Shown here one piece after another: positions 1 through 62,742 of a stretch of 62,742 nt of DNA. Location of the stretch: NCBI RefSeq assembly GCF_008520305.1, contig NZ_ML703257.1, positions 26,831-89,572 of the forward strand. The letters run 5' to 3'. Each line of letters begins with the position of its first letter. The stretch's first letter is position 1. A program made the position numbers and the translations under genes. The DNA is from Mesorhizobium sp. SARCC-RB16n (GTDB lineage: Bacteria > Pseudomonadota > Alphaproteobacteria > Rhizobiales > Rhizobiaceae). The notes under the pieces were generated by a model that had not been told where the DNA came from, searched no databases, and saw only the letters and a program-made list of their open reading frames with translations.

Positions 1-3
1 GCT

Positions 4-45
4 TACAGCAGGTCGGGCGAATCCTATTCGCCGCGACATGCTGTA
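4..45. repeat. Short palindromic intergenic repeat, family A copy 1
   Basis: The ends TACAGCAGGTCG and CGACATGCTGTA are inverted repeats matching at 11 of 12 positions. The element lies 12 bases beyond the stop codon of hpaH. A shorter copy in the opposite orientation lies at 46509-46544 and lacks about 6-8 internal bases. It resembles the mobile palindromic repeats common between rhizobial genes; it may also form a hairpin at the 3' end of the transcript. Confidence 0.7.
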
Positions 46-57
46 GAGTAAGAACCG

Positions 58-864
58 TCAGTCCTTGGCGAAGTGGATGCTGACGGTTCCGGAACCACCG
101 AAATCGGCGACGATCGTGTCGCCGGGTCGCGCCTCGACGGGCCGCACGAAGGACCCCGAGAGAACAACCTCGCCCGCCGCGATCGATATGCCATAGCGGG
201 CGAGCCGGTCCGCCAGCCAGGCGACGCCCATGGCCGGATGGTTGAGAACGCCGGCACCGAGCCCGGTCTCCTCGACCTCGGCATTGCGCGAGACGATGGC
301 GCCGATCCAGCGCATGTCGGCTTCATCGGGCCGCTGCGGCCGGCCGCCGATGACGATGCCGGCATTGGCGGCATTGTCTGATATCGTATCGAAGAAGGTC
401 CGCGCCTTCTTCGTCTCGGCATTGACCCGCTCGATGCGCGTGTCGAGGATTTCCATCGCCGGGGTGATGTAGTCGGTGGCGTTGAGCACGTCGAAGATTG
501 TCACGCCGGGACCTTTCAGCGGCGCCTTCATGACAAAGGCGATTTCGGCCTCGACGCGCGGCTGGATGAAGCGGCCGGCGGGAATGGTCGCGCCGTCGCT
601 GAAGAACATGTCGTCGAAGAGCACGCCCGAATCCGGCGTGTCGATGGCCAGCGCATATTGCATCGCCTTGGAGGTCAGGCCGATCTTCCAGCCTTTAGGC
701 TTCAGCCCGGAATCGATCTTGCGCGCCACCAGCGCTGCCTGGACGCGATAGGCGTCCTCCATCGTCGCTTCGGGAAAATCGAGGCTGAGCAGCCGAATCT
801 GGCGGCGCGCCCGCTCGGCTTCGAACAGGCGGTTGGCGGCGTCTTCGACTTGCTCCGGTGTCAT
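58..864 (-). CDS. hpaH: 2-oxo-hept-4-ene-1,7-dioate hydratase
   Basis: This 268-residue protein belongs to the fumarylacetoacetase-fold hydratase family. It hydrates 2-oxohept-4-ene-1,7-dioate to 4-hydroxy-2-oxoheptane-1,7-dioate in the cytoplasm, late in homoprotocatechuate meta-cleavage. Family features visible are GWKIGLTSKAMQ near residue 60, the acidic metal-site segment QPRVEAEIAFVM near residue 101-112, and GSFVRPVEARPGD near the C terminus. Length matches HpaH/HpcG. The ATG overlaps the stop of the upstream decarboxylase gene by 4 bases (ATGA), so the two are probably translationally coupled. The aldolase hpaI expected next in the pathway is not in the window and would lie to the left. 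Confidence 0.93.
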   Translation of the reverse strand: MTPEQVEDAANRLFEAERARRQIRLLSLDFPEATMEDAYRVQAALVARKIDSGLKPKGWKIGLTSKAMQYALAIDTPDSGVLFDDMFFSDGATIPAGRFIQPRVEAEIAFVMKAPLKGPGVTIFDVLNATDYITPAMEILDTRIERVNAETKKARTFFDTISDNAANAGIVIGGRPQRPDEADMRWIGAIVSRNAEVEETGLGAGVLNHPAMGVAWLADRLARYGISIAAGEVVLSGSFVRPVEARPGDTIVADFGGSGTVSIHFAKD

Positions 865-1730
865 GGCGTAGCCTCGTCGGCGACGCCATTTCGCAGCACA
901 CCGATACCGTCGGCTTCCACTTCGATCACGTCGCCCGGCTTAAGCCAGACCGGCGGCTCGAAACGGGCGCCGGCGCCGGTCGGCGTCCCGGTGACGATGA
1001 TGTCGCCCGGCACCAGCGTGGTGAAGGTCGAGATGTAGTTGATGATCTTGCGGAAGGAAAATATCATCCGGCTGGTGCGGTCTTGCTGGCGCACCTCGCC
1101 GTTGACGCGCGTGGTCAGCGCGATGTCGGCGATCTGCGCCTCGTCTGTGAACGGCACCAGCCAAGGGCCGATCGAGCCGGTACGGTCGAAATTCTTGCCT
1201 TGCGTGACGTTGAACTTGGCATGCCGCACCCAGTCGCGGATGGTGCCCTCGTTGCACAGCGACAGCGCCGCGATATGACCGAGCGCATCGGCTTCGGCGA
1301 TGCGTCGCCCGCCCTTGCCGATGACGATGACGATCTCGCCCTCGTAGTCGAGCTGTGGCGATTCCGGCGGTCGCACCAGCGGCGCGCCATGGCCGACGAA
1401 GGAACTGGCAAGGCGGATGAACAGCGAGGGGTTCGAAGGCGCTGCCTGGCCGTCCTTGTACTCCTCATTACGGTCGGGGAAATTGACGCCGACGCAGATG
1501 ATCTTTCCCGGTGAGGGAATAGGGATGTCGTAGGCAATGGCGTCGAGCGGGAAATCGGCGGCGAGGGTATCCGCCTCTTCCGCCAGCCGCCGCAAGGCGC
1601 CGGCCTCGATCACCTCGCGGAGCGTCGGCCATTGGCTGTGGCGGGCGGAGAGGTCGATGACGCCCTTGCCGGTGACCGCGCCGTAGCGCGTCTTGCCGTC
1701 GACGGTGAAGGTGGCGAGCCGGGCATTCAT
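861..1730 (-). CDS. hpaG: Fumarylacetoacetate hydrolase family protein, probable 5-oxopent-3-ene-1,2,5-tricarboxylate decarboxylase (HpaG type)
   Basis: This 289-residue FAH-domain protein probably decarboxylates 5-oxopent-3-ene-1,2,5-tricarboxylate in homoprotocatechuate degradation. An N-terminal domain of about 60 residues precedes the catalytic FAH core. The core carries ICVGVNFPDRNEE, the metal-binding LDYEGEIVIVIG segment near residue 130, and VTGTPTGAGAR toward the C terminus. Enterobacterial HpaG is a bimodular protein of about 430 residues that also isomerises; here there is a single module and the isomerase is the separate hpaF. The function rests on position between hpaD and hpaH; other FAH-family activities cannot be excluded from sequence alone. 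Confidence 0.8.
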   Translation of the reverse strand: MNARLATFTVDGKTRYGAVTGKGVIDLSARHSQWPTLREVIEAGALRRLAEEADTLAADFPLDAIAYDIPIPSPGKIICVGVNFPDRNEEYKDGQAAPSNPSLFIRLASSFVGHGAPLVRPPESPQLDYEGEIVIVIGKGGRRIAEADALGHIAALSLCNEGTIRDWVRHAKFNVTQGKNFDRTGSIGPWLVPFTDEAQIADIALTTRVNGEVRQQDRTSRMIFSFRKIINYISTFTTLVPGDIIVTGTPTGAGARFEPPVWLKPGDVIEVEADGIGVLRNGVADEATP

Positions 1731-1817
1731 GCGGCCACCCCGTCATCTGTGTTGTTCCATGCTGGCCAGGCCGGAGTTCTACGGGCGACACGGAACGCTG
1801 ACATCAAATCAAAATCC

Positions 1818-2798
1818 CTAGGGCGCCACAATCGGCGATGCCGCCAGACCCGGCTGGCGCACCTCTGCACCCGCAAAAACACTGCCTTCCTCGAACCAGC
1901 TTTTCGGCGCCGGCGCGCCCCACAGTGTCTGGCGCTGCGGGTCCTTGAGGTCCCATTTGATCGGCTCGAGGTCGGGATCGACCGTCTGGTAGTCCGAGCA
2001 ATAGATCTCGATGCGGTGATTGTCGGGGTCGCGGACATAGAGGAAGAACGCGTTGGAAATGCCGTGCCGGCCGGGTCCGCGCTCGATGTTCGGCAGATAC
2101 CCGGTCGTCGCCATCAGGTCGAGCAGATCGATGATGTTGAGCGGCGTCGGCACCCAGAAAGCGACGTGGTGCAGGCGCGGGCCGACGCCGTTGGTGAAGG
2201 CGATGTCGTGCACGCCGCCCTTGCGGTGTGTCCACGCCGCCCACAACTTTCCGCTGCCGGCATCCTCGGTGTATTCGGTCACGCGGAAGCCGAGCTCGTT
2301 GTAGAAGGCGACGGACTCATCGACGTCAGGCGAAAAGCAATTGAAGTGGTCGATGCGCAGCGGCTTCACGCCCTTGTAGAGCGCATATTTCTGGTGGATC
2401 GGGGGCAGCCGCTCCATCGTCGCGTAGAACTCCAGCGGAATGCCGTGCGGGTCACGCGTGCGGAAGGTGCGCGACTGGTAGGGCCGTTCGACCCGTTCGA
2501 CCGGCAGGCCTTTGCCCTTGAAGAAGTGCTCGGCCTTGTCGAGGTCTTCGTCGGAATACACCTTGAAGCCGAGGTCGCGCGCTTCGGCCGTGGCGGCCTT
2601 CTTCAGCACGATGCAGTGATGGCCACGCTCCTCCATGGCCCTGAGGTAGATGGCGCCCGATGTCTCGTCGGTGACCTGCAGGCCGAGCGTGTCGACATAG
2701 AAGGCGCGGGATTTCGCTAGGTCGGTCACCGCCAGTTCGACATGGCTGAGGCGCACGATGTTGAAGGCCGGGTAGAGGTTGGGCTTGGGCAAGGGCAT
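1818..2798 (-). CDS. hpaD: 3,4-dihydroxyphenylacetate 2,3-dioxygenase, type I extradiol (VOC fold)
   Basis: This 326-residue ring-cleaving dioxygenase opens homoprotocatechuate to 5-carboxymethyl-2-hydroxymuconate semialdehyde. Two VOC domain pairs are visible. The first begins LSHVELAVTDLAKSRAFY near residue 18. The second holds the metal ligands: His in LRIDHFNCF near residue 150, His in PRLHHVAFWV near residue 210, and Glu in HRIEIYCSDY near residue 263. This is the Brevibacterium/Arthrobacter HPCD type, not the LigB-type HpaD of E. coli. It is 14 bases from hpaE upstream and 87 bases from the decarboxylase gene downstream, all in one direction. Confidence 0.93.
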   Translation of the reverse strand: MPLPKPNLYPAFNIVRLSHVELAVTDLAKSRAFYVDTLGLQVTDETSGAIYLRAMEERGHHCIVLKKAATAEARDLGFKVYSDEDLDKAEHFFKGKGLPVERVERPYQSRTFRTRDPHGIPLEFYATMERLPPIHQKYALYKGVKPLRIDHFNCFSPDVDESVAFYNELGFRVTEYTEDAGSGKLWAAWTHRKGGVHDIAFTNGVGPRLHHVAFWVPTPLNIIDLLDLMATTGYLPNIERGPGRHGISNAFFLYVRDPDNHRIEIYCSDYQTVDPDLEPIKWDLKDPQRQTLWGAPAPKSWFEEGSVFAGAEVRQPGLAASPIVAP

Positions 2799-2812
2799 CT
2801 GGTTTCCTCCGG

Positions 2813-4330
2813 TCAGCCGCCGAGTTTCTGGATCGCGTGCGCTGACGTGGCAAAGGCGATGTTCTTCGTCTCCATGTAGAAATCGAAGGAATGGTCGCCG
2901 CCATCGCGGCCGATGCCGGAGTTCTTGACGCCGCCGAACGGCGTCGGCAGATGGCGTACATTCTCCGAGTTGACCCAGATCATGCCGGCATCCAGCGCAT
3001 CGGTGAAGCGGAAGGCGCGGGTGACGTCCGATGTCCAGAGATAACCGGTCAGGCCGTATTGCGTGTCGTTGGCCAGCGCCAGCGCTTCCCCCTCGTCCTC
3101 GAAGGCGATCGCGGTCAGCACCGGCCCGAAAATCTCTTCCTGGGCGATGCGCATCCTGTTGGTGGCGCCGATGAACAGCGTCGGGCTGACATAGCAGCCG
3201 CCGCCCGGGCCGGCGAACTTGCCGCCGCCGGCGGCGACCACGGCACCTTCCGATTTGCCGATCTCGATATAGGACAGCACCTTTTCCTCATGCACCGGAT
3301 GGATCAGCGGCCCGACCACGGTTCTCGGATCGAGCGGATGGCCTATTCTGATGCTCTTGGCCTTCTCCGCCACCAGCTCGGTGAACCGGTCATAGACCGA
3401 GGCTTCCACCAGCAGCCGCGACGATGAGGTGCAGCGTTCGCCGTTGAGCGAGTAGATCATGAACACCGCCGCATCCGCCGCGCGTTCCAGGTCGGCGTCG
3501 GCGAAGACGATCACCGGGTTCTTGCCGCCGAGCTCGAAATGCACGCGCTTCAGTGTGTCGGCGCCCTGTTTCATGATCATCGAGCCGGTGCGGCTTTCGC
3601 CGACGAAGCCGATCGCCTTGATATCGGGATGCTCGGTCAGCGCCTTGCCGGCATGTTCGCCCAAGCCGTTGACCAGGTTCCACACACCCTTCGGCAGGCC
3701 GGCCTCCTCGGCGATCTCGACCAGCAGCCGCGCGCTCAGCGGCGAGAATTCAGCCGGCTTATGAACCACGGTGCAGCCCGCGGCCAGCGCCGGCGCGATC
3801 TTCCAGGTCGACAGCATGAACGGCGTGTTCCAGGGCGTGATGATGCCGACTGGCCCGATCGGCACACGCGTCGTCATGTTGACCTGGCTCGTGGTCCGCA
3901 GCGTCTCGCCGTCGCGCGCTTCCGGCGCGCGGTCGGCGAAGAAGCGGAAGTTTTCGGCGCCGCGCAATGCGGCCTTGGCCATGAACTTCAGCGCCTGGCC
4001 GGTGTCCATGCACTCGACGAAGGCGATCTCCTCGGCGCGCGCCTCGATCGCATCGGCGATTTTGTGCAGCAGCTTCCTGCGCGCCTCGCCCGGCATGGCG
4101 GCCCAGGCCGGGAATGCCGCCTTGGCCGCCTTGGCCGCTCGGTCGATGTCGGCGGTGCTGCCGCGCGCGACCCTGGCCAGCGGCTGCAGATCGACCGGTG
4201 ACAGCGTCTCGAAAGTCGAGCCGTCGGCGGCAAGCACCGCTTCGCCGCCAATCTGGTTCAGCACGCCATCACGCTTGAAGCGGGCGAGGTAGGCTTCCGC
4301 CTTTTTCAGATTGCCTTCGAGGTCGGACAT
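2813..4330 (-). CDS. hpaE: 5-carboxymethyl-2-hydroxymuconate-semialdehyde dehydrogenase
   Basis: This 505-residue aldehyde dehydrogenase oxidises the ring-cleavage product of HpaD with NAD+. The ALDH signatures are in order: ITPWNTPFMLSTWKIAPAL near residue 160, the NAD-site GFVGESRTGS near residue 240, the general-base segment HFELGGKNPVIVF near residue 263, and the nucleophile segment NGERCTSSSRLL (Cys near residue 298). The C-terminal PFGGVKNSGIGRDGG is typical. The start MSDLEGNLKK lies 12 bases beyond the hpaF stop, in the same operon. Length and motif order match HpaE. Confidence 0.93.
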   Translation of the reverse strand: MSDLEGNLKKAEAYLARFKRDGVLNQIGGEAVLAADGSTFETLSPVDLQPLARVARGSTADIDRAAKAAKAAFPAWAAMPGEARRKLLHKIADAIEARAEEIAFVECMDTGQALKFMAKAALRGAENFRFFADRAPEARDGETLRTTSQVNMTTRVPIGPVGIITPWNTPFMLSTWKIAPALAAGCTVVHKPAEFSPLSARLLVEIAEEAGLPKGVWNLVNGLGEHAGKALTEHPDIKAIGFVGESRTGSMIMKQGADTLKRVHFELGGKNPVIVFADADLERAADAAVFMIYSLNGERCTSSSRLLVEASVYDRFTELVAEKAKSIRIGHPLDPRTVVGPLIHPVHEEKVLSYIEIGKSEGAVVAAGGGKFAGPGGGCYVSPTLFIGATNRMRIAQEEIFGPVLTAIAFEDEGEALALANDTQYGLTGYLWTSDVTRAFRFTDALDAGMIWVNSENVRHLPTPFGGVKNSGIGRDGGDHSFDFYMETKNIAFATSAHAIQKLGG

Positions 4331-4342
4331 GTCGGTCTTCCG

Positions 4343-4729
4343 TCACTTGCCGCGCAGCCGCGGGTGGATTGCATTCTTCTTCCAGCTCAGCACCGGATCG
4401 ATCTCCCTGATCTCCAGCGACAGGGCGAAATGCGGGTTCTCGAACAGCGTGGCCAGGTATTGGCTCACCGCAGTGAATACGGCCTCGCCGGTTTGTTTCT
4501 TGTCCTCGGCGCTGCGGCCGGTACCGATGCGAAACGACATATCGAGAAAGGCGTTTTCCGGCAGGCGATCGGCAATGGCGTAGGCGTCAGCGCGAAAAGC
4601 CCGCACCCGCACCGCGCCGGTTTCGAACAGCCCGGTGTCGAGCACCGTGCGCAACACCAGCGCGCACAATTCATTCATGTCGACCTTGGCATCGAGATTG
4701 GCCGAATACTCGATGGAGAAGTGCGGCAC
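4343..4729 (-). CDS. hpaF: 5-carboxymethyl-2-hydroxymuconate delta-isomerase
   Basis: This 128-residue protein matches the CHMI family of small trimeric isomerases related to 4-oxalocrotonate tautomerase. The start reads MPHFSIEYSANL, giving the catalytic N-terminal Pro after Met removal. It isomerises 5-carboxymethyl-2-hydroxymuconate before decarboxylation. It is the first gene of the leftward operon hpaF-E-D-G-H. A palindrome that may bind HpaR lies about 30-50 bases upstream of its start. Confidence 0.9.
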   Translation of the reverse strand: MPHFSIEYSANLDAKVDMNELCALVLRTVLDTGLFETGAVRVRAFRADAYAIADRLPENAFLDMSFRIGTGRSAEDKKQTGEAVFTAVSQYLATLFENPHFALSLEIREIDPVLSWKKNAIHPRLRGK

Positions 4730-4758
4730 CGCGTTTCGTTCCTGTTTATCGCATTGTT

Positions 4759-4778
4759 GTAGTTAACGCGTTAATTAC
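4759..4778. promoter_or_regulatory. Candidate HpaR operator upstream of hpaF
   Basis: TTAACGCGTTAA at 4763-4774 is a perfect 12-base palindrome. Including flanking GTA and TAC, 18 of 20 positions are symmetric. It lies 30-49 bases before the hpaF start in the hpaF-hpaR divergent region, where MarR-family repressors usually bind. Assignment to HpaR is inferred from position and symmetry. Confidence 0.55.
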
Positions 4779-4909
4779 ACGACGTACCCCCAAAGTCAAG
4801 TCTTGCATTGGGCTGGAGGCGACGATACGGGATGGAAAGGTCGGGTTTTGACATTGGCCCATGTGGGGTCAAGACTCGCTGACCACCGCATTATTGGGGG
4901 CGCTGCTTC

Positions 4910-5338
4910 TTGCTGCCGGAAAACACTCGTCGCTCCTTGCCGATGGCGCTGCTTCATGCCCGTGAAGCGGTAATGGGACGGTTTCGCCCGATGCTTGCCG
5001 CGCATGATGTGACCGAACAGCAATGGCGCGTGCTGCGCGTGCTGAGCGAAGCCGGCCCGGTCGAGGCGACCGAGCTTGCCGATCGCGCCTCGGTGCTGCC
5101 GCCCAGCCTGACCCGCATCATCAAGGCGCTCGAGGGGCGGAAGTTCATCACCCGCAACAAGGCGGAAGGCGACGGCCGCCGCGTCGTGCTGACCATCGCG
5201 CCGGCGGGCTCCGCGTTGATCGATGCGCTGTCGCCCGAGAGGCGTGTCATCTACGACGACATCGAGAAGCGCTTCGGCCACGAGCGGCTGGAGCAATTGC
5301 TCGATCTCCTGGAGAGCCTGATCGACGGCGAGAGCTGA
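4910..5338 (+). CDS. hpaR: MarR-family repressor of homoprotocatechuate degradation
   Basis: This 142-residue protein is a winged-helix MarR regulator. The N-terminal segment SLPMALLHAREAVMGRFRP matches the start of known HpaR proteins, as does EQQWRVLRVLSEAGPVEATELA. The recognition-helix region is LPPSLTRIIKALEGRKFITR. A TTG start at 4910 is chosen because starting at the ATG at 4943 would cut into this conserved segment. It is transcribed away from hpaF and probably represses the hpa operons until the aromatic substrate or an intermediate binds. Confidence 0.87.
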   Translation: MLPENTRRSLPMALLHAREAVMGRFRPMLAAHDVTEQQWRVLRVLSEAGPVEATELADRASVLPPSLTRIIKALEGRKFITRNKAEGDGRRVVLTIAPAGSALIDALSPERRVIYDDIEKRFGHERLEQLLDLLESLIDGES

Positions 5339-5369
5339 GCACTCGGCGGCCAGGGCCGTTCGCTACGGC

Positions 5370-5879
5370 TCAGCCGCCAAAACTGCCTAGCCGCGTTGGC
5401 TGCGTATAATTGCGGTCGACATAGAGCAGCGCCGAGCCGCCGCTGCCGTGCCGCACATCGATGACGCGGCCGATCATGACATTGTGCGTGCCGACGAGGT
5501 GCACGGTCTCGATCTCGCAATCGAAGTTGACGATCGCGTCCGACAATGCCGGCGTGCCCGAGGCCAGTGTCTGCCAGCGCGCAGCCTCGTAACGGGCTTC
5601 CATGTCCCTGGTCGCGCCGGCGAACTTTCCGGCCAGATGCAGGTGGTCATGCGTCAGCACGTTGACGCAAAAGCGGCGGTTGGCGAGGAACATCGCCGCC
5701 TGCGTCGAACGCCCGTTCATGCACACCAGCAGCGTCGGCGGCTCGTCTGAGACGCTGCACATGGCGGTGGCGGTGAAGCCGCCGCGTCCCGCCGGCCCAT
5801 CGGTGGTGATGATGTTGACCGGCGCGCAGACCCTTGCCATGGCGTCGCGGAAATCGGTCTTCGAAATCTGCGCGGCCAT
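5370..5879 (-). CDS. hpaC: 4-hydroxyphenylacetate 3-monooxygenase, flavin reductase component
   Basis: This 169-residue flavin reductase of the HpaC family supplies reduced FAD to HpaB. It shows TVITTDGPAG-type FMN/FAD-binding features (here NIITTDGPAGRGGFTATA near residue 19-36), then SVSDEPPTLLVCMN and FCVNVLTHD. The ATG at 5879 is chosen because it lies 5 bases after the hpaB stop; an upstream in-frame ATG at 5918 would overlap hpaB. It converges on hpaR with a gap of about 30 bases. Confidence 0.9.
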   Translation of the reverse strand: MAAQISKTDFRDAMARVCAPVNIITTDGPAGRGGFTATAMCSVSDEPPTLLVCMNGRSTQAAMFLANRRFCVNVLTHDHLHLAGKFAGATRDMEARYEAARWQTLASGTPALSDAIVNFDCEIETVHLVGTHNVMIGRVIDVRHGSGGSALLYVDRNYTQPTRLGSFGG

Positions 5880-5884
5880 GGCCG

Positions 5885-7429
5885 TCACCCAGCCGTCGAG
5901 CCGAGTGGCGGCAGCCACGTGTCGCCTGTCCAGCCATGCTCGTCATAGTCGGCCATGCAGGTGTCGACCAACTCTTCCATCGCCTTCAGCCTGCCGCCGC
6001 GCTCGGCGCCCTTCAGCACCTGCAGCCGCACCTCTTCCGGCGCGCCGGCATAGTTGAGCTCATAGAGCGCGTGGCGGCCGCCGAACTCGGTGCCGGTCGC
6101 GTCCCACAACAGCTTCATGATCTTGATGCGCTCGATATGGCCCATGTCGTTGGAGCCGCGCACATATTGGGCGAGGTATTTGTCGATCTCGGGGTTGTTG
6201 AAGTCGCGCACCGAAGACGGCAGATAGATCAGCCCCGAGGCGATCACCCGGCGCACCGTATCGATGACGCGCGGATAGGCCTCCGACATGAAGGTGCGGT
6301 AGGCCAGTGCCGCGTCGAGATTGGGCAGCACCGCGCCGTTCGCCCACGGGATCGGGTTGTAGGCCATGGCATTGGAGAAACTCCAGAACATGTGCCTGAG
6401 CGCGATCACTTCGCCCAGTGCCGCCTGGTTGCCGCGAAAGGCGTCGCCACCGGTGGCGCGCAGCGCCTTGGCCAGCAGCCCGGCAAGGAAGTCGAGCTTG
6501 ACGGCGAAGCGCGTGCAGCCCTGGAAACAATAGCCATGCATGAATCCCGATGCCGGATGGAAGGACAGGATTTTCTGCGCGTCGCGCAGCACCAGCACGT
6601 CCTCCCAGGGGATGAAGACGTTGTCGAGCACCAGGATCGCGTCGTTCTCGTCGAAGCGCGACGACAAGGGATAGTCGAAGGGTGCCGCCACCGTATTGGC
6701 CGTCTGCTCATAGGAGACGCGGCAGAACATCTTTATCCCTGGCGCGTTCATCGGCACGATGAACATCACCGACAGCGATGGATCCTCGGTGACCGTCGCG
6801 GAGCCCTGTGCCAGGAAATTGTAATGCGTCAACGCTGAGGACGTCGCCACCACCTTGGCGCCGGACACGAAGATGCCGGCATCCGTCTCCTTGGTGATGT
6901 GGACGAAGACGTCCTTCACCTGTTCGGCCGGCTTGTGGCGGTCGATCGGCGGGTTGACGATGGCGTGGTTCATGAACAGCACCGCTTCTTGGGCACGTTT
7001 GTGCCAGGCCAGCGCATTGTCCTTGAACGGTCCGTACCAGTCGGCATTGGCGCCAAGCGTGTTCATCAGCGCCGCCTTGTAGTCGGGCGTGCGCCCCATC
7101 CAGCCGTAGGACATGCGCGACCACTCGGCGATCGCCGTCTGCTGGGCCGCGAGTTCGCCGGAGGATTTGGCGACGCGGAAATATTTGTGGGTGTAGCCGC
7201 CCGACCCGGTGTCGGTCGGCGATGTCAGCGTCTCACGACGCTTGCCGTCATGCAGCGCATCGTACAGCCGCGCCAGCGACCGCGCCGAATTGCGCATGGC
7301 GGGGTGCGCGGTGACGTCGACTATGCGTTCGCCGTTGATATAGACCTCGCGTCCGTCGCGTAGGCTCTCCAGATATTCGGCCCCGGTAAACGGGCGCGCT
7401 TTGTCCGCGCGAAAATCTTCTGACCGCAT
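5885..7429 (-). CDS. hpaB: 4-hydroxyphenylacetate 3-monooxygenase, oxygenase component
   Basis: This 514-residue flavin-dependent hydroxylase converts 4-hydroxyphenylacetate to 3,4-dihydroxyphenylacetate, the entry reaction of the pathway. The start MRSEDFRADKARPFTGAEYL matches the family start; a longer open frame upstream is mostly arginine-rich and is not used. Visible features include SPTDTGSGGYTHKYFRVAKS and NDAILVLDNVFIPWEDV of the HpaB acyl-CoA-dehydrogenase-like fold. It is followed 5 bases later by hpaC, and its start is 92 bases from the divergent regulator gene. Confidence 0.94.
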   Translation of the reverse strand: MRSEDFRADKARPFTGAEYLESLRDGREVYINGERIVDVTAHPAMRNSARSLARLYDALHDGKRRETLTSPTDTGSGGYTHKYFRVAKSSGELAAQQTAIAEWSRMSYGWMGRTPDYKAALMNTLGANADWYGPFKDNALAWHKRAQEAVLFMNHAIVNPPIDRHKPAEQVKDVFVHITKETDAGIFVSGAKVVATSSALTHYNFLAQGSATVTEDPSLSVMFIVPMNAPGIKMFCRVSYEQTANTVAAPFDYPLSSRFDENDAILVLDNVFIPWEDVLVLRDAQKILSFHPASGFMHGYCFQGCTRFAVKLDFLAGLLAKALRATGGDAFRGNQAALGEVIALRHMFWSFSNAMAYNPIPWANGAVLPNLDAALAYRTFMSEAYPRVIDTVRRVIASGLIYLPSSVRDFNNPEIDKYLAQYVRGSNDMGHIERIKIMKLLWDATGTEFGGRHALYELNYAGAPEEVRLQVLKGAERGGRLKAMEELVDTCMADYDEHGWTGDTWLPPLGSTAG

Positions 7430-7521
7430 GATGCTCCTCCACTGGTACCGCGACACTAGCGCCTCCGCAGGGGATCGGGTATGGACGGAACGGCAAAACC
7501 GATTGGACTTTTTCCGGCACC

Positions 7522-8391
7522 ATGAGCCAGAATTCCATTCCCGATTTCTTCGTCTACGGCGAACCCGTTCGGCCGCTCGATGTCGGCTTCCTGCATGTCG
7601 AGACAGTGCTTGCACGCAGCAACATTCACCTTGGCCAGGTTGCCGCGCACAAACATCCGCAGATGGGTCAGATCACCTACTGGACCGGCGGCTCCGGCAC
7701 CTATCGCATCGAGGACAGATCCTGGGACTTTTCGGCGCCTGCCGTCAGTTTCGTGCCGAGCACTATCGTGCATGGTTTTTCGATCGGGCCAGGCACCGAC
7801 GCCATCGTGGTCTCGGTCGCCGACGATGCGCTCGCCACGCTTGCCGGCCACAGCCTGCTGCCGCTGGACCGGCCTGTCTTCGCCGACGGCCTCCCGCAAC
7901 ACGCCGCATGGCGGAGACTGGCAACGGTGCTGGACATGATCGCCGCCGAATACGCCGAGGCGCAGGCGGGCAGCGACAGGGTCCTGCCGGCGCTGATCGC
8001 CGTCGCACTTTCCCACATCGCGCGTCTCGCGCCTGCAAGAGTTGCCGCCACAGCGTCTTCCGATGCGACGCTGGCCTTTGGCTTGCGCCGGCTTGTCGAT
8101 GCCCATTTCCGCGAAAACTGGCCGGTCGACCGCTACGTCGAAGCCCTCGCCACGACGCCGCATTTGCTCGACAAGGCCGCCCACGCGGTGTTGGGCAGCG
8201 GCGTCAAGCGGGTGGTCGGCGACCGCCGGCTGCTGGAGGCCAAGCGGCTGCTGCTGTTCACCGTGCGCACGGTCGAGGACATCGCCTACGAAATCGGCTT
8301 CGACGACCCGGCCTATTTCTCACGCTTCTTCCGCGAGCGGATAGGCGAGGCCCCAGCCGCCTGGCGGCGGAGGCAGTTGCGGAACGGGTGA
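7522..8391 (+). CDS. hpaA: AraC-family activator, probable regulator of hpaBC
   Basis: This 289-residue protein has an N-terminal cupin sensor (residues about 20-110, with AAHKHPQMGQITYWTGGSG) and a C-terminal AraC DNA-binding domain. The second helix-turn-helix reads EDIAYEIGFDDPAYFSRFF. The overall plan matches HpaA/PobR regulators of aromatic hydroxylases. It is divergent from hpaB with a 92-base shared intergenic region, so it probably activates hpaBC in response to 4-hydroxyphenylacetate. The gene symbol is by position and architecture and is less certain than the family. Confidence 0.8.
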   Translation: MSQNSIPDFFVYGEPVRPLDVGFLHVETVLARSNIHLGQVAAHKHPQMGQITYWTGGSGTYRIEDRSWDFSAPAVSFVPSTIVHGFSIGPGTDAIVVSVADDALATLAGHSLLPLDRPVFADGLPQHAAWRRLATVLDMIAAEYAEAQAGSDRVLPALIAVALSHIARLAPARVAATASSDATLAFGLRRLVDAHFRENWPVDRYVEALATTPHLLDKAAHAVLGSGVKRVVGDRRLLEAKRLLLFTVRTVEDIAYEIGFDDPAYFSRFFRERIGEAPAAWRRRQLRNG

Positions 8392-8393
8392 TC

Positions 8394-8424
8394 ACCGGAT
8401 GCGGCCTTGCAGCCCGCATCCGGT
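8394..8424. terminator. Bidirectional hairpin between convergent hpaA and rtcB
   Basis: An 11-bp perfect inverted repeat (ACCGGATGCGG at 8394-8404, CCGCATCCGGT at 8414-8424) with a 9-base loop lies between the two convergent stop codons. There is no long U tract, but the position suits a shared terminator. Confidence 0.65.
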
Positions 8425-8428
8425 CGGG

Positions 8429-9832
8429 TTAGCGCCCCTGCTGCTGGCGCGCTTCCCTTTTCTTGCGCCATGGCGCGTTCGCCTCCCAGTCGCCGGCCAT
8501 GATGCAGCCATAAGGCAGCACTTCGTCGACGATCTCCGCCAGGCCGAAATGCTCGATCTGGCGGCGCATCGATGCCGCGTTCTTGTAGGCGCTCGGCAGC
8601 TCCGAAATATCCGTCACGCCGGAGAAGAAACGGGCATCGATGCCCTTCGTCTCCTGCGCGAAGATATCGGCGACGCTGCGTCCCGCCTGCATGCGCTTGT
8701 GCTGGGTGCGCGAGAAATTGCGCCCGGCGCCGTGCGGCGAGAAGCCAAGTCCATGCGCCGCGTTCTTGCCGCGCGCGATCAGCACCGGCTCCGCCATGTT
8801 GAGCGGGATCAGCGTCAGATCGGTGGCGTCGTCGGCCCAGTTGTCGAACGCCGGTGTGGCGCCCTTGCCGTGGTAGAACAACCCATCCGAGCGGCGGAAG
8901 ACGAAGTTGTGCTCGTTCCAGAACCGGTCCGACACCTTCGCCGCCAGACGCTCAGCCGCCATATCGTGGATGAGCATATGGTTGCCCTTGGTCCATTCGC
9001 GGATCGTCTGCAGGGCGTCCCAATACTCATCGCCTTCCCGCGTGTCGGCAGGAATCCAGGCGTTCTGCGGCAAGGTTTCCGGCGACAGCGTCTTGCGCAC
9101 GCCCTCGGCGATCCTCATCCCCTTGCTATAGAGCCGCGCGCCAGGCGAGCGCGAGCCGTGATGGGTGACCAGCGCCGTCTCGCCGCTCGACTTCAGCGTG
9201 CCGACATAGGCGAAATGGTTGCCGTCGCCCTGCGTGCCGAAATGCTCGATCGCGGCACTGGTCAGGTCACGCAGCAAGGGGTTGGCCTCGAAACGCTCGA
9301 AGACCTCCTTGGCCGGTCGGATCTGCTGGCCGCGCGGACGCCCGCCCGGTCCGAAATGGGTGACCCCATGCACGGCATCGAGCAGCGCTGCCGGCGCTAC
9401 GCCGGCAAATACCGAGATCGCCATCGAGCAGCAGATGTCGGCCGAATGCATGCCGGGATGGATGCCTTCGGACACGGCGACGCCGCCGACCGGAATGGTG
9501 CCCGACGGCCCCGCCGGGCAGGCGTCCGGCATGATGGCGCCGGCACGGACCACCGGCGTGCGCATCAATTCGGTCATGCTGCGCGCGACCGCTTCGACAT
9601 TGGCAGCCTCATCGGGCGTTTCGGCCTCAATGTTGAGGTGCAGCGGCATTGAGGAAGCCGCATGCCGCGGCATGGCCGGCGGCGGCGCGAAACCGCGCGC
9701 GGCCTCCAGCGCATCGCCATGCGACCCGCCGCCCTCCAGCACCGCATTGGCGGCGGCCAGCGCCTTGCCGAACCACTTGCCCTGCGGCATGCCGGCGTCG
9801 ATCAAATCCTGTCCACTCAAAATCTCGGTCAT
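8429..9832 (-). CDS. rtcB: RtcB-family RNA ligase
   Basis: This 467-residue protein is an RtcB-type ligase joining RNA 2',3'-cyclic phosphate or 3'-phosphate ends to 5'-OH ends using GTP and Mn2+. Family motifs are visible in order: HPGMHSADICCSM near residue 125-137 (the D-x-x-C metal site), GTQGDGNHF near residue 200, HHGSRSPG near residue 225, YHGKGATPA near residue 310, and PHGAGRNFSR near residue 365 (guanylylated His). The start MTEILSGQ is chosen; 24 upstream in-frame residues run into Y RNA unit 7. It is the last gene of the Ro60-Y RNA-rtcB transcription unit. No rtcA cyclase follows. Confidence 0.93.
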   Translation of the reverse strand: MTEILSGQDLIDAGMPQGKWFGKALAAANAVLEGGGSHGDALEAARGFAPPPAMPRHAASSMPLHLNIEAETPDEAANVEAVARSMTELMRTPVVRAGAIMPDACPAGPSGTIPVGGVAVSEGIHPGMHSADICCSMAISVFAGVAPAALLDAVHGVTHFGPGGRPRGQQIRPAKEVFERFEANPLLRDLTSAAIEHFGTQGDGNHFAYVGTLKSSGETALVTHHGSRSPGARLYSKGMRIAEGVRKTLSPETLPQNAWIPADTREGDEYWDALQTIREWTKGNHMLIHDMAAERLAAKVSDRFWNEHNFVFRRSDGLFYHGKGATPAFDNWADDATDLTLIPLNMAEPVLIARGKNAAHGLGFSPHGAGRNFSRTQHKRMQAGRSVADIFAQETKGIDARFFSGVTDISELPSAYKNAASMRRQIEHFGLAEIVDEVLPYGCIMAGDWEANAPWRKKREARQQQGR

Positions 9833-9869
9833 GTCCTTCACTTTCGATACAGCACTGCACGTTGCGGAC

Positions 9870-10016
9870 GGACGACAAGGGAATGCGAAACATTTTTCCG
9901 CCACTTCGCGAGATGCGAAGGAGGGACACGAACCCTCACGCCTTTCGGCACCCGCTCCCTTGCTTGACGCAATTGGAGCGAGCTGCGTCTACCTGTAGTC
10001 TCGCAGGCATTCGTCC
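9870..10016 (-). ncRNA. Y RNA-like unit 7 (stem grafted in D loop of a class II, Leu-type tRNA body)
   Basis: Ro60-type stem: GGACGA (5') with UCGUCC (3'), carrying CGAAUGCC on one side and CUUGUCG on the other. Second helix: UGCGAGAC with GUUUCGCA, 8 bp. The body holds a long variable arm GUGCCGAAAGGCGU (9938-9951) and a T arm at 9921-9937. An acceptor-like hairpin CUUCGC/GCGAAG with 5-base loop is at 9904-9920. The 5' segment then reads GCGAAGUGGCGGAA. The D-stem halves GCG and CGC flank the graft, with GGUAGACGC on the 3' half, as in the D arm of tRNA-Leu. An anticodon-like arm CGCUCC/GGAGCG is present. The unit ends 37 bases before the rtcB ATG. Confidence 0.85.
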
Positions 10017-10026
10017 TTATTCGGTC

Positions 10027-10157
10027 TGGCGACAAGTGTCGGCAAGACAAACTGAGCTACTTTCCGTCCGGTGGGATGGAAGGGATGGCTTGAACATCCG
10101 ACCTTCCGCCGCTTTCGCCGCGGATGCTCTATCCTGTAGTCCTGCCTGCATTCGCCA
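10027..10157 (-). ncRNA. Y RNA-like unit 6 (stem grafted in D loop)
   Basis: Ro60-type stem UGGCGA/UCGCCA with GGCGAAUGCAGG and CUUGUCGCC. Second helix GGCAGGAC/GUCUUGCC, 8 bp. D arm is split by the graft: GUAGCUCAGUU on the 5' half and GGAUAGAGCA on the 3' half, stem GCUC/GAGC. An anticodon-like stem UCCGC/GCGGA encloses a GAAA-capped loop. The T arm is GGAUG-UUCAAGC-CAUCC. The acceptor-like stem CUUCCAUCC/GGACGGAAAG is imperfect (one bulge, one mismatch), closed by loop CACC. The tRNA body is in 3'-half then 5'-half order. Confidence 0.85.
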
Positions 10158-10177
10158 TTCATTCTCTTCTCTGCGGC

Positions 10178-10272
10178 GGGCGACAAGTCGAAGCGAGAAA
10201 CCGATCGATCAACCGATCGACGGGGCGGATTCGAACCGCCAGTGACCCATGTATTCCCGCAGGCATTCGCCC
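10178..10272 (-). ncRNA. Y RNA-like unit 5 (minimal: T arm plus capped acceptor stem)
   Basis: Ro60-type stem GGGCGA/UCGCCC with GGCGAAUGCC and CUUGUCGCC. Second helix GCGGGAA with UUUCUCGC, 7 bp. The T arm is canonical (GGCGG-UUCGAAU-CCGCC). It is followed by a stem CCG-UCGAUC with GAUCGA-U-CGG closed by GGUU, in the place of the acceptor. No D arm or anticodon arm can be made. At about 95 bases this is the shortest unit and shows which parts are indispensable. Confidence 0.78.
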
Positions 10273-10283
10273 ATTCAATCGGC

Positions 10284-10408
10284 TGGCGACAAGGATCGGC
10301 AAGACGGTGACTGCGCCACCTCGCTCCGAGGAGCGAGAGAGTGATTTGAACACCCGACCTCCCGTCCTTCGACGGGCGCGCTACCTGTAGTCCTGCCTGC
10401 ATTCGCCA
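10284..10408 (-). ncRNA. Y RNA-like unit 4 (stem grafted in D loop)
   Basis: Ro60-type stem UGGCGA/UCGCCA with GGCGAAUGCAGG and CUUGUCGCC. Second helix GGCAGGAC/GUCUUGCC, 8 bp. D arm is split: GGCGCAGU on the 5' half and GGUAGCGC on the 3' half, with stem GCGC/GCGC. Anticodon-like hairpin CCCGU/ACGGG has a 6-base loop. T arm is GGGUG-UUCAAAU-CACUC. Acceptor stem CUCGCUC/GAGCGAG is closed by tetraloop CUCG. Every tRNA arm is present, but the molecule is opened at the D loop and capped at the acceptor. Confidence 0.86.
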
Positions 10409-10420
10409 TTCTGTTCGCTC

Positions 10421-10551
10421 GCCGCGGCGACAAGGGATGATGAAACCCGGGAGTCCCGCTCGTGCCAGAGAGCGCCGCCAAGGTGAGGAGTCGAACCTCA
10501 CGGAGCATCCCATTCTTTGGAGCTGTAGTTCCATCCGGCATTCGCCGCGGC
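10421..10551 (-). ncRNA. Y RNA-like unit 3 (anticodon-side graft, irregular acceptor)
   Basis: Ro60-type stem GCCGCGGCGA/UCGCCGCGGC is a perfect 10 bp. Second helix GAUGGAAC/GUUUCAUC, 8 bp. T arm is GUGAGG-UUCGACU-CCUCAC. The 3' acceptor strand CUUGGCG has no 5' partner; instead a hairpin CGCUC/GAGCG with an 8-base loop follows, which could be a D arm or a shortened acceptor. UCCC before the graft can pair with GGGA after it, a possible anticodon stem. Of the seven units this fits the tRNA fold least well. Confidence 0.75.
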
Positions 10552-10558
10552 TTTGTTC

Positions 10559-10695
10559 GGGTGTGACGACAAGATTCTATGAAAACTGCCTTTCTGCTCT
10601 GCCGACTGAGCTACGGAGCCGATTGGCAGCCCCGGCGGGACTCGAACCTGCGACCCGAAAGTTAGGATGTAGTTCCACAGGCATTCGTCACGCCG
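10559..10695 (-). ncRNA. Y RNA-like unit 2 (stem grafted in anticodon loop)
   Basis: Ro60-type stem GGCGUGACGA/UCGUCACACC has 9 of 10 pairs. Second helix UGUGGAAC with GUUUUCAUA. The tRNA body is nearly complete: anticodon stem GAAAG (10590-10594) with CUUUC (10657-10661); D arm GCUC-loop-GAGC at 10596-10611; acceptor GGCUCCG (10614-10620) with CGGGGCU, two G-U pairs; T arm at 10635-10651 with one mismatch. CCA is encoded at 10624-10626 after discriminator G, joined by a 3-base linker to the 5' end of the acceptor. So the tRNA order is 3' half, then 5' half. Confidence 0.9.
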
Positions 10696-10748
10696 TCTGT
10701 TCAGTTCCTTTCCTATTCAGTTGCGGCCGAAACCGCGTAAAGCCCGTC

Positions 10749-10885
10749 GGGCATGACGACAAGGTTTGATGAAACGTCCCGCTCTATCCGCTGAGCTACG
10801 GGTCCATAGTGGCGGACCCGACGGGATTCGAACCCGCGACCTGGAGGTGAACAGCCTGTAGTTCCATCGGCATTCGTCATGCCCC
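10749..10885 (-). ncRNA. Y RNA-like unit 1 (stem grafted near anticodon loop)
   Basis: First RNA after the Ro60 gene. Ro60-type stem GGGCAUGACGA/UCGUCAUGCCC, perfect 11 bp. Second helix GAUGGAAC/GUUUCAUC, 8 bp. T arm is at 10821-10837 with loop UUCGAAU. Acceptor GGACCCG (10799-10805) pairs fully with CGGGUCC (10814-10820). Discriminator G and CCA (10810-10812) follow, then linker CUAU joins directly to the acceptor 5' strand. D arm GCUC-AGCGGAUA-GAGC is at 10781-10796. The body resembles an Arg-type tRNA with its 3' and 5' halves exchanged. No ordinary tRNA can be folded in the genomic order. Confidence 0.92.
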
Positions 10886-10900
10886 GTTTTTGTTTCGGTA

Positions 10901-10925
10901 GTCCCGGCGGACGCGCCGCCGGGAC
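10901..10925 (-). other. Strong hairpin between Ro60 stop codon and Y RNA unit 1
   Basis: A perfect 10-bp stem (GTCCCGGCGG at 10901-10910, CCGCCGGGAC at 10916-10925) with a 5-base loop begins 6 bases past the Ro60 stop codon. In the transcribed direction it is followed by an A-rich stretch, not a U tract, so it does not look like a terminator. It may protect the 3' end of the Ro60 mRNA or mark a processing site that separates it from the RNA array. Confidence 0.7.
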
Positions 10926-10930
10926 CGTTT

Positions 10931-12502
10931 TCAGAGTTCGATCGCCTCGATCGTGCGCACCCAATGGTCCGGGTCGCCGCTCGAGAACAGCATCGTCCCG
11001 ACCACGTCGAAGACGCGGTCGGAGAAGCCACCGACATTCAGGATGTCGGCCTGCGACTTGGCCTGCCCTTGGGCCTGCGTCGTCGTGTACGGCTGGATGT
11101 CGATGCAGACCAGCTTGGCTGCCGGGTTCAACCCCTTCAACTTCTGCCATTCCTGCATCGTCCCCGTCCCCTGATGCGCATGCGCCGAGGCATCCACCCA
11201 GGACTGGTTGTCCGACACGAACACGACAAGGTCGACCTTGGCCTTCTCGCGCACCAGCTGTGCCAGCGGAGCCGAACAGTTGGTTCCGCCACCACCGATG
11301 GCGGCAAGCTTGGCGGCGTTGGTCATCACTGTATCGCGAGCGTTGAGGCGGATATCCACCACATTGTTCTCGAACGGCAGCACCCTGGCCGTCGCGTTGC
11401 GCCGCAGCATCGCGGCGGCCACCAGGGCAGCCACATCGATGCAGCGCACGGCCGACGTCGCGCCCTTGCGGTAGCCGGTGACGGGCGAGCTCATCGAGCC
11501 CGAAACGTCTGGACACACCACCACGTTGCCCTTGACCTCGGGCACGTTGCCGAGCGCGATTTCCATCGCATCCTGCAGCGCGTCCCGAACCACGCCAGGC
11601 ACTTTCGCATCGGCCACAGTGAACGCCACCATGAGCTGATACGGGAACACCCGGGCGCGCCGGATTGCCTCCGGGTCACGCAGACGCGCCGCCAGTGTTT
11701 CCGCGAACCCATCCACTTCGAACACGCCATTGCGAGCAAAAGTGTTCAGGTTCTGCCGCAGCATCTGCCATCCGGCCGTCCCGGCGATCTGCACCCAATG
11801 CTGGCGCGAAAGCGGCATCGAGGTCAGCATCTGGAACGGCACTTCGGGTACAGGCAGCGACGGATCGCGCTTGAACGCCTCGAAGGCTTTCACCACCTCC
11901 GGCAAGGCCGCGACATCATGCGGCTTGCCAAGGAGGTAGCCGTAAAGCGCCTCACGCGAGGCCGACTTCGGCTTCGGGTGAACCATCTTGACGACATCGG
12001 CCAGCGACGGATCGTTGCCGACCGCGGCCCGCATGATCTCGAAGTCGGCTGCCTGCTCGAGCCACGCCTGGACAAGGCGCTTCGGCCGCGTGCCGAGCGA
12101 CTTGCGCCCGGTGGCGCCCGAACGCATGACCTGCACGAAATTGCGCAGCATCTTGCCATTCCGCACGATCCGCCCGAAAGCCCGGTTGAACTCGTCGCCC
12201 TGCATCGAGGAGAGAACGGCCAGCAACAGCGCCGGCATGTCCTTCATGTAGCCCTGCTCGAAAGCGCGGACGGCGGTGCGGGCCAGGAACCCCGGCTCGA
12301 CCTGCCAGGCGAGCTTCAGCACCTCGTCCAGCTGTTCGCGCGGCTCGGTATAGAAGGTCGCATTGAACGTTCCCGTCGCCGCCAGCTGCGCCAGGGCCTG
12401 TTCGGGCGACAGGCGGTAGGCCCGGGCGCCCTCATGGTTCCTGGCATCAGCCGGCGGGAGCAGCTTTCCTGCAATCGTCGCAAACACGGATTTGTTCGCC
12501 AT
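10931..12502 (-). CDS. rsr: Ro60/Rsr protein (TROVE and von Willebrand A domains)
   Basis: This 523-residue protein is a bacterial Ro60 ortholog. The N-terminal two thirds form the HEAT-like TROVE ring that binds Y RNA on its outer surface and single-stranded RNA ends in its pore. The C-terminal vWA domain has its metal-binding MIDAS motif DVSGSMS near residue 333, with GGGGTNCSAPL near 404 and VVFVSDNQSW near 427. The ATG at 12502 is preferred over 12511 because GAAGGA lies 8 bases upstream, while the earlier ATG overlaps that ribosome site. It is the first gene after the sigma54 promoter; Y RNAs and rtcB follow on the same strand. Confidence 0.94.
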   Translation of the reverse strand: MANKSVFATIAGKLLPPADARNHEGARAYRLSPEQALAQLAATGTFNATFYTEPREQLDEVLKLAWQVEPGFLARTAVRAFEQGYMKDMPALLLAVLSSMQGDEFNRAFGRIVRNGKMLRNFVQVMRSGATGRKSLGTRPKRLVQAWLEQAADFEIMRAAVGNDPSLADVVKMVHPKPKSASREALYGYLLGKPHDVAALPEVVKAFEAFKRDPSLPVPEVPFQMLTSMPLSRQHWVQIAGTAGWQMLRQNLNTFARNGVFEVDGFAETLAARLRDPEAIRRARVFPYQLMVAFTVADAKVPGVVRDALQDAMEIALGNVPEVKGNVVVCPDVSGSMSSPVTGYRKGATSAVRCIDVAALVAAAMLRRNATARVLPFENNVVDIRLNARDTVMTNAAKLAAIGGGGTNCSAPLAQLVREKAKVDLVVFVSDNQSWVDASAHAHQGTGTMQEWQKLKGLNPAAKLVCIDIQPYTTTQAQGQAKSQADILNVGGFSDRVFDVVGTMLFSSGDPDHWVRTIEAIEL

Positions 12503-12535
12503 TGATCTCATCCTTCATTTCACACCGGTAGCATT

Positions 12536-12550
12536 ACAAGCGGCGTGCCA
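12536..12550 (-). promoter_or_regulatory. Sigma54 (RpoN) promoter of the Ro60-Y RNA-rtcB operon
   Basis: On the minus strand TGGCAC (-24), 5 bases, then TTGT (-12) give the exact spacing of a sigma54 promoter; the only departure is T for C in the -12 TTGC. Transcription would start near 12524, about 20 bases before the Ro60 ATG. The divergent neighbour rtcR encodes a sigma54 activator, which supports this call. Confidence 0.85.
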
Positions 12551-12708
12551 GTTTGGACGGCAAGCAGGTGGAAGTTCGCAGCGCTCCGGTTAACACATTG
12601 ATTTATTTATGAAAGAAAAATGCCGCTGAAAATCATTGCCTCTGGCATCGCGCAAGCCGGTGCCTGTATAGTGATCCAAAAATCTCGTTTCTTATAGAAT
12701 TGGATAAA

Positions 12709-14307
12709 ATGAGAAGACGTGTCGCCATAGGAATCCTCGGCACCACGCTTGATGCCGACGGCAGGGCCGACCGCTGGAAGAAGTGGCGGCCGACGGTGGC
12801 GCTGTGCCAGCAGCCGGGCCTGTTCATCGACAGGCTCGAACTCATTCACGACGCGCATTCGCAGCGACTGGCCACGCAGATCATCACTGACATAGAGCAA
12901 GTCTCGCCGGCAACCGAGGTCAGGCCGCACATCATCGGCATGAAGGATCCATGGGACTTCAGCGAGGTCTATACCGGCCTGCGCGATTTCGCCCGTGGCT
13001 ATATGTTCGATCCCGAGAAGGAAGACTATCTCGTCAACATCACCACAGGCACGCACGTTGCGCAGATTTGCTGGTTCCTGCTCACCGAGGCGCATTTCAT
13101 CCCGGCGCGCCTGCTGCAGCTTTCGCCACGCAAACACGGGACCGATGCCGATGTGTCGGGCAGCCACTCGATCATCGATCTCGACCTGTCCCGCTATGAC
13201 GCGATCGCCACGCGCTTCGCCGCCGAACGCGACGAGGCGACGTCGTTCCTGAAATCGGGCATCGCCACCCGCAATCCGGCTTTCAACCAGATGATCGACC
13301 AGATCGAGAAGGTGACGATCCGCTCACGCGCGCCTGTCCTGCTCACCGGCCCGACAGGAGCGGGCAAGTCGCAGCTCGCGCGCCGCATCTACGAACTCAA
13401 GAAGGCGCAGCGGCAGGTTTCCGGCGCCTTCATCGAGGTCAATTGCGCGACATTGCGCGGCGACCAGGCGATGTCGACCCTATTCGGCCACGTCAAAGGC
13501 GCTTTCACCGGCGCCCAGAACGAGCGTGCCGGACTGATGAAGTCGGCAAACAAAGGGGTGCTGTTCCTCGACGAGATCGGCGAGCTTGGTCTCGATGAAC
13601 AAGCCATGTGCCTGCGCGCCATCGAGGAAAAGCGCTTCCTGCCAGTCGGCGCCGACCAGGACGTGATGTCGGATTTCCAGCTTCTCGCCGGCACCAATCG
13701 CGATCTGTCGATCGGCGTGAAGGAGGGCAAGTTCCGCGAGGATTTGTTCGCACGGCTGAACCTGTGGACCTTTCAGCTGCCGGCGCTGCGCGACCGCAAG
13801 GAAGATATCGAGCCTAACCTAGACTTCGAGCTGCGCCGCTTCAGTGAACGCGAGGGCCAGAACGTCACTTTCAACAAGGAGGCGCGGGATCTCTACCTGA
13901 AATTCGCCATCGCGCCGGAGGCGATGTGGCGTGCCAATTTCCGCGATCTGTCGGCATCCATCACCCGCATGGCGACGTTGGCGCCGCTCGGCCGCATCAA
14001 CGAGGAGACGGTGCGCGACGAGATCGACCGGCTGACTTTACTCTGGCGTGCTGGGGATGCCGGCGATCGCGATGCCATCCTGGTGGAGGTTTTGGGTGTC
14101 GAACGGCAACGCCGGATCGATATGTTCGATCGGCCACAGCTTGCCACCGTGCTCGAGGTCTGCCGCGACAGCAATTCGATCAGCGCCGCCGGGCGAAAAC
14201 TGTTCGCCGTTTCGCGACTGCAAAAGACCAGCGGCAACGATGCCGACCGGCTGCGCAAATATCTCAAGCGGTTCGACTTGAGCTTCGAGGACATCGTCCG
14301 GAAATGA
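12709..14307 (+). CDS. rtcR: RtcR, sigma54-dependent activator of the RNA-repair operon
   Basis: This 532-residue protein has the RtcR plan. A CARF-like sensor covers about residues 1-180, with NITTGTHVAQICWFLL. A sigma54 AAA+ domain covers about 185-420, with Walker A GPTGAGKS near 215, GAFTGA near 265, and Walker B FLDEIGE near 286. A C-terminal helix-turn-helix lies near 480-530. The ATG at 12709 aligns with the E. coli RtcR start; an in-frame TTG lies at 12700. Known RtcR is held inactive by its sensor domain and released by a damage-derived RNA ligand. It is divergent from the operon it should control. Confidence 0.95.
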   Translation: MRRRVAIGILGTTLDADGRADRWKKWRPTVALCQQPGLFIDRLELIHDAHSQRLATQIITDIEQVSPATEVRPHIIGMKDPWDFSEVYTGLRDFARGYMFDPEKEDYLVNITTGTHVAQICWFLLTEAHFIPARLLQLSPRKHGTDADVSGSHSIIDLDLSRYDAIATRFAAERDEATSFLKSGIATRNPAFNQMIDQIEKVTIRSRAPVLLTGPTGAGKSQLARRIYELKKAQRQVSGAFIEVNCATLRGDQAMSTLFGHVKGAFTGAQNERAGLMKSANKGVLFLDEIGELGLDEQAMCLRAIEEKRFLPVGADQDVMSDFQLLAGTNRDLSIGVKEGKFREDLFARLNLWTFQLPALRDRKEDIEPNLDFELRRFSEREGQNVTFNKEARDLYLKFAIAPEAMWRANFRDLSASITRMATLAPLGRINEETVRDEIDRLTLLWRAGDAGDRDAILVEVLGVERQRRIDMFDRPQLATVLEVCRDSNSISAAGRKLFAVSRLQKTSGNDADRLRKYLKRFDLSFEDIVRK

Positions 14308-14366
14308 TGGACGTCCTCGTCGGCTGCCGACGGGTTCATCCATGGCGAATGGAAGTCACAAGGTCC

Positions 14367-14390
14367 GGTGGCTTGCCTTGGCCACCTTTT
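14367..14390 (+). terminator. Rho-independent terminator of rtcR
   Basis: GGTGGC and GCCACC form a 6-bp GC-rich stem with an 8-base loop, followed at once by TTTT. It lies 59 bases past the rtcR stop codon on the same strand. Confidence 0.7.
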
Positions 14391-14473
14391 CGTGAAGATG
14401 CGCGGGTTGATCCGAGGGCCTGCTTGCCTAGGTAGAGAGGGCGGCCGGGCGCCACGCAATCTCAACAATCGGT

Positions 14474-14956
14474 ATGACATTTTCCAGTATTCGAAAGCTT
14501 GCCCTTTCTGGCCTCATCGTCGTCGTCCAGTCCTCCTGCGTCGTTCCCGACGACACGTCGCGCATCGCCGAGGTTGATCCCACGGCGGCGGCGGCTCGCA
14601 AGGAGATGGTCGGCCTCAGCGAAGCCGACGTTCGAATGTGCGCGGGGTTTCCGACCGCCACCGCGGATGTCGGCCAGTCCGGGCAGATCTGGACCTATAA
14701 GCGCATCGTCCAGCGCGGCAATCTCAGCGTCGTCGTTCCTGCCTTGGCCTTGGGGGCGATCCCCACGGTCGGCGGTTCCGTCAATGTCGCTCCCGGCGGT
14801 TACTGCGACACGCAGGTTCGCATGGTCGATGGCCGCGTTGCCGAAGTTGCCTATGCCGGCGACAACAATCTGCCGAACAGGCGCGACGCGCTTTGTGTCA
14901 GCACCGTGGATGCTTGCGTGGCCTATGCCCGCCAACACAGGCCGGCGGCCAAATAG
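14474..14956 (+). CDS. Putative outer-membrane lipoprotein, SmpA/BamE-like
   Basis: This 160-residue protein starts with a basic, hydrophobic leader and LIVVVQSSC, which fits a lipobox with the lipidated Cys near residue 22. The segment GLSEADVRMCAGFPTATADV followed by WTYKR resembles the repeat seen in SmpA/OmlA-like small lipoproteins. Four further Cys residues may form disulphides in the periplasm. It stands alone between rtcR and a relic transporter gene. No specific function can be assigned. Confidence 0.65.
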   Translation: MTFSSIRKLALSGLIVVVQSSCVVPDDTSRIAEVDPTAAAARKEMVGLSEADVRMCAGFPTATADVGQSGQIWTYKRIVQRGNLSVVVPALALGAIPTVGGSVNVAPGGYCDTQVRMVDGRVAEVAYAGDNNLPNRRDALCVSTVDACVAYARQHRPAAK

Positions 14957-14978
14957 CGGGCGGCGGTGGCCGGGACGA

Positions 14979-15170
14979 GCGAACCCGCGCCATCCCTATA
15001 CCAAACGGCTGATCGAGGCCGTGCCGGTGCCGGATCCCGCGCAGCGCAGAAGCCGTTTCGCCCGCCTCGATCAGGAAATCCCCAGCGCCACCCGCCGGAT
15101 CGGCGAGGCGCCGCTGAAACTGGCGTTGAGCGATGTGGGCAACGGCCATCTCGTCGCCGCCGAGGGCTGA
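14979..15170 (+). pseudogene. Relic C terminus of an oligopeptide/dipeptide ABC transporter ATPase
   Basis: The frame reads NPRHPYTKRLIEAVPVPDP then RRSRFARLDQEIPS, which is the C-terminal oligo_HPY region that follows the ATPase domain in DppD/OppF-type proteins. No ATPase domain precedes it: the sequence just upstream belongs to the lipoprotein gene in another frame. Only about 63 residues remain, ending at a stop at 15168. The stretch 15171-15393 that follows holds no gene I can see, only the ribosome-binding site GGAGGAA of the next gene. Confidence 0.75.
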
Positions 15171-15393
15171 GGCTGCCCGGGACGTAGCTCAAACAAGCTC
15201 GGCGTGCGGCCGGCCGCGCTTCACATGTTCATGTCCCGTCCTGAGTCTCCTCTGGCGTCAGGCCCTGGAATCGGCCTTGCCGCCATGAAATCCGCGGCCG
15301 CCTCTTGCCCTTCCGCCTCATTTTCCTAATGTGCTTGCGGATGACGATCGTAGGGGGCGGCCGGATTCATCCACACTGGGAGGAAGTAAACTC

Positions 15394-16602
15394 ATGAAGC
15401 TATGCTATGTCGTTTCCGCCGCGCTGCTCGCGGCCACCGCAATTCCCGCCTCGGCCGCCGGGATTTCCGATGGCAAGGTCAAGATCGGCATCCTCAACGA
15501 CCAGTCCGGCGTCTATGCCGATTTCGGCGGCAAATGGTCGGTCGAGGCCGCCAAGATGGCGGTCGAGGATTTCGGCGGCAAGGTGCAGGGCGCGCCGATC
15601 GAGATCATCAGCGCCGACCACCAGAACAAGCCCGATATCGCCTCCAACATCGCACGCCAGTGGTACGATACCGAACAGGTCGATGCCATCATGGAGCTGA
15701 CGACCTCTTCGGTCGCGCTCGCCGTGCAAGGGATTTCCAAGGAAAAGAAGAAGATCGACATCGTCACCGGTGCGGCGACCACCGAGCTCACCGGCAAGCA
15801 GTGCTCGCCCTACGGCTTCCACTGGGCCTATGACACCCACTCACAGGCGGTGGGCACCGGCGGCTCCCTCGTGCAGCAGGGCGGCGACAGCTGGTTCTTC
15901 GTCACCGTCGACTATGCGTTCGGCTATTCGCTGAAGGAGCAGACCGCCAAATTCGTCGAGAGCCATGGTGGCAAGGTGCTGGGCGAGGTGCGTTATCCCC
16001 TCGGCGCGACCGATTTTTCGTCCTTCCTGCTGCAGGCGCAATCGTCCGGCGCCAAGGTCATCGGACTGGCCAATGCCGGCCTCGACACTTCCAATTCCAT
16101 CAAGCAGGCGGCCGAATTCGGCATCGTGCAGGGCGGCCAGCGTCTGGCGGCGCTGCTGTTCACGCTGTCCGAAGTGCATGGGCTCGGCCTGCAGGCGGCG
16201 CAAGGCGTCGTGCTGACCGAGGGCTATTACTGGGACCGCGACGACAAGAGCCGCGCATTCGGGCAGCGCTTCTTCAAGCGCACCAACCGCATGCCGAACA
16301 TGGTCCAGGCCGCGACCTATTCGGCGGTGACGCAGTATTTGAAGGCCATCGACAAGGCCGGCACGGACGAGACCGAAGCGGTCGCCAAGCAACTTCACTC
16401 GCTGCCCGTCGACGATGCCGTCACAACGGGCGGCAAGGTCCAGGCCGACGGCAACATGGTCCACGACATGTATCTCTACCAGGTCAAGGCGCCTAGCGAG
16501 AGCAGCAAGGATTGGGACTACTACAAATACCTGGCCACCATTCCCGGCAAGGAGGCTTTCCTGAGCGAGAAGGACAGCGGCTGCCCGACGGCCGCACAGT
16601 GA
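15394..16602 (+). CDS. ABC transporter periplasmic substrate-binding protein, branched-chain amino acid (LivK) type
   Basis: This 402-residue protein has a signal peptide (MKLCYVVSAALLAATAIPASAAG, cleaved after about residue 22) followed by a Peripla_BP_6 fold: VKIGILNDQSGVYADFGG and later VKAPSESSKDWDYYKYL. The ATG at 15394 is preceded by GGAGGAA. It is the first gene of a five-gene transporter (binding protein, two ATPases, two permeases). Family members bind amino acids, amides, aromatic acids or urea; the substrate cannot be told here. Confidence 0.88.
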   Translation: MKLCYVVSAALLAATAIPASAAGISDGKVKIGILNDQSGVYADFGGKWSVEAAKMAVEDFGGKVQGAPIEIISADHQNKPDIASNIARQWYDTEQVDAIMELTTSSVALAVQGISKEKKKIDIVTGAATTELTGKQCSPYGFHWAYDTHSQAVGTGGSLVQQGGDSWFFVTVDYAFGYSLKEQTAKFVESHGGKVLGEVRYPLGATDFSSFLLQAQSSGAKVIGLANAGLDTSNSIKQAAEFGIVQGGQRLAALLFTLSEVHGLGLQAAQGVVLTEGYYWDRDDKSRAFGQRFFKRTNRMPNMVQAATYSAVTQYLKAIDKAGTDETEAVAKQLHSLPVDDAVTTGGKVQADGNMVHDMYLYQVKAPSESSKDWDYYKYLATIPGKEAFLSEKDSGCPTAAQ

Positions 16603-17393
16603 CCGGCGCGGCCATGGTGCCGCCTGACCTGAACGCGGAAGAGCCGCGGGTGGTGCTTTCCGCCCGCGGCCTGCGGCGTGACTTTGCCGGCTTCGTCGCC
16701 GTCAAAAATGTCGACCTCGATGTCCGCCATGGCAACATCCATGCGCTGATCGGACCCAACGGCGCCGGCAAGACCACCGTTTTCAACCTGCTGACCAAAT
16801 TCCTGGCGCCGACCAGCGGCAGGATCGAGTTGCTCGGGCACGACATCACCCGCACGCCGCCCGCCAGGGTGGCGCGGATGGGTCTGGTGCGCTCGTTCCA
16901 GATATCGGCGATCTTTCCGCATCTCAGCGTGCTCGACAATGTGCGCGTCGCGCTGCAGCGGCCGGCCGGGCTCGGCGTCCAGTTCTGGCGCTCGCTGGCG
17001 GCACTCGACCGGCTGACGCCGCGCGCCATGGAACTGCTGCGTTCCGTCGGCCTCGACGATGCCACGAACAGGCTGGCCGGCGATCTCTCCTATGGCAGGA
17101 AACGCGTGCTCGAGATCGCCACGACGCTGGCGCTCGATCCCAAAGTGCTGCTGCTGGACGAGCCGATGGCCGGCATGGGCCATGAGGACGTGGCCACGGT
17201 TTCCGCCCTCATCCGCTCGGTGGCGAGCGACCGCGCGGTATTGATGGTCGAGCACAATCTGACCGTGGTGGCCGATCTCTGCGACTGGATAACGGTGATC
17301 CAGCGCGGCGAGGTGCTCGCGGCCGGCGACTACGCCACCGTCAGCCGCGATGAACGCGTCAAGGTCGCCTATATGGGCACCGCCGATGACTAG
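16599..17393 (+). CDS. ABC transporter ATP-binding protein, LivG type
   Basis: This ATPase has Walker A GPNGAGKTT, a degenerate signature LSYGRKRVLEIA, and Walker B VLLLDEPMAGMG, with the C-terminal VAYMG common in LivG proteins. A GTG at 16599 overlaps the stop of the binding-protein gene (GTGA) and would couple translation; the ATG at 16614 is the alternative start, giving 259 residues. Together with the next gene it forms the nucleotide-binding pair of the importer. Confidence 0.85.
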   Translation: MTGAAMVPPDLNAEEPRVVLSARGLRRDFAGFVAVKNVDLDVRHGNIHALIGPNGAGKTTVFNLLTKFLAPTSGRIELLGHDITRTPPARVARMGLVRSFQISAIFPHLSVLDNVRVALQRPAGLGVQFWRSLAALDRLTPRAMELLRSVGLDDATNRLAGDLSYGRKRVLEIATTLALDPKVLLLDEPMAGMGHEDVATVSALIRSVASDRAVLMVEHNLTVVADLCDWITVIQRGEVLAAGDYATVSRDERVKVAYMGTADD

Positions 17394-18096
17394 CGCCGCG
17401 CCCCTGCTTGCGGTCAGCGGCCTCAACGCCTGGTATGGCGAGGGCCATGCGCTGCACGGCGTCGATCTCGAAGTTTTTGCCGGCGAAACGGTCACATTGC
17501 TCGGCCGCAACGGCATCGGCAAGACGACGACGCTGCGCGCCATCATGGGCCTGATCCGCCGGCGGACGGGACAGGTCGTTTTCGACGGCGCCGACCTGAT
17601 GCGGCTGCCGCTGCACCGCACCGCGCACCAGGGCATCGGCTTCGTGCCGGAGGAGCGTGGCATCTTCTCGACGCTGACAGTCGACGAAAACCTGGTCCTG
17701 CCGCCTGTCGTCGCCCCGGGCGGCATGAGTGTCGAGGAAATCTTCGATCTCTTCCCTAACCTGAAGGAGCGGCGCAACAGCCCCGGCACCAGGCTGTCGG
17801 GCGGCGAACAGCAGATGCTGGCGATCGCGCGCATGCTGCGCACCGGCGTCAAGATGCTGCTCCTGGACGAACCGACCGAGGGCCTCGCGCCTGTCATCGT
17901 GCAGCGCATCGGCGAGCTGCTGGCGACGCTGAAGCAGCGTGGCATGACCATCCTGCTGGTCGAGCAGAATTTCCGCTTCGCCAGCCGTGTCGCCGACCGT
18001 TTCTACCTGATGGAGCACGGCAAGGTCGTGGCCGGATTCCCGACCGGGGAACTGGCGGACCGCATGACGCTGCTCCACGAAATTCTGGGTGTATGA
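17386..18096 (+). CDS. ABC transporter ATP-binding protein, LivF type
   Basis: This 236-residue ATPase has Walker A GRNGIGKTTT, signature LSGGEQQMLAIARML, and Walker B MLLLDEPTEGLAP, with VPEERGIF as in LivF proteins. The ATG at 17386 overlaps the end of the preceding ATPase gene; an in-frame ATG at 17350 lies deeper in that gene and is less likely. It acts with the LivG-type subunit on the cytoplasmic face of the membrane. Confidence 0.87.
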   Translation: MTSAAPLLAVSGLNAWYGEGHALHGVDLEVFAGETVTLLGRNGIGKTTTLRAIMGLIRRRTGQVVFDGADLMRLPLHRTAHQGIGFVPEERGIFSTLTVDENLVLPPVVAPGGMSVEEIFDLFPNLKERRNSPGTRLSGGEQQMLAIARMLRTGVKMLLLDEPTEGLAPVIVQRIGELLATLKQRGMTILLVEQNFRFASRVADRFYLMEHGKVVAGFPTGELADRMTLLHEILGV

Positions 18097-18103
18097 TGGC
18101 GCC

Positions 18104-18991
18104 ATGACGATGATCTTCGGCATCCCCGTCCAGGCATTGCTCGGCCAGTTGCTGGTCGGCCTGATCAACGGCTCCTTCTACGCCATGCTCAGCCTGGGGC
18201 TGGCCGTAATCTTCGGCCTGCTGCGCGTCATCAACTTCGCCCATGGCGCCCAATATATGCTCGGCGCCTTCGTCGGTTATCTCCTGCTCACCCATCTCGG
18301 CATCGGCTATTGGCCGGCGCTGATCCTGGCGCCGCTGGTCGTCGGCCTGTTCGGCGTCGTGGTCGAACGCCTGGCGCTGTCGCGGCTCTACGACACCGAT
18401 CCGCTCTACGGCCTGCTCTTCACCTTCGGTCTCGCGCTCGTGCTCGAAGGCATATTCCGTTACTATTACGGCGTGTCGGGAAACCCCTACGCCGTGCCGA
18501 CGCTGCTGGCCGGCGGCACCAATCTCGGCTTCATGTTCCTGCCCAACTATCGCGGCTGGGTCGTGGTCGCCTCGCTGATCGTCTGCTTCGGCACCTGGGC
18601 GCTGATCGAGAAGACCAGGCTCGGTTCCTACCTGCGCGCCGCGACCGAAAATCCTCGTCTCGTCCAGGCCTTCGGCGTCAACGTGCCGTTGCTTTTGACC
18701 CTCACCTACGGCCTCGGCTCGGCGCTCGCCGGGCTCGCCGGCATCCTGGCCGCACCCATCTATCAGGTGAGCCCGCTAATGGGGTCGGATCTCATCATCG
18801 TCGTCTTCGCGGTCGTCGTGGTCGGCGGCATGGGCTCGATCCTCGGCGCCATCGTCACCGGCTACATGCTCGGCCTGGCCGAAGGCCTGACCAAGGTCTT
18901 CTACCCCGAGGCCTCCAACCTGGTGGTCTTCGTCATCATGGCGATCGTGCTTTTGGTCCGGCCCGCCGGCCTGTTCGGAAGGGACGCCTGA
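18104..18991 (+). CDS. ABC transporter permease, LivH type
   Basis: This 295-residue inner-membrane protein has about eight hydrophobic segments and the LivH start region LLVGLINGSFYAMLSLGLAV with INFAHGAQYMLGAF, typical of branched-chain amino acid permeases. The chosen ATG at 18104 follows the LivF-type stop closely; another ATG at 18089 overlaps that gene. It pairs with the LivM-type permease 1 base downstream. Confidence 0.87.
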   Translation: MTMIFGIPVQALLGQLLVGLINGSFYAMLSLGLAVIFGLLRVINFAHGAQYMLGAFVGYLLLTHLGIGYWPALILAPLVVGLFGVVVERLALSRLYDTDPLYGLLFTFGLALVLEGIFRYYYGVSGNPYAVPTLLAGGTNLGFMFLPNYRGWVVVASLIVCFGTWALIEKTRLGSYLRAATENPRLVQAFGVNVPLLLTLTYGLGSALAGLAGILAAPIYQVSPLMGSDLIIVVFAVVVVGGMGSILGAIVTGYMLGLAEGLTKVFYPEASNLVVFVIMAIVLLVRPAGLFGRDA

Positions 18992-18992
18992 C

Positions 18993-19985
18993 ATGGCGGA
19001 AGGAACATCCGAGATGGCCGAGCTGGCGCTTCGTGAGGCATCGGCCAAACCCTCGGCAAGGCTTGAATGGGCGCTGGTCGGGCTCGGCATACTGGCGCTG
19101 CTGGCGGCCCCCTTCTTCGTCTACCCGATCTTCCTGATGAAGATGCTGTGCTTCGCGCTGTTTGCCTGCGCCTTCAATCTCCTGCTCGGCTATACCGGCC
19201 TGCTGTCGTTCGGCCACGCCACCTTCTTCGGCGGCGCGGCCTACTTCACCGCGCACGCCGTCAAGGTGTGGGGCTGGCCGCCGGAAGCCGGCATCCTGCT
19301 CGGCATGGCGGGCGCCGCACTGCTCGGCCTCGTCATGGGTTTCTTCGCCATTCGTCGGCAAGGCATCTATTTCGCCATGATCACGCTGTCGCTGTCGCAG
19401 ATGTTCTTCTTCTTCTGCGTGCAGGCGCCGTTCACGCAAGGCGAGGACGGCATCCAGGGCGTGCCGCGCGGCGTCCTGTTCGGCATCCTCGACCTCAACG
19501 CCCCGATGAACATCTACTACTTCGTGCTTGTCGTGGTCCTGCTCGGCATCTTCGCCATCTGGCGCATCGTCAATTCGCCCTTCGGCATGATCCTGCGCTC
19601 GATCCGCGAAAACGAGAACCGCGCCATTTCGCTCGGCTATTCCGTAGCCAGCTACAAACTCGGCGCCTTCGTCATGTCGGCGGCGTTGGCGGGGCTCGCG
19701 GGCTCGCTCAAGGCGATCGTCTTCCAGTTCGCCACGCTCACCGACGTCACCTGGCAGATGTCGGGCGAAGTGATCCTGATGACGCTCCTCGGCGGCATCG
19801 GTACCATGGTCGGCCCCATCATCGGCGCCAGCCTAGTCGTCGGCCTGGAAAACACGCTGGCCACCTCCGGTTTCCCCGTGACCATCGCCACCGGGCTGAT
19901 CTTCATGGTCTGCGTACTGGTGTTTCGGCGCGGGATTGTCGGGGAGCTTTATGCGCGGGTGATTGGGCGGACGGGGAAGGGGTGA
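18993..19985 (+). CDS. ABC transporter permease, LivM type
   Basis: This 330-residue permease starts with about 25 hydrophilic residues, then multiple membrane segments. LLGYTGLLSFGHATFFGGAA and RSIRENENRAISLGY are LivM signatures. It is the last gene of the five-gene transporter operon. No clear terminator follows. Confidence 0.87.
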   Translation: MAEGTSEMAELALREASAKPSARLEWALVGLGILALLAAPFFVYPIFLMKMLCFALFACAFNLLLGYTGLLSFGHATFFGGAAYFTAHAVKVWGWPPEAGILLGMAGAALLGLVMGFFAIRRQGIYFAMITLSLSQMFFFFCVQAPFTQGEDGIQGVPRGVLFGILDLNAPMNIYYFVLVVVLLGIFAIWRIVNSPFGMILRSIRENENRAISLGYSVASYKLGAFVMSAALAGLAGSLKAIVFQFATLTDVTWQMSGEVILMTLLGGIGTMVGPIIGASLVVGLENTLATSGFPVTIATGLIFMVCVLVFRRGIVGELYARVIGRTGKG

Positions 19986-20677
19986 CCGAGAATGTTCTTT
20001 TTGCACCGCTACCGGTGATCCGGCATTTGCGTGGTAAGTGACCGGGTTGGGGCCGACTGCAGACGGACAGCTTCGGGCTCGTATGTTAAAGAGCGGACCT
20101 TCAGGTCGGTATCTGCCTGACCCAATTCCTGCCCCACTTAGGCATTTCGTGCCCACCTATATCGGCCTTGCCCAAGCCAGGAAAAGAACGCCTGCCGAAA
20201 GGCGCATTTCCGAAACTTATTCCGTCCGATCCGCCTCGTTCGCGGGGATCTCCTCGCAATCGGATTCAGGCCGCGTGCTGGAGCCAAATGACTGGCGAGA
20301 CTGTTTAGCGATAACTTTGATAGAACGCTGTCGGCCCGGCCGGCGGCGGGGTAAAACGGCGATATTGAGGAGCTCGTGAGCCGCATGCCATCTACTTCGA
20401 ACTGATGATGACAAAGTAAGAAAACAAGAGATAGCCTCTACGCCTCATTCGGTCTCGGCCTTGCCGACGGTGCTTCATTAGCATTGTGGTAGGGCGTCCA
20501 GCGCCGCGGCGTGCAGTAAGCGGAGAATACAATAGCGGTGAGGGCCGCGGTCGTTGAGGTTCTGTGATGAATCATCTGCAGAGTACCAGGTCGGCATCTC
20601 CCCGCTTTGATTTCATGTTAATTAAACGAGGGCCTTTGATTTTGCGTCAAGGGATAGACGGCAGTGGATGTAACACC
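19986..20677. other. Long intergenic stretch without a supported gene
   Basis: About 690 bases separate the transporter operon from the next credible start. Open frames of up to 113 codons exist on both strands but lack ribosome-binding sites, recognisable domains, and a codon pattern like the neighbouring genes. Base use is visibly less GC-rich than in flanking operons. The last part (20564-20677) is an in-frame upstream extension of the following gene and could be translated. Confidence 0.5.
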
Positions 20678-21778
20678 ATGCTGCCCTTTGTTTCGTTATG
20701 CCTCGTTCTGCTATTGGCATGTCCGGCAAATAGTCAGTCGGTGCCAGAAGCGTCGGCGGCTGCCGCAGCCAACGACACCTCGTCGGTCTTGGCGCCGGAT
20801 CTCACGGTTATCAAGAAAGAACCGGGCAAGGCGCAACCGAGCGCGTCCCATATGTCTGGAGAGCCGGTGCTCAGCGAAGCGCAGGCACTCGAGGAGGGCG
20901 CACAAACGCCGCCCGGCGAGCATGAGGAGGCTCTACGCCGTGAATTGGCCGAAGCACGCGCGGAGTTGGACGTCATGCAGCGCGACGCACGTGACGCAAG
21001 GGCCCAGGCAGCTAAGCAAGCGCAGGCTCTAAAGGAGCAGCGACGAACAGACGAAGCGCTCGAGCTCGATCTGCAGACGGCGCAGCGCGTTATCGAAAGC
21101 TTCAGGACCGAAGCCAGTCGCTGGGACAACGAGACGGCCGCCATTGGAGCGCCCCCCGCTGTGGAAGCCTCTGTGGATGCTGCGAAGCAAGCGCTTGATG
21201 ACGAGCGGCACAAGGTTGAACTCCTGGAACAAGAACTCACCACGGCTCGCCAAACTATTGATGCTCTTAAGAAAGACGCATACCTGGCTACGGTCGATCA
21301 GGCCAACGCCATAAAGGACCGACAGGTGGCCGAGGCGGCTCTAAAGCAAGCTGGAGAAGCACGCAAACTGGAACGGGAGCGAGCAGATTCAGCCCTTCGT
21401 GAACTCGACATTGTTGGCAAGGAACGCGAGGCTTTAGAGCAGAGCTCGATAGAATTGAGTGCTGCGCTGGACGAAGAGCGTGAAAGGGCCACCGGTCTAG
21501 CCCGCAGCCTCAGTGCCGCGCGCGACGCAATTGACATCGGCAAGGTTAAGCCTCGCGCTGCTGATGTAGAGCGCGCGCCGAAAGCACCTGTCCCCGCAGG
21601 TGCACCTGCAAGCACGTTGTCGCGTGCTGGCGCCCAACCAACCCGAAAACCGAGCTTGCCGGAAAAACAGAAAGCGAAGGCCCAAAGGTCACCGCAACCT
21701 GTTCTGCTGACAACCATCGATCTTCCCGCCGCATTGCTCCCAACGCGACCACCGAAAAAGCTCAACCGGCGCCAGTGA
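20678..21778 (+). CDS. Secreted coiled-coil protein of unknown function
   Basis: This 366-residue protein begins with a clear signal peptide (MLPFVSLCLVLLLACPANSQ). A long helical, heptad-like region follows from about residue 80 to 290, rich in Ala, Glu, Arg and Gln, and ends in a Pro/Ala/Lys-rich basic tail. Internal Cys in the leader (LLLACP) could instead be a lipobox. In-frame ATGs upstream at 20564 and 20615 would bury the signal peptide, so 20678 is preferred. I do not recognise a family. The next gene, 34 bases on, also encodes an exported protein. Confidence 0.65.
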   Translation: MLPFVSLCLVLLLACPANSQSVPEASAAAAANDTSSVLAPDLTVIKKEPGKAQPSASHMSGEPVLSEAQALEEGAQTPPGEHEEALRRELAEARAELDVMQRDARDARAQAAKQAQALKEQRRTDEALELDLQTAQRVIESFRTEASRWDNETAAIGAPPAVEASVDAAKQALDDERHKVELLEQELTTARQTIDALKKDAYLATVDQANAIKDRQVAEAALKQAGEARKLERERADSALRELDIVGKEREALEQSSIELSAALDEERERATGLARSLSAARDAIDIGKVKPRAADVERAPKAPVPAGAPASTLSRAGAQPTRKPSLPEKQKAKAQRSPQPVLLTTIDLPAALLPTRPPKKLNRRQ

Positions 21779-21812
21779 GGACCAGCGAACGAAATGTATG
21801 CCGCAGGGGAAT

Positions 21813-22547
21813 ATGATAGTGAAAAAATACGTTGCAGCCGTGCTGACAATCGGGATCACAATCGGGCCTGCCTCGGCTCTTGACGCAAGCATAGGCGGTA
21901 ATTCCGGCGGTATCGGGATCGGCGGCGGATTGAACGTCGGTTCCAAAGGCGCATCTGTAGGGGTGGGCGCGAGCGTCGGTGGTGTAGACGGAGCAAACGT
22001 TGGAGCTTCGGTCGGCGCGGGCAACGGAACAATCGACGGAGGCGTTAGTGCCGGCGCCAACGTCGGCGACACAAGCGGAGGCGTTTCGACAGGTATCGGT
22101 GTGGGCGACGATCCAGCCGCCGGAAACGAATCGACGACTGCTCCCGGTAATGCGACCGCAGTCACGACAGCGACCCCCTCTGCCAAGACCGCCAAGCAAT
22201 CGATCGTCCTGCCACCCGCCCTCATGCCCCCTCGAGCTGGTGGCGATGGGTCCGCGCAAGCCACCAAAGGCTATCCTTTTGGCTCTCTGGCACCACTGAA
22301 AGGGAAACCCGGTACGCCAGCCGCCGTGGTGCGCGCCTGCCGCGCGGCGATCATGTCCGCTGCGACGCCGCTTGGCGCCATCCGTGTCAACGCGGCAAGC
22401 GCAGGTACCTTGCGTCAACGTCGAGGCGCACTCACGGCGCCGATCGAGGTGCGAATAGACTACACAAGAGAAGGTGGCATCGAAGTCCGGCAGGCGCGCG
22501 TCGGTTGTCGCCTCGATGCGGCGGGCAGGGTCACTGCAATAATATAG
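21813..22547 (+). CDS. Secreted glycine-rich repeat protein of unknown function
   Basis: This 244-residue protein has a signal peptide (MIVKKYVAAVLTIGITIGPASA). A region at about residues 25-110 is made of degenerate GxxVGxGxxVG repeats of Gly, Val, Ala and Ser, which may form a beta-roll or adhesin-like structure. A Pro/Thr linker follows, then a C-terminal domain with two Cys (VRACRAAI and VGCRLD). AGGGGAAT precedes the ATG at 21813. It probably acts outside the cytoplasmic membrane, perhaps with the upstream coiled-coil protein. Confidence 0.7.
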   Translation: MIVKKYVAAVLTIGITIGPASALDASIGGNSGGIGIGGGLNVGSKGASVGVGASVGGVDGANVGASVGAGNGTIDGGVSAGANVGDTSGGVSTGIGVGDDPAAGNESTTAPGNATAVTTATPSAKTAKQSIVLPPALMPPRAGGDGSAQATKGYPFGSLAPLKGKPGTPAAVVRACRAAIMSAATPLGAIRVNAASAGTLRQRRGALTAPIEVRIDYTREGGIEVRQARVGCRLDAAGRVTAII

Positions 22548-23139
22548 CACCAGGCTTGTAAGCGGAGACACGGCGCTCTGCCGAAGGGGCGCTCGGCTCG
22601 GGCCTGGGCCTGGTAAATGTCACCGTCATCTGCCACACGGCCGACTACCGCAGCGATGTCTGCTCTTCAGGCAGAAGGCAGAATTGACTTCTACTGCCGA
22701 CATGAGGCCCAAAACTGCCGTCGCTTCGCAATCCAGCCGCCATGAGCCGTGCGACTGGCAGGACATGTCATGGTTACGGCCTGTGGCGCGATCTCAGCAA
22801 CGATGAGGAATACCCATTGATGGTCCGGGCCCTCGCGAAGAAGGAATGAGCATTCCCCTCAACCCAGCGAACTCCACGATGGACGCAGCTCGATAGCGCC
22901 AGCTATCCGCAACACACATAGACGATGCCTGAACCTTTTGACGACGGCAGCGGCGGCAATCAGTGGCGTTCGCCATCATCCGATCGCGTCTTCGCCGGGA
23001 ATGTCTGCTTTCGGGTGGCGGCAAAGACTTCCTTAGTGACCGCAATGAGGACGCAAAGCGGCCGTCCAACGGTAGAGTTATGGACATCTCACTCGGGTCA
23101 CTCGGGGACGGCAGGCACTAACCGATGCCGGTCCCCGTG
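22548..23139. other. Intergenic stretch with gene-fragment-like sequence
   Basis: No full gene is supported in these 590 bases. A 35-codon frame at 22742-22849 (+) reads MSRATGRTCHGYGLWRDLS and ends LMVRALAKKE; it is protein-like but too short and without a ribosome-binding site, so it may be a decayed C terminus. The rest shows no hairpin, repeat, or motif I can interpret. Confidence 0.45.
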
Positions 23140-24123
23140 TCACCCATAACCCCCCCGCTCCACCGCCAGCCTCCTGACCAGCGCCAGCACCCCATCGATC
23201 GCCGGAGTCGGCTTGCCCGTCAGCCGCCCCAGCTCCTGCACGGCCCCCACCAGCGCGTCGATCTCCATCGGGCGGCCGCGTTCCAGGTCTTGTAGCATCG
23301 AGGTCTTGTGTTCGCCGACGTCGCCGGCGCCCATGATGCGGCGGTCGACGTCTATGGGGAAGCGCACGCCGAGGCTTTCACCGATCGCTTGCGCTTCCAG
23401 CATCATGCTGCGGGCGAGTTGGCGGGTGCCCTCGTCGGCGACGATTGCGGCCAGCGTGCTGCCGGTCAGCGCCGAGATCGGGTTGAAGGAGAGGTTGCCC
23501 CACAGTTTTACCCAGATCTCGCCGCGTATGTCGTCGCGCACCGGCGCCTGCAGCCCGGCCTTGACCATCTCCCCGGCCAGAAGCGTGACCCGTTCGCTCT
23601 TCTCGCCCGAGGGTTCGCCAAGCGAGAAGCGCCTGCCTTCGACATGGCGGATCAGGCCTGGCGCATCGACCTCGACGGCGGGGTAGACCACCGAGCCGAT
23701 GACGCGCTGCGGTCCGAGCCGGCCCCAGATCGTGCCGCCGGGGTCGACCTGATGCAGCCTGGTGCCTTCGAGCGCGCCGCCGGCCTTGTAGAAATACCAC
23801 CAGGGCACGCCGTTCTGCATGGTGACGACCGATGTGTGGTCGCCAAGCAGCGGGGCGATCTGGTCGAGCGCTGGCGCGACGGAATGCGCCTTCAGCGCCA
23901 GCACGACATAATCCTGCGCGCCAAGCTCTTCCGCCTTGGCGGCGGCGCGGACGGAGGCGGTCGTTTCCTTGCCATCCTCGATCAGGATCAGGCCATTTGC
24001 CTTGATCGCTTCCAGATGCGCGCCGCGTGCGACGATCGACAGGTCAGTGCGCCCGGCGATCGCCAGCTTGGCGGCGAGATAGCCGCCGATGGCGCCGGCG
24101 CCGAAGATGGTGATCTTCATCAT
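23140..24123 (-). CDS. 2-dehydropantoate 2-reductase family protein
   Basis: This 327-residue protein has the ketopantoate reductase plan: an N-terminal NADPH-binding GAGAIGGYLAAKLA, then LALKAHSVAPALD and VTMQNGVPWWYF, and a C-terminal helical domain with KLWGNLSFNPISALTG containing the catalytic Lys. PanE reduces ketopantoate to pantoate in pantothenate synthesis; many paralogs act on other 2-oxoacids, and this copy sits in a catabolic context, so the substrate is uncertain. AAAGG lies 7 bases before the first of two adjacent ATGs. Confidence 0.8.
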   Translation of the reverse strand: MMKITIFGAGAIGGYLAAKLAIAGRTDLSIVARGAHLEAIKANGLILIEDGKETTASVRAAAKAEELGAQDYVVLALKAHSVAPALDQIAPLLGDHTSVVTMQNGVPWWYFYKAGGALEGTRLHQVDPGGTIWGRLGPQRVIGSVVYPAVEVDAPGLIRHVEGRRFSLGEPSGEKSERVTLLAGEMVKAGLQAPVRDDIRGEIWVKLWGNLSFNPISALTGSTLAAIVADEGTRQLARSMMLEAQAIGESLGVRFPIDVDRRIMGAGDVGEHKTSMLQDLERGRPMEIDALVGAVQELGRLTGKPTPAIDGVLALVRRLAVERGGYG

Positions 24124-24140
24124 GGTGAGCCTTTGATACT

Positions 24141-24188
24141 ATGCATGTCGTTATCTCGGAACCGAGGACACTTCCAAGCGACATGCAT
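24141..24188. repeat. Short palindromic intergenic repeat, family B copy 1
   Basis: A 48-base element bounded by ATGCATGTCG and CGACATGCAT, 10-bp inverted repeats. A near-identical copy lies at 46557-46604, differing at about three internal positions. In both cases the element directly abuts a minus-strand stop codon, and the TAA stop (complement of TTA) overlaps its right end. It could act as a transcript-end hairpin or be a small mobile element. Confidence 0.85.
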
Positions 24189-25714
24189 TAGAGCCCGAGC
24201 TTGGCGGCAAGCCCGATGCGCTGCAGCTTGCCGGTCGCGCCCTTGGGGATCTCGTCCAGGATCAGCACCTTGCGCGGCACCTTGAAGTCGGCGAGCCGTG
24301 TCGCGGCGTGGGCGCGGATGTCGCCCTCGGTGGCGCTCATGCCTTCGCGCAGCACCACGGCCGCCGCCACCTCCTCGCCGAGCTTGTCATGCGGCATGGC
24401 GAAGGTGACGACCTGCGCCACCGCCGGATGGTCCATCAGCACGTCGTCGACCTCAAGCGGCGAGATCTTCTCGCCGCCGCGATTGATGATCTCCTTCAGC
24501 CGGCCGGTGACCCTGAGGTAACCGTCACTGTCGAGCACGCCCTGGTCGCCGGTGTGGAACCAGCCATGCGCGAAGGCCGTCGCGTTGGCGTCCGGGTTCT
24601 TCTCGTAGCCTGACGTGACATTGGGTCCGCGAATGACGATCTCGCCAGTCTCGCCTGGTTCGAGCAGCCGCCCGTCCGGTGCCATGACAGCCACCTCCGG
24701 CCCGCCGGCGGCGCCGACGCTGCCCGGCTTGCGCAGACCCGGCGGCAGCCGGTTCGACGCCATCTGGTGCGCGGCCTCGGTCATGCCGTAGGACTCGATG
24801 ACAGGACATCCGAAGGTCGCTTCGAGTTCCGTCATCACCTGCGCCGGAAGCGACGCCGAGGATGAGCGGATGAAGCGCAGGCGTGCCGCCGCCAGCGCTT
24901 CGGCATTGCGCGCCGCGCGCGCCAGTATCGCCTGGTGCATGGTCGGCACGGCGGTGTACCAACTCGGCCTGGCGTCGCCCAGCCACTGGAAGAAGCGCAG
25001 CGCGTTGAAGCCCGGCGTGCAATGGATGCTGCCGCCCGATGCCAGCGACGACAGCACCGCCGCGATCAGCCCATGGATGTGGAACAGCGGCATGATGTTG
25101 AGGCAGCGGTCGCTGGCCGTCAGGCCGAGCGTCGTGCCGATATGGCGGGCGGAGGCCGCGACATTGGCATGGCTGAGCGGCACCAGCTTGGGCCGCGACG
25201 TCGTGCCGGACGTGTGCAGCAAAAGCGCGATGTCGTCATCCCCCGCCATGGCGGACGCCGCCTGCGGTCCCACCGCCGCGCCTTCGATGGTGAAGCTGCC
25301 GGCCGGCGCGTCTGGCGGCACGATGAGCCGCAGCACGCCGATGCCGAGACGCTCGGCCACCGTCACCGCCGGGCCGGTCTCGTTCTCCGCGACGAGGATC
25401 GCCTTCGCGCCGATGTCGGTCAGGTAGAAGTCGAGTTCGTCGGCCCGGTAGGCGGGATTGAGCGGCGCCGTGGAGGCAGTGGTAGCGACCGCGATGAAGG
25501 CCGTCGCCATCTCAGGCCCGTTCGGCAGTACGATCGCTACCCGATCGCCCCGACCGACGCCGAGGGCGTGCAGTTGCCTGGCGATCGTCGTGATCAGCGC
25601 GCGCAGGCCGCCATGGGTGAGTGCGGGCCTGTCGGGTGCCAGGATGGCTGGCGCGGCATCGGCGCCGGCGACGAGGCGGCGGGAGAGGTCTGGATGATTT
25701 TGGGTCATGATCAC
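24188..25714 (-). CDS. AMP-forming acyl-CoA synthetase
   Basis: This 508-residue ligase activates a carboxylic acid with ATP and CoA. The adenylation motifs are LLLHTSGTTSRPKLVP near residue 165, ESYGMTEAAHQMASN near 300, HTGDQGVLDSDGYLRVTGR near 400, and the C-terminal PKGATGKLQR with catalytic Lys. The sequence resembles the short AAE3/oxalyl-CoA synthetase-like group, but the substrate is not determined. Starts at 25714 or 25708 (MTQNHPDLS) are both possible. It is 65 bases from the reductase gene downstream. Confidence 0.85.
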   Translation of the reverse strand: MIMTQNHPDLSRRLVAGADAAPAILAPDRPALTHGGLRALITTIARQLHALGVGRGDRVAIVLPNGPEMATAFIAVATTASTAPLNPAYRADELDFYLTDIGAKAILVAENETGPAVTVAERLGIGVLRLIVPPDAPAGSFTIEGAAVGPQAASAMAGDDDIALLLHTSGTTSRPKLVPLSHANVAASARHIGTTLGLTASDRCLNIMPLFHIHGLIAAVLSSLASGGSIHCTPGFNALRFFQWLGDARPSWYTAVPTMHQAILARAARNAEALAAARLRFIRSSSASLPAQVMTELEATFGCPVIESYGMTEAAHQMASNRLPPGLRKPGSVGAAGGPEVAVMAPDGRLLEPGETGEIVIRGPNVTSGYEKNPDANATAFAHGWFHTGDQGVLDSDGYLRVTGRLKEIINRGGEKISPLEVDDVLMDHPAVAQVVTFAMPHDKLGEEVAAAVVLREGMSATEGDIRAHAATRLADFKVPRKVLILDEIPKGATGKLQRIGLAAKLGL

Positions 25715-25776
25715 CGGCTATGTTTCATGTGACTGCTTGTGAAAGTCCAGCGCGCCAATTTTTCTATGTTGGCGCT

Positions 25777-25932
25777 GCCCCCACTCCGTCTCGGCTTCGC
25801 CGAGCCACCTCTCCCCACGTTGTGGGGGAGAGGAAAACCCCGGCCTTCAAAGGTTGCGACCTCGGCGTTTGGCATTTCCTCTTCCCCCATGAAATGGGGG
25901 AGAGGTGGCCGCGGAGCGGCCGGAGTGGGGGC
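25777..25932. repeat. Long imperfect palindrome, probable intergenic repeat element
   Basis: The ends GCCCCCACTCCG and CGGAGTGGGGGC are perfect inverted repeats. Inside them are two further hairpins: CTCCCCCAC-type arms around 25800-25830 and CCCCCAT/ATGGGGG at about 25886-25905. The total of 156 bases lies between two leftward genes and contains no gene. The structure and sequence resemble highly repeated palindromic elements of Mesorhizobium genomes, as I recall them. Confidence 0.75.
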
Positions 25933-25966
25933 CTGCGCTGCCATGCGATTAGTCGTGCCGTAAACC

Positions 25967-27553
25967 TCAATACCCCAGTGCCATCCCGTCCTTGCGCGGG
26001 TCCGATGCCCCCGTCAGCGTCCCCTTCTCCCAGTCGATCAGGACCGCCTGCCCGCCCCCAAGCGGATGGTGCGGCTCGGTGATGGCATGGCCGCGCCGGC
26101 GCAGGCCTTCGATCGCCTCGGTGGGTACGTTGCGCTCAGCCTCCACCATGCCGTCATTGTAGAACACCCTTGGCGCATCGAGCGCCTGCTGCGGGTCCAT
26201 GCCGAAATCGATCATGTTGGTCAGAAGATGGACATGACCGAACGGCTGGTAGCCGCCGCCCATGACGCCGAACGGCATCACCACGCGGCCGTTTTTCGTC
26301 GCCATGCCAGGCATGATCGTATGCATCGGCCGCTTGCCGGGCGCGATGGTGTTGGGGTGGCCCGGATCCAGGGTGAAGCTCGAACCGCGGTTCTGCAGCA
26401 CCACGCCGGTCTTCGGGCTGACGACGCCGCTGCCGAAGGAATAATAGGTCGAGTTGATGAAGGAGACCGCATTGCGGTCGCGGTCGACGACCGAGATATA
26501 GACCGTATCGCTGCCGGGCAGCTGCACGTCAGGCAGGTGGGTCATGGCGCGCTCGCGGTCGATCTCGGCGCGCAGCCGGTCGGCATAGGCGGCCGACAGA
26601 AGCTCTCCCACCGGCACCGGAACATGGTCCTGGTCGCCGACGTAGCGGTCGCGGTCGCGGTAGGCTAGCCGCCCGGCCTCGATCTCCAGATGCAGGCGCT
26701 CGGCCCCGTTGGGGTCGAGTTCGCCGAGCTTGAAGCCCGACAGCACGTTGAGCATCAAAAGCGCCGTCAGCCCCTGGTTGTTCGGCGGCATCTGGTGGAT
26801 TTCATGGCCGCCATAGCTGACGCTCACCGGCGCCACATAGTCGCCCTGGGTCGCGGCGAAATCCTCATGCGAATGCAGCCCGCCCAACTCCTTGAGCCGG
26901 CGCACCATGTCGTCGGCGACCGCGCCTTCATAGAATCCGGCGCGGCCGTGCTTCGCGATTATCCGCAAAGTGGCGGCAAGTTCCGGCTGCCGGTGCACGT
27001 CGCCGGCCTTCGGCACGGTGCCGCCCGGCAGGAAGATGCGCGCGCAATGTTCGTCGGCGGAAAGATCGATTTCCGGGTCGGCCCAGTCGAAGGCGACTCG
27101 GTCGTGCACGACATAGCCGTTCTCGGCATAGTGGATCGCCGGCGCCAGCACTTCCGCCAGGCCCTTGCTGCCATGATCCTCCAGCAGCCGGCACCAGGCG
27201 TCGATGGCGCCTGGCACGGTGACGGGATGCGGCCCTTGGAGCGGGATGCAGTCGAAACCCTTTTCCAGATACCAGTCGATGGTCGCGGCTGCCGGCGCCC
27301 GGCCGGAACCGTTGAAGGCGAGAACCTCGCTTTGTCCCTTGGGGCAATAGAGGACAAAGCAGTCGCCGCCTATGCCGGTCGATTGCGGCTCGACCACGCC
27401 CTGCACGGCAGCCGCGCAGATCGCGGCGTCCATGGCATTGCCGCCGGCGCGCAGCATCTCGATGGCCGCAAGCGTCGAGAGCGGATGCGATGTCGCGGCA
27501 ATCGCTTCGGTAGCACGGACCGGCGAGCGGCCGGGAAACTGGAAATCACGCAT
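25967..27553 (-). CDS. ggt: Gamma-glutamyltransferase family protein
   Basis: This 528-residue N-terminal-nucleophile hydrolase matches gamma-glutamyltransferases that lack a signal peptide. Motifs include GGNAMDAAICAAAVQGVVEP, TGIGGDCFVL, and the autocleavage site SDTVYISVVDRDRNAVSF near residue 348, where the Thr becomes the N-terminal nucleophile of the small subunit. RGSSFTLDPGHPN and PFGVMGG are typical of the small subunit. No leader is visible, so a cytoplasmic location and a role like acylase or glutathione/gamma-glutamyl amide cleavage are likely. Confidence 0.88.
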   Translation of the reverse strand: MRDFQFPGRSPVRATEAIAATSHPLSTLAAIEMLRAGGNAMDAAICAAAVQGVVEPQSTGIGGDCFVLYCPKGQSEVLAFNGSGRAPAAATIDWYLEKGFDCIPLQGPHPVTVPGAIDAWCRLLEDHGSKGLAEVLAPAIHYAENGYVVHDRVAFDWADPEIDLSADEHCARIFLPGGTVPKAGDVHRQPELAATLRIIAKHGRAGFYEGAVADDMVRRLKELGGLHSHEDFAATQGDYVAPVSVSYGGHEIHQMPPNNQGLTALLMLNVLSGFKLGELDPNGAERLHLEIEAGRLAYRDRDRYVGDQDHVPVPVGELLSAAYADRLRAEIDRERAMTHLPDVQLPGSDTVYISVVDRDRNAVSFINSTYYSFGSGVVSPKTGVVLQNRGSSFTLDPGHPNTIAPGKRPMHTIMPGMATKNGRVVMPFGVMGGGYQPFGHVHLLTNMIDFGMDPQQALDAPRVFYNDGMVEAERNVPTEAIEGLRRRGHAITEPHHPLGGGQAVLIDWEKGTLTGASDPRKDGMALGY

Positions 27554-27602
27554 TTTGGTCTGGATATCCTTGAGGCACTTGAAGCGAATGGGGCCGATGA
27601 AA

Positions 27603-28403
27603 TCAATGCCGGCGGCCGAAGATCTGCGCCAGCGACAGCAGCAGGACCGACAACACGATCAGGCAGGTCGAGATGGCGGCGATTGTCGGATCGATCTGGT
27701 CGCGCAGCGCGTTGAACATACGGCGCGTCAGGGTCGTGGTCTCGCCGCCCGAAATGAACAGCGAAACGACAACTTCGTCGAAGGAGGTGATGAAGGCAAA
27801 CAGCGCGCCCGAGACGATCGAGAAGCGGATCTGTGGCATCGTCACCTGCCAGAATGCCGCGATGCGTCCCGCCCCCAGGCTGCGCGCCACGCGCTCCTGG
27901 TTCATGTCGTAGGAGCGCAGGCCCGAAAGCACCGTCAGCACCACCAGCGGCAGCGCCTGCACGGTATGCGCGATGACCAGGCCGGTCAGCGTGTTGTTGA
28001 GGCCGATGCGTGCATAGAGGAAGAAGGTGCCGATGCCGACCAGGATCACCGGGATGATCAGCGACGCCGTGAGCAGCGCGTTGATGGTGCCGTTGAAGCG
28101 CAGCGTGCCCCTGTTGATGGCGTAGGCGGCCGCGGTGCCGAGCGGCGTCGCCACCAGCGCGGTCATGATCGCGACCTTCACCGACACGATCGTGGCGTCG
28201 CGCCATTCCAGCGACTGGAAGTAGCTTTGGTACCAGCGCAGCGACCATTGCTGCGGCGGGAACTGCAGCAGCGTCGAATCCGAAAACGACATGATGACGA
28301 TGATGATCGACGGCGCGATCAGGAACAACAGCACGAGGCCGCCGAGGCCGTAGAGCCACAGGCGTTGCCGGTGCGAGATCGGCAGGCCGATATCGCCACT
28401 CAT
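27603..28403 (-). CDS. ABC transporter permease, PotC type
   Basis: This 266-residue membrane protein has six hydrophobic segments and the permease EAA loop ERVARSLGAGRIAAFWQVTMP. It starts at ATG 28403, overlapping the stop of the upstream permease gene by 4 bases. It is the last gene of a spermidine/putrescine-type importer (binding protein, ATPase, two permeases). Position beside a carnitine cluster suggests an amine or betaine substrate. Confidence 0.87.
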   Translation of the reverse strand: MSGDIGLPISHRQRLWLYGLGGLVLLFLIAPSIIIVIMSFSDSTLLQFPPQQWSLRWYQSYFQSLEWRDATIVSVKVAIMTALVATPLGTAAAYAINRGTLRFNGTINALLTASLIIPVILVGIGTFFLYARIGLNNTLTGLVIAHTVQALPLVVLTVLSGLRSYDMNQERVARSLGAGRIAAFWQVTMPQIRFSIVSGALFAFITSFDEVVVSLFISGGETTTLTRRMFNALRDQIDPTIAAISTCLIVLSVLLLSLAQIFGRRH

Positions 28404-29323
28404 CGCGAACTCCATACGCCGGTGGCGCGCGCGCCGAGCAACCACTGGAACAGGCCCAGAAGCGCCAGCGTGACCACCAGCAGCACCACGCCGAGTGCAG
28501 CACCCGCACCCCAGTTGGAATAGAGGCTGGTGGTCTGTTCCATCCGCATCGCCCACATCACCACCTTGCCGCCGCCCATCAGCGCCGGCGTGACGAAGAA
28601 ACCGAGGCACAGCACGAAGACGATGACCACGCCCGAGGCAAGGCCAGGCAGCGACAGCGGAAAGAAGATCTGCCGGAAGGTCGCGGCCGGGCCGGCGCCG
28701 AGATTCATACCGGCGCGCAGGCAGTCGGTGTCGATGGTCTTCATCGAGGCGTAGAGCGGCAAAACGAGAAACGGCAGCAATATGTGCGTCATGCCGATGA
28801 CCACGCCCGAAAAATTGTTGGCGAGCGACAGCGGCTGGCTGATCACGCCGAGATCGATCAGCCAGCTGTTGATCAGGCCCTTGCGCTGCAGGATCACCAG
28901 CCAGGCATAGGTGCGCACCAAGACCGATGTCCAGAACGGCAGGATGACGAAGATCAGGCAGATCGAGGCCGCCCGGCGCGGCAGCTGCGACAGCATGTAG
29001 GCCAAGGGATAACCCAAAAGCACGCAGGCGCCGGTGACGATGAAGGCCACCTTGAAGGTGGTGATGAAGGTCTTGATGTAGGAGGCCTGCTCGAAGAAGC
29101 GTGCGTAGTTGGCGGCGCTGAAGGCGCCGGTCTCGTCGAACAGCGACAGCCAGAACAGCCAGCCGATCGGCACGATGATGATGGCGCAGACAAGGAACAG
29201 GCTCGGCGCCAGCAGCGCCAGCAGCCGCAACGATTCGCGCCGCGCATCGGCGCGCAGGGCCTGCGCGTTGAGGTCCTGCCCCGGGCCGGCAGCCTCTTTC
29301 AGGAGGAGGGATTGCGCGCTCAT
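28400..29323 (-). CDS. ABC transporter permease, PotB type
   Basis: This 307-residue permease has an N-terminal cytoplasmic tail of about 35 residues and six membrane segments. The EAA loop is CLRAGMNLGAGPAATFRQIFF. The ATG at 29323 overlaps the stop of the ATPase gene by 4 bases, and its own stop overlaps the next start by 4. The tight chain of overlaps shows translational coupling across the operon. Confidence 0.88.
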   Translation of the reverse strand: MSAQSLLLKEAAGPGQDLNAQALRADARRESLRLLALLAPSLFLVCAIIIVPIGWLFWLSLFDETGAFSAANYARFFEQASYIKTFITTFKVAFIVTGACVLLGYPLAYMLSQLPRRAASICLIFVILPFWTSVLVRTYAWLVILQRKGLINSWLIDLGVISQPLSLANNFSGVVIGMTHILLPFLVLPLYASMKTIDTDCLRAGMNLGAGPAATFRQIFFPLSLPGLASGVVIVFVLCLGFFVTPALMGGGKVVMWAMRMEQTTSLYSNWGAGAALGVVLLVVTLALLGLFQWLLGARATGVWSSR

Positions 29324-30405
29324 CCCTCGGCCGCCACCAGGATCGTGTCCTTCGCATCGAGACCGAGCATGATCGGCTGGCCGGGAGCAGGCAGCCTTGC
29401 CAGCACGTCGCTGCGGCAATAGTCGCGCAGCGTCAGCTGGCGGCCGTCGCTCAGGCTGGCGTAGCAGACGAAACTGTCGCCCTGGTAGATGATGTCGCTG
29501 ACCGTCGCATCGAGCACATTGGTGCCGGTCGACGGTTCGGTTGCCGTGACCAGCCGCAGCTTCTCCGGTCGCACTACCATCAGATGCGGACCCGCCGGCG
29601 GCGTCTGTGCGCCGGTCTGGATCAGCCTGTCCTGATACCAGACCGACCCGTTGCGGCTTTCGACCGGGATGAAATTCGATTCGCCGATGAAGCCGGCTAC
29701 GAATTGCGTCTTCGGCGCGGCATAGAGGGTTTCGGGCCGGTCGAGCTGTTCGATGCGTCCGCCGTTCATCACCGCGATGCGGTCCGACATGGTGATGGCT
29801 TCGCGCTGGTCGTGCGTGACATAGACCGTAGTCATGCCAAGACGGCGATGAAGCGCGCGCAATTCGATCTGCATATGCTCGCGCAGGCCCTTGTCGAGCG
29901 CCGACAGGGGTTCGTCCATCAAGACGATGCGCGGTTCGAAGACGATGGCGCGCGCCAGGGCGACACGCTGGCGCTGGCCGCCGGAAAGCTGGTCGACGCG
30001 GCGCTCGCCCAGCCCCTGCAGCTTCACCAGCTCCAGCGCCTTCTCCACGCGCTGCGCCGTCTCGGCGGCCGCGACGCCGCGTTGCTTCAGCGGGAAGGCG
30101 ATGTTGTGGAAGACGTTCATATGCGGAAACAGCGCATAGTTCTGGAACACCATGCCGATATTGCGCCTGTGCGGCGGCGTGGTGATGATCTCGTCGCCGC
30201 CGACCTTGATGCTCCCGCCATTGGCCCGGACGAAACCGGCCAGGATCATCAGCAGCGTCGTCTTTCCCGATCCGGAAGGGCCGAGCAGCGTCAGGAACTC
30301 GCCGGCTTCGACATCGAGGTTCAGGTCGCGCAGCACCGGCACGCTGCCAAATCTCTTCTCGATCCGGCGCATGCTGATCGGCAGCGCGGATGGTGCAATG
30401 GACAA
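29320..30405 (-). CDS. ABC transporter ATP-binding protein, PotA type
   Basis: This ATPase has Walker A GPSGSGKTTLL, signature LSGGQRQRVALARAI, Walker B IVLMDEPLSALD, and a C-terminal TOBE domain of about 100 residues. A TTG at 30405, with GGGAG 9-10 bases upstream, gives 361 residues; the ATG at 30372 would cut into the conserved start of the domain, and an upstream start at 30465 would run into the hairpin region. The start is therefore inferred. Confidence 0.87.
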   Translation of the reverse strand: MSIAPSALPISMRRIEKRFGSVPVLRDLNLDVEAGEFLTLLGPSGSGKTTLLMILAGFVRANGGSIKVGGDEIITTPPHRRNIGMVFQNYALFPHMNVFHNIAFPLKQRGVAAAETAQRVEKALELVKLQGLGERRVDQLSGGQRQRVALARAIVFEPRIVLMDEPLSALDKGLREHMQIELRALHRRLGMTTVYVTHDQREAITMSDRIAVMNGGRIEQLDRPETLYAAPKTQFVAGFIGESNFIPVESRNGSVWYQDRLIQTGAQTPPAGPHLMVVRPEKLRLVTATEPSTGTNVLDATVSDIIYQGDSFVCYASLSDGRQLTLRDYCRSDVLARLPAPGQPIMLGLDAKDTILVAAEG

Positions 30406-30436
30406 GATCGTTTTCTCCCGGGCAGAGACTGAAGGA

Positions 30437-30463
30437 GCGGGGCGGCGTTTTGCGCCGCCCCGC
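30437..30463 (-). terminator. Hairpin between binding-protein and ATPase genes
   Basis: A perfect 11-bp GC stem (GCGGGGCGGCG and CGCCGCCCCGC) with 5-base loop lies between the binding-protein stop (30481) and the ATPase start. Such hairpins often stabilise the binding-protein mRNA and reduce downstream expression so that the binding protein is made in excess. There is no U tract. Confidence 0.7.
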
Positions 30464-30480
30464 ATGTCAGGGTTCCGTGC

Positions 30481-31521
30481 CTATTGCTGGATCAGATTGT
30501 TGAACTTCTCCGTCGCCTCGACGAGATTGTCGCGCCAGAACTCGGCGTCCTGCAACACCTGCTTCTTGACGTTCTCCGGCGCCGAGTTGATGTCCTTGAT
30601 CCGCTCGGCGGGGATCTTGCCGGTCTCGAAGGCCTTCTCGTTCACCGGCCCATTGTCGACATAGAGCGGAAGATTGGCCTGCAGCTGCGGGCTGACGAAC
30701 ATGGCCAACGCCTTCATCGCCGCTTCTTTGTTCTTGGCGCCCTTGGGGATGACCATGCAGTCGGCGGTGAGCACGCCTTGGTCGAAGGAGAAGCTGACCG
30801 GCGCGCCTGCCTTCTTCAAGGTGCCGGCGCGTCCGTTCCAGATGCTCGCCATGTCGACTTCGCCATCCTTCACCAACTGCATGGCCTGGGCGCCGGAGGT
30901 CCACCAGGCGTCGACATGGCCGCGGATCTTGTCGACCGATTTCAGCGCGCCATCGATGTCGACGGGATAGACCTTGTCGATCGGCAGGCCCGAGGCGAGC
31001 GCCGCGACGCTCAATGTCTCCGTCGCCTGGCTGCTGCTCAACGCACGCCGTCCCGGAAATTTTTCCACGTTCCAGAAGTCGGCCCATGTCTTCGGACCTT
31101 TGTCGCCGAAGACGTCGGTCCGGTAGATCAGCACGACGGAGGTGTAGGAAATGCCGACCCAGTCGTCATGCACCAGCTTCGGGTTGATGCCGCTCTTGTC
31201 GATGACGCCGTAATCCAGCTTCTCGAACAGCCCTTCCTTCGAACCGCGCGCGCATTCGTCGGCGCCAAGCTCGGTGATATCCCACTTGACGGCATTGCCG
31301 GTCACCTGCAGCCGCACGTCGTCCAGGCCGTTGGTGGTGTCTTCCTTGATGGTGATGCCGAGCGCATCGGCGGTCGGCTTGAAGAAGGCCTTGGTCTCAG
31401 CCTCCTGATAGGTGCCGCCCCACGAGGCGACGGTGATCGTGTCTGCGGCGACGGCGGGCGCTGCCACGGAGGCAAAGAGGCCGGCTATCGCGAGAGTTCT
31501 AAAGCTGGTGGTCCTGTTCAT
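30481..31521 (-). CDS. ABC transporter periplasmic binding protein, spermidine/putrescine (PotD) type
   Basis: This 346-residue protein has a signal peptide (MNRTTSFRTLAIAGLFASVAAPAVAA) and a SBP_bac family fold: DTITVASWGGTYQEAETKAF, then TWADFWNVEKFPGRRAL, as in PotD-like proteins. It begins the leftward transporter operon; the ATG at 31521 is chosen because it opens the signal peptide. A candidate GntR operator lies 50-65 bases upstream. Confidence 0.88.
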   Translation of the reverse strand: MNRTTSFRTLAIAGLFASVAAPAVAADTITVASWGGTYQEAETKAFFKPTADALGITIKEDTTNGLDDVRLQVTGNAVKWDITELGADECARGSKEGLFEKLDYGVIDKSGINPKLVHDDWVGISYTSVVLIYRTDVFGDKGPKTWADFWNVEKFPGRRALSSSQATETLSVAALASGLPIDKVYPVDIDGALKSVDKIRGHVDAWWTSGAQAMQLVKDGEVDMASIWNGRAGTLKKAGAPVSFSFDQGVLTADCMVIPKGAKNKEAAMKALAMFVSPQLQANLPLYVDNGPVNEKAFETGKIPAERIKDINSAPENVKKQVLQDAEFWRDNLVEATEKFNNLIQQ

Positions 31522-31568
31522 TTCGGTTCTCCGACCGGTGTTCCCATTTGTTTTTGATTTGGCATGCG

Positions 31569-31585
31569 ATTTTGTATACAATTTT
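31569..31585. promoter_or_regulatory. Candidate GntR operator between the transporter operon and its regulator
   Basis: TTGTATACAA at 31572-31581 is a perfect palindrome flanked by A/T, within ATTTTGTATACAATTTT. FCD-type GntR regulators commonly bind TNGTATACNA sites. It lies in the divergent region between the binding-protein gene and the regulator gene, close to the likely promoter of the former. The link is inferred. Confidence 0.6.
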
Positions 31586-31718
31586 GAGTGTAGCTTCGGA
31601 AGCGGCGATGTCAACACCGCTTGCCGCGGCCTGCATTGGCGACGGGTTAACGGGAAGGGGGCGTGGCAAAGAGCGCCGACTTTGACTACAGCTACGCCTG
31701 AGAACACATCGACTTCCG

Positions 31719-32450
31719 GTGCAAGGACCGGAGAACTGGGAACGGAATTTGGCCAAGGAAACCAAGAACACGCTGCGCGACTCGGTCTATTCCGCGCTCA
31801 AGGCGATGATCGTGACCGGGCAGATCCCGCCGGGCTCGCGCGTCACCGAAAGCGACATCGCGGCGAAACTCAATGTGAGCCGCACGCCGGTGCGCGAAGC
31901 CTTCAACCGATTGGAGCGCGACGGCCTGGTCACCGGCCGGCCGCGCCAGGGCTATGCCGTCACCGAGTTCGACATCAACATGTTCCGGGAGGCTTTCGAC
32001 ATCCGCGAACTGCTCGACGGCCATGCGACCGAACTGGCGGCCGCGGCCGCGACCGAGGAGGACAAGGCGCGGCTGCGTGCCATGCTGGCCGAATGCGAAC
32101 GGCTGGCCGCCATTCCCGATCGCACGACGCGCGAAAAATTCCAGGAACTGGAGGTCGGCATCAACCTGCACCGCGTCATCGCCGAAATCAGCGGCAACGC
32201 GATGCTGCACGGCATGCTGTGCGGCATCCTCGACAAGTGCCAGCATTATGTCTGGACCGAACTCTTGTGGCTCGATGAATGGAAGATCGCCCGCGACGAG
32301 CATGCCGAGATCGTCGGGGCGATCTGCGCCGGCGATGCCGTCAAGGCCGGCGCCCTGGCCCGCGCGCATGTGAGGGGATCGCGCGAGAATGTGTTGCGCC
32401 TGCTGCAGGCGAAATCGGACTACCAGAGTTTTCTGGCCAAGGCGTCCTGA
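31719..32450 (+). CDS. GntR-family transcriptional regulator (FCD domain)
   Basis: This 243-residue protein has an N-terminal winged helix (ESDIAAKLNVSRTPVREAFNRL, residues about 40-65) and a C-terminal all-helical FCD ligand domain with DIRELLDGHATELAA and the metal-site His in INLHRVIAEISGN. Start is a GTG at 31719; a TTG at 31749 is also possible. Divergent from the Pot-like transporter, it probably controls that operon and may respond to the transported amine or acid. Confidence 0.83.
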   Translation: MQGPENWERNLAKETKNTLRDSVYSALKAMIVTGQIPPGSRVTESDIAAKLNVSRTPVREAFNRLERDGLVTGRPRQGYAVTEFDINMFREAFDIRELLDGHATELAAAAATEEDKARLRAMLAECERLAAIPDRTTREKFQELEVGINLHRVIAEISGNAMLHGMLCGILDKCQHYVWTELLWLDEWKIARDEHAEIVGAICAGDAVKAGALARAHVRGSRENVLRLLQAKSDYQSFLAKAS

Positions 32451-32468
32451 GCGGGACGGCCCTCGCCC

Positions 32469-33410
32469 CTACCAGGTCCAGCCGCCCTTTCCGAGCGTGG
32501 TCACCGCGTCGACGATCCGGGTGAAGCTCGCGCGGGCGCGGCCGACGCTATGCCTGGCCCTGAGGTAGCCATGCACCAGGCCGGGCTCTTCGAACCAGGT
32601 GGCGCGCCCGCCTGCCGCGACGATGCGGTCGCGGTAAGCCTCGCCATCGGATGACAGCGGGTCGCACTCGGCGGTAATCAGCACGGTCGGCGGCAGGTTG
32701 GCGAAATCGGCATCGGCCAGCGGCGACAGGGCGATGTCACCGGTCTGGTCAACGCCGCCGGTGCGGATGTGCTTGTAGAATTCGAGGTCGCGCACCGTCA
32801 GCATCGGCGCTTCGGCGTGCGTCACATAGGAGCCGCGCGAGCGATCGCCGCCGAGGCCGGGATAAATCAGCACCTGGCCGATCGGCCCCTTCGCATGGCC
32901 GCGCGTCGCGTGGGCAACCGCGGCGCAAAGGTTGCCGCCGGCGCTGTCGCCGCACAGCACGACCGGACGGTCGTAGCTCCCCGCGGCCCATTCGAAGGCG
33001 TTCATCGCATCGTCGAAAGCGACTGGATGCAGATGTTCCGGCGCCAGTCGGTAGTCGACCGAGACCACCTCATAACCGGTGCGGCCGCAAAGCTCGGCGC
33101 AGACATCGTCATGGCTGTCCAGTCCGCCGAGAATGAAGCCACCGCCATGGACATAGACCACCATGGCGGCCTCGTCCGGCGTCGCGTTGCGATAGATGCG
33201 GATCGGGATGTTGTTGGCAGCTGTGGTGATTGCGGTCGTCTCGGCCGTCACGCCTTTCGGATAGCCGGCAAAGAACTCGCGGCACATGCGGTCATATATT
33301 TCCCGCTGCTGGGCGATCGTGTAATCGATCGTGTCGGGCGGATAATAGGAATTGGTCCGCTCGATGAAGGCCCAGGTCTCAGCGTCGATGAGTTTGGTGT
33401 AGTCGGTCAT
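32469..33410 (-). CDS. Alpha/beta hydrolase, hormone-sensitive lipase family
   Basis: This 313-residue hydrolase shows the oxyanion-hole motif VYVHGGGFILGG near residue 85-98 and the nucleophile motif LCGDSAGGNLCAA near residue 157. An acidic residue in ITAECDPLSSDG and the His of LVHGYLR complete the triad. It is the last gene of the leftward carnitine cluster, 33 bases past the hydratase gene. It might serve as an esterase or CoA thioesterase of the pathway, but sequence alone shows only the fold. Confidence 0.8.
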   Translation of the reverse strand: MTDYTKLIDAETWAFIERTNSYYPPDTIDYTIAQQREIYDRMCREFFAGYPKGVTAETTAITTAANNIPIRIYRNATPDEAAMVVYVHGGGFILGGLDSHDDVCAELCGRTGYEVVSVDYRLAPEHLHPVAFDDAMNAFEWAAGSYDRPVVLCGDSAGGNLCAAVAHATRGHAKGPIGQVLIYPGLGGDRSRGSYVTHAEAPMLTVRDLEFYKHIRTGGVDQTGDIALSPLADADFANLPPTVLITAECDPLSSDGEAYRDRIVAAGGRATWFEEPGLVHGYLRARHSVGRARASFTRIVDAVTTLGKGGWTW

Positions 33411-33442
33411 GGGTTCTGCCTGGCGCCATCATCTCCGCAGTG

Positions 33443-34225
33443 TCACTTCCCCTTCCACACCGGCTCGCGCTTCTCCGCAAAAGCCCGGAAACCTTCCATA
33501 CCGTCTTCCGACCCATAGAGTGCGTCGACCGTCGGCAACTGCCGGCGCGTCACCTTGTTCATCGCTTCTTGGAAGGTGAGCGATTCTGCTACCCGCGCCG
33601 TCTCCTTGATCGCGGCGAAGACCAGCGGCGGCCCGCTAGCGAGCAGGCGGGCGATCTCCCAGACACGGTCCTCGAGCTTTTCCTTGGGCAGCACCTCGTT
33701 GACCAGGCCCCAGCGGTGCGCCTCGGCGACATCCATCCAGCGGCCGGTGAGCAGAAGGTCCATGGCGACATGATAGGGAATGCGCTTCGGCAGCTTGATC
33801 GTCGCGGCGTCGGCCAACGTGCCGGCGCGGATTTCGGGCAGTGCGAAGGAGGAATGATCGGAGGCGTAGATGAGATCGCAGGACAGCGCCAGCTCGAAGC
33901 CGCCGCCCACCGCCATGCCGTTGACGCAAGCGATGACCGGCTTGTTCAGGTCGCGCAATTCCTGCAGGCCGGCAAAGCCGCCGACGCCATAGTCGCCGTC
34001 GACCGCGTCGCCGCCGGCCGCGGCCTTCAGGTCCCAGCCGGCGCAGAAGAACTTGTCGCCCGCGGTCTTGACGATGGCGACGCGCAGTTCAGGGTCGTCG
34101 CGGAAGGCCTTGAAGGTCTCGCCCATCAGCCGCGAGGTCTTCAGGTCGATCGCATTGGCCTTGGGGCGGTCGAGCGTGACCTCGAGGATGGTGCCTTCGC
34201 GGCGGGTCGAAATGACGTCAGACAT
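33443..34225 (-). CDS. Enoyl-CoA hydratase/isomerase, probable carnitinyl-CoA dehydratase
   Basis: This 260-residue crotonase-fold protein hydrates an enoyl-CoA. ACVNGMAVGGGFELALSCDLIYASD gives the oxyanion-hole glycines, and the Glu in LPEIRAGTLADAA is the catalytic position. It resembles CaiD, which interconverts crotonobetainyl-CoA and carnitinyl-CoA. Its start overlaps the end of the CoA-ligase gene by 8 bases. With the ligase and dehydrogenase it would carry gamma-butyrobetaine to carnitinyl-CoA. Confidence 0.8.
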   Translation of the reverse strand: MSDVISTRREGTILEVTLDRPKANAIDLKTSRLMGETFKAFRDDPELRVAIVKTAGDKFFCAGWDLKAAAGGDAVDGDYGVGGFAGLQELRDLNKPVIACVNGMAVGGGFELALSCDLIYASDHSSFALPEIRAGTLADAATIKLPKRIPYHVAMDLLLTGRWMDVAEAHRWGLVNEVLPKEKLEDRVWEIARLLASGPPLVFAAIKETARVAESLTFQEAMNKVTRRQLPTVDALYGSEDGMEGFRAFAEKREPVWKGK

Positions 34226-36302
34226 TCTTGTTCTCTCCCAGTACCAGCAGCGCGTCGGCGATCCAGGCGCCTTTGCCTTCCGTGCAGACGATCAGCGGAT
34301 TGATATCGAGTTCCTCGATCTCGCCGGCATTCTCCTGCACGAAACCGGCAATACCCGCGATGGCGTCGATGGCGGCCTGCACATCGGCCTTCGGCCGGCC
34401 GCGATAGCCTTCGAGCAACGGGAACAGTTTGAGGCCGCGCAACGCGGCTTCGATATCGTCGCGGGTCGCCGGCAGCATCAGCGTGACGCTGTCGCGCAGC
34501 AATTCGACCAGCACACCGCCGGTGCCGAGCGTCATGACAGCCCCGAACATCGGGTCGCGGGTGAAGCCGACGATCAGTTCGGCGACGCCGTCGCGCACCA
34601 TGCGCTCGACATAGAGCCCGGTGCCGAGCGGCAAGAGGTCATGCGCCGCCGTGCTGACCGATTCGGCGTCCTTCAGGTTGAGCCTGACGGCGCCGACCTC
34701 GGACTTGTGGGTGACGCCAAGGGCTTTCAAAGCGACAGGGAAGCCGAGCGCCATCGACGAGATCACCGCCTCGACCGCATTGCCGGCCCGCTCGCCCTTG
34801 GGGACGGGAAGCCCAGCCTTGATCAGCCGCGCCTTGGCTTCGGCCTCGTCAGGCGTAACGCGCGGCGCATCGGATGCCCCGGCAGCTCTTGTATCCACCG
34901 GCCGCGCTTGCGGCTCGCGCCAGGCCCAGCCGATGAAGGCCGCTGCCTGGGCGGCGTCCATCGCCTCGGAAATGCCGAACAGCGGCACCATGCCCCGCGC
35001 CATCAGCTCGGCGGTGTATTCCTCCGGCAGGTTCTCGGGCAGCGAGGAGACGATGGCGCCATGCGCCTTGTTGGTCTTCAGCGCCGATTCGAAGGCGCGT
35101 AGCGTCGCCCACCAGTCGGTCACCGAGCAGCGGTCGGGGCGCGGGAAGTCGAGCACCAGCATGTTGAGATCGAAGCCGCCCGACACCATGGCGGTGAAGG
35201 TGGCGGTCATCGCCGGCTCGTTGTTCCAGATGAAGGTGTGGTAGTCCAACGGATTGGCCACCGCGACCAGCGGCCCGAGCGTCGATTTGACATGGGCGCG
35301 ATGGGTGTCCGTCAGCACCGGGAAGTTGACCCAGCGTCCTTCGGCGCTGTCGGCCATGACCGACGCCTCGCCGCCCGAACAACTCATCGATGACAGACGA
35401 TAGCCAGGTAGCGGACCGGTGATGTGCAGCAGCTTCAGCGCCTCGATGAAGGCGGGGATGGAATCGACGCGCGCGATGCCGAGCCGCCTCAGGAAGGCGC
35501 CCGAGGCCGCGTCCGAGCCGGCAAGCGAGGCGGTGTGCGAGACCGTCGCCTGCCGCGCCTGTTCGGAGCGGCCGACCTTCATGGCGATGATCGGCTTTTT
35601 GAGCTCTCTCGCCCTGGCCGCGAGTCGCTCGAAGCCGGCTACCGAATCGAAGGCCTCGATGTGCAGGCCGAGCGACGTCACACGTTCGTCCTCGATCAGC
35701 CCAAGCGCCATTTCCGACAGGCCGGTCTGCGCCTGGTTGCCGGCGGTCATCAGGAAGGCGATCGGCAGGCCGCGCTTCTGCATCGTCATGTTGATGGCGA
35801 TGTTGGAGGACTGGGTGATGATGGCGACGCCCTTGCCGCCCTCATCCAGCCTGATGCCGCCATGCTGGTCGGGCCACAGCAGCGCGCCGTCGGCATAGTT
35901 GATCAGGCCGTAGCAGTTCGGCCCGATGATCGGCATCTGGCCGGCGGCGGCGACCAGTTCGGCCTGCAGCCGTTCGCCATCCTCGTCATAGGCTTCGGTT
36001 TCGAGGAAGCCGGCGGCAAAGCAGACGGCGCCGCCGGCGCCGCGCTCGGCCAGTGCCTTGATCACCTCGATGGTCAGGTGCCGGTTGACGCCGACAAAGG
36101 CCGCGTCGGGCGCGCCAGGCAGATCCGCGACCGAGCGGTAGGCCTTGCGCCCGGCAACCTCGTCCTTGGTCGGGTGCACCGGCCAGATCTCGCCGGCAAA
36201 GCCCATCTTGATCGATTGCGCCACGACGGCGGCGGCCTGCACGCCACCGAACACGGCGATCGATTTCGGGCGCAGGAGACGTTCGAGTTTATGCATGGTC
36301 AT
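34218..36302 (-). CDS. NDP-forming acyl-CoA ligase (acetyl-CoA synthetase ADP-forming type)
   Basis: This 694-residue protein unites the CoA-binding domain (residues about 1-130, starting MHKLERLLRPKSIAVFGGV), the succinyl-CoA-ligase-like domains (about 150-450, TQSSNIAINM), and an ATP-grasp domain (about 470-690, VALKALGVTHKSEVGAVRL and ELDINPLIV). These enzymes form acyl-CoA from acid, CoA and ATP with release of ADP. The phosphorylated His expected of the family is near VSHTASLAGSD. In this cluster it is a candidate gamma-butyrobetaine or carnitine CoA ligase. Starts at 36302 and 36296 are both possible. Confidence 0.84.
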   Translation of the reverse strand: MTMHKLERLLRPKSIAVFGGVQAAAVVAQSIKMGFAGEIWPVHPTKDEVAGRKAYRSVADLPGAPDAAFVGVNRHLTIEVIKALAERGAGGAVCFAAGFLETEAYDEDGERLQAELVAAAGQMPIIGPNCYGLINYADGALLWPDQHGGIRLDEGGKGVAIITQSSNIAINMTMQKRGLPIAFLMTAGNQAQTGLSEMALGLIEDERVTSLGLHIEAFDSVAGFERLAARARELKKPIIAMKVGRSEQARQATVSHTASLAGSDAASGAFLRRLGIARVDSIPAFIEALKLLHITGPLPGYRLSSMSCSGGEASVMADSAEGRWVNFPVLTDTHRAHVKSTLGPLVAVANPLDYHTFIWNNEPAMTATFTAMVSGGFDLNMLVLDFPRPDRCSVTDWWATLRAFESALKTNKAHGAIVSSLPENLPEEYTAELMARGMVPLFGISEAMDAAQAAAFIGWAWREPQARPVDTRAAGASDAPRVTPDEAEAKARLIKAGLPVPKGERAGNAVEAVISSMALGFPVALKALGVTHKSEVGAVRLNLKDAESVSTAAHDLLPLGTGLYVERMVRDGVAELIVGFTRDPMFGAVMTLGTGGVLVELLRDSVTLMLPATRDDIEAALRGLKLFPLLEGYRGRPKADVQAAIDAIAGIAGFVQENAGEIEELDINPLIVCTEGKGAWIADALLVLGENKNV

Positions 36303-36382
36303 CTTTTCGTTTGAGCGCGATCTCAGGACAAACGATCTCGTTTGCCCGACAAAACCGAATCCCGGCTTTGCGCGATCATGCT

Positions 36383-37546
36383 CTAAGCCCCGAAGGGACG
36401 CAGCAGCGCCCGCGAAATAATATGTCGCTGAATCTCCGATGTGCCTTCCCATATGCGCTCGACGCGGGCGTCGCGCCAGATGCGCTCCAGCGGCAGGTCG
36501 TCCATCAGCCCCATGCCGCCATGGATCTGGATTGCCTCGTCGGCGACGAAGGCGAGCATTTCGGTGGCCTTCAGCTTGGCCATGGCCATGTCCTGGTCGG
36601 TGACGGTGCCCTGATCGTACTTCCAGCCGGCTTCGAACACCATCAGGTCGGCGGCTTTCAGCTCCGTCGCCATGTCGGCGAGCTTGAACGACACGCCCTG
36701 GAACTTGCCGATCTGCTGGCCGAACTGCTGGCGCTGCGCGGCGTATTCGACGGCATGGCCAAGCGCCCGCTCGGCACGGCCGAGGCAGGTGGCGCCGACC
36801 TGCAGGCGGGTGGCGCCGAGCCAGGAATTGGCGACGTCGAAACCTTTGTGCACTTCGCCCAGAACCTGGCTTGCCGGTAGCCGGCAGTCGTCGAATTCGA
36901 GAATGGCGTTGGTGTAGCCGCGATGCGAGACGTTGCGATAGCCGTCGCGTACCGTGAAACCTTTGGTGCCCTTGTCGACGAAGAAGGCGGTGATCTTCTT
37001 GCGTTTGCCGCGCGGCGAATCCTCTTCACCCGACGCCATGAAGACGATGGCGAAATCGGCGAGATCGGCGTGCGAGATAAAATGCTTGGTGCCGTTCAGC
37101 ACCCAGTCGTCGCCGTCCTGCACGGCGGTTGCCTTCATGCCGCGCAGGTCGGAGCCGGCGCCGGGCTCCGTCATCGCCAGGCAATCCCATTTCTCGCCAC
37201 GGATGCAGGGGAAAAGATACTTTTCGCGCTGCTCCGGCGTGCCGGCGAGCAGGATGTTGGAGGGCCGCGCCACGCAGGTCCAGTGCAGCGCGTAATTGGC
37301 GCGGCCGAGTTCCTTCTCGTAGAGCAGCCAGGTCACCGTATCGAGGCCCGCGCCGCCGACATCGGCCGGCATGTTGGCGGCATAGAGCCCGGCCTCGATC
37401 GCCTTGGCCTTCAACTCCTCGATCAACTCGCGGCGCAGCACACCGGTGCGCTCGACCTCGCGTTCATGCGGATAAAGCTCGTTCTCGACGAAGGCGCGCG
37501 TCGTCTCGACAATGAGCTTTTGCTCTTCCGAAAGACCAAAATCCAT
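36383..37546 (-). CDS. Acyl-CoA dehydrogenase, candidate gamma-butyrobetainyl-CoA dehydrogenase
   Basis: This 387-residue flavoprotein has ACAD motifs LAMTEPGAGSDLRGMKATAV (residues about 120-140) and the C-terminal RIWEGTSEIQRHIISRALL with the catalytic Glu. It would make an alpha,beta-unsaturated CoA ester, for instance crotonobetainyl-CoA from gamma-butyrobetainyl-CoA as CaiA-like enzymes do. It lies 4 bases after the carnitine dehydrogenase gene; an 80-base gap with repeat-like sequence separates it from the ligase gene. Confidence 0.84.
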   Translation of the reverse strand: MDFGLSEEQKLIVETTRAFVENELYPHEREVERTGVLRRELIEELKAKAIEAGLYAANMPADVGGAGLDTVTWLLYEKELGRANYALHWTCVARPSNILLAGTPEQREKYLFPCIRGEKWDCLAMTEPGAGSDLRGMKATAVQDGDDWVLNGTKHFISHADLADFAIVFMASGEEDSPRGKRKKITAFFVDKGTKGFTVRDGYRNVSHRGYTNAILEFDDCRLPASQVLGEVHKGFDVANSWLGATRLQVGATCLGRAERALGHAVEYAAQRQQFGQQIGKFQGVSFKLADMATELKAADLMVFEAGWKYDQGTVTDQDMAMAKLKATEMLAFVADEAIQIHGGMGLMDDLPLERIWRDARVERIWEGTSEIQRHIISRALLRPFGA

Positions 37547-37550
37547 GCTC

Positions 37551-38645
37551 TCAGCCCTTCTTCTTTCTCTTCGGCTTTTCGGCTTTCTTCACCGGCTTGG
37601 CGGCCCTGGCCTTTTCCGCCGCCTTTGAAGCCACGGGCTTCTTCGCCGCCAGCTTGGCGAGTTGCTTCGTATAGTCCTTGTGCAGCGCGCCGGCGCCCCA
37701 GCCCTTGCCTTTGTTCTGCTTCGACAGCGCATCCATGATCGCGACCAGATTGTCGTCGCGGATCTTTTCCAGCTCGCGGATCGACAAGCCGTGCGCCTGG
37801 TCGTCCGACTGGGTGGCGATCAGGTCGACCAGCTCGTCGTTGAACTCCGGCACGTCCATCAGCTTGGTCCACGGCCATTTCAGGCAGGGTCCGAACTGCG
37901 CCATGAAGTGGCGCATGCCGGCCTCGCCGCCGGCGACGCGGTAGACCTGGAACATGCCCATCTGCGCCCAGCGCAGGCCGAAGCCGTAGCGCATGATGTC
38001 GTCCAGTTCCTCGACCGTGCAGATGCCGTCCTTGATCAGCCACAAGGCCTCGCGCCAGGCGGCTTCGAGCAGGCGGTCACCGACAAAGGCCTCGATCTCC
38101 TTGCGGATGACGACCGGCTTCATGCCGATCGAGGCGTAGATTTCCTTGGCGACCTCGATGGCCTCCGGGAAAGTCTGCTCGCCGCCGACGATCTCGACCA
38201 GCGGCAGCAGATAGACCGGATTGAACGGATGGCCGACGACCAACCGCTCGGGATGCTTCTTCATCGCCACCTGCATGTCGGTCGGCTTGATGCCGGAGGT
38301 CGACGAGCCGACGATGGCGTTGGCGGGGGCATGGGTGTCGATCTCGGCCAGCACGCGATGCTTGAGGTCGAGCCGTTCCGGCACGCTTTCCTGGATGAAA
38401 TCGGCATCGGCGACGGCCTCGGCAATCGTCTTGGCGAAGGTCAGCTTGCCCTCTTTCGGCAAGCCGCCGGGCACCATCTGCTTGTAGGCGCGACGCGCGC
38501 CCTTCATCACTTCCGAGACCTTGCGCGAGGCCTCCGGATCGGGATCGAAGATCGAGACGTCGATGCCATTGAGCAAGAGCCGCGCGACCCAGCCGGCGCC
38601 GATGACGCCGCCGCCAATGGCGGCCGCCTTGTTGATGATGCTCAT
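37551..38645 (-). CDS. lcdH: L-carnitine dehydrogenase
   Basis: This 364-residue 3-hydroxyacyl-CoA-dehydrogenase-fold enzyme probably oxidises L-carnitine to 3-dehydrocarnitine with NAD+. The dinucleotide site is AAIGGGVIGAGWVARLLLNG, and VVGHPFNPVYLLPLVEIVGG holds the catalytic His, as in carnitine dehydrogenases. The last 45 residues are Lys/Ala-rich (KKAEKPKRKKKG). Some rhizobial homologs carry a fused C-terminal thioesterase; this one does not. Its start overlaps the HD-domain gene stop by 4 bases. Confidence 0.86.
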   Translation of the reverse strand: MSIINKAAAIGGGVIGAGWVARLLLNGIDVSIFDPDPEASRKVSEVMKGARRAYKQMVPGGLPKEGKLTFAKTIAEAVADADFIQESVPERLDLKHRVLAEIDTHAPANAIVGSSTSGIKPTDMQVAMKKHPERLVVGHPFNPVYLLPLVEIVGGEQTFPEAIEVAKEIYASIGMKPVVIRKEIEAFVGDRLLEAAWREALWLIKDGICTVEELDDIMRYGFGLRWAQMGMFQVYRVAGGEAGMRHFMAQFGPCLKWPWTKLMDVPEFNDELVDLIATQSDDQAHGLSIRELEKIRDDNLVAIMDALSKQNKGKGWGAGALHKDYTKQLAKLAAKKPVASKAAEKARAAKPVKKAEKPKRKKKG

Positions 38646-39271
38646 TGAGAGGCTCCGGTTCTTGTCTTGGCGGTTTCGGGATCGGTGAGGGGCACGCGCT
38701 CGCCGGCGCGGATCACTGATGGGTCGTAGGCCTTGCGCGCGAAGACTTCGAGCACGAAGGGCCGGAAGAATTCGATCGGCAGCGTCACATAGTCGGGGTC
38801 GAAGCTCGACTGGTCCCAGCGCTCGCAAAACGCATCGCAATCGTCGAAATAGGCATGGCCGGCGAAGCGGTCGCGCGCATGGCGATTGCCGCCGAGATGG
38901 TGGGCGTAATAGAGACGCTGGAAATCGCCGTGCTTCTCCACCACCCACGTGCATTGCTCGCGCACGAAGGGCTTCAGGATCGAGGCGGCGTATTCGTCGT
39001 GATTGTAGGGCGCGTAGATATCGCCGATGTCGTGCAGCAGCGCGCAGGCGATCCAGTCGGTGTCGGCGCCGTCGCGCCAGGCGCGTGTCGCCGCCTGCAG
39101 CGAATGGCCGAGCCGGGTGATCTTGTAGCCGGACAGGCCCTCGTCGAGCTGGACGAGCGCATCGAGCAGCCGGTCGCCCGTCCTGGCCGCATAGTCGATT
39201 TCATGCGCGGTCAGGAACTCGTAGTCGTCCCTGTCGCCATCCTTCATCGCGGTGAATTTTACGGTAGCCAT
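38642..39271 (-). CDS. HD-domain protein in the carnitine cluster, possible diiron oxygenase
   Basis: This 209-residue protein has an HD metal-binding fold: LGHSLQAATRAW near residue 58, ALLHDIGDIY near 81, YNHDEYAASIL near 93, EKHGDFQRLYYAHHLGG near 112, and CERWDQSSFDPDY near 150. The H-x-x-Q, HD and RWD arrangement resembles HD-domain mixed-valent diiron oxygenases such as PhnZ and TmpB as well as inositol oxygenase, more than ordinary phosphohydrolases. GGGAGG precedes the ATG at 39271. It overlaps carnitine dehydrogenase (ATGA) and lies just after the cleavage enzyme gene. Its reaction is unknown. Confidence 0.72.
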   Translation of the reverse strand: MATVKFTAMKDGDRDDYEFLTAHEIDYAARTGDRLLDALVQLDEGLSGYKITRLGHSLQAATRAWRDGADTDWIACALLHDIGDIYAPYNHDEYAASILKPFVREQCTWVVEKHGDFQRLYYAHHLGGNRHARDRFAGHAYFDDCDAFCERWDQSSFDPDYVTLPIEFFRPFVLEVFARKAYDPSVIRAGERVPLTDPETAKTRTGASQ

Positions 39272-39293
39272 ATCGACCCTCCCCACGAATAAT

Positions 39294-40211
39294 TTATGCG
39301 GCTATCGGCGCTCGCTTGGTCAGGTTGAGCTTCTGGCGCACTTCTTCCGGTCCAAGGATCCTGGCGCCGAGATTGGTGACGATGGAGGCGGCGCGCTCGA
39401 CCAATTGGGCATTGGTCGCCAGCACGCCCTTGTCGAGCCACAGATTGTCTTCCAGGCCGACGCGGACATTGCCGCCGGCGAGCACCGCCGCCGCGGCATA
39501 GGCCATCTGGTTGCGGCCGATGGCGAAGGCCGACCAGTTCCACGTCGATGGCACGTTGTTGACCATCGCCATGAAGGTGTTGAGGTCGTCAGACGCCCCC
39601 CACGGCACGCCCATGCAGAGCTGCACCAGCGCGTCGGGGTTCAGCACCTTTTCCTCGACCAGCTGCTTGGCGAACCACAGATGCCCGGTATCGAAGGCCT
39701 CGATCTCCGGCTTGACGCCGAGCGCCGTCATCATGCCGCCCATGGCGCGCAACATGCCAGGCGTGTTGGTCATGACATAGTCGGCCTCGGCGAAGTTCAT
39801 GGTGCCGCAGTCGAGCGTGCAGATTTCCGGCAGGCACTGACGCACATGTTCCATGCGGTTGGTGGCGCCGCCCATGTCGGTGCCTTTTTCGTTGAGCGGC
39901 AGCGGCGCTTCTGGCGAGCCGAACACCATGTCGCCGCCCATGCCGGCGGTCAGGTTCAGGATGACGTCGACGTCTGCCGCGCGGATGCGCTCGGTCACCT
40001 CGCGGTAGAGATGCACGTCGCGCCTGGGCTTGCCGGTTTCGGGGTCACGCACATGGCAGTGGACGATGGCAGCACCCGCCTTGGCCGCGTCGATCGCCGA
40101 ATCAGCGATCTGCTTGGGCGAGCGTGGCACATGCGGGCTGCGGTCCTGCGAGCCGCCGGACCCGGTCACGGCACAGGTAATGAAAACCTCACGGTTCATC
40201 GCAAGCGGCAT
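39294..40211 (-). CDS. Beta-keto acid cleavage enzyme (BKACE), probable dehydrocarnitine cleavage enzyme
   Basis: This 305-residue TIM-barrel protein uses acetyl-CoA to cleave 3-dehydrocarnitine into betainyl-CoA and acetoacetate. Metal-ligand motif IVHCHVRDPETGKP near residue 48, ILNLTAGMGGDM, and NVRVGLEDNLWLDKG near 260 are BKACE signatures. It is the first gene of the leftward carnitine operon and is divergent from the GlxA-like regulator. Function follows from family and neighbours. Confidence 0.85.
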   Translation of the reverse strand: MPLAMNREVFITCAVTGSGGSQDRSPHVPRSPKQIADSAIDAAKAGAAIVHCHVRDPETGKPRRDVHLYREVTERIRAADVDVILNLTAGMGGDMVFGSPEAPLPLNEKGTDMGGATNRMEHVRQCLPEICTLDCGTMNFAEADYVMTNTPGMLRAMGGMMTALGVKPEIEAFDTGHLWFAKQLVEEKVLNPDALVQLCMGVPWGASDDLNTFMAMVNNVPSTWNWSAFAIGRNQMAYAAAAVLAGGNVRVGLEDNLWLDKGVLATNAQLVERAASIVTNLGARILGPEEVRQKLNLTKRAPIAA

Positions 40212-40289
40212 GGAATTTTCCTCCCAATCAACAGAGAGCGTAGCATTGCGCGACTTGCCGGAGACTGCTTTGCGCTTTACGAAGACGGC

Positions 40290-41270
40290 ATGATAAAAAA
40301 CGAAAAAACGACAATCTTTCGCGCCGAGCAGTCGCCGCTCAAGGTTACGCTACTGGTGTTTTCCGGAGCATCCATCATGTGCGTGGCATGCGCCGTCGAT
40401 CCGCTGCGTGCCGCCAACCGTATCGCCGGCGAAACCCTGTTCGACTTCAAACTGGTTTCGGTGACCGGTGAGGCGCCGGTCACAACATGCGGCTTGCCCG
40501 TGGCGGTCAGCGGCCGGTTCGATGCGACGGAATCAACCGATGTGCTTGTCGTGGTCGCGGGCTTCGGTACGCAGAACTATGCCACGTCAGCCTTGCTTGC
40601 CGGCCTGCGCCGCGCGGCCCGGTCGGCCCGCGCTTGCGGCGGCGTCGAGGCGGGCACGTGGCTGGTGGCGCGTGCCGGCTTGCTGGAAGGACGCAGCGCC
40701 ACCACCCATTGGGAGGACATGGAGGATTTTTCGTCCGCCTTTCCAGGCGTCGACGTGCGCCCCGATCGATACATCATCGATGGGCCGGTGTTCACCACGG
40801 GCGGTGCATCGCCGACCCTGGACCTGATGTTGCATCTGATTCGCACCCGACTCGGCATGGCGGTGGCGCTGGATGTGGCAAGTGCGTTCATCTACGATCA
40901 GGCGCGCGTGGCGACCGACGCACAGCCGCTGGTCTCGCTTGGCCGGCTCGATGGCTACGATCCACGGTTGGCACAAGCCATCCGGCTGATGGAAGCGCAT
41001 GTTGACCAGCCGCTGACCATAGAGGCCATTGCAAAGCGTGCAGGCGTGACGGCGCGAACGCTGGAGAGCATATTTCGCAAATCGATCGGCGAGACGCCAG
41101 GCGCCTATTATCTCAGGCTCCGCCTGGGCGCAGCGCGCCGGCTCGTGGTCGACACGCGGATCGCCATGGCCGATATTGCCGGGCGGACGGGATTCTCGTC
41201 TGCCGCGGCCTTTTCCAGAGCGTTTTCACGAGCTTTTGGCGAAGCCCCTGTCAGGCTTCGCCGGGGTTAG
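40290..41270 (+). CDS. GlxA-family transcriptional regulator, CdhR-like
   Basis: This 326-residue protein joins an N-terminal DJ-1/PfpI-like domain (residues about 15-190, LLVFSGASIMCVACAVDPL, AGTWLVARAGLLEGRSATTHW) to a C-terminal AraC DNA-binding domain (about 225-322, AIAKRAGVTARTLESIF and ADIAGRTGFSSAAAFSRAF). CdhR of Pseudomonas, which activates carnitine catabolism, has this architecture. The ATG at 40290 is chosen over a long upstream frame that runs opposite the cleavage-enzyme gene. The 78-base divergent region should hold its operator. Confidence 0.84.
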   Translation: MIKNEKTTIFRAEQSPLKVTLLVFSGASIMCVACAVDPLRAANRIAGETLFDFKLVSVTGEAPVTTCGLPVAVSGRFDATESTDVLVVVAGFGTQNYATSALLAGLRRAARSARACGGVEAGTWLVARAGLLEGRSATTHWEDMEDFSSAFPGVDVRPDRYIIDGPVFTTGGASPTLDLMLHLIRTRLGMAVALDVASAFIYDQARVATDAQPLVSLGRLDGYDPRLAQAIRLMEAHVDQPLTIEAIAKRAGVTARTLESIFRKSIGETPGAYYLRLRLGAARRLVVDTRIAMADIAGRTGFSSAAAFSRAFSRAFGEAPVRLRRG

Positions 41271-41329
41271 TGCAGGTCGCCCAAAAGTGTGTAGCCGTTT
41301 TGGGGCAACGACATGCACAGATAAGAGGC

Positions 41330-41539
41330 CTATGCCGCATTCTGGCGGTCGCTGCCGCCATCGATCTGCGAGCGCATCTGCCGCGCGAGATGGGTCTCGA
41401 AGCGGCTGGCAACGGCGCGGTCCCATTCATTGGTGCTGCGGGCGCCCTGCTTTGGATGCGGCATTGCCATCAGCCGGTCGATGATCGATCCGGCCTCGCC
41501 AGGTGAGAGCAGGGCGTCGATTTCATGTTCGTTCTGCAT
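41330..41539 (-). CDS. Small conserved-looking hypothetical protein
   Basis: This 69-residue acidic/polar protein starts MQNEHEIDALLSPGEAGSII. GGAGG lies 9 bases before the ATG, a good ribosome site. No membrane segment or known motif is seen; predicted mostly helical. It stands between the carnitine regulator and xylA. Function unknown. Confidence 0.6.
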   Translation of the reverse strand: MQNEHEIDALLSPGEAGSIIDRLMAMPHPKQGARSTNEWDRAVASRFETHLARQMRSQIDGGSDRQNAA

Positions 41540-41743
41540 ATCGGTTCGCCTCCTTCTTCCTCTCCCGCCACGGGCAACACTTATACGAGATTCGTGACGG
41601 CAGTTTGAAGGCAAGAGCTGGGCGATTGAGGGGCGCTTGGGGGCAAAACCTTGTCGTCGATTTCAGCATGGCGCGCAAAAGGTTTCCGCGCGCCAAGCTT
41701 TCGAATCGCATAGTGCGCCGGCCTGGATTGCCGGCTAACAGCG

Positions 41744-43069
41744 TCAGACGTAGCGGTTGACGATGTTTTCGAGCAGTTCCTGCCGGCCGGAGCGCGGCTG
41801 CGGCTCGATCTTCTTTTTCACCACGCGCTCGGCGATCTCCTCCAGCGTCCGCTTGCCCGAGAGCATCGCCTTGGCCTCGGCGCTGTTCCAGCCGGCATAG
41901 CGCTCGGCGAGCGGAGCCGACAGCGCCTTGTCCTCGACCATGCGGGCTGCCGCCTTCAGGCCGCGCGCACAAGAATCCATGCCGCCGATATGACCGATCA
42001 GCAGGTCCTGCGGGTCGAGCGACTGGCGGCGCAGCTTGGCGTCGAAATTGGTGCCGCCGGTCTTGAAGCCGCCGGCCTGGAGGACCTGGTAATAGGCGAG
42101 CGCCATCTCCGGCACGTTGTTGGGGAACTGGTCGGTGTCCCAGCCCGACTGGTAGTCGTTGCGGTTCATGTCGATCGAGCCGAAGACGCCGAGGGCGTTG
42201 GCCAGCGCCAGTTCGTGCTCGAAGGAGTGGCCGGCCAGGATGGCGTGGCCCTGCTCGATGTTGAGCTTGACCTCCTTCTCCAAGCCGAATCGCTTGAGGA
42301 AGCCGTAGACGGTCGCGACGTCGTAGTCGTACTGGTGTTTTGTCGGCTCCTGCGGCTTCGGCTCGATCAGGATCGTGCCCTTGAAGCCGATCTTGTGCTT
42401 GTAATCGACGACAAGGTTCAGGAAACGGCCGGCCTGTTCCTGCTCGCGGGCAAGGTCGGTGTTGAGCAGCGTCTCATAGCCCTCGCGCCCGCCCCACAGC
42501 ACGTAGTTCTCACCCTTCAGCCGCTTGGTCACGTCGATACAGCTCTTCACCGTCGCAGCGGCGTAAGCGAACACATCCGGATCGGGATTGGTCGCTGCAC
42601 CCGACATGAAACGGCGGTTGGAAAACAGGTTCGCCGTACCCCAGAGAAGCTTAACGCCGGTCTGCTTCATCTTTCCGGCGAAATAGTCGGCGATTTCGTC
42701 GAGCCGGGCCGCGCTTTCGGAGAAATCCTTGCCCTCGGGTCGCACATCGGCGTCGTGGAAGCAGAAATAAGGAGCGCCGAGCAGCGAGAACATCTCGAAG
42801 GCTACATCCGCTTTCAGCTTCGCCAGTTCCATCGTATCCACGCCGCCGGCCTTGGGGAACCAGGGACGGTCGAAGGTCTGGCCGCCGAACGGATCGCCGC
42901 CCGGCCAGGCGAAGGAATGCCAGTAGGCGACGGCAAAGCGCAGATGGTCTTCCAGTCGCTTGCCGGCCACCACTTCGTCGGGATTGTAGAAGCGATAGGC
43001 CAGCGGATTGGTCGAATCCGGTCCCTCATATTTGATTTTCTGGATGTCGCCGAAAAAGCCGCTGCTCAT
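41744..43069 (-). CDS. xylA: Xylose isomerase
   Basis: This 441-residue protein converts D-xylose to D-xylulose. Class II xylose isomerase signatures: [13 protein letters not shown] with catalytic His near residue 101, [78 protein letters not shown], and GSIDMNRND with metal ligands. Full length for the family. xylB lies upstream on the same strand, with an oppositely directed small gene between them. Confidence 0.96.
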
Positions 43070-43182
43070 GGTTCTCTTCCTCTCCGAGATAGGTTTGCCT
43101 GATTACCTCAGGCGTAATTGGTTTCACGCCGGCGCTGATCGAAAACGGTCATGTCAAAACCGTCAAACGAAGGACACAGATC

Positions 43183-43545
43183 ATGACCGACCTCAACACC
43201 ATCGCCCAAAACTACATCACCGCCTGGAACGAGAGCGATGCCGGCCGCCGGGCAGCCTTGCTCAAGGCTGTTTTCACCGACGACGTCAGCTATCGCGATC
43301 CGCTCATGCAGGGCGACGGCCATGAAGGCATCGCGGCGCTGATCGACGGCGTGCAGCAGCGCTTTGCCGGCTTCCGTTTCTCGCTGAAGGGCACGCCGGA
43401 CGGCTTTGCCGACAAAATCCGCTTCTCCTGGAATCTCGGGCCTGACGGCACCCCGTCCGTCATCGAAGGCACCGATATCGGCGTCATCGAGAACGGCCGC
43501 CTGAAGAGCGTCACCGGCTTCCTCGACAAGGTGCCGGCGCAGTGA
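43183..43545 (+). CDS. SnoaL/NTF2-like protein
   Basis: This 120-residue protein has the cone-shaped NTF2-like fold: NYITAWNESDAGRRAALLKAVF, a downstream YRDPLMQGDGHEGIAALID, and FSWNLGPDGTPSVIEGTDIG. Members include polyketide cyclases, ketosteroid-isomerase-like enzymes, and proteins without known activity. It is on the plus strand between xylB and xylA. AAGGA lies upstream of the ATG. Confidence 0.78.
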   Translation: MTDLNTIAQNYITAWNESDAGRRAALLKAVFTDDVSYRDPLMQGDGHEGIAALIDGVQQRFAGFRFSLKGTPDGFADKIRFSWNLGPDGTPSVIEGTDIGVIENGRLKSVTGFLDKVPAQ

Positions 43546-43555
43546 GTTGCCGGGC

Positions 43556-43581
43556 GGCGTGGGCGAGAAATCGCTCACGCC
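43556..43581. terminator. Convergent hairpin between the SnoaL-like gene and xylB
   Basis: GGCGTGGGCGA and TCGCTCACGCC pair over 11 bp (one G-T) around a GAAA loop. It overlaps the xylB stop codon and follows the plus-strand gene by 10 bases, so it could end transcription from both sides. Confidence 0.65.
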
Positions 43582-45029
43582 GTGGCGCTCTTGATCGCGG
43601 GATACAGCGCCCGGTAGCGGCTATACGCATCCGCGTAGGCGCCGGCCAGACCGGCGTCCGGTTCGATCGTGGCATCCGTGCGCGGCGCGGAGCATACATC
43701 CAGCGGATCAGCGCCCGTCGCGGCAATCAGGCCGAGCCGGGCGGCACCAAAGGCGGCGCCGAAATCGCCGTCGGCCGGAATATCCACCGGCAGTTGCAAC
43801 GCGGTGGCGATCGCCTTCAGCCAGTAGCGCGAGCGCGAGCCGCCGCCGATCGCCGTCACGCGCGTCAAGGCCGTGCCGGCTGTTTTCAACGCCTCCAGGC
43901 TGTCTCGGAAGGCGAAGGCGACGCCTTCGAGCACGGCCTGGGTCAGCACGGCGCGGCCCGATTCATGCGCAAGCCCGGTGAAGGAACCGCGAATGGCGGA
44001 ATCATTGTGCGGCGTGCGCTCGCCCGAGAGATAAGGCAGGAACGACACGCCGGTCGGCGCCTTCAGCGTCTCGCCGAGCTCCGATGTCAGCTCGCCGGCG
44101 CCCTTGCCCGTGATCCCCGACAGCCAGTTGAGCGAATCGGTCGCCGACAGGATGACGCCCATCTGGTGCCAGGTGTTGGGCAGCGCATGGCAGAAAGTGT
44201 GCACAGCACTTGCGGGGTTCGGCAGATAGGAAGCGTTGGCGGCAAACAGCACGCCTGACGTGCCGAGCGAAACAAAAGCGTGGCCGGCGCCGACCGTGCC
44301 CATGCCACAGGCGGAAGCCGCATTGTCGCCGGCGCCGCCGGCTATCGGAACGCCGGCCGCAATGCCCCATTTCGATGCGAGTTCGGCGCGCAGGCCGCCA
44401 GCCTTCGCGGTGCCCTCGACCAGCGCTGGCATATGGTTCTCGTCAAGCGACGTCGCGGCGAGCAGGTCCGCGGACCAGCGGCGCTTGCCGACATCGAGCC
44501 AGGATGTACCGGCCGAGTCGGACATCTCCGAAATATGTTCGCCGGTCAGCCAAAGCCGCAGGAAATCCTTGGGCAAAAGCACCTTTGCCACCTTGGCGAA
44601 GATAGCGGGCTCGTTGTTCTTGACCCAGGCGAGCTTGGGCGCGGTGAAGCCGGGAAAGACGATGTTGCCGGTGAGCGCGCGGAAGCGCGGATCGGCGTCC
44701 AGTGCTGCCGCCTCGACATGGCTGCGGGTGTCGTTCCAAAGAATGCAGGGGCGCAGCACCTGATCGGCCGCATCCAGCAAGGTCGCGCCATGCATCTGGC
44801 CCGACAGGCCGATGCCTTTGATCGCCGCGAACTGTCCGGGATGCGACGCCCTCAGTTCGGAGATCGCCTCTTCGCAGGCGCGTATCCAGTGCAACGAATC
44901 CTGTTCGGACCAGCCAGGGTGCGGCCGGGAAACATCAAGCGTGCCATGGCCGGAGCCGATGACGCCCTGTCCGGCGTCGATCAGCAGCGCCTTGACGCCC
45001 GACGTGCCCAGGTCGAGGCCGAGATACAT
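43575..45029 (-). CDS. xylB: Xylulokinase
   Basis: This 484-residue FGGY-family kinase phosphorylates D-xylulose. YLGLDLGTSGVKALLID begins the phosphate-binding site; GIGLSGQMHGATLLD is the xylulokinase signature with His-Gly; YLSGERTPHNDSAIRGSF and RVTAIGGGSRSRYWLKAIAT complete the second domain. Full length. It lies 505 bases upstream of xylA on the same strand. Confidence 0.94.
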   Translation of the reverse strand: MYLGLDLGTSGVKALLIDAGQGVIGSGHGTLDVSRPHPGWSEQDSLHWIRACEEAISELRASHPGQFAAIKGIGLSGQMHGATLLDAADQVLRPCILWNDTRSHVEAAALDADPRFRALTGNIVFPGFTAPKLAWVKNNEPAIFAKVAKVLLPKDFLRLWLTGEHISEMSDSAGTSWLDVGKRRWSADLLAATSLDENHMPALVEGTAKAGGLRAELASKWGIAAGVPIAGGAGDNAASACGMGTVGAGHAFVSLGTSGVLFAANASYLPNPASAVHTFCHALPNTWHQMGVILSATDSLNWLSGITGKGAGELTSELGETLKAPTGVSFLPYLSGERTPHNDSAIRGSFTGLAHESGRAVLTQAVLEGVAFAFRDSLEALKTAGTALTRVTAIGGGSRSRYWLKAIATALQLPVDIPADGDFGAAFGAARLGLIAATGADPLDVCSAPRTDATIEPDAGLAGAYADAYSRYRALYPAIKSATA

Positions 45030-45049
45030 GGTTTCCTCCCACGTCTATT

Positions 45050-45068
45050 TTTTTCGGATCCCGAAAAA
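45050..45068. promoter_or_regulatory. Inverted repeat just upstream of xylB
   Basis: TTTTTCGG-ATC-CCGAAAAA is an 8-bp inverted repeat with a 3-base centre, 20-40 bases before the xylB start. It could be the operator of a xylose repressor or the terminator of the preceding TPR gene, whose stop codon lies 39 bases away. The sequence does not decide between these. Confidence 0.4.
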
Positions 45069-45106
45069 TATCCTTGAGCAGTTTTTACGGCAAGATCCGC
45101 TCCGGG

Positions 45107-46429
45107 TCAATTCTCTGACAAATCGGCGGCGCGTCGCGAAAACAGCGCCGACAGCGGACTGTCCGGGCGTACCGCCGAGCGCTCCGTCGTCAGCGCCTTG
45201 GCGAGCGCGCTGTCACCGGCACGCAGGGCCGCCTCGATCAGCGTGAGATCGATGACATCGCGCTGTGCGTGGCTGCCGCCAAAGCGATGGGCGATCGCCC
45301 GGATCGGCCTGATCAGCCGGATCGTTTCGGCGTAATTGCCCTCCCCGAACGCCTTGATAGCAAGCGTCAGGGGATGGCCGACATCCCGCGTGAAAGCAAC
45401 GTTGTCGTCATTGCCCCGCATCGCGTCGCGCTGGGCCTCGAGCAAGATCCTGGCCGGTGCGTCGAGCCCGGCGCCGACAAAGGCCATCATCGCGTGCGCG
45501 TCGTTGAAGGCATAGTTGCCGGCACCGGCCTTGTGCCAGTTGTCGGCGAGCTTCGCCCAGCGCTCGCCGACATCGACGCCACCGAGGTGAAGCCGCCACA
45601 GGATCGCCGATGCATCGACCATGTTGAGCGCAAGCGTCGATCTGGTGCCGTAGATCGGGCCGTCAAAGAGCGCCAGCACCTCGCCGGTCTCGCCGAGGTC
45701 GTAATGGAACAGCGCCAGGTGCCACCAATTGTGCACCTGAAGGAAGCTCTCCTTCGTCCAGGCCTCGGGGTCGGCACGCATCCAGGCAATGCCGTCCCTT
45801 TGCCGGCTTTGCATTTCCATCACATGCGCCACCGCATGTTGCGCCCAGCCGTCCCGCGGTTCGATCTCGACCGCTGAGCGACCCAGTCTTTCGGCCTGTG
45901 CGTACTCACCCATCTCTTCGAGGCCGAAGGCCTGCATACCGAGCATGGCGTGGTAACCAGGCATGTCCGTCTGCCATGACGGCAGGGCCCGGGCGATGCG
46001 GTCGCGCAGCATGCGGGCGTTGCCGGTGAAGAAATCGACCTGGTGTCCGACCTGGAGCGCCACGGCATCGAGGGGGAAATCGATCGCTATGTCCTGCAGG
46101 ATGCCGGAGGCCTGATGCCAGCGCCCGTTGGCGAGGTGGCCGAGGGCCGAGACATGCGCCCGCTCGCGCGGTGTCGCGGCAAGCGGCAGCGCCGCCTCGT
46201 GGCAGGTCCTGGCCACGGCCGTCGCCTCCGCTTCGGTGGCAAGGCCGAAAAGGTAGCCCTTGAAGACATGCCCCATGACGAAACCGGGATCCTGCGCGAT
46301 GGCGCGATCGACGGAGTTGACCGGATCACCGATGAAACACTGCAATTCGCGCACGGCCTGGCCGTAGGAAGAGAGCCCGCCCTGTGTCGCGCCTGACAAT
46401 GATAGGCCGAAGTCGTCCTTGATCATCAT
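45107..46429 (-). CDS. Tetratricopeptide-repeat protein (TTC38-like)
   Basis: This 440-residue protein is helical throughout with degenerate TPR units: GHVFKGYLFGLATEAEATAVARTCHEAA near residue 52, AQHAVAHVMEMQSRQRDGIAWM near 195, and NWWHLALFHYDLGETGEVLALFD near 233. The AVAHVMEM...W pattern and length fit the TTC38-like family. No signal peptide is seen. Function unknown; its neighbours do not suggest one. Confidence 0.72.
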   Translation of the reverse strand: MMIKDDFGLSLSGATQGGLSSYGQAVRELQCFIGDPVNSVDRAIAQDPGFVMGHVFKGYLFGLATEAEATAVARTCHEAALPLAATPRERAHVSALGHLANGRWHQASGILQDIAIDFPLDAVALQVGHQVDFFTGNARMLRDRIARALPSWQTDMPGYHAMLGMQAFGLEEMGEYAQAERLGRSAVEIEPRDGWAQHAVAHVMEMQSRQRDGIAWMRADPEAWTKESFLQVHNWWHLALFHYDLGETGEVLALFDGPIYGTRSTLALNMVDASAILWRLHLGGVDVGERWAKLADNWHKAGAGNYAFNDAHAMMAFVGAGLDAPARILLEAQRDAMRGNDDNVAFTRDVGHPLTLAIKAFGEGNYAETIRLIRPIRAIAHRFGGSHAQRDVIDLTLIEAALRAGDSALAKALTTERSAVRPDSPLSALFSRRAADLSEN

Positions 46430-46508
46430 GCCTCGTCCCTGGATCGCCGCTCCCGCGCCGATCCTAGAGCATCAACTGCTGGCGCGCCAAGCGACCAGAG
46501 AACCCGGC

Positions 46509-46544
46509 TACAGCATGTCTATAGGATTCGCCCGACCTGCTGTA
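46509..46544. repeat. Short palindromic intergenic repeat, family A copy 2
   Basis: Inverted partner of the element at 4-45, with ends TACAGCATGTC and GACCTGCTGTA. It lacks about 6-8 bases in the middle relative to the other copy. It lies 13 bases from a family B repeat in the same intergenic region. Confidence 0.7.
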
Positions 46545-46556
46545 GGCTTCTGATTT

Positions 46557-46604
46557 ATGCATGTCGTTATCCCGGAACCGAGGACACTTCCCGGCGACAT
46601 GCAT
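46557..46604. repeat. Short palindromic intergenic repeat, family B copy 2
   Basis: Same 48-base element as 24141-24188, with the same 10-base inverted ends. It abuts the stop codon of the LysE-type gene, again in the arrangement where the TAA stop overlaps the element. Confidence 0.85.
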
Positions 46605-47227
46605 TAGTTGCCCGACCGCATCGCCACCGTGGCGATGCCGGCGCCGACCAGCAGCGTGCCGCCGGTGCGGTTGAAGATGCGGATCGCCTTGGGATTGCGC
46701 ACCACGTTGCGGGCGCGTGCCGCGATCAGCGCATAACCGAAGGCGTTGGCGAAGGCGAGCGCCAGGAAGGTCGTCTCGAAGACCAGCATCTGCGTCCAGA
46801 AATTGGCATGCCGGTCGAGAAACTGCGGCAGGAAGGCGACGAAGAAGGTGATGCTCTTCGGGTTGAGCGCGGTGACCAGCCAGGCATGCGCCATCATCCT
46901 GGCCAACGACACCGCGTCGGTGCGCGGTTCGGCCTTCAGCGTGCCGCCGGCGCGGAACAGTTTCACGCCGAGATAGATCAGATAGCCGGCGCCGATCAGC
47001 TTGAGCACGGTGAAGACGGTGGCGGACGCCGCCAGCAGTGCGCCGATGCCCAGCATCGACAAGGTCATGGCGGTGAAGTCGCCGAGCGCCACGCCGACGG
47101 CCATCGGCAGGGCGGTGCGCCAGCCCTGGCCCAGCGCATAGGACACGACCAGAAGGATGGTCGGGCCCGGGATGACAAGGAGGATGGTCGACGCGGCGGC
47201 GAAGGCGGCCCAGCTTTCGAAGGACAT
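46604..47227 (-). CDS. LysE-family amino acid exporter
   Basis: This 207-residue inner-membrane protein has about six hydrophobic segments. The N-terminal signature is VIPGPTILLVVSYALGQGWRTALPMAVGVALGD, and NPKSITFFVAFLPQFL follows near residue 125. LysE/RhtB proteins export amino acids or derivatives such as homoserine lactone; the substrate here is unknown. The gene stands alone. Confidence 0.87.
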   Translation of the reverse strand: MSFESWAAFAAASTILLVIPGPTILLVVSYALGQGWRTALPMAVGVALGDFTAMTLSMLGIGALLAASATVFTVLKLIGAGYLIYLGVKLFRAGGTLKAEPRTDAVSLARMMAHAWLVTALNPKSITFFVAFLPQFLDRHANFWTQMLVFETTFLALAFANAFGYALIAARARNVVRNPKAIRIFNRTGGTLLVGAGIATVAMRSGN

Positions 47228-47376
47228 GTCTGTCTCCCTTGGGTTAAAGAAAAGGATAAATCCTGAGCCCTGGGAGAATGTAAAGAGGCTTGATTTTTGT
47301 TTTCGCGTAATTTCGGATCGCGGCGCAGGTTTCCCCGAATTGCCGTGATATCAATTGCGCCAGCGGCAGCTCGGCG

Positions 47377-47499
47377 TCAGTTCGCGCCACTCAGCGTGCT
47401 CACGATATCGGCCAGGCTGACATTGGCACCGAGAACCGTGGCGGCCGCGACAATGGCAGCGGCAAAAAGCTTGATGTCGGTTTTTAACGTCTTGCACAT
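47377..47499 (-). CDS. Small 40-residue peptide with one hydrophobic segment
   Basis: MCKTLKTDIK is followed by a hydrophobic run FAAAIVAAATVLGANV and a polar end. A GAGGGG sequence lies just upstream of the ATG. The hydrophobic run could be a membrane anchor or a signal peptide cleaved after SLA. No family is known to me. It lies in an otherwise empty 500-base gap before the transpeptidase gene. Confidence 0.5.
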   Translation of the reverse strand: MCKTLKTDIKLFAAAIVAAATVLGANVSLADIVSTLSGAN

Positions 47500-47737
47500 G
47501 AAGGCCCCTCGCTGGTCGCCCGGAGAGGTAGGAGACACCGGTGCCGGGATTATGACCTGGCCGGGGTGATTTTGTGCAGCGACACTGGATGGCGATCACC
47601 GGGCAGGGCGGAACGGCGCCTCGGCGATGCGCAAACGCAAGCAGCGCAAGGCGTTCACGCTTTATCAACCATGAATGATGAAAATGCCCGCTATCCGGCC
47701 GGACCGTGCTTCCCGCCGAAAGCGTAGGGTTGGGTAT

Positions 47738-48505
47738 ATGCGTGAGTTGCCGCAAGGTCCGACGCCGCCACGAAACGGCGACGCAATCGAAACCGATCTT
47801 CTTCTCTCCCGCCGCGCTGTCCTGTCCGGGGCCGGCGCTTTGGCGCTGCTCGGCGTCGCCGGCTGCTCGACTTCGGGTGGTGGCGACCTGCCGGCACTCC
47901 AGTTCGACGATACGGTTACGGGTTCGGTGCCGATTCGGCCCTCGATCAGCGTCGACAAGAACATTACCAGCCCCGACGTCATGTATGCCGCCTTGACGGA
48001 CAACGGCTTCAACGTGCCCGAGGTGCCCTATCTCAAGGTCAAGCCGGAATTCCGCCGCCAGATCGTCGTCGACACCACCGGCGAAGCGCCCGGCACCATC
48101 GTCGTGCATCTCAAGGAACGCATGCTCTATCTCGTCCAGCCGGGTGGCGACGCCATCCGCTACGGCGTCGGCATCGGCAAGGACGGGTTCCGCTGGTCAG
48201 GCCGCGCCAACATCCAGTACGGCAGGGAATGGCCGACCTGGACACCGCCGCCCGAAATGATCCAGCGCAAGCCGGAACTGGTGAAGTGGCAGGGCGGGCA
48301 GCCCGGCGGCCTCACCAATCCGCTCGGCGCCCGTGCGCTCTACATCTACCAGGACGGCAAGGACACCGGTTACCGCATCCATGGCTCGCCCGAATGGTGG
48401 AGCATCGGCCAGGCGATGTCGTCGGGCTGCGTGCGCCTGATCAACCAGGACATCATCGACCTCTACAGCCGGGTATCGAAGAAAAACCCCGTCGTCGTCA
48501 TGTGA
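47738..48505 (+). CDS. L,D-transpeptidase (YkuD domain) lipoprotein
   Basis: This 255-residue protein has a twin-arginine-like leader ending in a lipobox: SRRAVLSGAGALALLGVAGC near residue 24-43. The YkuD catalytic motif is YRIHGSPEWWSIGQAMSSGCVRL near residue 208-230 with catalytic Cys and His. These enzymes make 3-3 peptidoglycan cross-links or attach proteins to peptidoglycan in the periplasm. The start at 47738 puts the basic leader at the front; a start at 47675 is longer. Confidence 0.86.
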   Translation: MRELPQGPTPPRNGDAIETDLLLSRRAVLSGAGALALLGVAGCSTSGGGDLPALQFDDTVTGSVPIRPSISVDKNITSPDVMYAALTDNGFNVPEVPYLKVKPEFRRQIVVDTTGEAPGTIVVHLKERMLYLVQPGGDAIRYGVGIGKDGFRWSGRANIQYGREWPTWTPPPEMIQRKPELVKWQGGQPGGLTNPLGARALYIYQDGKDTGYRIHGSPEWWSIGQAMSSGCVRLINQDIIDLYSRVSKKNPVVVM

Positions 48506-48587
48506 TCGTGGCCGCGGTTCGCGACCGCCAGACTCTCCCGTTGCGCGATAGCCAAAGACAGGCCAAGGTGACTTGAAGACCATCGCC

Positions 48588-48704
48588 TAGAGCCGGATGA
48601 TTTCAGGTCCGTTCGACCTGAAATCTGCATCCGTCTCTAAATCAAAGAATTAGAGCATGATGTCGTCCGAAAACCGCTTCACACTTTTCGGCATCATGCT
48701 TTAG
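48588..48704. repeat. Two adjacent palindromic repeats before pfp
   Basis: The first (48588-48640) is an inverted repeat with arms GATTTCAGGTC/GACCTGAAATC. The second (48651-48704) has arms AGCATGATG/CATCATGCT with inner CGAAAA/TTTTCG. The second shares its core with the element at 59039-59078 in opposite orientation. Both families recall repeats scattered between rhizobial genes. They fill the gap between the transpeptidase and phosphofructokinase genes. Confidence 0.75.
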
Positions 48705-48717
48705 GGAGAAACCAAGC

Positions 48718-49884
48718 ATGGCCGGAACCTTCGTCATCGCACAGGGCGGCGGCCCGACCGCCGTCATCAACCAGACGGTGGTGGGCGCCACGCTGGAGAT
48801 CCGCAAGCGCCACCCCGGCGCCAAGGTGCTGGGCTCCATCCATGGCGTGCGCGGCATCCGTGACGGCAACTACGTCGACCTCTCCGCCATCCCGGAGGAC
48901 CGGCTGCGGCTGATCGCCGGAACGCCGAGCGCCGCGCTCGGCTCGACGCGCGACAAGCCGGATGCCGCCTATTGCGAGGTCATCCTGAAGGGCCTGCAGA
49001 AAGCGGGCGCCGACGCCTTCATCTATATTGGCGGCAACGACACCTCGGGCACGCAGCAAATCCTGACCGATGCCGCCGGTGGCAAGATCGCCTTCGTCCA
49101 TGCGCCGAAGACCATCGACAACGATCTCGAGGAAAACGACCACACGCCGGGCTTCATTTCGGCGGCCGAATTCGTCGCCGGCGCCTTCCTGTCCGTTGAT
49201 CTCGATTTTCGCGCGCTGCCCGGCATCTATGTCGGCATCGTCATGGGCCGGCATGCCGGCTTCCTGACTGCGGCCGCCGCTGCCTGGCAGCTCGACCCCG
49301 ACAGCGGCCCGCATCTCGTCTATGTGCCGGAGCGGCCGTTCTCCGCCGCCGGTTTCATCGATGATGTGCGCGCCACGCTCGACCGTCACAAGCGCTGCAT
49401 CGTTGCCGTGTCGGAAGGCGTCAGCACCGCCGACGGCAAGGCGCTGGTCGAAAGCCTGGTGCCGGCGGACAAGCTCGAACGCGACCAGCATGGCAACGTC
49501 AAACTGTCGGGCAGCGACCTGCCGGCGGCGCTCGAACGGGCATTGGCCGAAGGGCTGCCGGGCAAGCGGGCCCGCGTCGATGCACTCGGCTACATGCCGC
49601 GCGGCTATGTCGGCGCCATCAGCGCCGTCGACGCGCAGGAGGCCTTCGATGCCGGCGCCTTCGCCGTCGGTGTCGCCGAACAGGGCGGCGGCTCGGTGGC
49701 GCTGCAGTATGATGGCAGCAAGACCGTGCTGAAGAAGGTGCCGCTGAAAAACGTCGCCGGCAAGACCCGCCACATGCCCGACGATTTCATGAAGCCCGAT
49801 GCCAACCAGCTGTCCGATGCCGGCATGGCCTATCTCAAGCGGCTGGTGCCGGAAAAATACAAGGTCGGAAAGCCGTTCGTCTGA
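48718..49884 (+). CDS. pfp: Pyrophosphate-dependent 6-phosphofructokinase
   Basis: This 388-residue protein phosphorylates fructose 6-phosphate using pyrophosphate, reversibly. AQGGGPTAVINQTVVGA begins the phosphodonor site. YIGGNDTSGTQ near residue 102 has Asp where ATP-dependent enzymes have Gly (GGDGS), which marks pyrophosphate use, and PKTIDNDLEENDHTPGF near 137 is the substrate-binding motif of the same group. GRHAGFLTAAAA follows. AGGGAG lies 8 bases before the ATG. Confidence 0.92.
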   Translation: MAGTFVIAQGGGPTAVINQTVVGATLEIRKRHPGAKVLGSIHGVRGIRDGNYVDLSAIPEDRLRLIAGTPSAALGSTRDKPDAAYCEVILKGLQKAGADAFIYIGGNDTSGTQQILTDAAGGKIAFVHAPKTIDNDLEENDHTPGFISAAEFVAGAFLSVDLDFRALPGIYVGIVMGRHAGFLTAAAAAWQLDPDSGPHLVYVPERPFSAAGFIDDVRATLDRHKRCIVAVSEGVSTADGKALVESLVPADKLERDQHGNVKLSGSDLPAALERALAEGLPGKRARVDALGYMPRGYVGAISAVDAQEAFDAGAFAVGVAEQGGGSVALQYDGSKTVLKKVPLKNVAGKTRHMPDDFMKPDANQLSDAGMAYLKRLVPEKYKVGKPFV

Positions 49885-49902
49885 TGTCCGGGCCCGTATT
49901 TG

Positions 49903-50658
49903 ATGCCAAGCCCATACCTGATGCCAGGCTCCAGTCCGATGGATAACTGGTTCAGCAAGCGCATCGTCGACGACAGGACGACGATGCTGACCGAGCCGTT
50001 CGTGCACGGCTATGTGCGCGCCAACATCTGGCATTTCACCGGCCGCGACGCCGACCTTCTGGTCGACACCGGCATGGGCATCTGTCCGCTGGCGCCGCAG
50101 ATTAGAACGACCGAAGGCAAGCCGCTTCTGGTCGTCGCCACCCATATCCACCTCGACCATGTAGGCTCGCTGCACGAATTTCCGCTGCGGGCCGGTCCAA
50201 GGATGAGCGCGGCGCAGTTCGAGAGCATGGATGAGGCCGCGACCTACGCCTACATGTTCCACGATCTAGAGGGCGCGGTCTCGAGATTGCCGGCGCCGGG
50301 CTGGAAATCGGCCGACTATACGATAGCGCCGGCCCCATTGACGCGCACGCTCGACGAAGGCGACGTGGTCGATCTCGGCGACCGCCGGTTTCGGGTGCTC
50401 CATCTGCCCGGGCACTCGCCGGATTCGATCGCGCTGTTCGACGAGGCCGATGGTGTGTTCTTCAGCGGCGACGCCATCTATGACGACACGCTGATCGACG
50501 ACTTGCCGGATTCCGACAGGGCCGCCTATGCCAGCACGATGCGGCGCCTGCTCGACTTGCCGATCCGCATCGGCCATGGCGGCCACGGTCCGAGTTTCGA
50601 CGGCAATCGCATGCGTGAAATCGCGTCGGCCTATCTGCGATCCGTAAGCGCGCTCTGA
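49903..50658 (+). CDS. MBL-fold metallo-hydrolase
   Basis: This protein of about 251 residues has the metallo-beta-lactamase metal motif THIHLDHVGSLHEF, further His in LHLPGHSPDSIALFD, the acidic FFSGDAIYDDTLIDD, and a C-terminal IGHGGHGPSF. The family hydrolyses thioesters, lactones and similar bonds; substrate unknown. Several in-frame starts (TTG 49900, ATG 49903, ATG 49939) make the N terminus uncertain. It follows pfp by 18 bases. Confidence 0.82.
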   Translation: MPSPYLMPGSSPMDNWFSKRIVDDRTTMLTEPFVHGYVRANIWHFTGRDADLLVDTGMGICPLAPQIRTTEGKPLLVVATHIHLDHVGSLHEFPLRAGPRMSAAQFESMDEAATYAYMFHDLEGAVSRLPAPGWKSADYTIAPAPLTRTLDEGDVVDLGDRRFRVLHLPGHSPDSIALFDEADGVFFSGDAIYDDTLIDDLPDSDRAAYASTMRRLLDLPIRIGHGGHGPSFDGNRMREIASAYLRSVSAL

Positions 50659-50847
50659 ATTAAATCTTCGTAAGGTAGGGCAAAAACCCTAATTCAGGCC
50701 ATTCCGGACCCTAGATACCTGATTGTCGATCCGGCCGGCCGCCATGTACGGCGAGACAGGCCACCCCGGTCGTCGACACGCTGACGGGTGCTTTCCCCCA
50801 GGAGCTGCCCGCGGCGCCGGATCAACTCTCGCCCGGACAGAACGACC

Positions 50848-52407
50848 ATGTCACCCTTTGGTATTCTTCGTAGGCATCGCGTCGCCGCCCTGCTGGGCGC
50901 GGCGCTCATAATCTCCCCTGTCGTCGTCTCATTTGCTCAAAATGCCAGCAATCCCGGCTTGAGCAAAGTCGTTGCGACGACACAGACTCCTGTCGCCGGA
51001 ACAACGGCTCCGAACGGATCGTTCGCGCCTATCGTAGCGTCGACCAAGCCCGCTGTCGTTACCGTCACGACGGTCATGAGGGCGCAGCCGCGAATCATGA
51101 GCGAAGGTTCGCCCGACGGTTCACCCTTCGGCGGCAATTCACCCTTCGATGACTATTTCCGTCAGTTCTTCGGCGATCAGGGCATGCCTGCTCCCAAGAC
51201 GCCTCCGCAGCAACAGGGGCCGCGCGCCGAGGCGCTTGGTTCGGGCTTCATCGTCAGCGCCGACGGCACCATCGTCACCAACAATCACGTCGTCGACGGC
51301 GCCTCCTCGATCAAGGTCACGCTCGACGACGGCACGGAGCTTCCGGCCAAGCTGGTCGGTCACGACGCCAAGAACGATCTGGCCGTGCTCAAGATCACGG
51401 CCAGCAAGCCCTTGCCGACCATCAAGTGGGGCGACTCCGACAAACTGATGACAGGCGACCAGGTGCTGGCGATCGGCAATCCGTTCGGCATCGGCACCAC
51501 GGTAACGGCCGGTATCGTCTCGGCGCGCGGCCGCGACCTGCATAGCGGGCCGTTCGACGACTTCATCCAGATCGACGCCCCAATCAACCACGGCAATTCC
51601 GGCGGCCCGCTGGTGGATGTCAGCGGCAATGTCGTCGGCATCAACACGGCGATCTATTCCCCTAATGGCGGCAGCGTCGGTGTCGGCTTCGCCATTCCGT
51701 CGGACCAGGCCCAGAAGGTGGTCGCCAAGCTGATGAAGGGCGGTAACATCGAATACGGCTATCTCGGCGTCGAGATCCAGCCGGTGACGCCGGACGTGGC
51801 CAGCGCCATCGGGCTCGATCATCCCGGCGGTGCCTTGGTATCTCAGGTCAATGACGGTTCGCCCGCGGCCAAGGCCGGTGTGGAGACCGGCGATGTCATC
51901 ACCGGCTTCGCCGGGCAGGACGTCAAGGATCCCAAGGATCTTTCGCGGGCCGTCGCCGACGTCGCGCCGGGTGCCAAGGAAACACTGGCTGTCTGGCGCA
52001 AGGGCAAGGCCATGCAGATTTCCGTCGATGTCGGCCGCAACAGCGACGATGTGAAAACGGCATCGACCAGCGATTCCAGCGCGCCGAGCGCAGAACAGGG
52101 CTTGCGCGCGCCGGCCATCGGCCTCGGCCTGATGGACATCACACCCGATATTCGCCAGCAGATGAACCTGGCCGACAACGAGCACGGCGCGGTGGTCGCC
52201 AGCGTCAACCCGGACAAGGCCGCGGCAACCGCCGGCATCCAGCCCGGCGACATCATCGTCGCAGTCAACCAGGCGCCGGTGAAGAACGCCAGGCAGGTCA
52301 CGCAAGCTATCGCGCAGGCCGGCAAGTCAGGCCGCAAGTCGGTGCTCCTGCTGGTCGAACGCGACGGCAACCAGATCTACGTCGCCGTGCCGTTCGCCAA
52401 TGGCTGA
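50848..52407 (+). CDS. degP: Periplasmic serine protease, DegP/HtrA family (Do)
   Basis: This 519-residue protein has a signal peptide (RRHRVAALLGAALIISPVV), a trypsin-like domain with triad His in VTNNHVVDGA near residue 146, Asp in AKNDLAVLK near 175, and Ser in NHGNSGGPLVD near 250, and two PDZ domains (about 290-380 and 420-510). It refolds or degrades misfolded envelope proteins. An in-frame ATG at 50788 would add 20 residues before the signal peptide. Confidence 0.92.
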   Translation: MSPFGILRRHRVAALLGAALIISPVVVSFAQNASNPGLSKVVATTQTPVAGTTAPNGSFAPIVASTKPAVVTVTTVMRAQPRIMSEGSPDGSPFGGNSPFDDYFRQFFGDQGMPAPKTPPQQQGPRAEALGSGFIVSADGTIVTNNHVVDGASSIKVTLDDGTELPAKLVGHDAKNDLAVLKITASKPLPTIKWGDSDKLMTGDQVLAIGNPFGIGTTVTAGIVSARGRDLHSGPFDDFIQIDAPINHGNSGGPLVDVSGNVVGINTAIYSPNGGSVGVGFAIPSDQAQKVVAKLMKGGNIEYGYLGVEIQPVTPDVASAIGLDHPGGALVSQVNDGSPAAKAGVETGDVITGFAGQDVKDPKDLSRAVADVAPGAKETLAVWRKGKAMQISVDVGRNSDDVKTASTSDSSAPSAEQGLRAPAIGLGLMDITPDIRQQMNLADNEHGAVVASVNPDKAAATAGIQPGDIIVAVNQAPVKNARQVTQAIAQAGKSGRKSVLLLVERDGNQIYVAVPFANG

Positions 52408-52469
52408 GACCTGGTGCTGATTTAGATTCCAGTGTGACGGGCTTGCCAGCGACAGGCCCGCCACCGCGC

Positions 52470-53429
52470 CTACAGCTTGCGCAGCGCCACTTCCTCGATC
52501 AGGTGGTCGGCGCCCTTGCGCAGGATCAAGTCGGCGCGGGCGCGCGTCGGCAGGATGTTTTCGCGCAGGTTCTTCAAGTTGATGTTGGTCCACAAGCCCT
52601 CGGCGATGGCTCGGGCCGAATCCTCCGACAACTGCGAATAGCGGTGGAAGAAGGAGCCCGGATCGCGGAAGGCGGTCTCGCGTAGCCGCATGAAGCGGGA
52701 AATATACCACTGGTGGATCAGCTTCTCGTCGGCATCGATATAGATGGCGAAGTCGAAGAAGTCCGACAGGAAAGGCACGATCTTGCCGTCCTGCGGCAGC
52801 TTGCCCGGCTGCAGCACGTTGATGCCTTCGAAGATCAGGATGTCGGGCCGGTCGATGGTGACGAACTCGCCGGGGATGACGTCGTAGGTGAGGTGCGAAT
52901 AGACCGGCGCGCGGACGTCGGGCAGCGCCGACTTGATGCCCGATAGGAAACGCAGCAGCGCGCCGACATCGTAGCTGTCGGGAAACCCCTTGCGTTCCAT
53001 CAGGTTTTCGCGGCGCAGGACCTCGTTGGGTAGCAGGAAGCCGTCCGTGGTGATGAGGTCGACCTTGGGGCTCGACGGCCATCGCGCCAGCAATTCCTTC
53101 AGCACGCGCGCCGTGGTCGATTTGCCGACCGCGACCGAACCGGCGATGCCGATGATGAACGGCGTCTTGACGACATCGACGGCGTTGAAAAAGGCCTGGC
53201 GCTGCCGGAACAGAAGCTGGCTCGCCTCGACATGCGCCGACAAAAGCCGCGACAGCGACAGATAGATTCGCTTGACCTCTTCGAGGTCGACCGGGTCGTT
53301 GAGCGACCGCAGGCGGCGGAACTCGTCCTCGCTCAGCGTCAGCGGCGTGTCGGCGCGGAATTGTGACCATTGCTCGGCCGAGAAGAAGCGAAAGGGGGAA
53401 TATTTCTCGGTTGGCGCGAGCTGATCCAT
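52470..53429 (-). CDS. coaA: Pantothenate kinase (type I)
   Basis: This 319-residue kinase makes 4'-phosphopantothenate, the first step of coenzyme A synthesis. P-loop [20 protein letters not shown] is near residue 93; [21 protein letters not shown] and the C-terminal [18 protein letters not shown] match type I CoaA. It is the last gene of the leftward histidine operon, 24 bases after hisE, an arrangement common in rhizobia. Confidence 0.95.
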
Positions 53430-53453
53430 CGAGATACCTGCCCTCCCTCGCGC

Positions 53454-53777
53454 TCAGCCCTTGGGCCGTGACGCCTTCTCGGCGATGCCCGAACGTCCGG
53501 TGCGGCTTTCGAGCTCCTTGAGCACGTCGTTCAGCGGAACGCCCGCTATGCTGAGAACGACGAGCCAATGATACATAAGATCGGCACTTTCCGAAACGAG
53601 GCCCTGTTTGTCGCCCTTGACGGCGGCAATCACGGTCTCGACCGCCTCCTCGCCGAGCTTCTGCGCCGCCTTGTCCATGCCGCGCGCGAACAGCTTGGCC
53701 GTCCACGAGTCCGGGTCGCCGGAATGGGCGCGGTCGCTGACGATTTTTTCCAGGTCGGAGAGCGAAAAGTCGGCCAT
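53454..53777 (-). CDS. hisE: Phosphoribosyl-ATP diphosphatase
   Basis: This 107-residue MazG-like protein hydrolyses phosphoribosyl-ATP to phosphoribosyl-AMP, the second step of histidine synthesis. [29 protein letters not shown] contains the metal-binding EExxE-type motif; [15 protein letters not shown] follows. Length matches standalone HisE. A 60-base gap with repeat-like sequence separates it from hisF. Confidence 0.92.
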
Positions 53778-53837
53778 GCCAGTCTATCTTCTTGTTTAAG
53801 CCTGCTCTTTTCCAAAAGCCGGTTCAAGGACCATGCT

Positions 53838-54629
53838 CTATGACCTGTTGCCCAGCGAGTCCAGCCGCATCGGCAGCCCGGCCTTGGCCATATGCGCCTT
53901 GGCTTCGGCGATCGTGTAGGTGCCGAAATGGAAGATGGAGGCGGCCAGAACCGCGCCGGCATGGCCGTCACGAATACCTTCGACCATGTGATCCAGCGTG
54001 CCGACGCCCCCCGATGCGATGACCGGCGCGCGCACCGCGTCCGATACCGCCCGCGTCAGCGCGATGTCGTAGCCGGCCTTGGTGCCGTCGCGGTCCATCG
54101 AGGTCAACAGGATCTCGCCGGCGCCGCGATGGACCATCTGGCGCGCGAATTCGACGGCGTCGATGCCGGTCTTCTCGCGCCCGCCATGAGTGAAGATCTC
54201 CCAGCGGTCGGCCTCGCCGGGGCCGGACACTTTCTTGGCGTCGATGGCGACGACGATGCATTGGTTGCCGAACTTGTCGGCGGCTTCGGCGACGAAATCC
54301 GGGTTCTTCACCGCGGCCGTGTTGATCGACACCTTGTCGGCGCCGGCCAGCAGCAATTTCCTGATGTCTGCAACCTGGCGCACGCCGCCGCCGACAGTCA
54401 GCGGCATGAAACAGTGTTCGGCGGTGCGGGCGATGACGTCGAAGATGGTCTCGCGATTCTCCGACGAAGCGGTGATGTCGAGAAAGCAAAGCTCGTCGGC
54501 ACCGGCGGCATCATAGGCCTTGGCTGCCTCCACCGGATCGCCGGCGTCGATGAGATCGACGAAATTGACGCCCTTGACGACACGACCGTCCTTGACGTCC
54601 AGGCAAGGGATGACGCGGGCTTTGAGCAT
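53838..54629 (-). CDS. hisF: Imidazole glycerol phosphate synthase, cyclase subunit
   Basis: This 263-residue half-barrel repeat protein joins ammonia from HisH with PRFAR to make IGP and [24 protein letters not shown] at the start carries a catalytic Asp near residue 11; the second is in [13 protein letters not shown] near residue 134. It pairs with HisH, encoded upstream. Its start overlaps the arginase-like gene end by 1 base. Confidence 0.95.
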
Positions 54630-55465
54630 CAGCGCCCCTCTATCGTCGCAAGCAGGTCGTTGAGCAGCTGGCCGACCAGCGGCGGCACATCGGCCTGGGC
54701 ATCGAAGGCTGGATCGTAAGCGGAAACGGTGATGCCGACGACCGGCACAGCAAGCACCATGGCGCAGGCCGCGTCGCGCAGCTGCTCCGGGTTTGGTCCG
54801 CCTGGGGTGACGTAGCGGTTGGCCTGCAGCTCGTCGGGATCATGCACGTCGAGGTCGAGATGCAGGTGCACGCTGTTGGCACCGGCGGCCTTCAGTTTTT
54901 CCGTTGCTTGCGCCACGCCGGGACATTCCGTCCGGATGACCGGCAATGTTTCGAGAAGTTTTTCCTCCGCAGGATCGAGATCGCGGGCGTTGACGAGCAC
55001 GCAGCGCGCGGGATCGATCGGCTTGAAGCCGGGAATGGCCGCAGCCATCGGTCGCCAGCACAGGCCGAGCACCGCCGCCAGCGCCATGCCGTCGAGAAAG
55101 CCGTATACGGACGTCTCGGGCGTGTTGAGATCGCCATGCTGGTCGGCCCAGATGATGGCATCGGCGCCTTCGCCGGCGACCGCTCCGGCTGACGTCAGGC
55201 AGTTTCCGGCCAGCACGATGGGAAACCGCCCCCTGTCGCGGGCAATGCGGACCTCGCCCGAGACGGCGTTGCAGACGGCAAAACCGGTGGCGATCTCTCG
55301 TTCCTGGTCGTCGCCGACCCTGCCGATATCCTCGACCGTGACGTCATGGCCGGCAAGGGTCAGCGCATCGACGAGCCCGCCTGATATCAGCGCGTCGGGC
55401 CCCTGGCCCATGCCGCCGTGATAGTGGCCGCTGTCATAGGAGGCCAGGATGAGCGAGACTTTCAC
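54629..55465 (-). CDS. Arginase/agmatinase-fold protein within the histidine operon
   Basis: This 278-residue protein has the ureohydrolase fold: [11 protein letters not shown] near residue 86, [17 protein letters not shown] near residue 107, and [19 protein letters not shown] near residue 199. The Asp/His-rich second and third motifs are kept, but the first motif reads GNC where arginases have GGDH, so one Mn ligand His is replaced. It overlaps hisA by 4 bases and hisF by 1, so it is co-translated with histidine genes. Substrate unknown. Confidence 0.8.
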
Positions 55466-56211
55466 GACCGCGCCTCCGCCACCGGCCGGCCCTGCAGGAT
55501 CGCCAGGGCCTCGGCGGGATCGATGCGGCCGTCATAGAGGGCGCGGCCCGAAATCGCGCCTTCGAGCTTTTGCGCATCGGGCATGGTCATGCGCACGATG
55601 TCGGCGATCGAGGCGAGGCCACCCGAAGCGATGACCGGGATCGACACGGCGTCGGCGAGGTCGATGGTGGCATCCCAGTTGATGCCGGTCAGCACGCCGT
55701 CGCGGTCGATGTCGGTGTAGATGATGGCGGCCACGCCGGCGCCTTCGAATTTCTTCGCCAGTTCGATGACGCCGAGGCTCGAGGCCTCGGCCCAGCCCTC
55801 GACCGCCACCTTGCCGCCCTTGGCGTCGATGCCGACGGCCACTTTGCCCGGAAACGCCTTGCAGGCCTGCCTGACCAGATCGGGATCGCGCACCGCCACC
55901 GTGCCGAGGATGACGCGGGCGAGCCCACGATCGAGCCAATCCTCGATCTGCTCCAGCGTGCGAATGCCGCCGCCGAGTTGTACCGGGTTCTTCGTTGCCT
56001 TCAGGATGGCGCCGACCGCGGCGCTGTTGACGCTCTGGCCCTGGAAGGCGCCGTTGAGGTCGACCACATGCAGCCACCCGAAACCCTGGTCCTCGAAGGC
56101 CTTGGCCTGCGCGGCGGGGTCATCGTTGTAGATGGTCGCGGTGGCCATATCGCCGTGCTTCAGGCGCACGCACTGGCCGTCCTTGAGGTCGATGGCTGGA
56201 AACAGGATCAT
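55462..56211 (-). CDS. hisA: ProFAR isomerase
   Basis: This 249-residue TIM-barrel isomerase converts ProFAR to [26 protein letters not shown] opens the protein with a catalytic Asp near residue 8; [14 protein letters not shown] contains the second near residue 129. It is preceded 4 bases earlier by a DUF1330 gene and overlaps the arginase-like gene by 4 bases. Confidence 0.95.
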
Positions 56212-56215
56212 ATTT

Positions 56216-56506
56216 TCAGGCGCCTTCAACGATGACGAAATGACCTGATGAGGCGGCAAGCCGGAATTTGGAGGCATACTGATATTCAGGCGAATGATAG
56301 CATTCGACCGCCCTGTCGAAAGACTCGAACTCGACCAGCACATGGCGGTTGCCGGTAGGTCCTTCCGGGTTTTCGTGGCGGCCGGCCCGCACGGCGAATT
56401 TCGCGCCATACTTCGCGAAAGCCACCGCATTCGCCTCGATGTACTGTTCGTACAGTTCGGGGTCGCGGACATCGATCATCGCCATCCAGTAGCCCTTCTT
56501 GCTCAT
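56216..56506 (-). CDS. DUF1330 domain protein
   Basis: This 96-residue protein is a ferredoxin-like dimeric alpha/beta-barrel domain: [20 protein letters not shown] at the start, and [21 protein letters not shown] near residue 56. The ATG at 56506 lies 5 bases after the hisH stop. DUF1330 proteins have no settled function. It is embedded in the his operon between hisH and hisA. Confidence 0.83.
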
Positions 56507-56511
56507 GGTGT

Positions 56512-57162
56512 TCAGGGCCTCCACCTCAGGAAATTCGTGATCAGCGCCAGGCCCAGTGCCTGGCTCTTTTCCGGATGGAACTGCGTGCCGGCGAGATTGT
56601 CGCGGGCGACCGTAGCCGTCACCGGGCCGCCATAGTCGGCAACCGCAAGGACCTCGTCCGGCTTTTTCGCATCGAGATGGTAGGAGTGGACGAAATAGGC
56701 ATGCAGTCCCGTCGCGCCGGTCGGAATGCCGGAAAACAGCGGATGCTGACGCCTCAATTCGATCGTGTTCCAGCCGATCTGCGGGATCTTCAGCGCCGGA
56801 TCGGCCGGCGTGATCTCCTTGACGTCGCCCGATATCCAGCCGAAGCCGTTGGTGACGGTCTTTTCGAGGCCGCGCTGCGACATCAGCTGCATGCCGACGC
56901 AGATGCCCAGGAAAGGCCGGCCCTTGGCGACGGCGACGTCTTCGACCGCGTCCCACATGCCCTCGACGGCACGCAGCCCGGCCGCGCAGTCGGCATAAGC
57001 CCCGACGCCGGGCAGGACGATGCGGTCCGCGGTGCGCACACGGTCGGCATCGGCCGTCAGGTCGATCTGCGCCGCAATACCGGCTTCACGCGCGGCGCGC
57101 TCGAAAGCCTTGGTGGCCGAGCGCAGATTGCCCGAACCGTAATCGATGATCGCAACCCGCAT
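56512..57162 (-). CDS. hisH: Imidazole glycerol phosphate synthase, glutamine amidotransferase subunit
   Basis: This 216-residue class I amidotransferase supplies ammonia to HisF. The nucleophile is the Cys of [12 protein letters not shown] near residue 85; [10 protein letters not shown] near residue 197 holds the His and Glu of the triad. [12 protein letters not shown] is the N-terminal signature. It lies 1 base after a DUF2628 gene. Confidence 0.95.
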
Positions 57163-57163
57163 C

Positions 57164-57640
57164 TCAGCGCCGTCCCGGAATATGGGTCAGCCCCAGCGCC
57201 ATGCCGGGCTGCGCCGGGCGCGCCAGAGCGGCATCCGGAACGATGCGCGGCGCGGGTGTCGCTTCATTCGAAAGCCCTTCGGCTTCCAGGGCATAGCGGA
57301 TGTCGGCATCCCCGAGCCAGCCGGCCTCGACGACGCCCCATTCATGCCAGCCGCGGCGGCGCAGCGCCGCGATGCGCAAGCCCTGGCCCTCCAGCCCGAC
57401 ATAGAGCGAGACGAGCAGCGACAAAAGCGAGCCGGCGACACCGAGGCCAAGTTTCTGGCCGAGCATCGAAAGCACGCCCATGACGACAAAGGCGAGCGCT
57501 GCTTCGACCCACAGCCGGTGCCAGGCGAGCCACAGCGGCGGCACCAGCAGGCCCAGCCAGGTGAAACCGTCGCGGACCAGCGTCGTCGTGTCGACTTTCT
57601 CGCTGCGGCCAGGTGGCTCCATCACGACATAGGCGGTCAT
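57164..57640 (-). CDS. DUF2628 membrane protein
   Basis: This 158-residue protein has two or three hydrophobic segments between about residues 25 and 85 ([31 protein letters not shown]), then a soluble tail with [11 protein letters not shown]. This matches DUF2628, commonly found between hisB and hisH in rhizobia. Function unknown; co-transcribed with his genes. Confidence 0.85.
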
Positions 57641-57644
57641 GAGG

Positions 57645-58247
57645 CTATCCCTTCAAAGAACCCTTGGTGGAGGGAACCGCGTCAGGCTGGCGCGGATCAT
57701 ACTCGAGCGCGGTGCGCAGCGCGCGCGCCACCGCCTTGAAGCAGGTCTCGGCGATATGATGGTTGTTGGCGCCGTAATGGTTGGTGACATGCAGCGTGAT
57801 CCCGGCATTCTGCGCCAGCGCCTGGAAGAATTCACGCACCAGTTCGGTGTCGAAGGTGCCAATCTTGGGCGACGAGAACGAAACGTTCCAGACCAGGAAG
57901 GGACGGCCCGACACGTCGATCGCCGCGCGCGTCAGCGTCTCGTCCATGGCAAGGTCGATCGAGGCGTAGCGCATGATGCCGCGCCGCTCGCCCAGCGCCT
58001 TGGTCAAGGCCTGGCCGAGCGCGATGCCGGTGTCCTCGACCGTGTGGTGGTCGTCGATATGCAGGTCGCCCGTTGCCCTGACGGTCATGTCGATCAGCGA
58101 ATGGCGGGAAAGCTGGTCCAGCATATGGTCGAAGAAGCCGACACCGGTGGCGATGTCCGATTTGCCTGTGCCGTCGACATGGATCGACACGGAGATGTCG
58201 GTTTCCCTGGTCTTGCGGCTTGCATCGGCGGAACGAGGCGCCATCAC
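57645..58247 (-). CDS. hisB: Imidazoleglycerol-phosphate dehydratase
   Basis: This 200-residue protein dehydrates [23 protein letters not shown] and [18 protein letters not shown] carry Mn-binding His and Glu residues, as do [19 protein letters not shown]. It is monofunctional, without the phosphatase domain of enterobacterial HisB. It is the first gene of the leftward histidine operon and divergent from hslV. Confidence 0.95.
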
Positions 58248-58307
58248 TCTATCCTTGTGCCTGCGGTTCAGATCGTGACCGGTTCACGCGATTCAAGCGC
58301 TCGCGGA

Positions 58308-58330
58308 CTTGAAAACGAGAGCCTTCTATC
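58308..58330 (+). promoter_or_regulatory. Possible heat-shock (RpoH) promoter for hslV
   Basis: CTTGAAA at 58308-58314 with CTATCA 11-12 bases later resembles an alphaproteobacterial RpoH promoter. It is about 140 bases upstream of the hslV start, in the hisB-hslV divergent region. HslVU is a heat-shock protease in other bacteria, which fits, but the -10 match is loose. Confidence 0.35.
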
Positions 58331-58473
58331 AGCATGATCCGGCGATTGCCAGTTGCGATCCCGGTCGCTATCGAGCCGTTTGCAATCATCGGTCCCATGC
58401 ATACATATGGCCGATCAAAGTCACTCGTACCGCGCCAATCGCCTTTTTGGGATGGCGCTGCTCGGAGCAGGAA

Positions 58474-59025
58474 ATGTCCAATGAATTGACGATGCACGCC
58501 ACGACGATCGTGACCGTGCGCAAGGGCAACAAGGTGGTGATCGCCGGTGACGGCCAGGTCAGCCTTGGCCAGACCATCATGAAGGGCAATGCCAGGAAAG
58601 TGCGCCGCATCGGCAAGGGCGGCAATGTGATTGCCGGTTTCGCGGGCGCTACAGCCGACGCCTTCACTCTGCTGGAACGGCTGGAAGCCAAGCTCGAACA
58701 ATATCCCGACCAGCTGACGCGTGCTTGTGTCGAGCTTGCCAAGGACTGGCGCACCGACCGATATCTGCGCAGGCTGGAGGCCATGATGCTGGTGGCCGAC
58801 AAGTCGGTTTCGCTGGCACTGACCGGCAATGGCGATGTGCTGGAGCCGGAACATGGCGTCATGGCCATCGGTTCGGGCGGCAATTACGCGCTGGCCGCGG
58901 CGCGCGCGCTGATGGACACCGACAAGGACGCCGAGGAGATCGCCCGCAGGGCGATGCAGATCGCCTCCGACATCTGCGTCTACACCAACAACAATTTTGT
59001 CGTCGAAACGCTCGATGCCGCCTGA
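58474..59025 (+). CDS. hslV: ATP-dependent protease peptidase subunit HslV
   Basis: This 183-residue proteasome-like subunit has [21 protein letters not shown] near the start, with the catalytic Thr exposed after removal of a short propeptide (MSNELTMHA), as in other rhizobia. GNARKVRRI and [15 protein letters not shown] are typical. It forms the proteolytic core capped by HslU. A GNAT and a DUF2585 gene lie between hslV and hslU. Confidence 0.94.
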
Positions 59026-59038
59026 GAAGGTCGGCCTT

Positions 59039-59078
59039 GATCCCGAAAAGTGGAAACCGGTTTTCGGAAAAGATCATG
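59039..59078. repeat. Palindromic repeat overlapping the start of the GNAT gene
   Basis: GATCccGAAAA on the left mirrors TTTTCggaaaaGATC on the right around a 40-base element ending in ATG. It belongs to the family seen at 48651-48704 in the opposite orientation. It fills the hslV-GNAT gap and provides the ATG start codon of the GNAT gene at 59076. Confidence 0.65.
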
Positions 59079-59591
59079 GCCGGACAAGAAGACAGGTATG
59101 ATTTTCGGCCGGTGACCAGGAAGGACCTGCCGATGATCGCTGGCTGGCTGGCCGAGCCACATGTGGCCGAGTGGTGGGACGATCCCGAGACGGAAATCGC
59201 GGAGATTGCCGATCACATAGACTCGATTTCCGTCGAGCCGCTGATTGTCGAACTCGACGGCCAGCCGATCGCTTATATGCAGAGCTATGATCCGCATATG
59301 GAGGACGACCATCCCTATGCCGATCAGCCGTTCGGCACGCTCGGCATTGATCTCTCGATCGGCCGGCCGGAACTGGTCGGCATCGGCCATGGCTCGGCGA
59401 TCGTGCGCCAGTTCGTCGAAGACCTGTTTAGGGAAGGCGTACCGCGCGTCGTCATCGATCCCGACCCTACCAACATCAGGGCCATCCGCGCCTATGAAAA
59501 GGCGGGATTCCGGGCCATTGATCGCAGGCAGTCGATCTATGGCGACGTCGTGCTGATGGCAATCGATGCCGAAGACGCGCAAGAGGGGTAA
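59076..59591 (+). CDS. GNAT-family acetyltransferase
   Basis: This 171-residue acetyltransferase resembles the AAC(6')/RimJ-like group: [12 protein letters not shown]-like start ([21 protein letters not shown]) and acetyl-CoA site [18 protein letters not shown], with [16 protein letters not shown] near the end. Substrate unknown. It lies between hslV and hslU in the same direction, 8 bases before the DUF2585 gene. Its start codon lies within a palindromic repeat, so another start upstream might be used in relatives without the repeat. Confidence 0.82.
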
Positions 59592-59599
59592 TCCAGGGC

Positions 59600-60199
59600 A
59601 TGGTCACATCCAGCGAGGACAAGAGCCTTTCGGCCTACGAGGACAGCTGGCGGATGGGGCTGCTGATCGTCGCCGGCCTGCTCGTCGCTCAGGCCGTCAC
59701 GCTCTACCTGATGGGCCATCCGCCGATCTGCACCTGCGGCTATGTCAAGCTGTGGCATGGCGTGGTGAACAGTTCGGAAAATTCCCAGCACATTTCGGAC
59801 TGGTACACCTTTTCGCACATCATCCACGGCTTCCTGTTCTATGCGCTGGCCCGGTTCCTGTTCCCGCGCTCGCCCATCGGCTTGCGGCTGGCGTTCGCCG
59901 TTCTCATCGAGGGCGGCTGGGAAATCCTCGAAAACAGCCCGTTCATCATCGAGCGCTACCGCGCCGGCACCATCTCGCTCGATTATTACGGCGACAGCAT
60001 CATCAATTCGGTGTCCGACACACTGGCCATGGTGCTGGGATTTGTCATGGCGCGAATGCTACCTATATGGGTGATCGTCAGCCTCGCCCTTCTCTTCGAA
60101 CTGGGCACCGGCTACCTCATCCGGGACAATCTTACACTCAACGTGATCATGCTGCTGCATCCGTTCGAGGCCATCAAGCAGTGGCAAAGTGGAATTTAG
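59600..60199 (+). CDS. DUF2585 (UPF0314) membrane protein
   Basis: This 199-residue inner-membrane protein has about five hydrophobic segments ([17 protein letters not shown] at residue 20). The family signature [24 protein letters not shown] is near residue 41, and [20 protein letters not shown] near 102. Function unknown. Commonly beside hslVU in rhizobia. Its end overlaps neither hslU nor its ribosome site: the hslU ATG lies 4 bases on. Confidence 0.86.
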
Positions 60200-60203
60200 T
60201 GAT

Positions 60204-61514
60204 ATGAGCACATTTTCTCCCCGCGAAATCGTTTCGGAACTCGACCGTTTCATCATCGGCCAGAAGGACGCCAAGCGCGCCGTGGCCATCGCCTTGCGCA
60301 ACCGCTGGCGCCGCCAGCAGCTCGAAGGCCAGATGCGCGAAGAGGTGATGCCGAAGAACATCCTGATGATCGGGCCGACCGGCGTCGGCAAGACCGAGAT
60401 ATCGCGCCGCCTAGCGCGGCTCGCCGGCGCGCCTTTCGTCAAGGTAGAGGCGACCAAGTTCACCGAGGTCGGCTATGTCGGCCGCGACGTCGAGCAGATC
60501 ATCCGCGATCTGGTCGAGATCGCCATCGGGTTGGTGCGCGAGAAGATGCGCGAGGACGTGAAAGCGCGCGCCCATGTCAACGCCGAGGAACGCGTTCTGG
60601 AAGCGCTGGTCGGCAAGACGGCGAGCCCGGCCACCCGCGACTCATTCCGCAAGAAGCTGCGCGAGGGTGAACTCGACGACAAGGAAATCGAAATCGAGGT
60701 GGCCGACACCGGCAATGGCGGCATGCCCGGCTTCGAGATTCCCGGTATGCCGGGCGCCAATATCGGCGTGCTGAACATCAACGACATGCTGTCGAAGGCG
60801 ATGGGCGGCAAGAAGACCAAGCTGCGCAAGACCACGGTGAAAGAGTCCTACGACCTGCTGGTCAGCGACGAGTCCGACAAGCTGCTCGACCAGGACGAGG
60901 TGGTGCGCCGTGCGCTCGACGCGACGGAGAATGACGGCATCGTCTTCCTCGACGAGATCGACAAGATCGCCGCCAGGTCGGACATTTCCGGCGGCCCTTC
61001 GCGGGAAGGCGTGCAGCGCGACCTGCTGCCGCTGGTCGAGGGTACGACGGTGGCGACCAAATACGGGCCAGTGAAGACGGACCATATCCTGTTCATCGCT
61101 TCCGGTGCCTTCCATGTCTCCAAGCCCTCCGACCTGCTGCCGGAACTGCAGGGCCGCCTGCCGATCCGCGTCGAGCTGCGTGCGCTTGAGAAGGAGGACT
61201 TCGTTCGCATCCTGACCGAGACCGAAGCGAGCCTCATCAAGCAGTATATCGCGCTGATGAAGACCGAGGGCGTCGAGCTGACCTTCACCGACGACGCCAT
61301 CGATTCGCTCGCCGGCGTTGCCGTCGATCTCAACGCCAGCATCGAGAACATCGGCGCGCGGCGGCTGCAGACGGTGATGGAGCGGGTGCTCGACGATATC
61401 TCCTACGATGCGCCCGACCGCAACGGCACGGCCGTCACCATCGACGCCGCCTATGTCCAGAAGCATGTCGGCGACCTCTCCAGAAACACGGATCTGTCCC
61501 GGTTCATCCTTTGA
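60204..61514 (+). CDS. hslU: ATP-dependent protease ATPase subunit HslU
   Basis: This 436-residue AAA+ unfoldase has [19 protein letters not shown] at the start, Walker [11 protein letters not shown] near residue 60, Walker [13 protein letters not shown] near 247, a central I domain of about residues 110-220, and the C-terminal DLSRFIL that docks into HslV. The ATG at 60204 is used; 60189 overlaps the DUF2585 gene. Partner of HslV. Confidence 0.95.
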
Positions 61515-61554
61515 ACGGCAGCGCCGGAGTAACAACTTCCGGCAGAAGCCATGT

Positions 61555-61580
61555 GTGGCCAGATGGTACCATCTGGCCAC
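61555..61580 (+). terminator. Palindromic terminator after hslU
   Basis: A perfect 26-base palindrome with arms GTGGCCAGATGGT and ACCATCTGGCCAC, followed by CTTTC. It lies 40 bases past the hslU stop codon. The stem is strong, but the U tract is short. Confidence 0.65.
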
Positions 61581-61665
61581 CTTTCGTCTCGCCGGATGAC
61601 TGGGCGCTCTCGACTCGACCAAGCGCTTTACCTAGTTTGCGCGGCAATTCTCTAGGCGGCGGCGC

Positions 61666-62625
61666 ATGAAAAAACTCATCCCAGTCATTCTCGGCTTGAC
61701 GCTGGCGGCGACGCTGTTCGCCGCCGATGCGGCGACATTGGTGCCGGCGGGAAACCGCAATGCCGAGCAGCCCGACATTCCAGGCGCCTCGAGCCGCCGC
61801 ACGCAGGCGACCAACACCACCTTTCAGGCGAAATACCGCAAGGTTTATGCGCTGCTGCAGAACGACGCCGATCTGCGCGCCAAGATCAAGAAGGCGGCGA
61901 GCGCCTACGGCATAGACCCCATGCACATCGTCGGCGCCATCGTCGGCGAGCATACCTATAATGTCGACGCCTACGACCGGCTGCAGACCTATTACGTCAA
62001 GGCGATTTCCTACCTCTCGAGCAAGCTGTCCTTCGCTTATGACGGCGAAGACGTGAGCGATTTCGTGCAGCGGCCGGAATTCAAGAAATGCGCCGCGATT
62101 TCGGACAGCTACGATCTGTGGGAATGCCGCGAGCAGGTCTGGAACCATTCGTTTCGCGGCAAGACCGTCGGCGGCGAGGATTTCCCCGACAACCGTTTCG
62201 GCGCCACCTTCTTCCAGCCCTACTATGCCGGCCAGACCTTCGGTCTAGGCCAGCTCAACCCGTTGACCGCCTTGCAGATGAGCGACCTCGTGCACAAGGT
62301 GTCCGGCCTGCCGGAGCTCGACGTCTCCGATCCCAATTCGGTCTACAAGACCATTATGGACCCCGACCTGACGCTGCCCTATGTCGCAGCGACGATCAGG
62401 AAGTCGATCGACGCCTACAAGAGCATCGCCGGCTTCGACATTTCGGGGAATCCGGGACTGACCGCCACGCTCTACAATGTCGGCAATCCGGAACAGCGCG
62501 CCTATGCGCTGAAGGCGGAGAACGACAAGCGCCGCGCCGCCGGCGAGCCGGAAAAGCTGCCGGAAGAGAATTATTACGGCTGGCTGGTAAACGACAAGCT
62601 GGCGGAGCTGAAGGCGCTGTTTTAG
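61666..62625 (+). CDS. DUF1402 family secreted protein
   Basis: This 319-residue protein has a signal peptide (MKKLIPVILGLTLAATLFAADA). The mature part carries PMHIVGAIVGEHTYNVDAYDR near residue 84 and GQTFGLGQLNPLTALQMSDL near residue 188, which resemble lytic-transglycosylase-like (lysozyme-fold) sequences with Glu. DUF1402 proteins are rhizobial; function untested to my knowledge. It follows hslU in the same direction. Confidence 0.82.
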   Translation: MKKLIPVILGLTLAATLFAADAATLVPAGNRNAEQPDIPGASSRRTQATNTTFQAKYRKVYALLQNDADLRAKIKKAASAYGIDPMHIVGAIVGEHTYNVDAYDRLQTYYVKAISYLSSKLSFAYDGEDVSDFVQRPEFKKCAAISDSYDLWECREQVWNHSFRGKTVGGEDFPDNRFGATFFQPYYAGQTFGLGQLNPLTALQMSDLVHKVSGLPELDVSDPNSVYKTIMDPDLTLPYVAATIRKSIDAYKSIAGFDISGNPGLTATLYNVGNPEQRAYALKAENDKRRAAGEPEKLPEENYYGWLVNDKLAELKALF

Positions 62626-62722
62626 CGCGAGAGGATGCGCTGACATTAACTTGCCGACGCTGCGCCGCCCCTCATTGTCCTGCCGGACATTTCTCCCCGT
62701 ATAGTGACCAGGGGAATCGCAT

Positions 62723-62742
62723 ATGACGTTTTGGGAGTTGAA
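62723..62742 (+). CDS. Start of a gene cut by the window end
   Basis: AGGGGAAT is followed 5 bases later by ATG at 62723, and the frame MTFWEL stays open to the window end. It is too short to identify. Confidence 0.45.

Follow-up and report, generated by a model that had tools for sequence, protein, structure and literature searches.

A seven-unit Y RNA-like array between Ro60 and rtcB, with tRNA-like bodies that appear to be opened at different places

Known bacterial Y RNAs mimic a tRNA that has been opened at a single site. The genome of a soil bacterium, Mesorhizobium sp. SARCC-RB16n, carries an array of seven Y RNA-like units, and this locus raises the question of what its several bodies are and what a single Ro60 might do with all of them.

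The Ro60 locus and its array

Within the window (the whole 62.7 kb stretch of DNA analyzed) the gene order was Ro60, seven Y RNA units and then rtcB, in an operon-like arrangement downstream of a sigma-54-like site, with rtcR divergent:

12700..14307, plus strand: rtcR, divergent activator with RtcR N-terminal and sigma-54 interaction domains (Pfam)
12535..12550, minus strand: candidate sigma-54-type promoter-like site TGGCACGCCGCTTGTA, upstream of Ro60 (consensus scan)
10931..12502, minus strand: Ro60 / Rsr gene (TROVE and vWA), first gene of the operon (Pfam and PDB matches)
8429..9832, minus strand: rtcB, RNA ligase gene (RNA repair; Pfam RtcB, E = 8.8e-33)

Both flanking genes had been named in a preliminary description of this DNA, and Pfam and PDB matches bore them out. 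The Ro60 product matched vWA_Ro60 (E = 2e-18), TROVE (E = 3e-4; 20.4 bits, under the cut-off of 23) and, over residues 20-498, Deinococcus radiodurans Rsr (PDB 2nvo, E = 1.8e-21). Its reading frame is open from 12511, and alignment of relatives, with a conserved start MANK at 12502, suggests the latter position as the start. Similarly, the conserved context around ATGACCGAGAT points to the ATG at 9832 as the start of rtcB; an alternative, longer ORF starting at 9904 would run into U7. The rtcR product matched RtcR (E = 8e-80) and Sigma54_activat (E = 1.5e-49), and the sigma-54-type site came from a scan that permitted two mismatches.

The array occupies 9867-10882 on the minus strand; the preliminary description had placed it correctly between the two genes, with a span of 9870..10885 that is corrected here. 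A second helix was common to all seven units, as was a stem of the Ro60 type, GRCGAAUGC/CUUGUCGYC. Both strands of this stem map to the minus strand, the 5' strand as GACGAATGC at 10878, 10689 and 10015 and as GGCGAATGC at 10546, 10407, 10271 and 10156, and the 3' strand as CTTGTCGTC at 10763, 10573 and 9879 and as CTTGTCGCC at 10434, 10293, 10187 and 10036. Elsewhere in the window, both strands included, there were two other 5' motifs and six other 3' motifs. The seven strand pairs, the third-base exchange of A or G with U or C, exactly as claimed, and the helix-2 variants were all as previously described. The broader signature of bacterial Y RNAs, a stem GNCGAAUGC / CUUGUCGNC with paired variation, was present in every unit and a Ro60 gene was adjacent, which supports the earlier view of Y RNA-like units sharing this stem. 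The units and the classes to which we assign them are:

10751..10882, minus strand: U1, class A Y RNA, Arg-like (Rfam YrlA, grammar A, tRNA match, MFE fold)
10561..10693, minus strand: U2, class A Y RNA, acceptor with GCCA (grammar A; YrlA below cut-off)
10422..10550, minus strand: U3, type C Y RNA, T-arm and D-arm-like hairpin GCUCUCUGGCACGAGC (alignment, consensus fold)
10281..10411, minus strand: U4, class B Y RNA (covariation; R1 126.8 bits, training sequence)
10175..10275, minus strand: U5, short Y RNA, T-arm and one hairpin (consensus fold; YrlA 44.7 bits)
10024..10160, minus strand: U6, class B Y RNA (R1 108.5 bits, training sequence; MFE fold)
9867..10019, minus strand: U7, class B Y RNA, Leu/class II type (alignment covariation, Leu best match)

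A unit finder that demands both strands of the stem and both helices was applied to 81 regions (the window and 80 named loci, at most 2 kb behind Ro60) and returned 354 units. As controls, the reverse strand gave 5 units, three mononucleotide shuffles yielded 5, 1 and 1, and the DNA upstream of Ro60 yielded 2 across the 80 named loci.

YrlA-type units

U1 and U2 are, as judged from their sequences, YrlA-type units (class A) in which the Y stem stands in the place of the anticodon arm and the NCCA acceptor end is kept. This replacement was recognized by the class A grammar in U1 and U2, and was not found in U4, U6 and U7, where the stem enters at the D-loop, or in U3 and U5. The acceptor of U1 is GGACCCG/CGGGTCC with GCCA, and its MFE fold had the T, acceptor and D hairpins (z -1.78); the MFE fold of U2 was without a T-arm (z -0.77). 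Among 90 distinct class A units, not all of them independent, NCCA lay directly 3' of the acceptor stem in 45, against a chance expectation of about 1/64. In U1 and U2 the CCA suggests that the linker at the CCA/G1 junction would be excised.

The Rfam YrlA model (RF02553, gathering score 69), which the preliminary description had suggested as a check, accepted U1 (74.7 bits) and left the other matched units below its cut-off: U2 at 65.7, U5 at 44.7, U6 at 31.3, U4 at 30.7 and U7 at 25.2. U3 had no Rfam match, and class B as a whole scored below background with this model. At its cut-off the model matched 4 of 398 genomes and none of 14 control genomes. A relaxed threshold was dropped as a membership test, since at E 0.001 there were matches in 140 of the 398 genomes and 6 of the 14 controls. 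In other genomes, sub-threshold matches of up to about 46 bits lay close together in tandem, and these sites we read collectively, rather than one by one, as tandem tRNA genes.

Units whose Y stem enters at the D-loop

The preliminary description missed the layout of U4, U6 and U7. On sequence evidence these three are class B, in which the Y stem passes through the D-loop, the anticodon arm is short-looped and the acceptor is closed; because of this D-loop entry they were not filed as YrlA. In this class the anticodon arm survives, its loop often GNRA, and the anticodon loop is erased: among 31 class B sequences the loop of this arm measured 3-5 nt in 27 (14 GNRA and 3 UNCG were counted), and a 7-nt loop occurred in 0 of the 31.

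Covariation carries this assignment. In the alignment of the 31 sequences 33 of 39 pairs had changed on both sides (8 of 9 in helix 1), and 91.0% of cells were paired versus 73.8% after shuffling, a level reached in 0 of 500 shuffles. Bases U8, G10, C11, C13, A14, T55 and C56 were present in 31/31 and a G-C pair at 15-48 in 28/31, an invariance that is partly built in, as the sequences were chosen by a pattern demanding several of those same bases. A class B-like set independent of the pattern was provided by 20 matches of at least 70 bits, unpicked by it, to R1, a class B covariance model that has U4 and U6 among its training sequences. All 20 had GG in the D-loop tail and 19 had the D-stem tail motif; a strict T-arm was found in only 12, the T-loop being lost in 8.

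A tRNA search allowing permuted order had also been proposed. When sequences were compared, rotation improved the match of neither U4 nor U7 and helped U6 only slightly, so the permutation of these units rests on structure. The MFE fold of U4 had the class B arms, its D-stem being shifted by two bases (z -2.73), and that of U6 had the arms and the D-stem (z -3.30). For U7, which has a variable arm GCC-GAAA-GGC, the covariation score of a 12-sequence alignment was reached by 0 of 500 shuffles; the tRNA-like layout was not seen in its single-sequence MFE fold, and R1 is indecisive on its class because U7 scored 61.6 bits, no more than the class A unit U1 (60.9). A strict regular grammar missed U6 and U7 on account of acceptor bulges and the variable arm, and alignments and the covariance model were used instead; its counts of 108 class A and 31 class B units among the 354 (0 and 0 on one shuffle) are lower bounds.

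We considered whether the units are tRNA genes, either tandem copies in decay or permuted ones, given T-arms in 278 of the 354 units and sub-threshold YrlA matches (about 45 bits) at tandem sites elsewhere that we read as tRNA genes. This is hardly credible and was dropped. ARAGORN found no tRNA gene in the window, and the combination of a 7-nt anticodon loop with a detectable gene, permuted genes included, was not seen; class B has no such loop in its 31 sequences. Moreover, acceptor strands pair within the unit with two-sided changes, and the counted units, which have the Y stem by construction, were rare in controls.

Partial bodies and likeness to individual tRNAs

U3 and U5 are apparently partial tRNA bodies, with little left beyond the elbow or the T-arm, an assignment that is plausible by eye and rests on weaker evidence. 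U3 is without a tRNA acceptor stem (fold z -1.62), and its alignment comprised 19 sequences picked by the D-arm-like hairpin motif. The consensus folds of both showed little covariation, with two-sided change in only 2 of 27 pairs for U5 (fold z -1.20). Compared with shuffles, U2 and U5 folded hardly better and U1 and U3 modestly better. Over the 354 units a T-arm was recognized in 278, a T-arm alone in 88 and no tRNA feature in 75.

The units were compared with the 47 distinct tRNAs of the nearest genome, using shuffles as the control. U1 was clearly Arg-like (77 versus a shuffle maximum of 36.5), the best match of U2 was Arg(cct) (57.5 versus 41.5), and U7 was Leu-like with a variable arm (46 versus 40). 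U4 (44 versus 40), U5 (43.5 versus 32.5) and U6 (37 versus 33) exceeded the shuffles with uncertain isotype, and U3 scored 30, under the shuffle value of 35.5. The tRNA-like bodies of the preliminary description are supported in most units; its claim that each resembles a different tRNA is supported in part, with matches for U1, U2 and U7, not for the uncertain U4-U6 or for U3, which lies within the shuffles.

Arrays among relatives

At least three units were found at 71 of the 81 Ro60 loci, with a range of 1 to 7, by a finder that undercounts (e.g., 5 units in L044 versus seven 5' motifs in L001, a locus on a contig of equal length). The suggestion that seven copies mark an expansion holds only by half: these relatives commonly have 3-7 units in an array, and no support was found for seven being exceptional. 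A divergent RtcR accompanied 78 of the 80 named loci, and RtcB followed downstream in 68. By eye, the same unit order, with losses and replacements, recurred in nine genomes belonging to the genus of the nearest genome. Paralogue diversity of the units could be drift.

Whole-genome E-values for R1 were too optimistic (E 0.001 matches in 83 of 101 relatives, Ro60 in only 13), and bits were therefore combined with position, matches below about 49 bits being counted only by their place in an array. A score of at least 49 bits was reached in 12 of 101 genomes, each with a Ro60 match; an ordinary tRNA-Thr gene scored 48.2 bits in a genome lacking Ro60.

These comparisons bear on a rather improbable reading, namely that the duplicates serve only to increase the amount of Y RNA or to control entry to the Ro60 ring, their tRNA bodies having diverged by drift. 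Copy number from 1 to 7, differences in individual units between close relatives, and the 163 of 354 units with a T-arm only or nothing recognized would fit such redundancy. It sits poorly with the similar layout and order across Mesorhizobium loci, with class B helices that vary with pairing preserved on both sides, and with the D-loop tail GG in 20/20 matches unpicked by the pattern.

A proposed role for the array

The reading that we prefer, at slightly better than even odds (about 0.52), is that one Ro60-type docking stem is joined to several permuted tRNA bodies, which are made upon tRNA breakage and dock Ro60 in various ways. Such induction and docking in different orientations is the most likely function that we infer for the array. 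PNPase is a known partner of YrlA. Broken tRNA would activate RtcR, which would switch on the operon of Ro60, Y RNAs and rtcB; the Y stem of each RNA would then bind the Ro60 ring, and the tRNA-shaped body would tether the ring to a tRNA-recognizing protein, PNPase or possibly others. As the Y stem exits the body at different places, the same ring would be held at different ends of the tRNA shape, at the anticodon end by class A and at the elbow by class B. In this way the set would meet tRNA-binding enzymes on several of their faces while tRNA is being decayed or repaired. With the anticodon erased, the Y RNAs would be excluded from translation and spared by anticodon nucleases.

It is unlikely, although the operon's induction by tRNA damage would agree with it, that the units are instead decoys that titrate tRNA-cleaving nucleases (toxins, phage or prophage effectors), different bodies suiting different nucleases and Ro60 only stabilizing them. 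Several bodies per array would fit several attackers, short-looped anticodon arms would be poor cleavage targets, and the authors of PMC7790460 suggest that YrlA may competitively inhibit an anticodon nuclease. However, class B has no 7-nt anticodon loop and hence offers anticodon nucleases no likeness of that part, and a decoy role alone does not account for the conserved Ro60 stem. Still less probable is feedback, in which the units bind RtcR, or RtcB ligates or circularizes them, tuning or ending the response. Their position directly between Ro60 and rtcB, with RtcR adjoining, is compatible with this, but RtcR is signalled, according to PMC9879122, by RNA ending in a 2',3'-cyclic phosphate, and the units show no such end.

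Returning to docking by permuted bodies, we give even odds to the wider proposition that class B is a second, unnamed kind of tRNA mimic and that Ro60 loci carry differently opened sets docking one ring on different faces. If true, the Ro60 stem would open the class B cloverleaf at its D-loop, the anticodon-arm loop being short and stable, the acceptor sealed and the core largely kept, and Ro60 loci, mainly in Alphaproteobacteria, would hold such sets for use after tRNA damage. A second opening in the same arrays, with the anticodon erased and most of the tRNA core kept, would separate tRNA look from tRNA function, and the parts that nature supplies, from anticodon entry and D-loop entry to elbow and T-arm, would allow a test of which tRNA-binding protein each Ro60 particle meets. 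The D-loop-entry layout is provisionally novel, no description having been found in the part of the literature covered.

Comparison with known systems

Circularly permuted tRNA genes, in which the 3' half is encoded before the 5' half, occur in algae and archaea. The array shares this order; its bodies differ by an inserted Ro60-type stem and the lack of a 7-nt anticodon loop, and they are not tRNA genes.

YrlA (RF02553; S. Typhimurium crystal structure 6CU1), whose tRNA-like body is a circular permutation of tRNA (PMC11472068), resembles the array in its Ro60 stem, second helix, permuted tRNA body and Ro60 and rtcB neighborhood; U1 passes the Rfam cut-off and U2 has the same layout. By contrast, U4, U6 and U7 appear permuted at the D-loop, with a short-looped anticodon arm and a closed acceptor (25-31 bits versus 69), and U3 and U5 look like partial bodies. 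The Salmonella rsr-yrlBA-rtcBA operon, as described in PMC9879122 and PMC7790460, likewise has a divergent rtcR, a sigma-54-type site, and Ro60 first, followed by Y RNAs and then rtcB; two Y RNAs are given there, compared with seven of several body types here. The RYPER of D. radiodurans is a complex of Ro60, Y RNA and PNPase (PMC4726728, PMC8394870). For class B, type C and U5-type bodies PNPase is a putative partner; the likeness lies in the proposed tethering, in which RNA beyond the Ro60 stem would hold Ro60 to an effector.

Organization of the locus and its Y RNA units

The locus is arranged around Ro60 and seven Y RNA units (U1 to U7) as follows:

10931-12502, minus strand: Ro60, first in the order Ro60, seven Y units, rtcB
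10882 to 9867, minus strand: seven Y RNA units, between Ro60 and rtcB
9832-8429, minus strand: rtcB, downstream of the Y units
12700-14307, plus strand: rtcR, divergent from Ro60
12550-12535: sigma-54-type site TGGCACGCCGCTTGTA, upstream of Ro60

The Ro60 of the window matched D. radiodurans Rsr (2nvo) over residues 20-498 (E=1.8e-21), and the closest Ro60 proteins in the named genome collection were 93% and 92% identical, the latter being that of M. amorphae, which places the window in Mesorhizobium or a near relative of it. The longest ORF of rtcB (8429-9904) opens within U7; its conserved start is the ATG at 9832. The motifs GRCGAATGC and CTTGTCGYC were present in 7/7 units, and the exchange of a third-base A or G together with U or C on the opposite stem strand, noted in the preliminary description, was borne out in U1 to U7.

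Y RNA arrays in related loci

The best 80 of 177 Ro60 relatives in the named collection were sampled, giving 81 loci with the window. A unit finder identified 354 units in these loci. As controls, three mononucleotide shuffles gave 5, 1 and 1 units, the reverse strand gave five, and the regions upstream of Ro60 gave two among the 80 named loci. One unit was counted in one locus, two in nine, three in 18, four in 16, five in 14, six in 14 and seven in nine. The seven copies had initially looked like an expansion, which was only half borne out: at least three units are usual among these relatives (71/81 loci), and seven marks the upper end of the counts without being an exception. Of the 80 named loci, 78 had RtcR, invariably encoded on the opposite strand, and 68 had RtcB, always downstream on the Ro60 strand. 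A Ro60 match was also present in 13 of 101 genomes, nine of them from the genus of the nearest genome (L001-L009), in which the unit order, compared by eye, was that of the window with some losses and replacements.

Although the unit finder sets no T-arm requirement, a T-arm was present in 278 of the 354 units, whereas 20 shuffles of the interiors gave a mean of 9.75 and a maximum of 17. Sorting gave 106 class A units (Y stem in place of the anticodon arm), 62 class B units (Y stem entering via the D-loop), 23 of type C (U3-like), 88 in which a T-arm was the sole tRNA feature, and 75 without a recognized one. The linker ACTACA after the second helix was near-identical in classes A, B and C despite their differing downstream bodies (window 10751-10882, 10281-10411 and 9867-10160, and many units of other loci), and could act as a second site of contact or processing.

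Class A units

In U1 and U2 the 3' half of a tRNA precedes the 5' half and the Y stem stands at the place of the anticodon arm, which is the known YrlA layout. The crystallized Y RNA 6CU1 is described as a circular permutation of tRNA in PMC11472068. The YrlA covariance model, a check proposed at the outset, placed U1 above the cut-off of 69 bits (74.7 bits) and left U2 (65.7), U6 (31.3), U4 (30.7) and U7 (25.2) under it. The class A grammar was found in 108 units from 70 of the 81 loci, and in none of the 354 units after one shuffle of each interior.

Of 90 distinct class A units, 45 had NCCA directly after the seven-base-pair acceptor stem, against a chance of about 1 in 64, although these 45 are not independent because many of their loci are related. 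Among the remaining 45, 27 had at most 7 nt between the acceptor strands and no CCA. This stretch, NCCA included, ranged from 1 to 98 nt; the first units of L046, L051, L053 and L054 (at about 6.6-6.9 kb of the locus) had repeat-like inserts behind the CCA position, with stretches of 40-98 nt, and that of L051 had lost the CCA. From these sequences we infer that the class A acceptor junction may be free to be cut, like a mature tRNA end.

The class A first units of L050, L051, L052 and L071 had an additional GC-rich hairpin after the D-arm. In the second unit of L048, and at the second position of L005 and L008, a similar Y stem bore a body with a Ser/Leu-like D-arm (GTGGCCGA) rather than that of U2, which looks like a body replacement.

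Class B units

In class B units (U4, U6 and U7) the tRNA parts run from G18-G19 through the 3' strand of the D-stem, the anticodon arm, the variable region, the T-arm and the acceptor 3' strand, then through a loop to the acceptor 5' strand, U8, the D-stem 5' strand, A14 and R15, the two ends being joined by the Y stem within the D-loop. In an alignment of 31 class B sequences from 25 sources (A2), 91.0% of cells were paired versus 73.8% when shuffled, 33 of 39 pairs had two-sided changes (19.7 shuffled), and 212 cells were two-sided (60.1 shuffled), with 0/500 shuffles reaching the real value. Pairing fell to 37-53% when the partner was slid by 1-3 columns, a control that on pairing favours the class B structure because that structure came from the first row of A2.

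U8, G10, C11, C13, A14, G53, T55, C56 and C61 were invariant in A2 (31/31), as was the D-loop-tail GG (31/31), with A58 in 29/31 and a G-C 15-48 pair in 28/31; this invariance is partly built in, as the picking pattern required a T-arm, GG before the D-stem and a D-stem tail. Among 20 matches of at least 70 bits to the class B covariance model (R1) that lay outside this pattern, all 20 had the GG, 19 the D-stem tail motif and only 12 a strict T-arm. The D side is thus upheld, and A2 overstates the constancy of the T-loop. Three class B-like units, in L069 (7111-7236), L071 (6947-7072) and L072 (7115-7240), kept the D side and had the T-loop replaced by a CGCATCAAGGCG hairpin. The anticodon-arm loop was 3-5 nt in 27/31 A2 sequences (14 GNRA, 3 UNCG), the simple pairing rule having halted early in the other four, and no A2 sequence (0/31) had a 7-nt loop there. 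By the same rule, the acceptor stem was closed by a 3-5-nt loop in 19/31.

Single-sequence folding recovered both the arms and the D-stem of class B for U6 (z -3.30); for U4 it gave these arms, but the D-stem was shifted in register by two bases (z -2.73). U7-type units are the Leu/class II version of class B, with a variable arm; their 12-sequence alignment (A5) was 97.1% paired, with two-sided changes in 14/36 pairs and 0/500 shuffles reaching it on both counts. Two observations count against the class B layout of U7: its single-sequence minimum free energy pairing differs from the A5 layout, and its R1 score (61.6 bits) is no more than that of the class A unit U1 (60.9 bits).

Distribution of class B

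The YrlA model gave 35.4 bits for class B of L107, and at E 0.001 did not match the class B units of L066, L070, L075 and L113. Its cut-off was passed in 4 of 398 genomes of the phylum; its closely spaced matches scoring about 45 bits in these genomes look like tandem tRNA genes. At E 0.01, R1 gave 369 matches in the window and 80 loci; among the 300 listed, 61 from 45 of the 81 sources reached at least 70 bits, and 30 of these were training sequences. At E 0.001 it matched 83 of 101 relatives, mostly as weak background. Among the matches listed, at least 49 bits was reached in 12 of the 101 genomes, all with a Ro60 match, and the highest score from a genome lacking Ro60, 48.2 bits, belonged to a tRNA-Thr gene. 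In the phylum sample of 398 genomes, 12 were matched at E 1e-8 or better, and at least 98 bits was reached only in genomes of the nearest genome's genus, family or class.

Outside Alphaproteobacteria, the named records with at least 70 bits were Acidovorax (79.5), Paracidovorax (89.4), a Desulfuromonas-labelled MAG (70.5) and one that bears the label Mycobacterium sp. KBS0706 (112.2). The last label may be wrong, because the Ro60 of that record and that of Inquilinus are adjacent when ranked by identity to the query (71 and 72%). In L107, the last Y unit is immediately followed by a tRNA-Gln(ttg) gene (3156-3231).

U3, U5 and the tRNA identity of the bodies

A search with the second-hairpin motif, allowing two mismatches, found 23 U3-like units, of which 19 were aligned. 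They have a T-arm with TTCGACT and a hairpin GCUCUCUGGCACGAGC resembling a D-arm whose loop contains GG; because this hairpin served to pick the units, its constancy carries no weight. The U3-like T-arm had two-sided changes in 4/6 pairs. U5-like units have a T-arm and one hairpin, with two-sided changes in only 2/27 pairs (11 close sequences). By eye, U3 and U5 look like partial tRNA bodies. The arrays of L070, L071, L072 and L083 held a further unit type without a T-loop, with a common stretch like CACCGTTATCGGGAG.

The units were compared with 47 distinct tRNAs of the nearest genome, rotation being allowed for units and shuffles; with 25 shuffles each and coarser cuts, the control slightly favours the real units.

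Best tRNA score of each unit, with the shuffle maximum and the best score without rotation
U1: Arg, 77; shuffle maximum 36.5; without rotation 55
U2: Arg(cct), 57.5; 41.5; 40.5
U3: 30; 35.5; 30
U4: Thr, 44; 40; 44
U5: Pro, 43.5; 32.5; 35
U6: Trp, 37; 33; 35.5
U7: Leu, 46; 40; 46

Rotation raised U1, U2 and U5 and hardly U6; U3, U4 and U7 gained nothing, because a tRNA opened at the D-loop is mostly still in normal order. The suggestion that each body resembles a different tRNA thus stands in part: the bodies differ, and identity is secure for only two of them, U1 and U7, the latter with the help of its variable arm.

Proposed working and relation to known Y RNAs

We propose that broken tRNA would switch on Ro60, the seven RNAs and RtcB jointly. 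Each RNA would dock on the Ro60 ring through the common stem, and its tRNA-like body would contact a tRNA-recognizing protein. Ro60 would be held at the anticodon end in class A, leaving the elbow and acceptor free, and at the elbow corner in class B, leaving the anticodon stem and acceptor arms free. The foremost alternative to such tethering is that the RNAs act as decoys, a model put forward for YrlA in PMC7790460.

Among the papers listed in searches of the open literature, none was found to describe Y RNAs entered at the D-loop or arrays this large. Judged from sequence, we file U1 (by Rfam) and U2 (by layout) as YrlA, and U4, U6 and U7, by layout, as Y RNAs other than YrlA, with D-loop entry provisionally new. 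Compared with YrlA, U1 and U2 have the YrlA layout, whereas U4, U6 and U7 appear to be opened at the D-loop instead of the anticodon arm.
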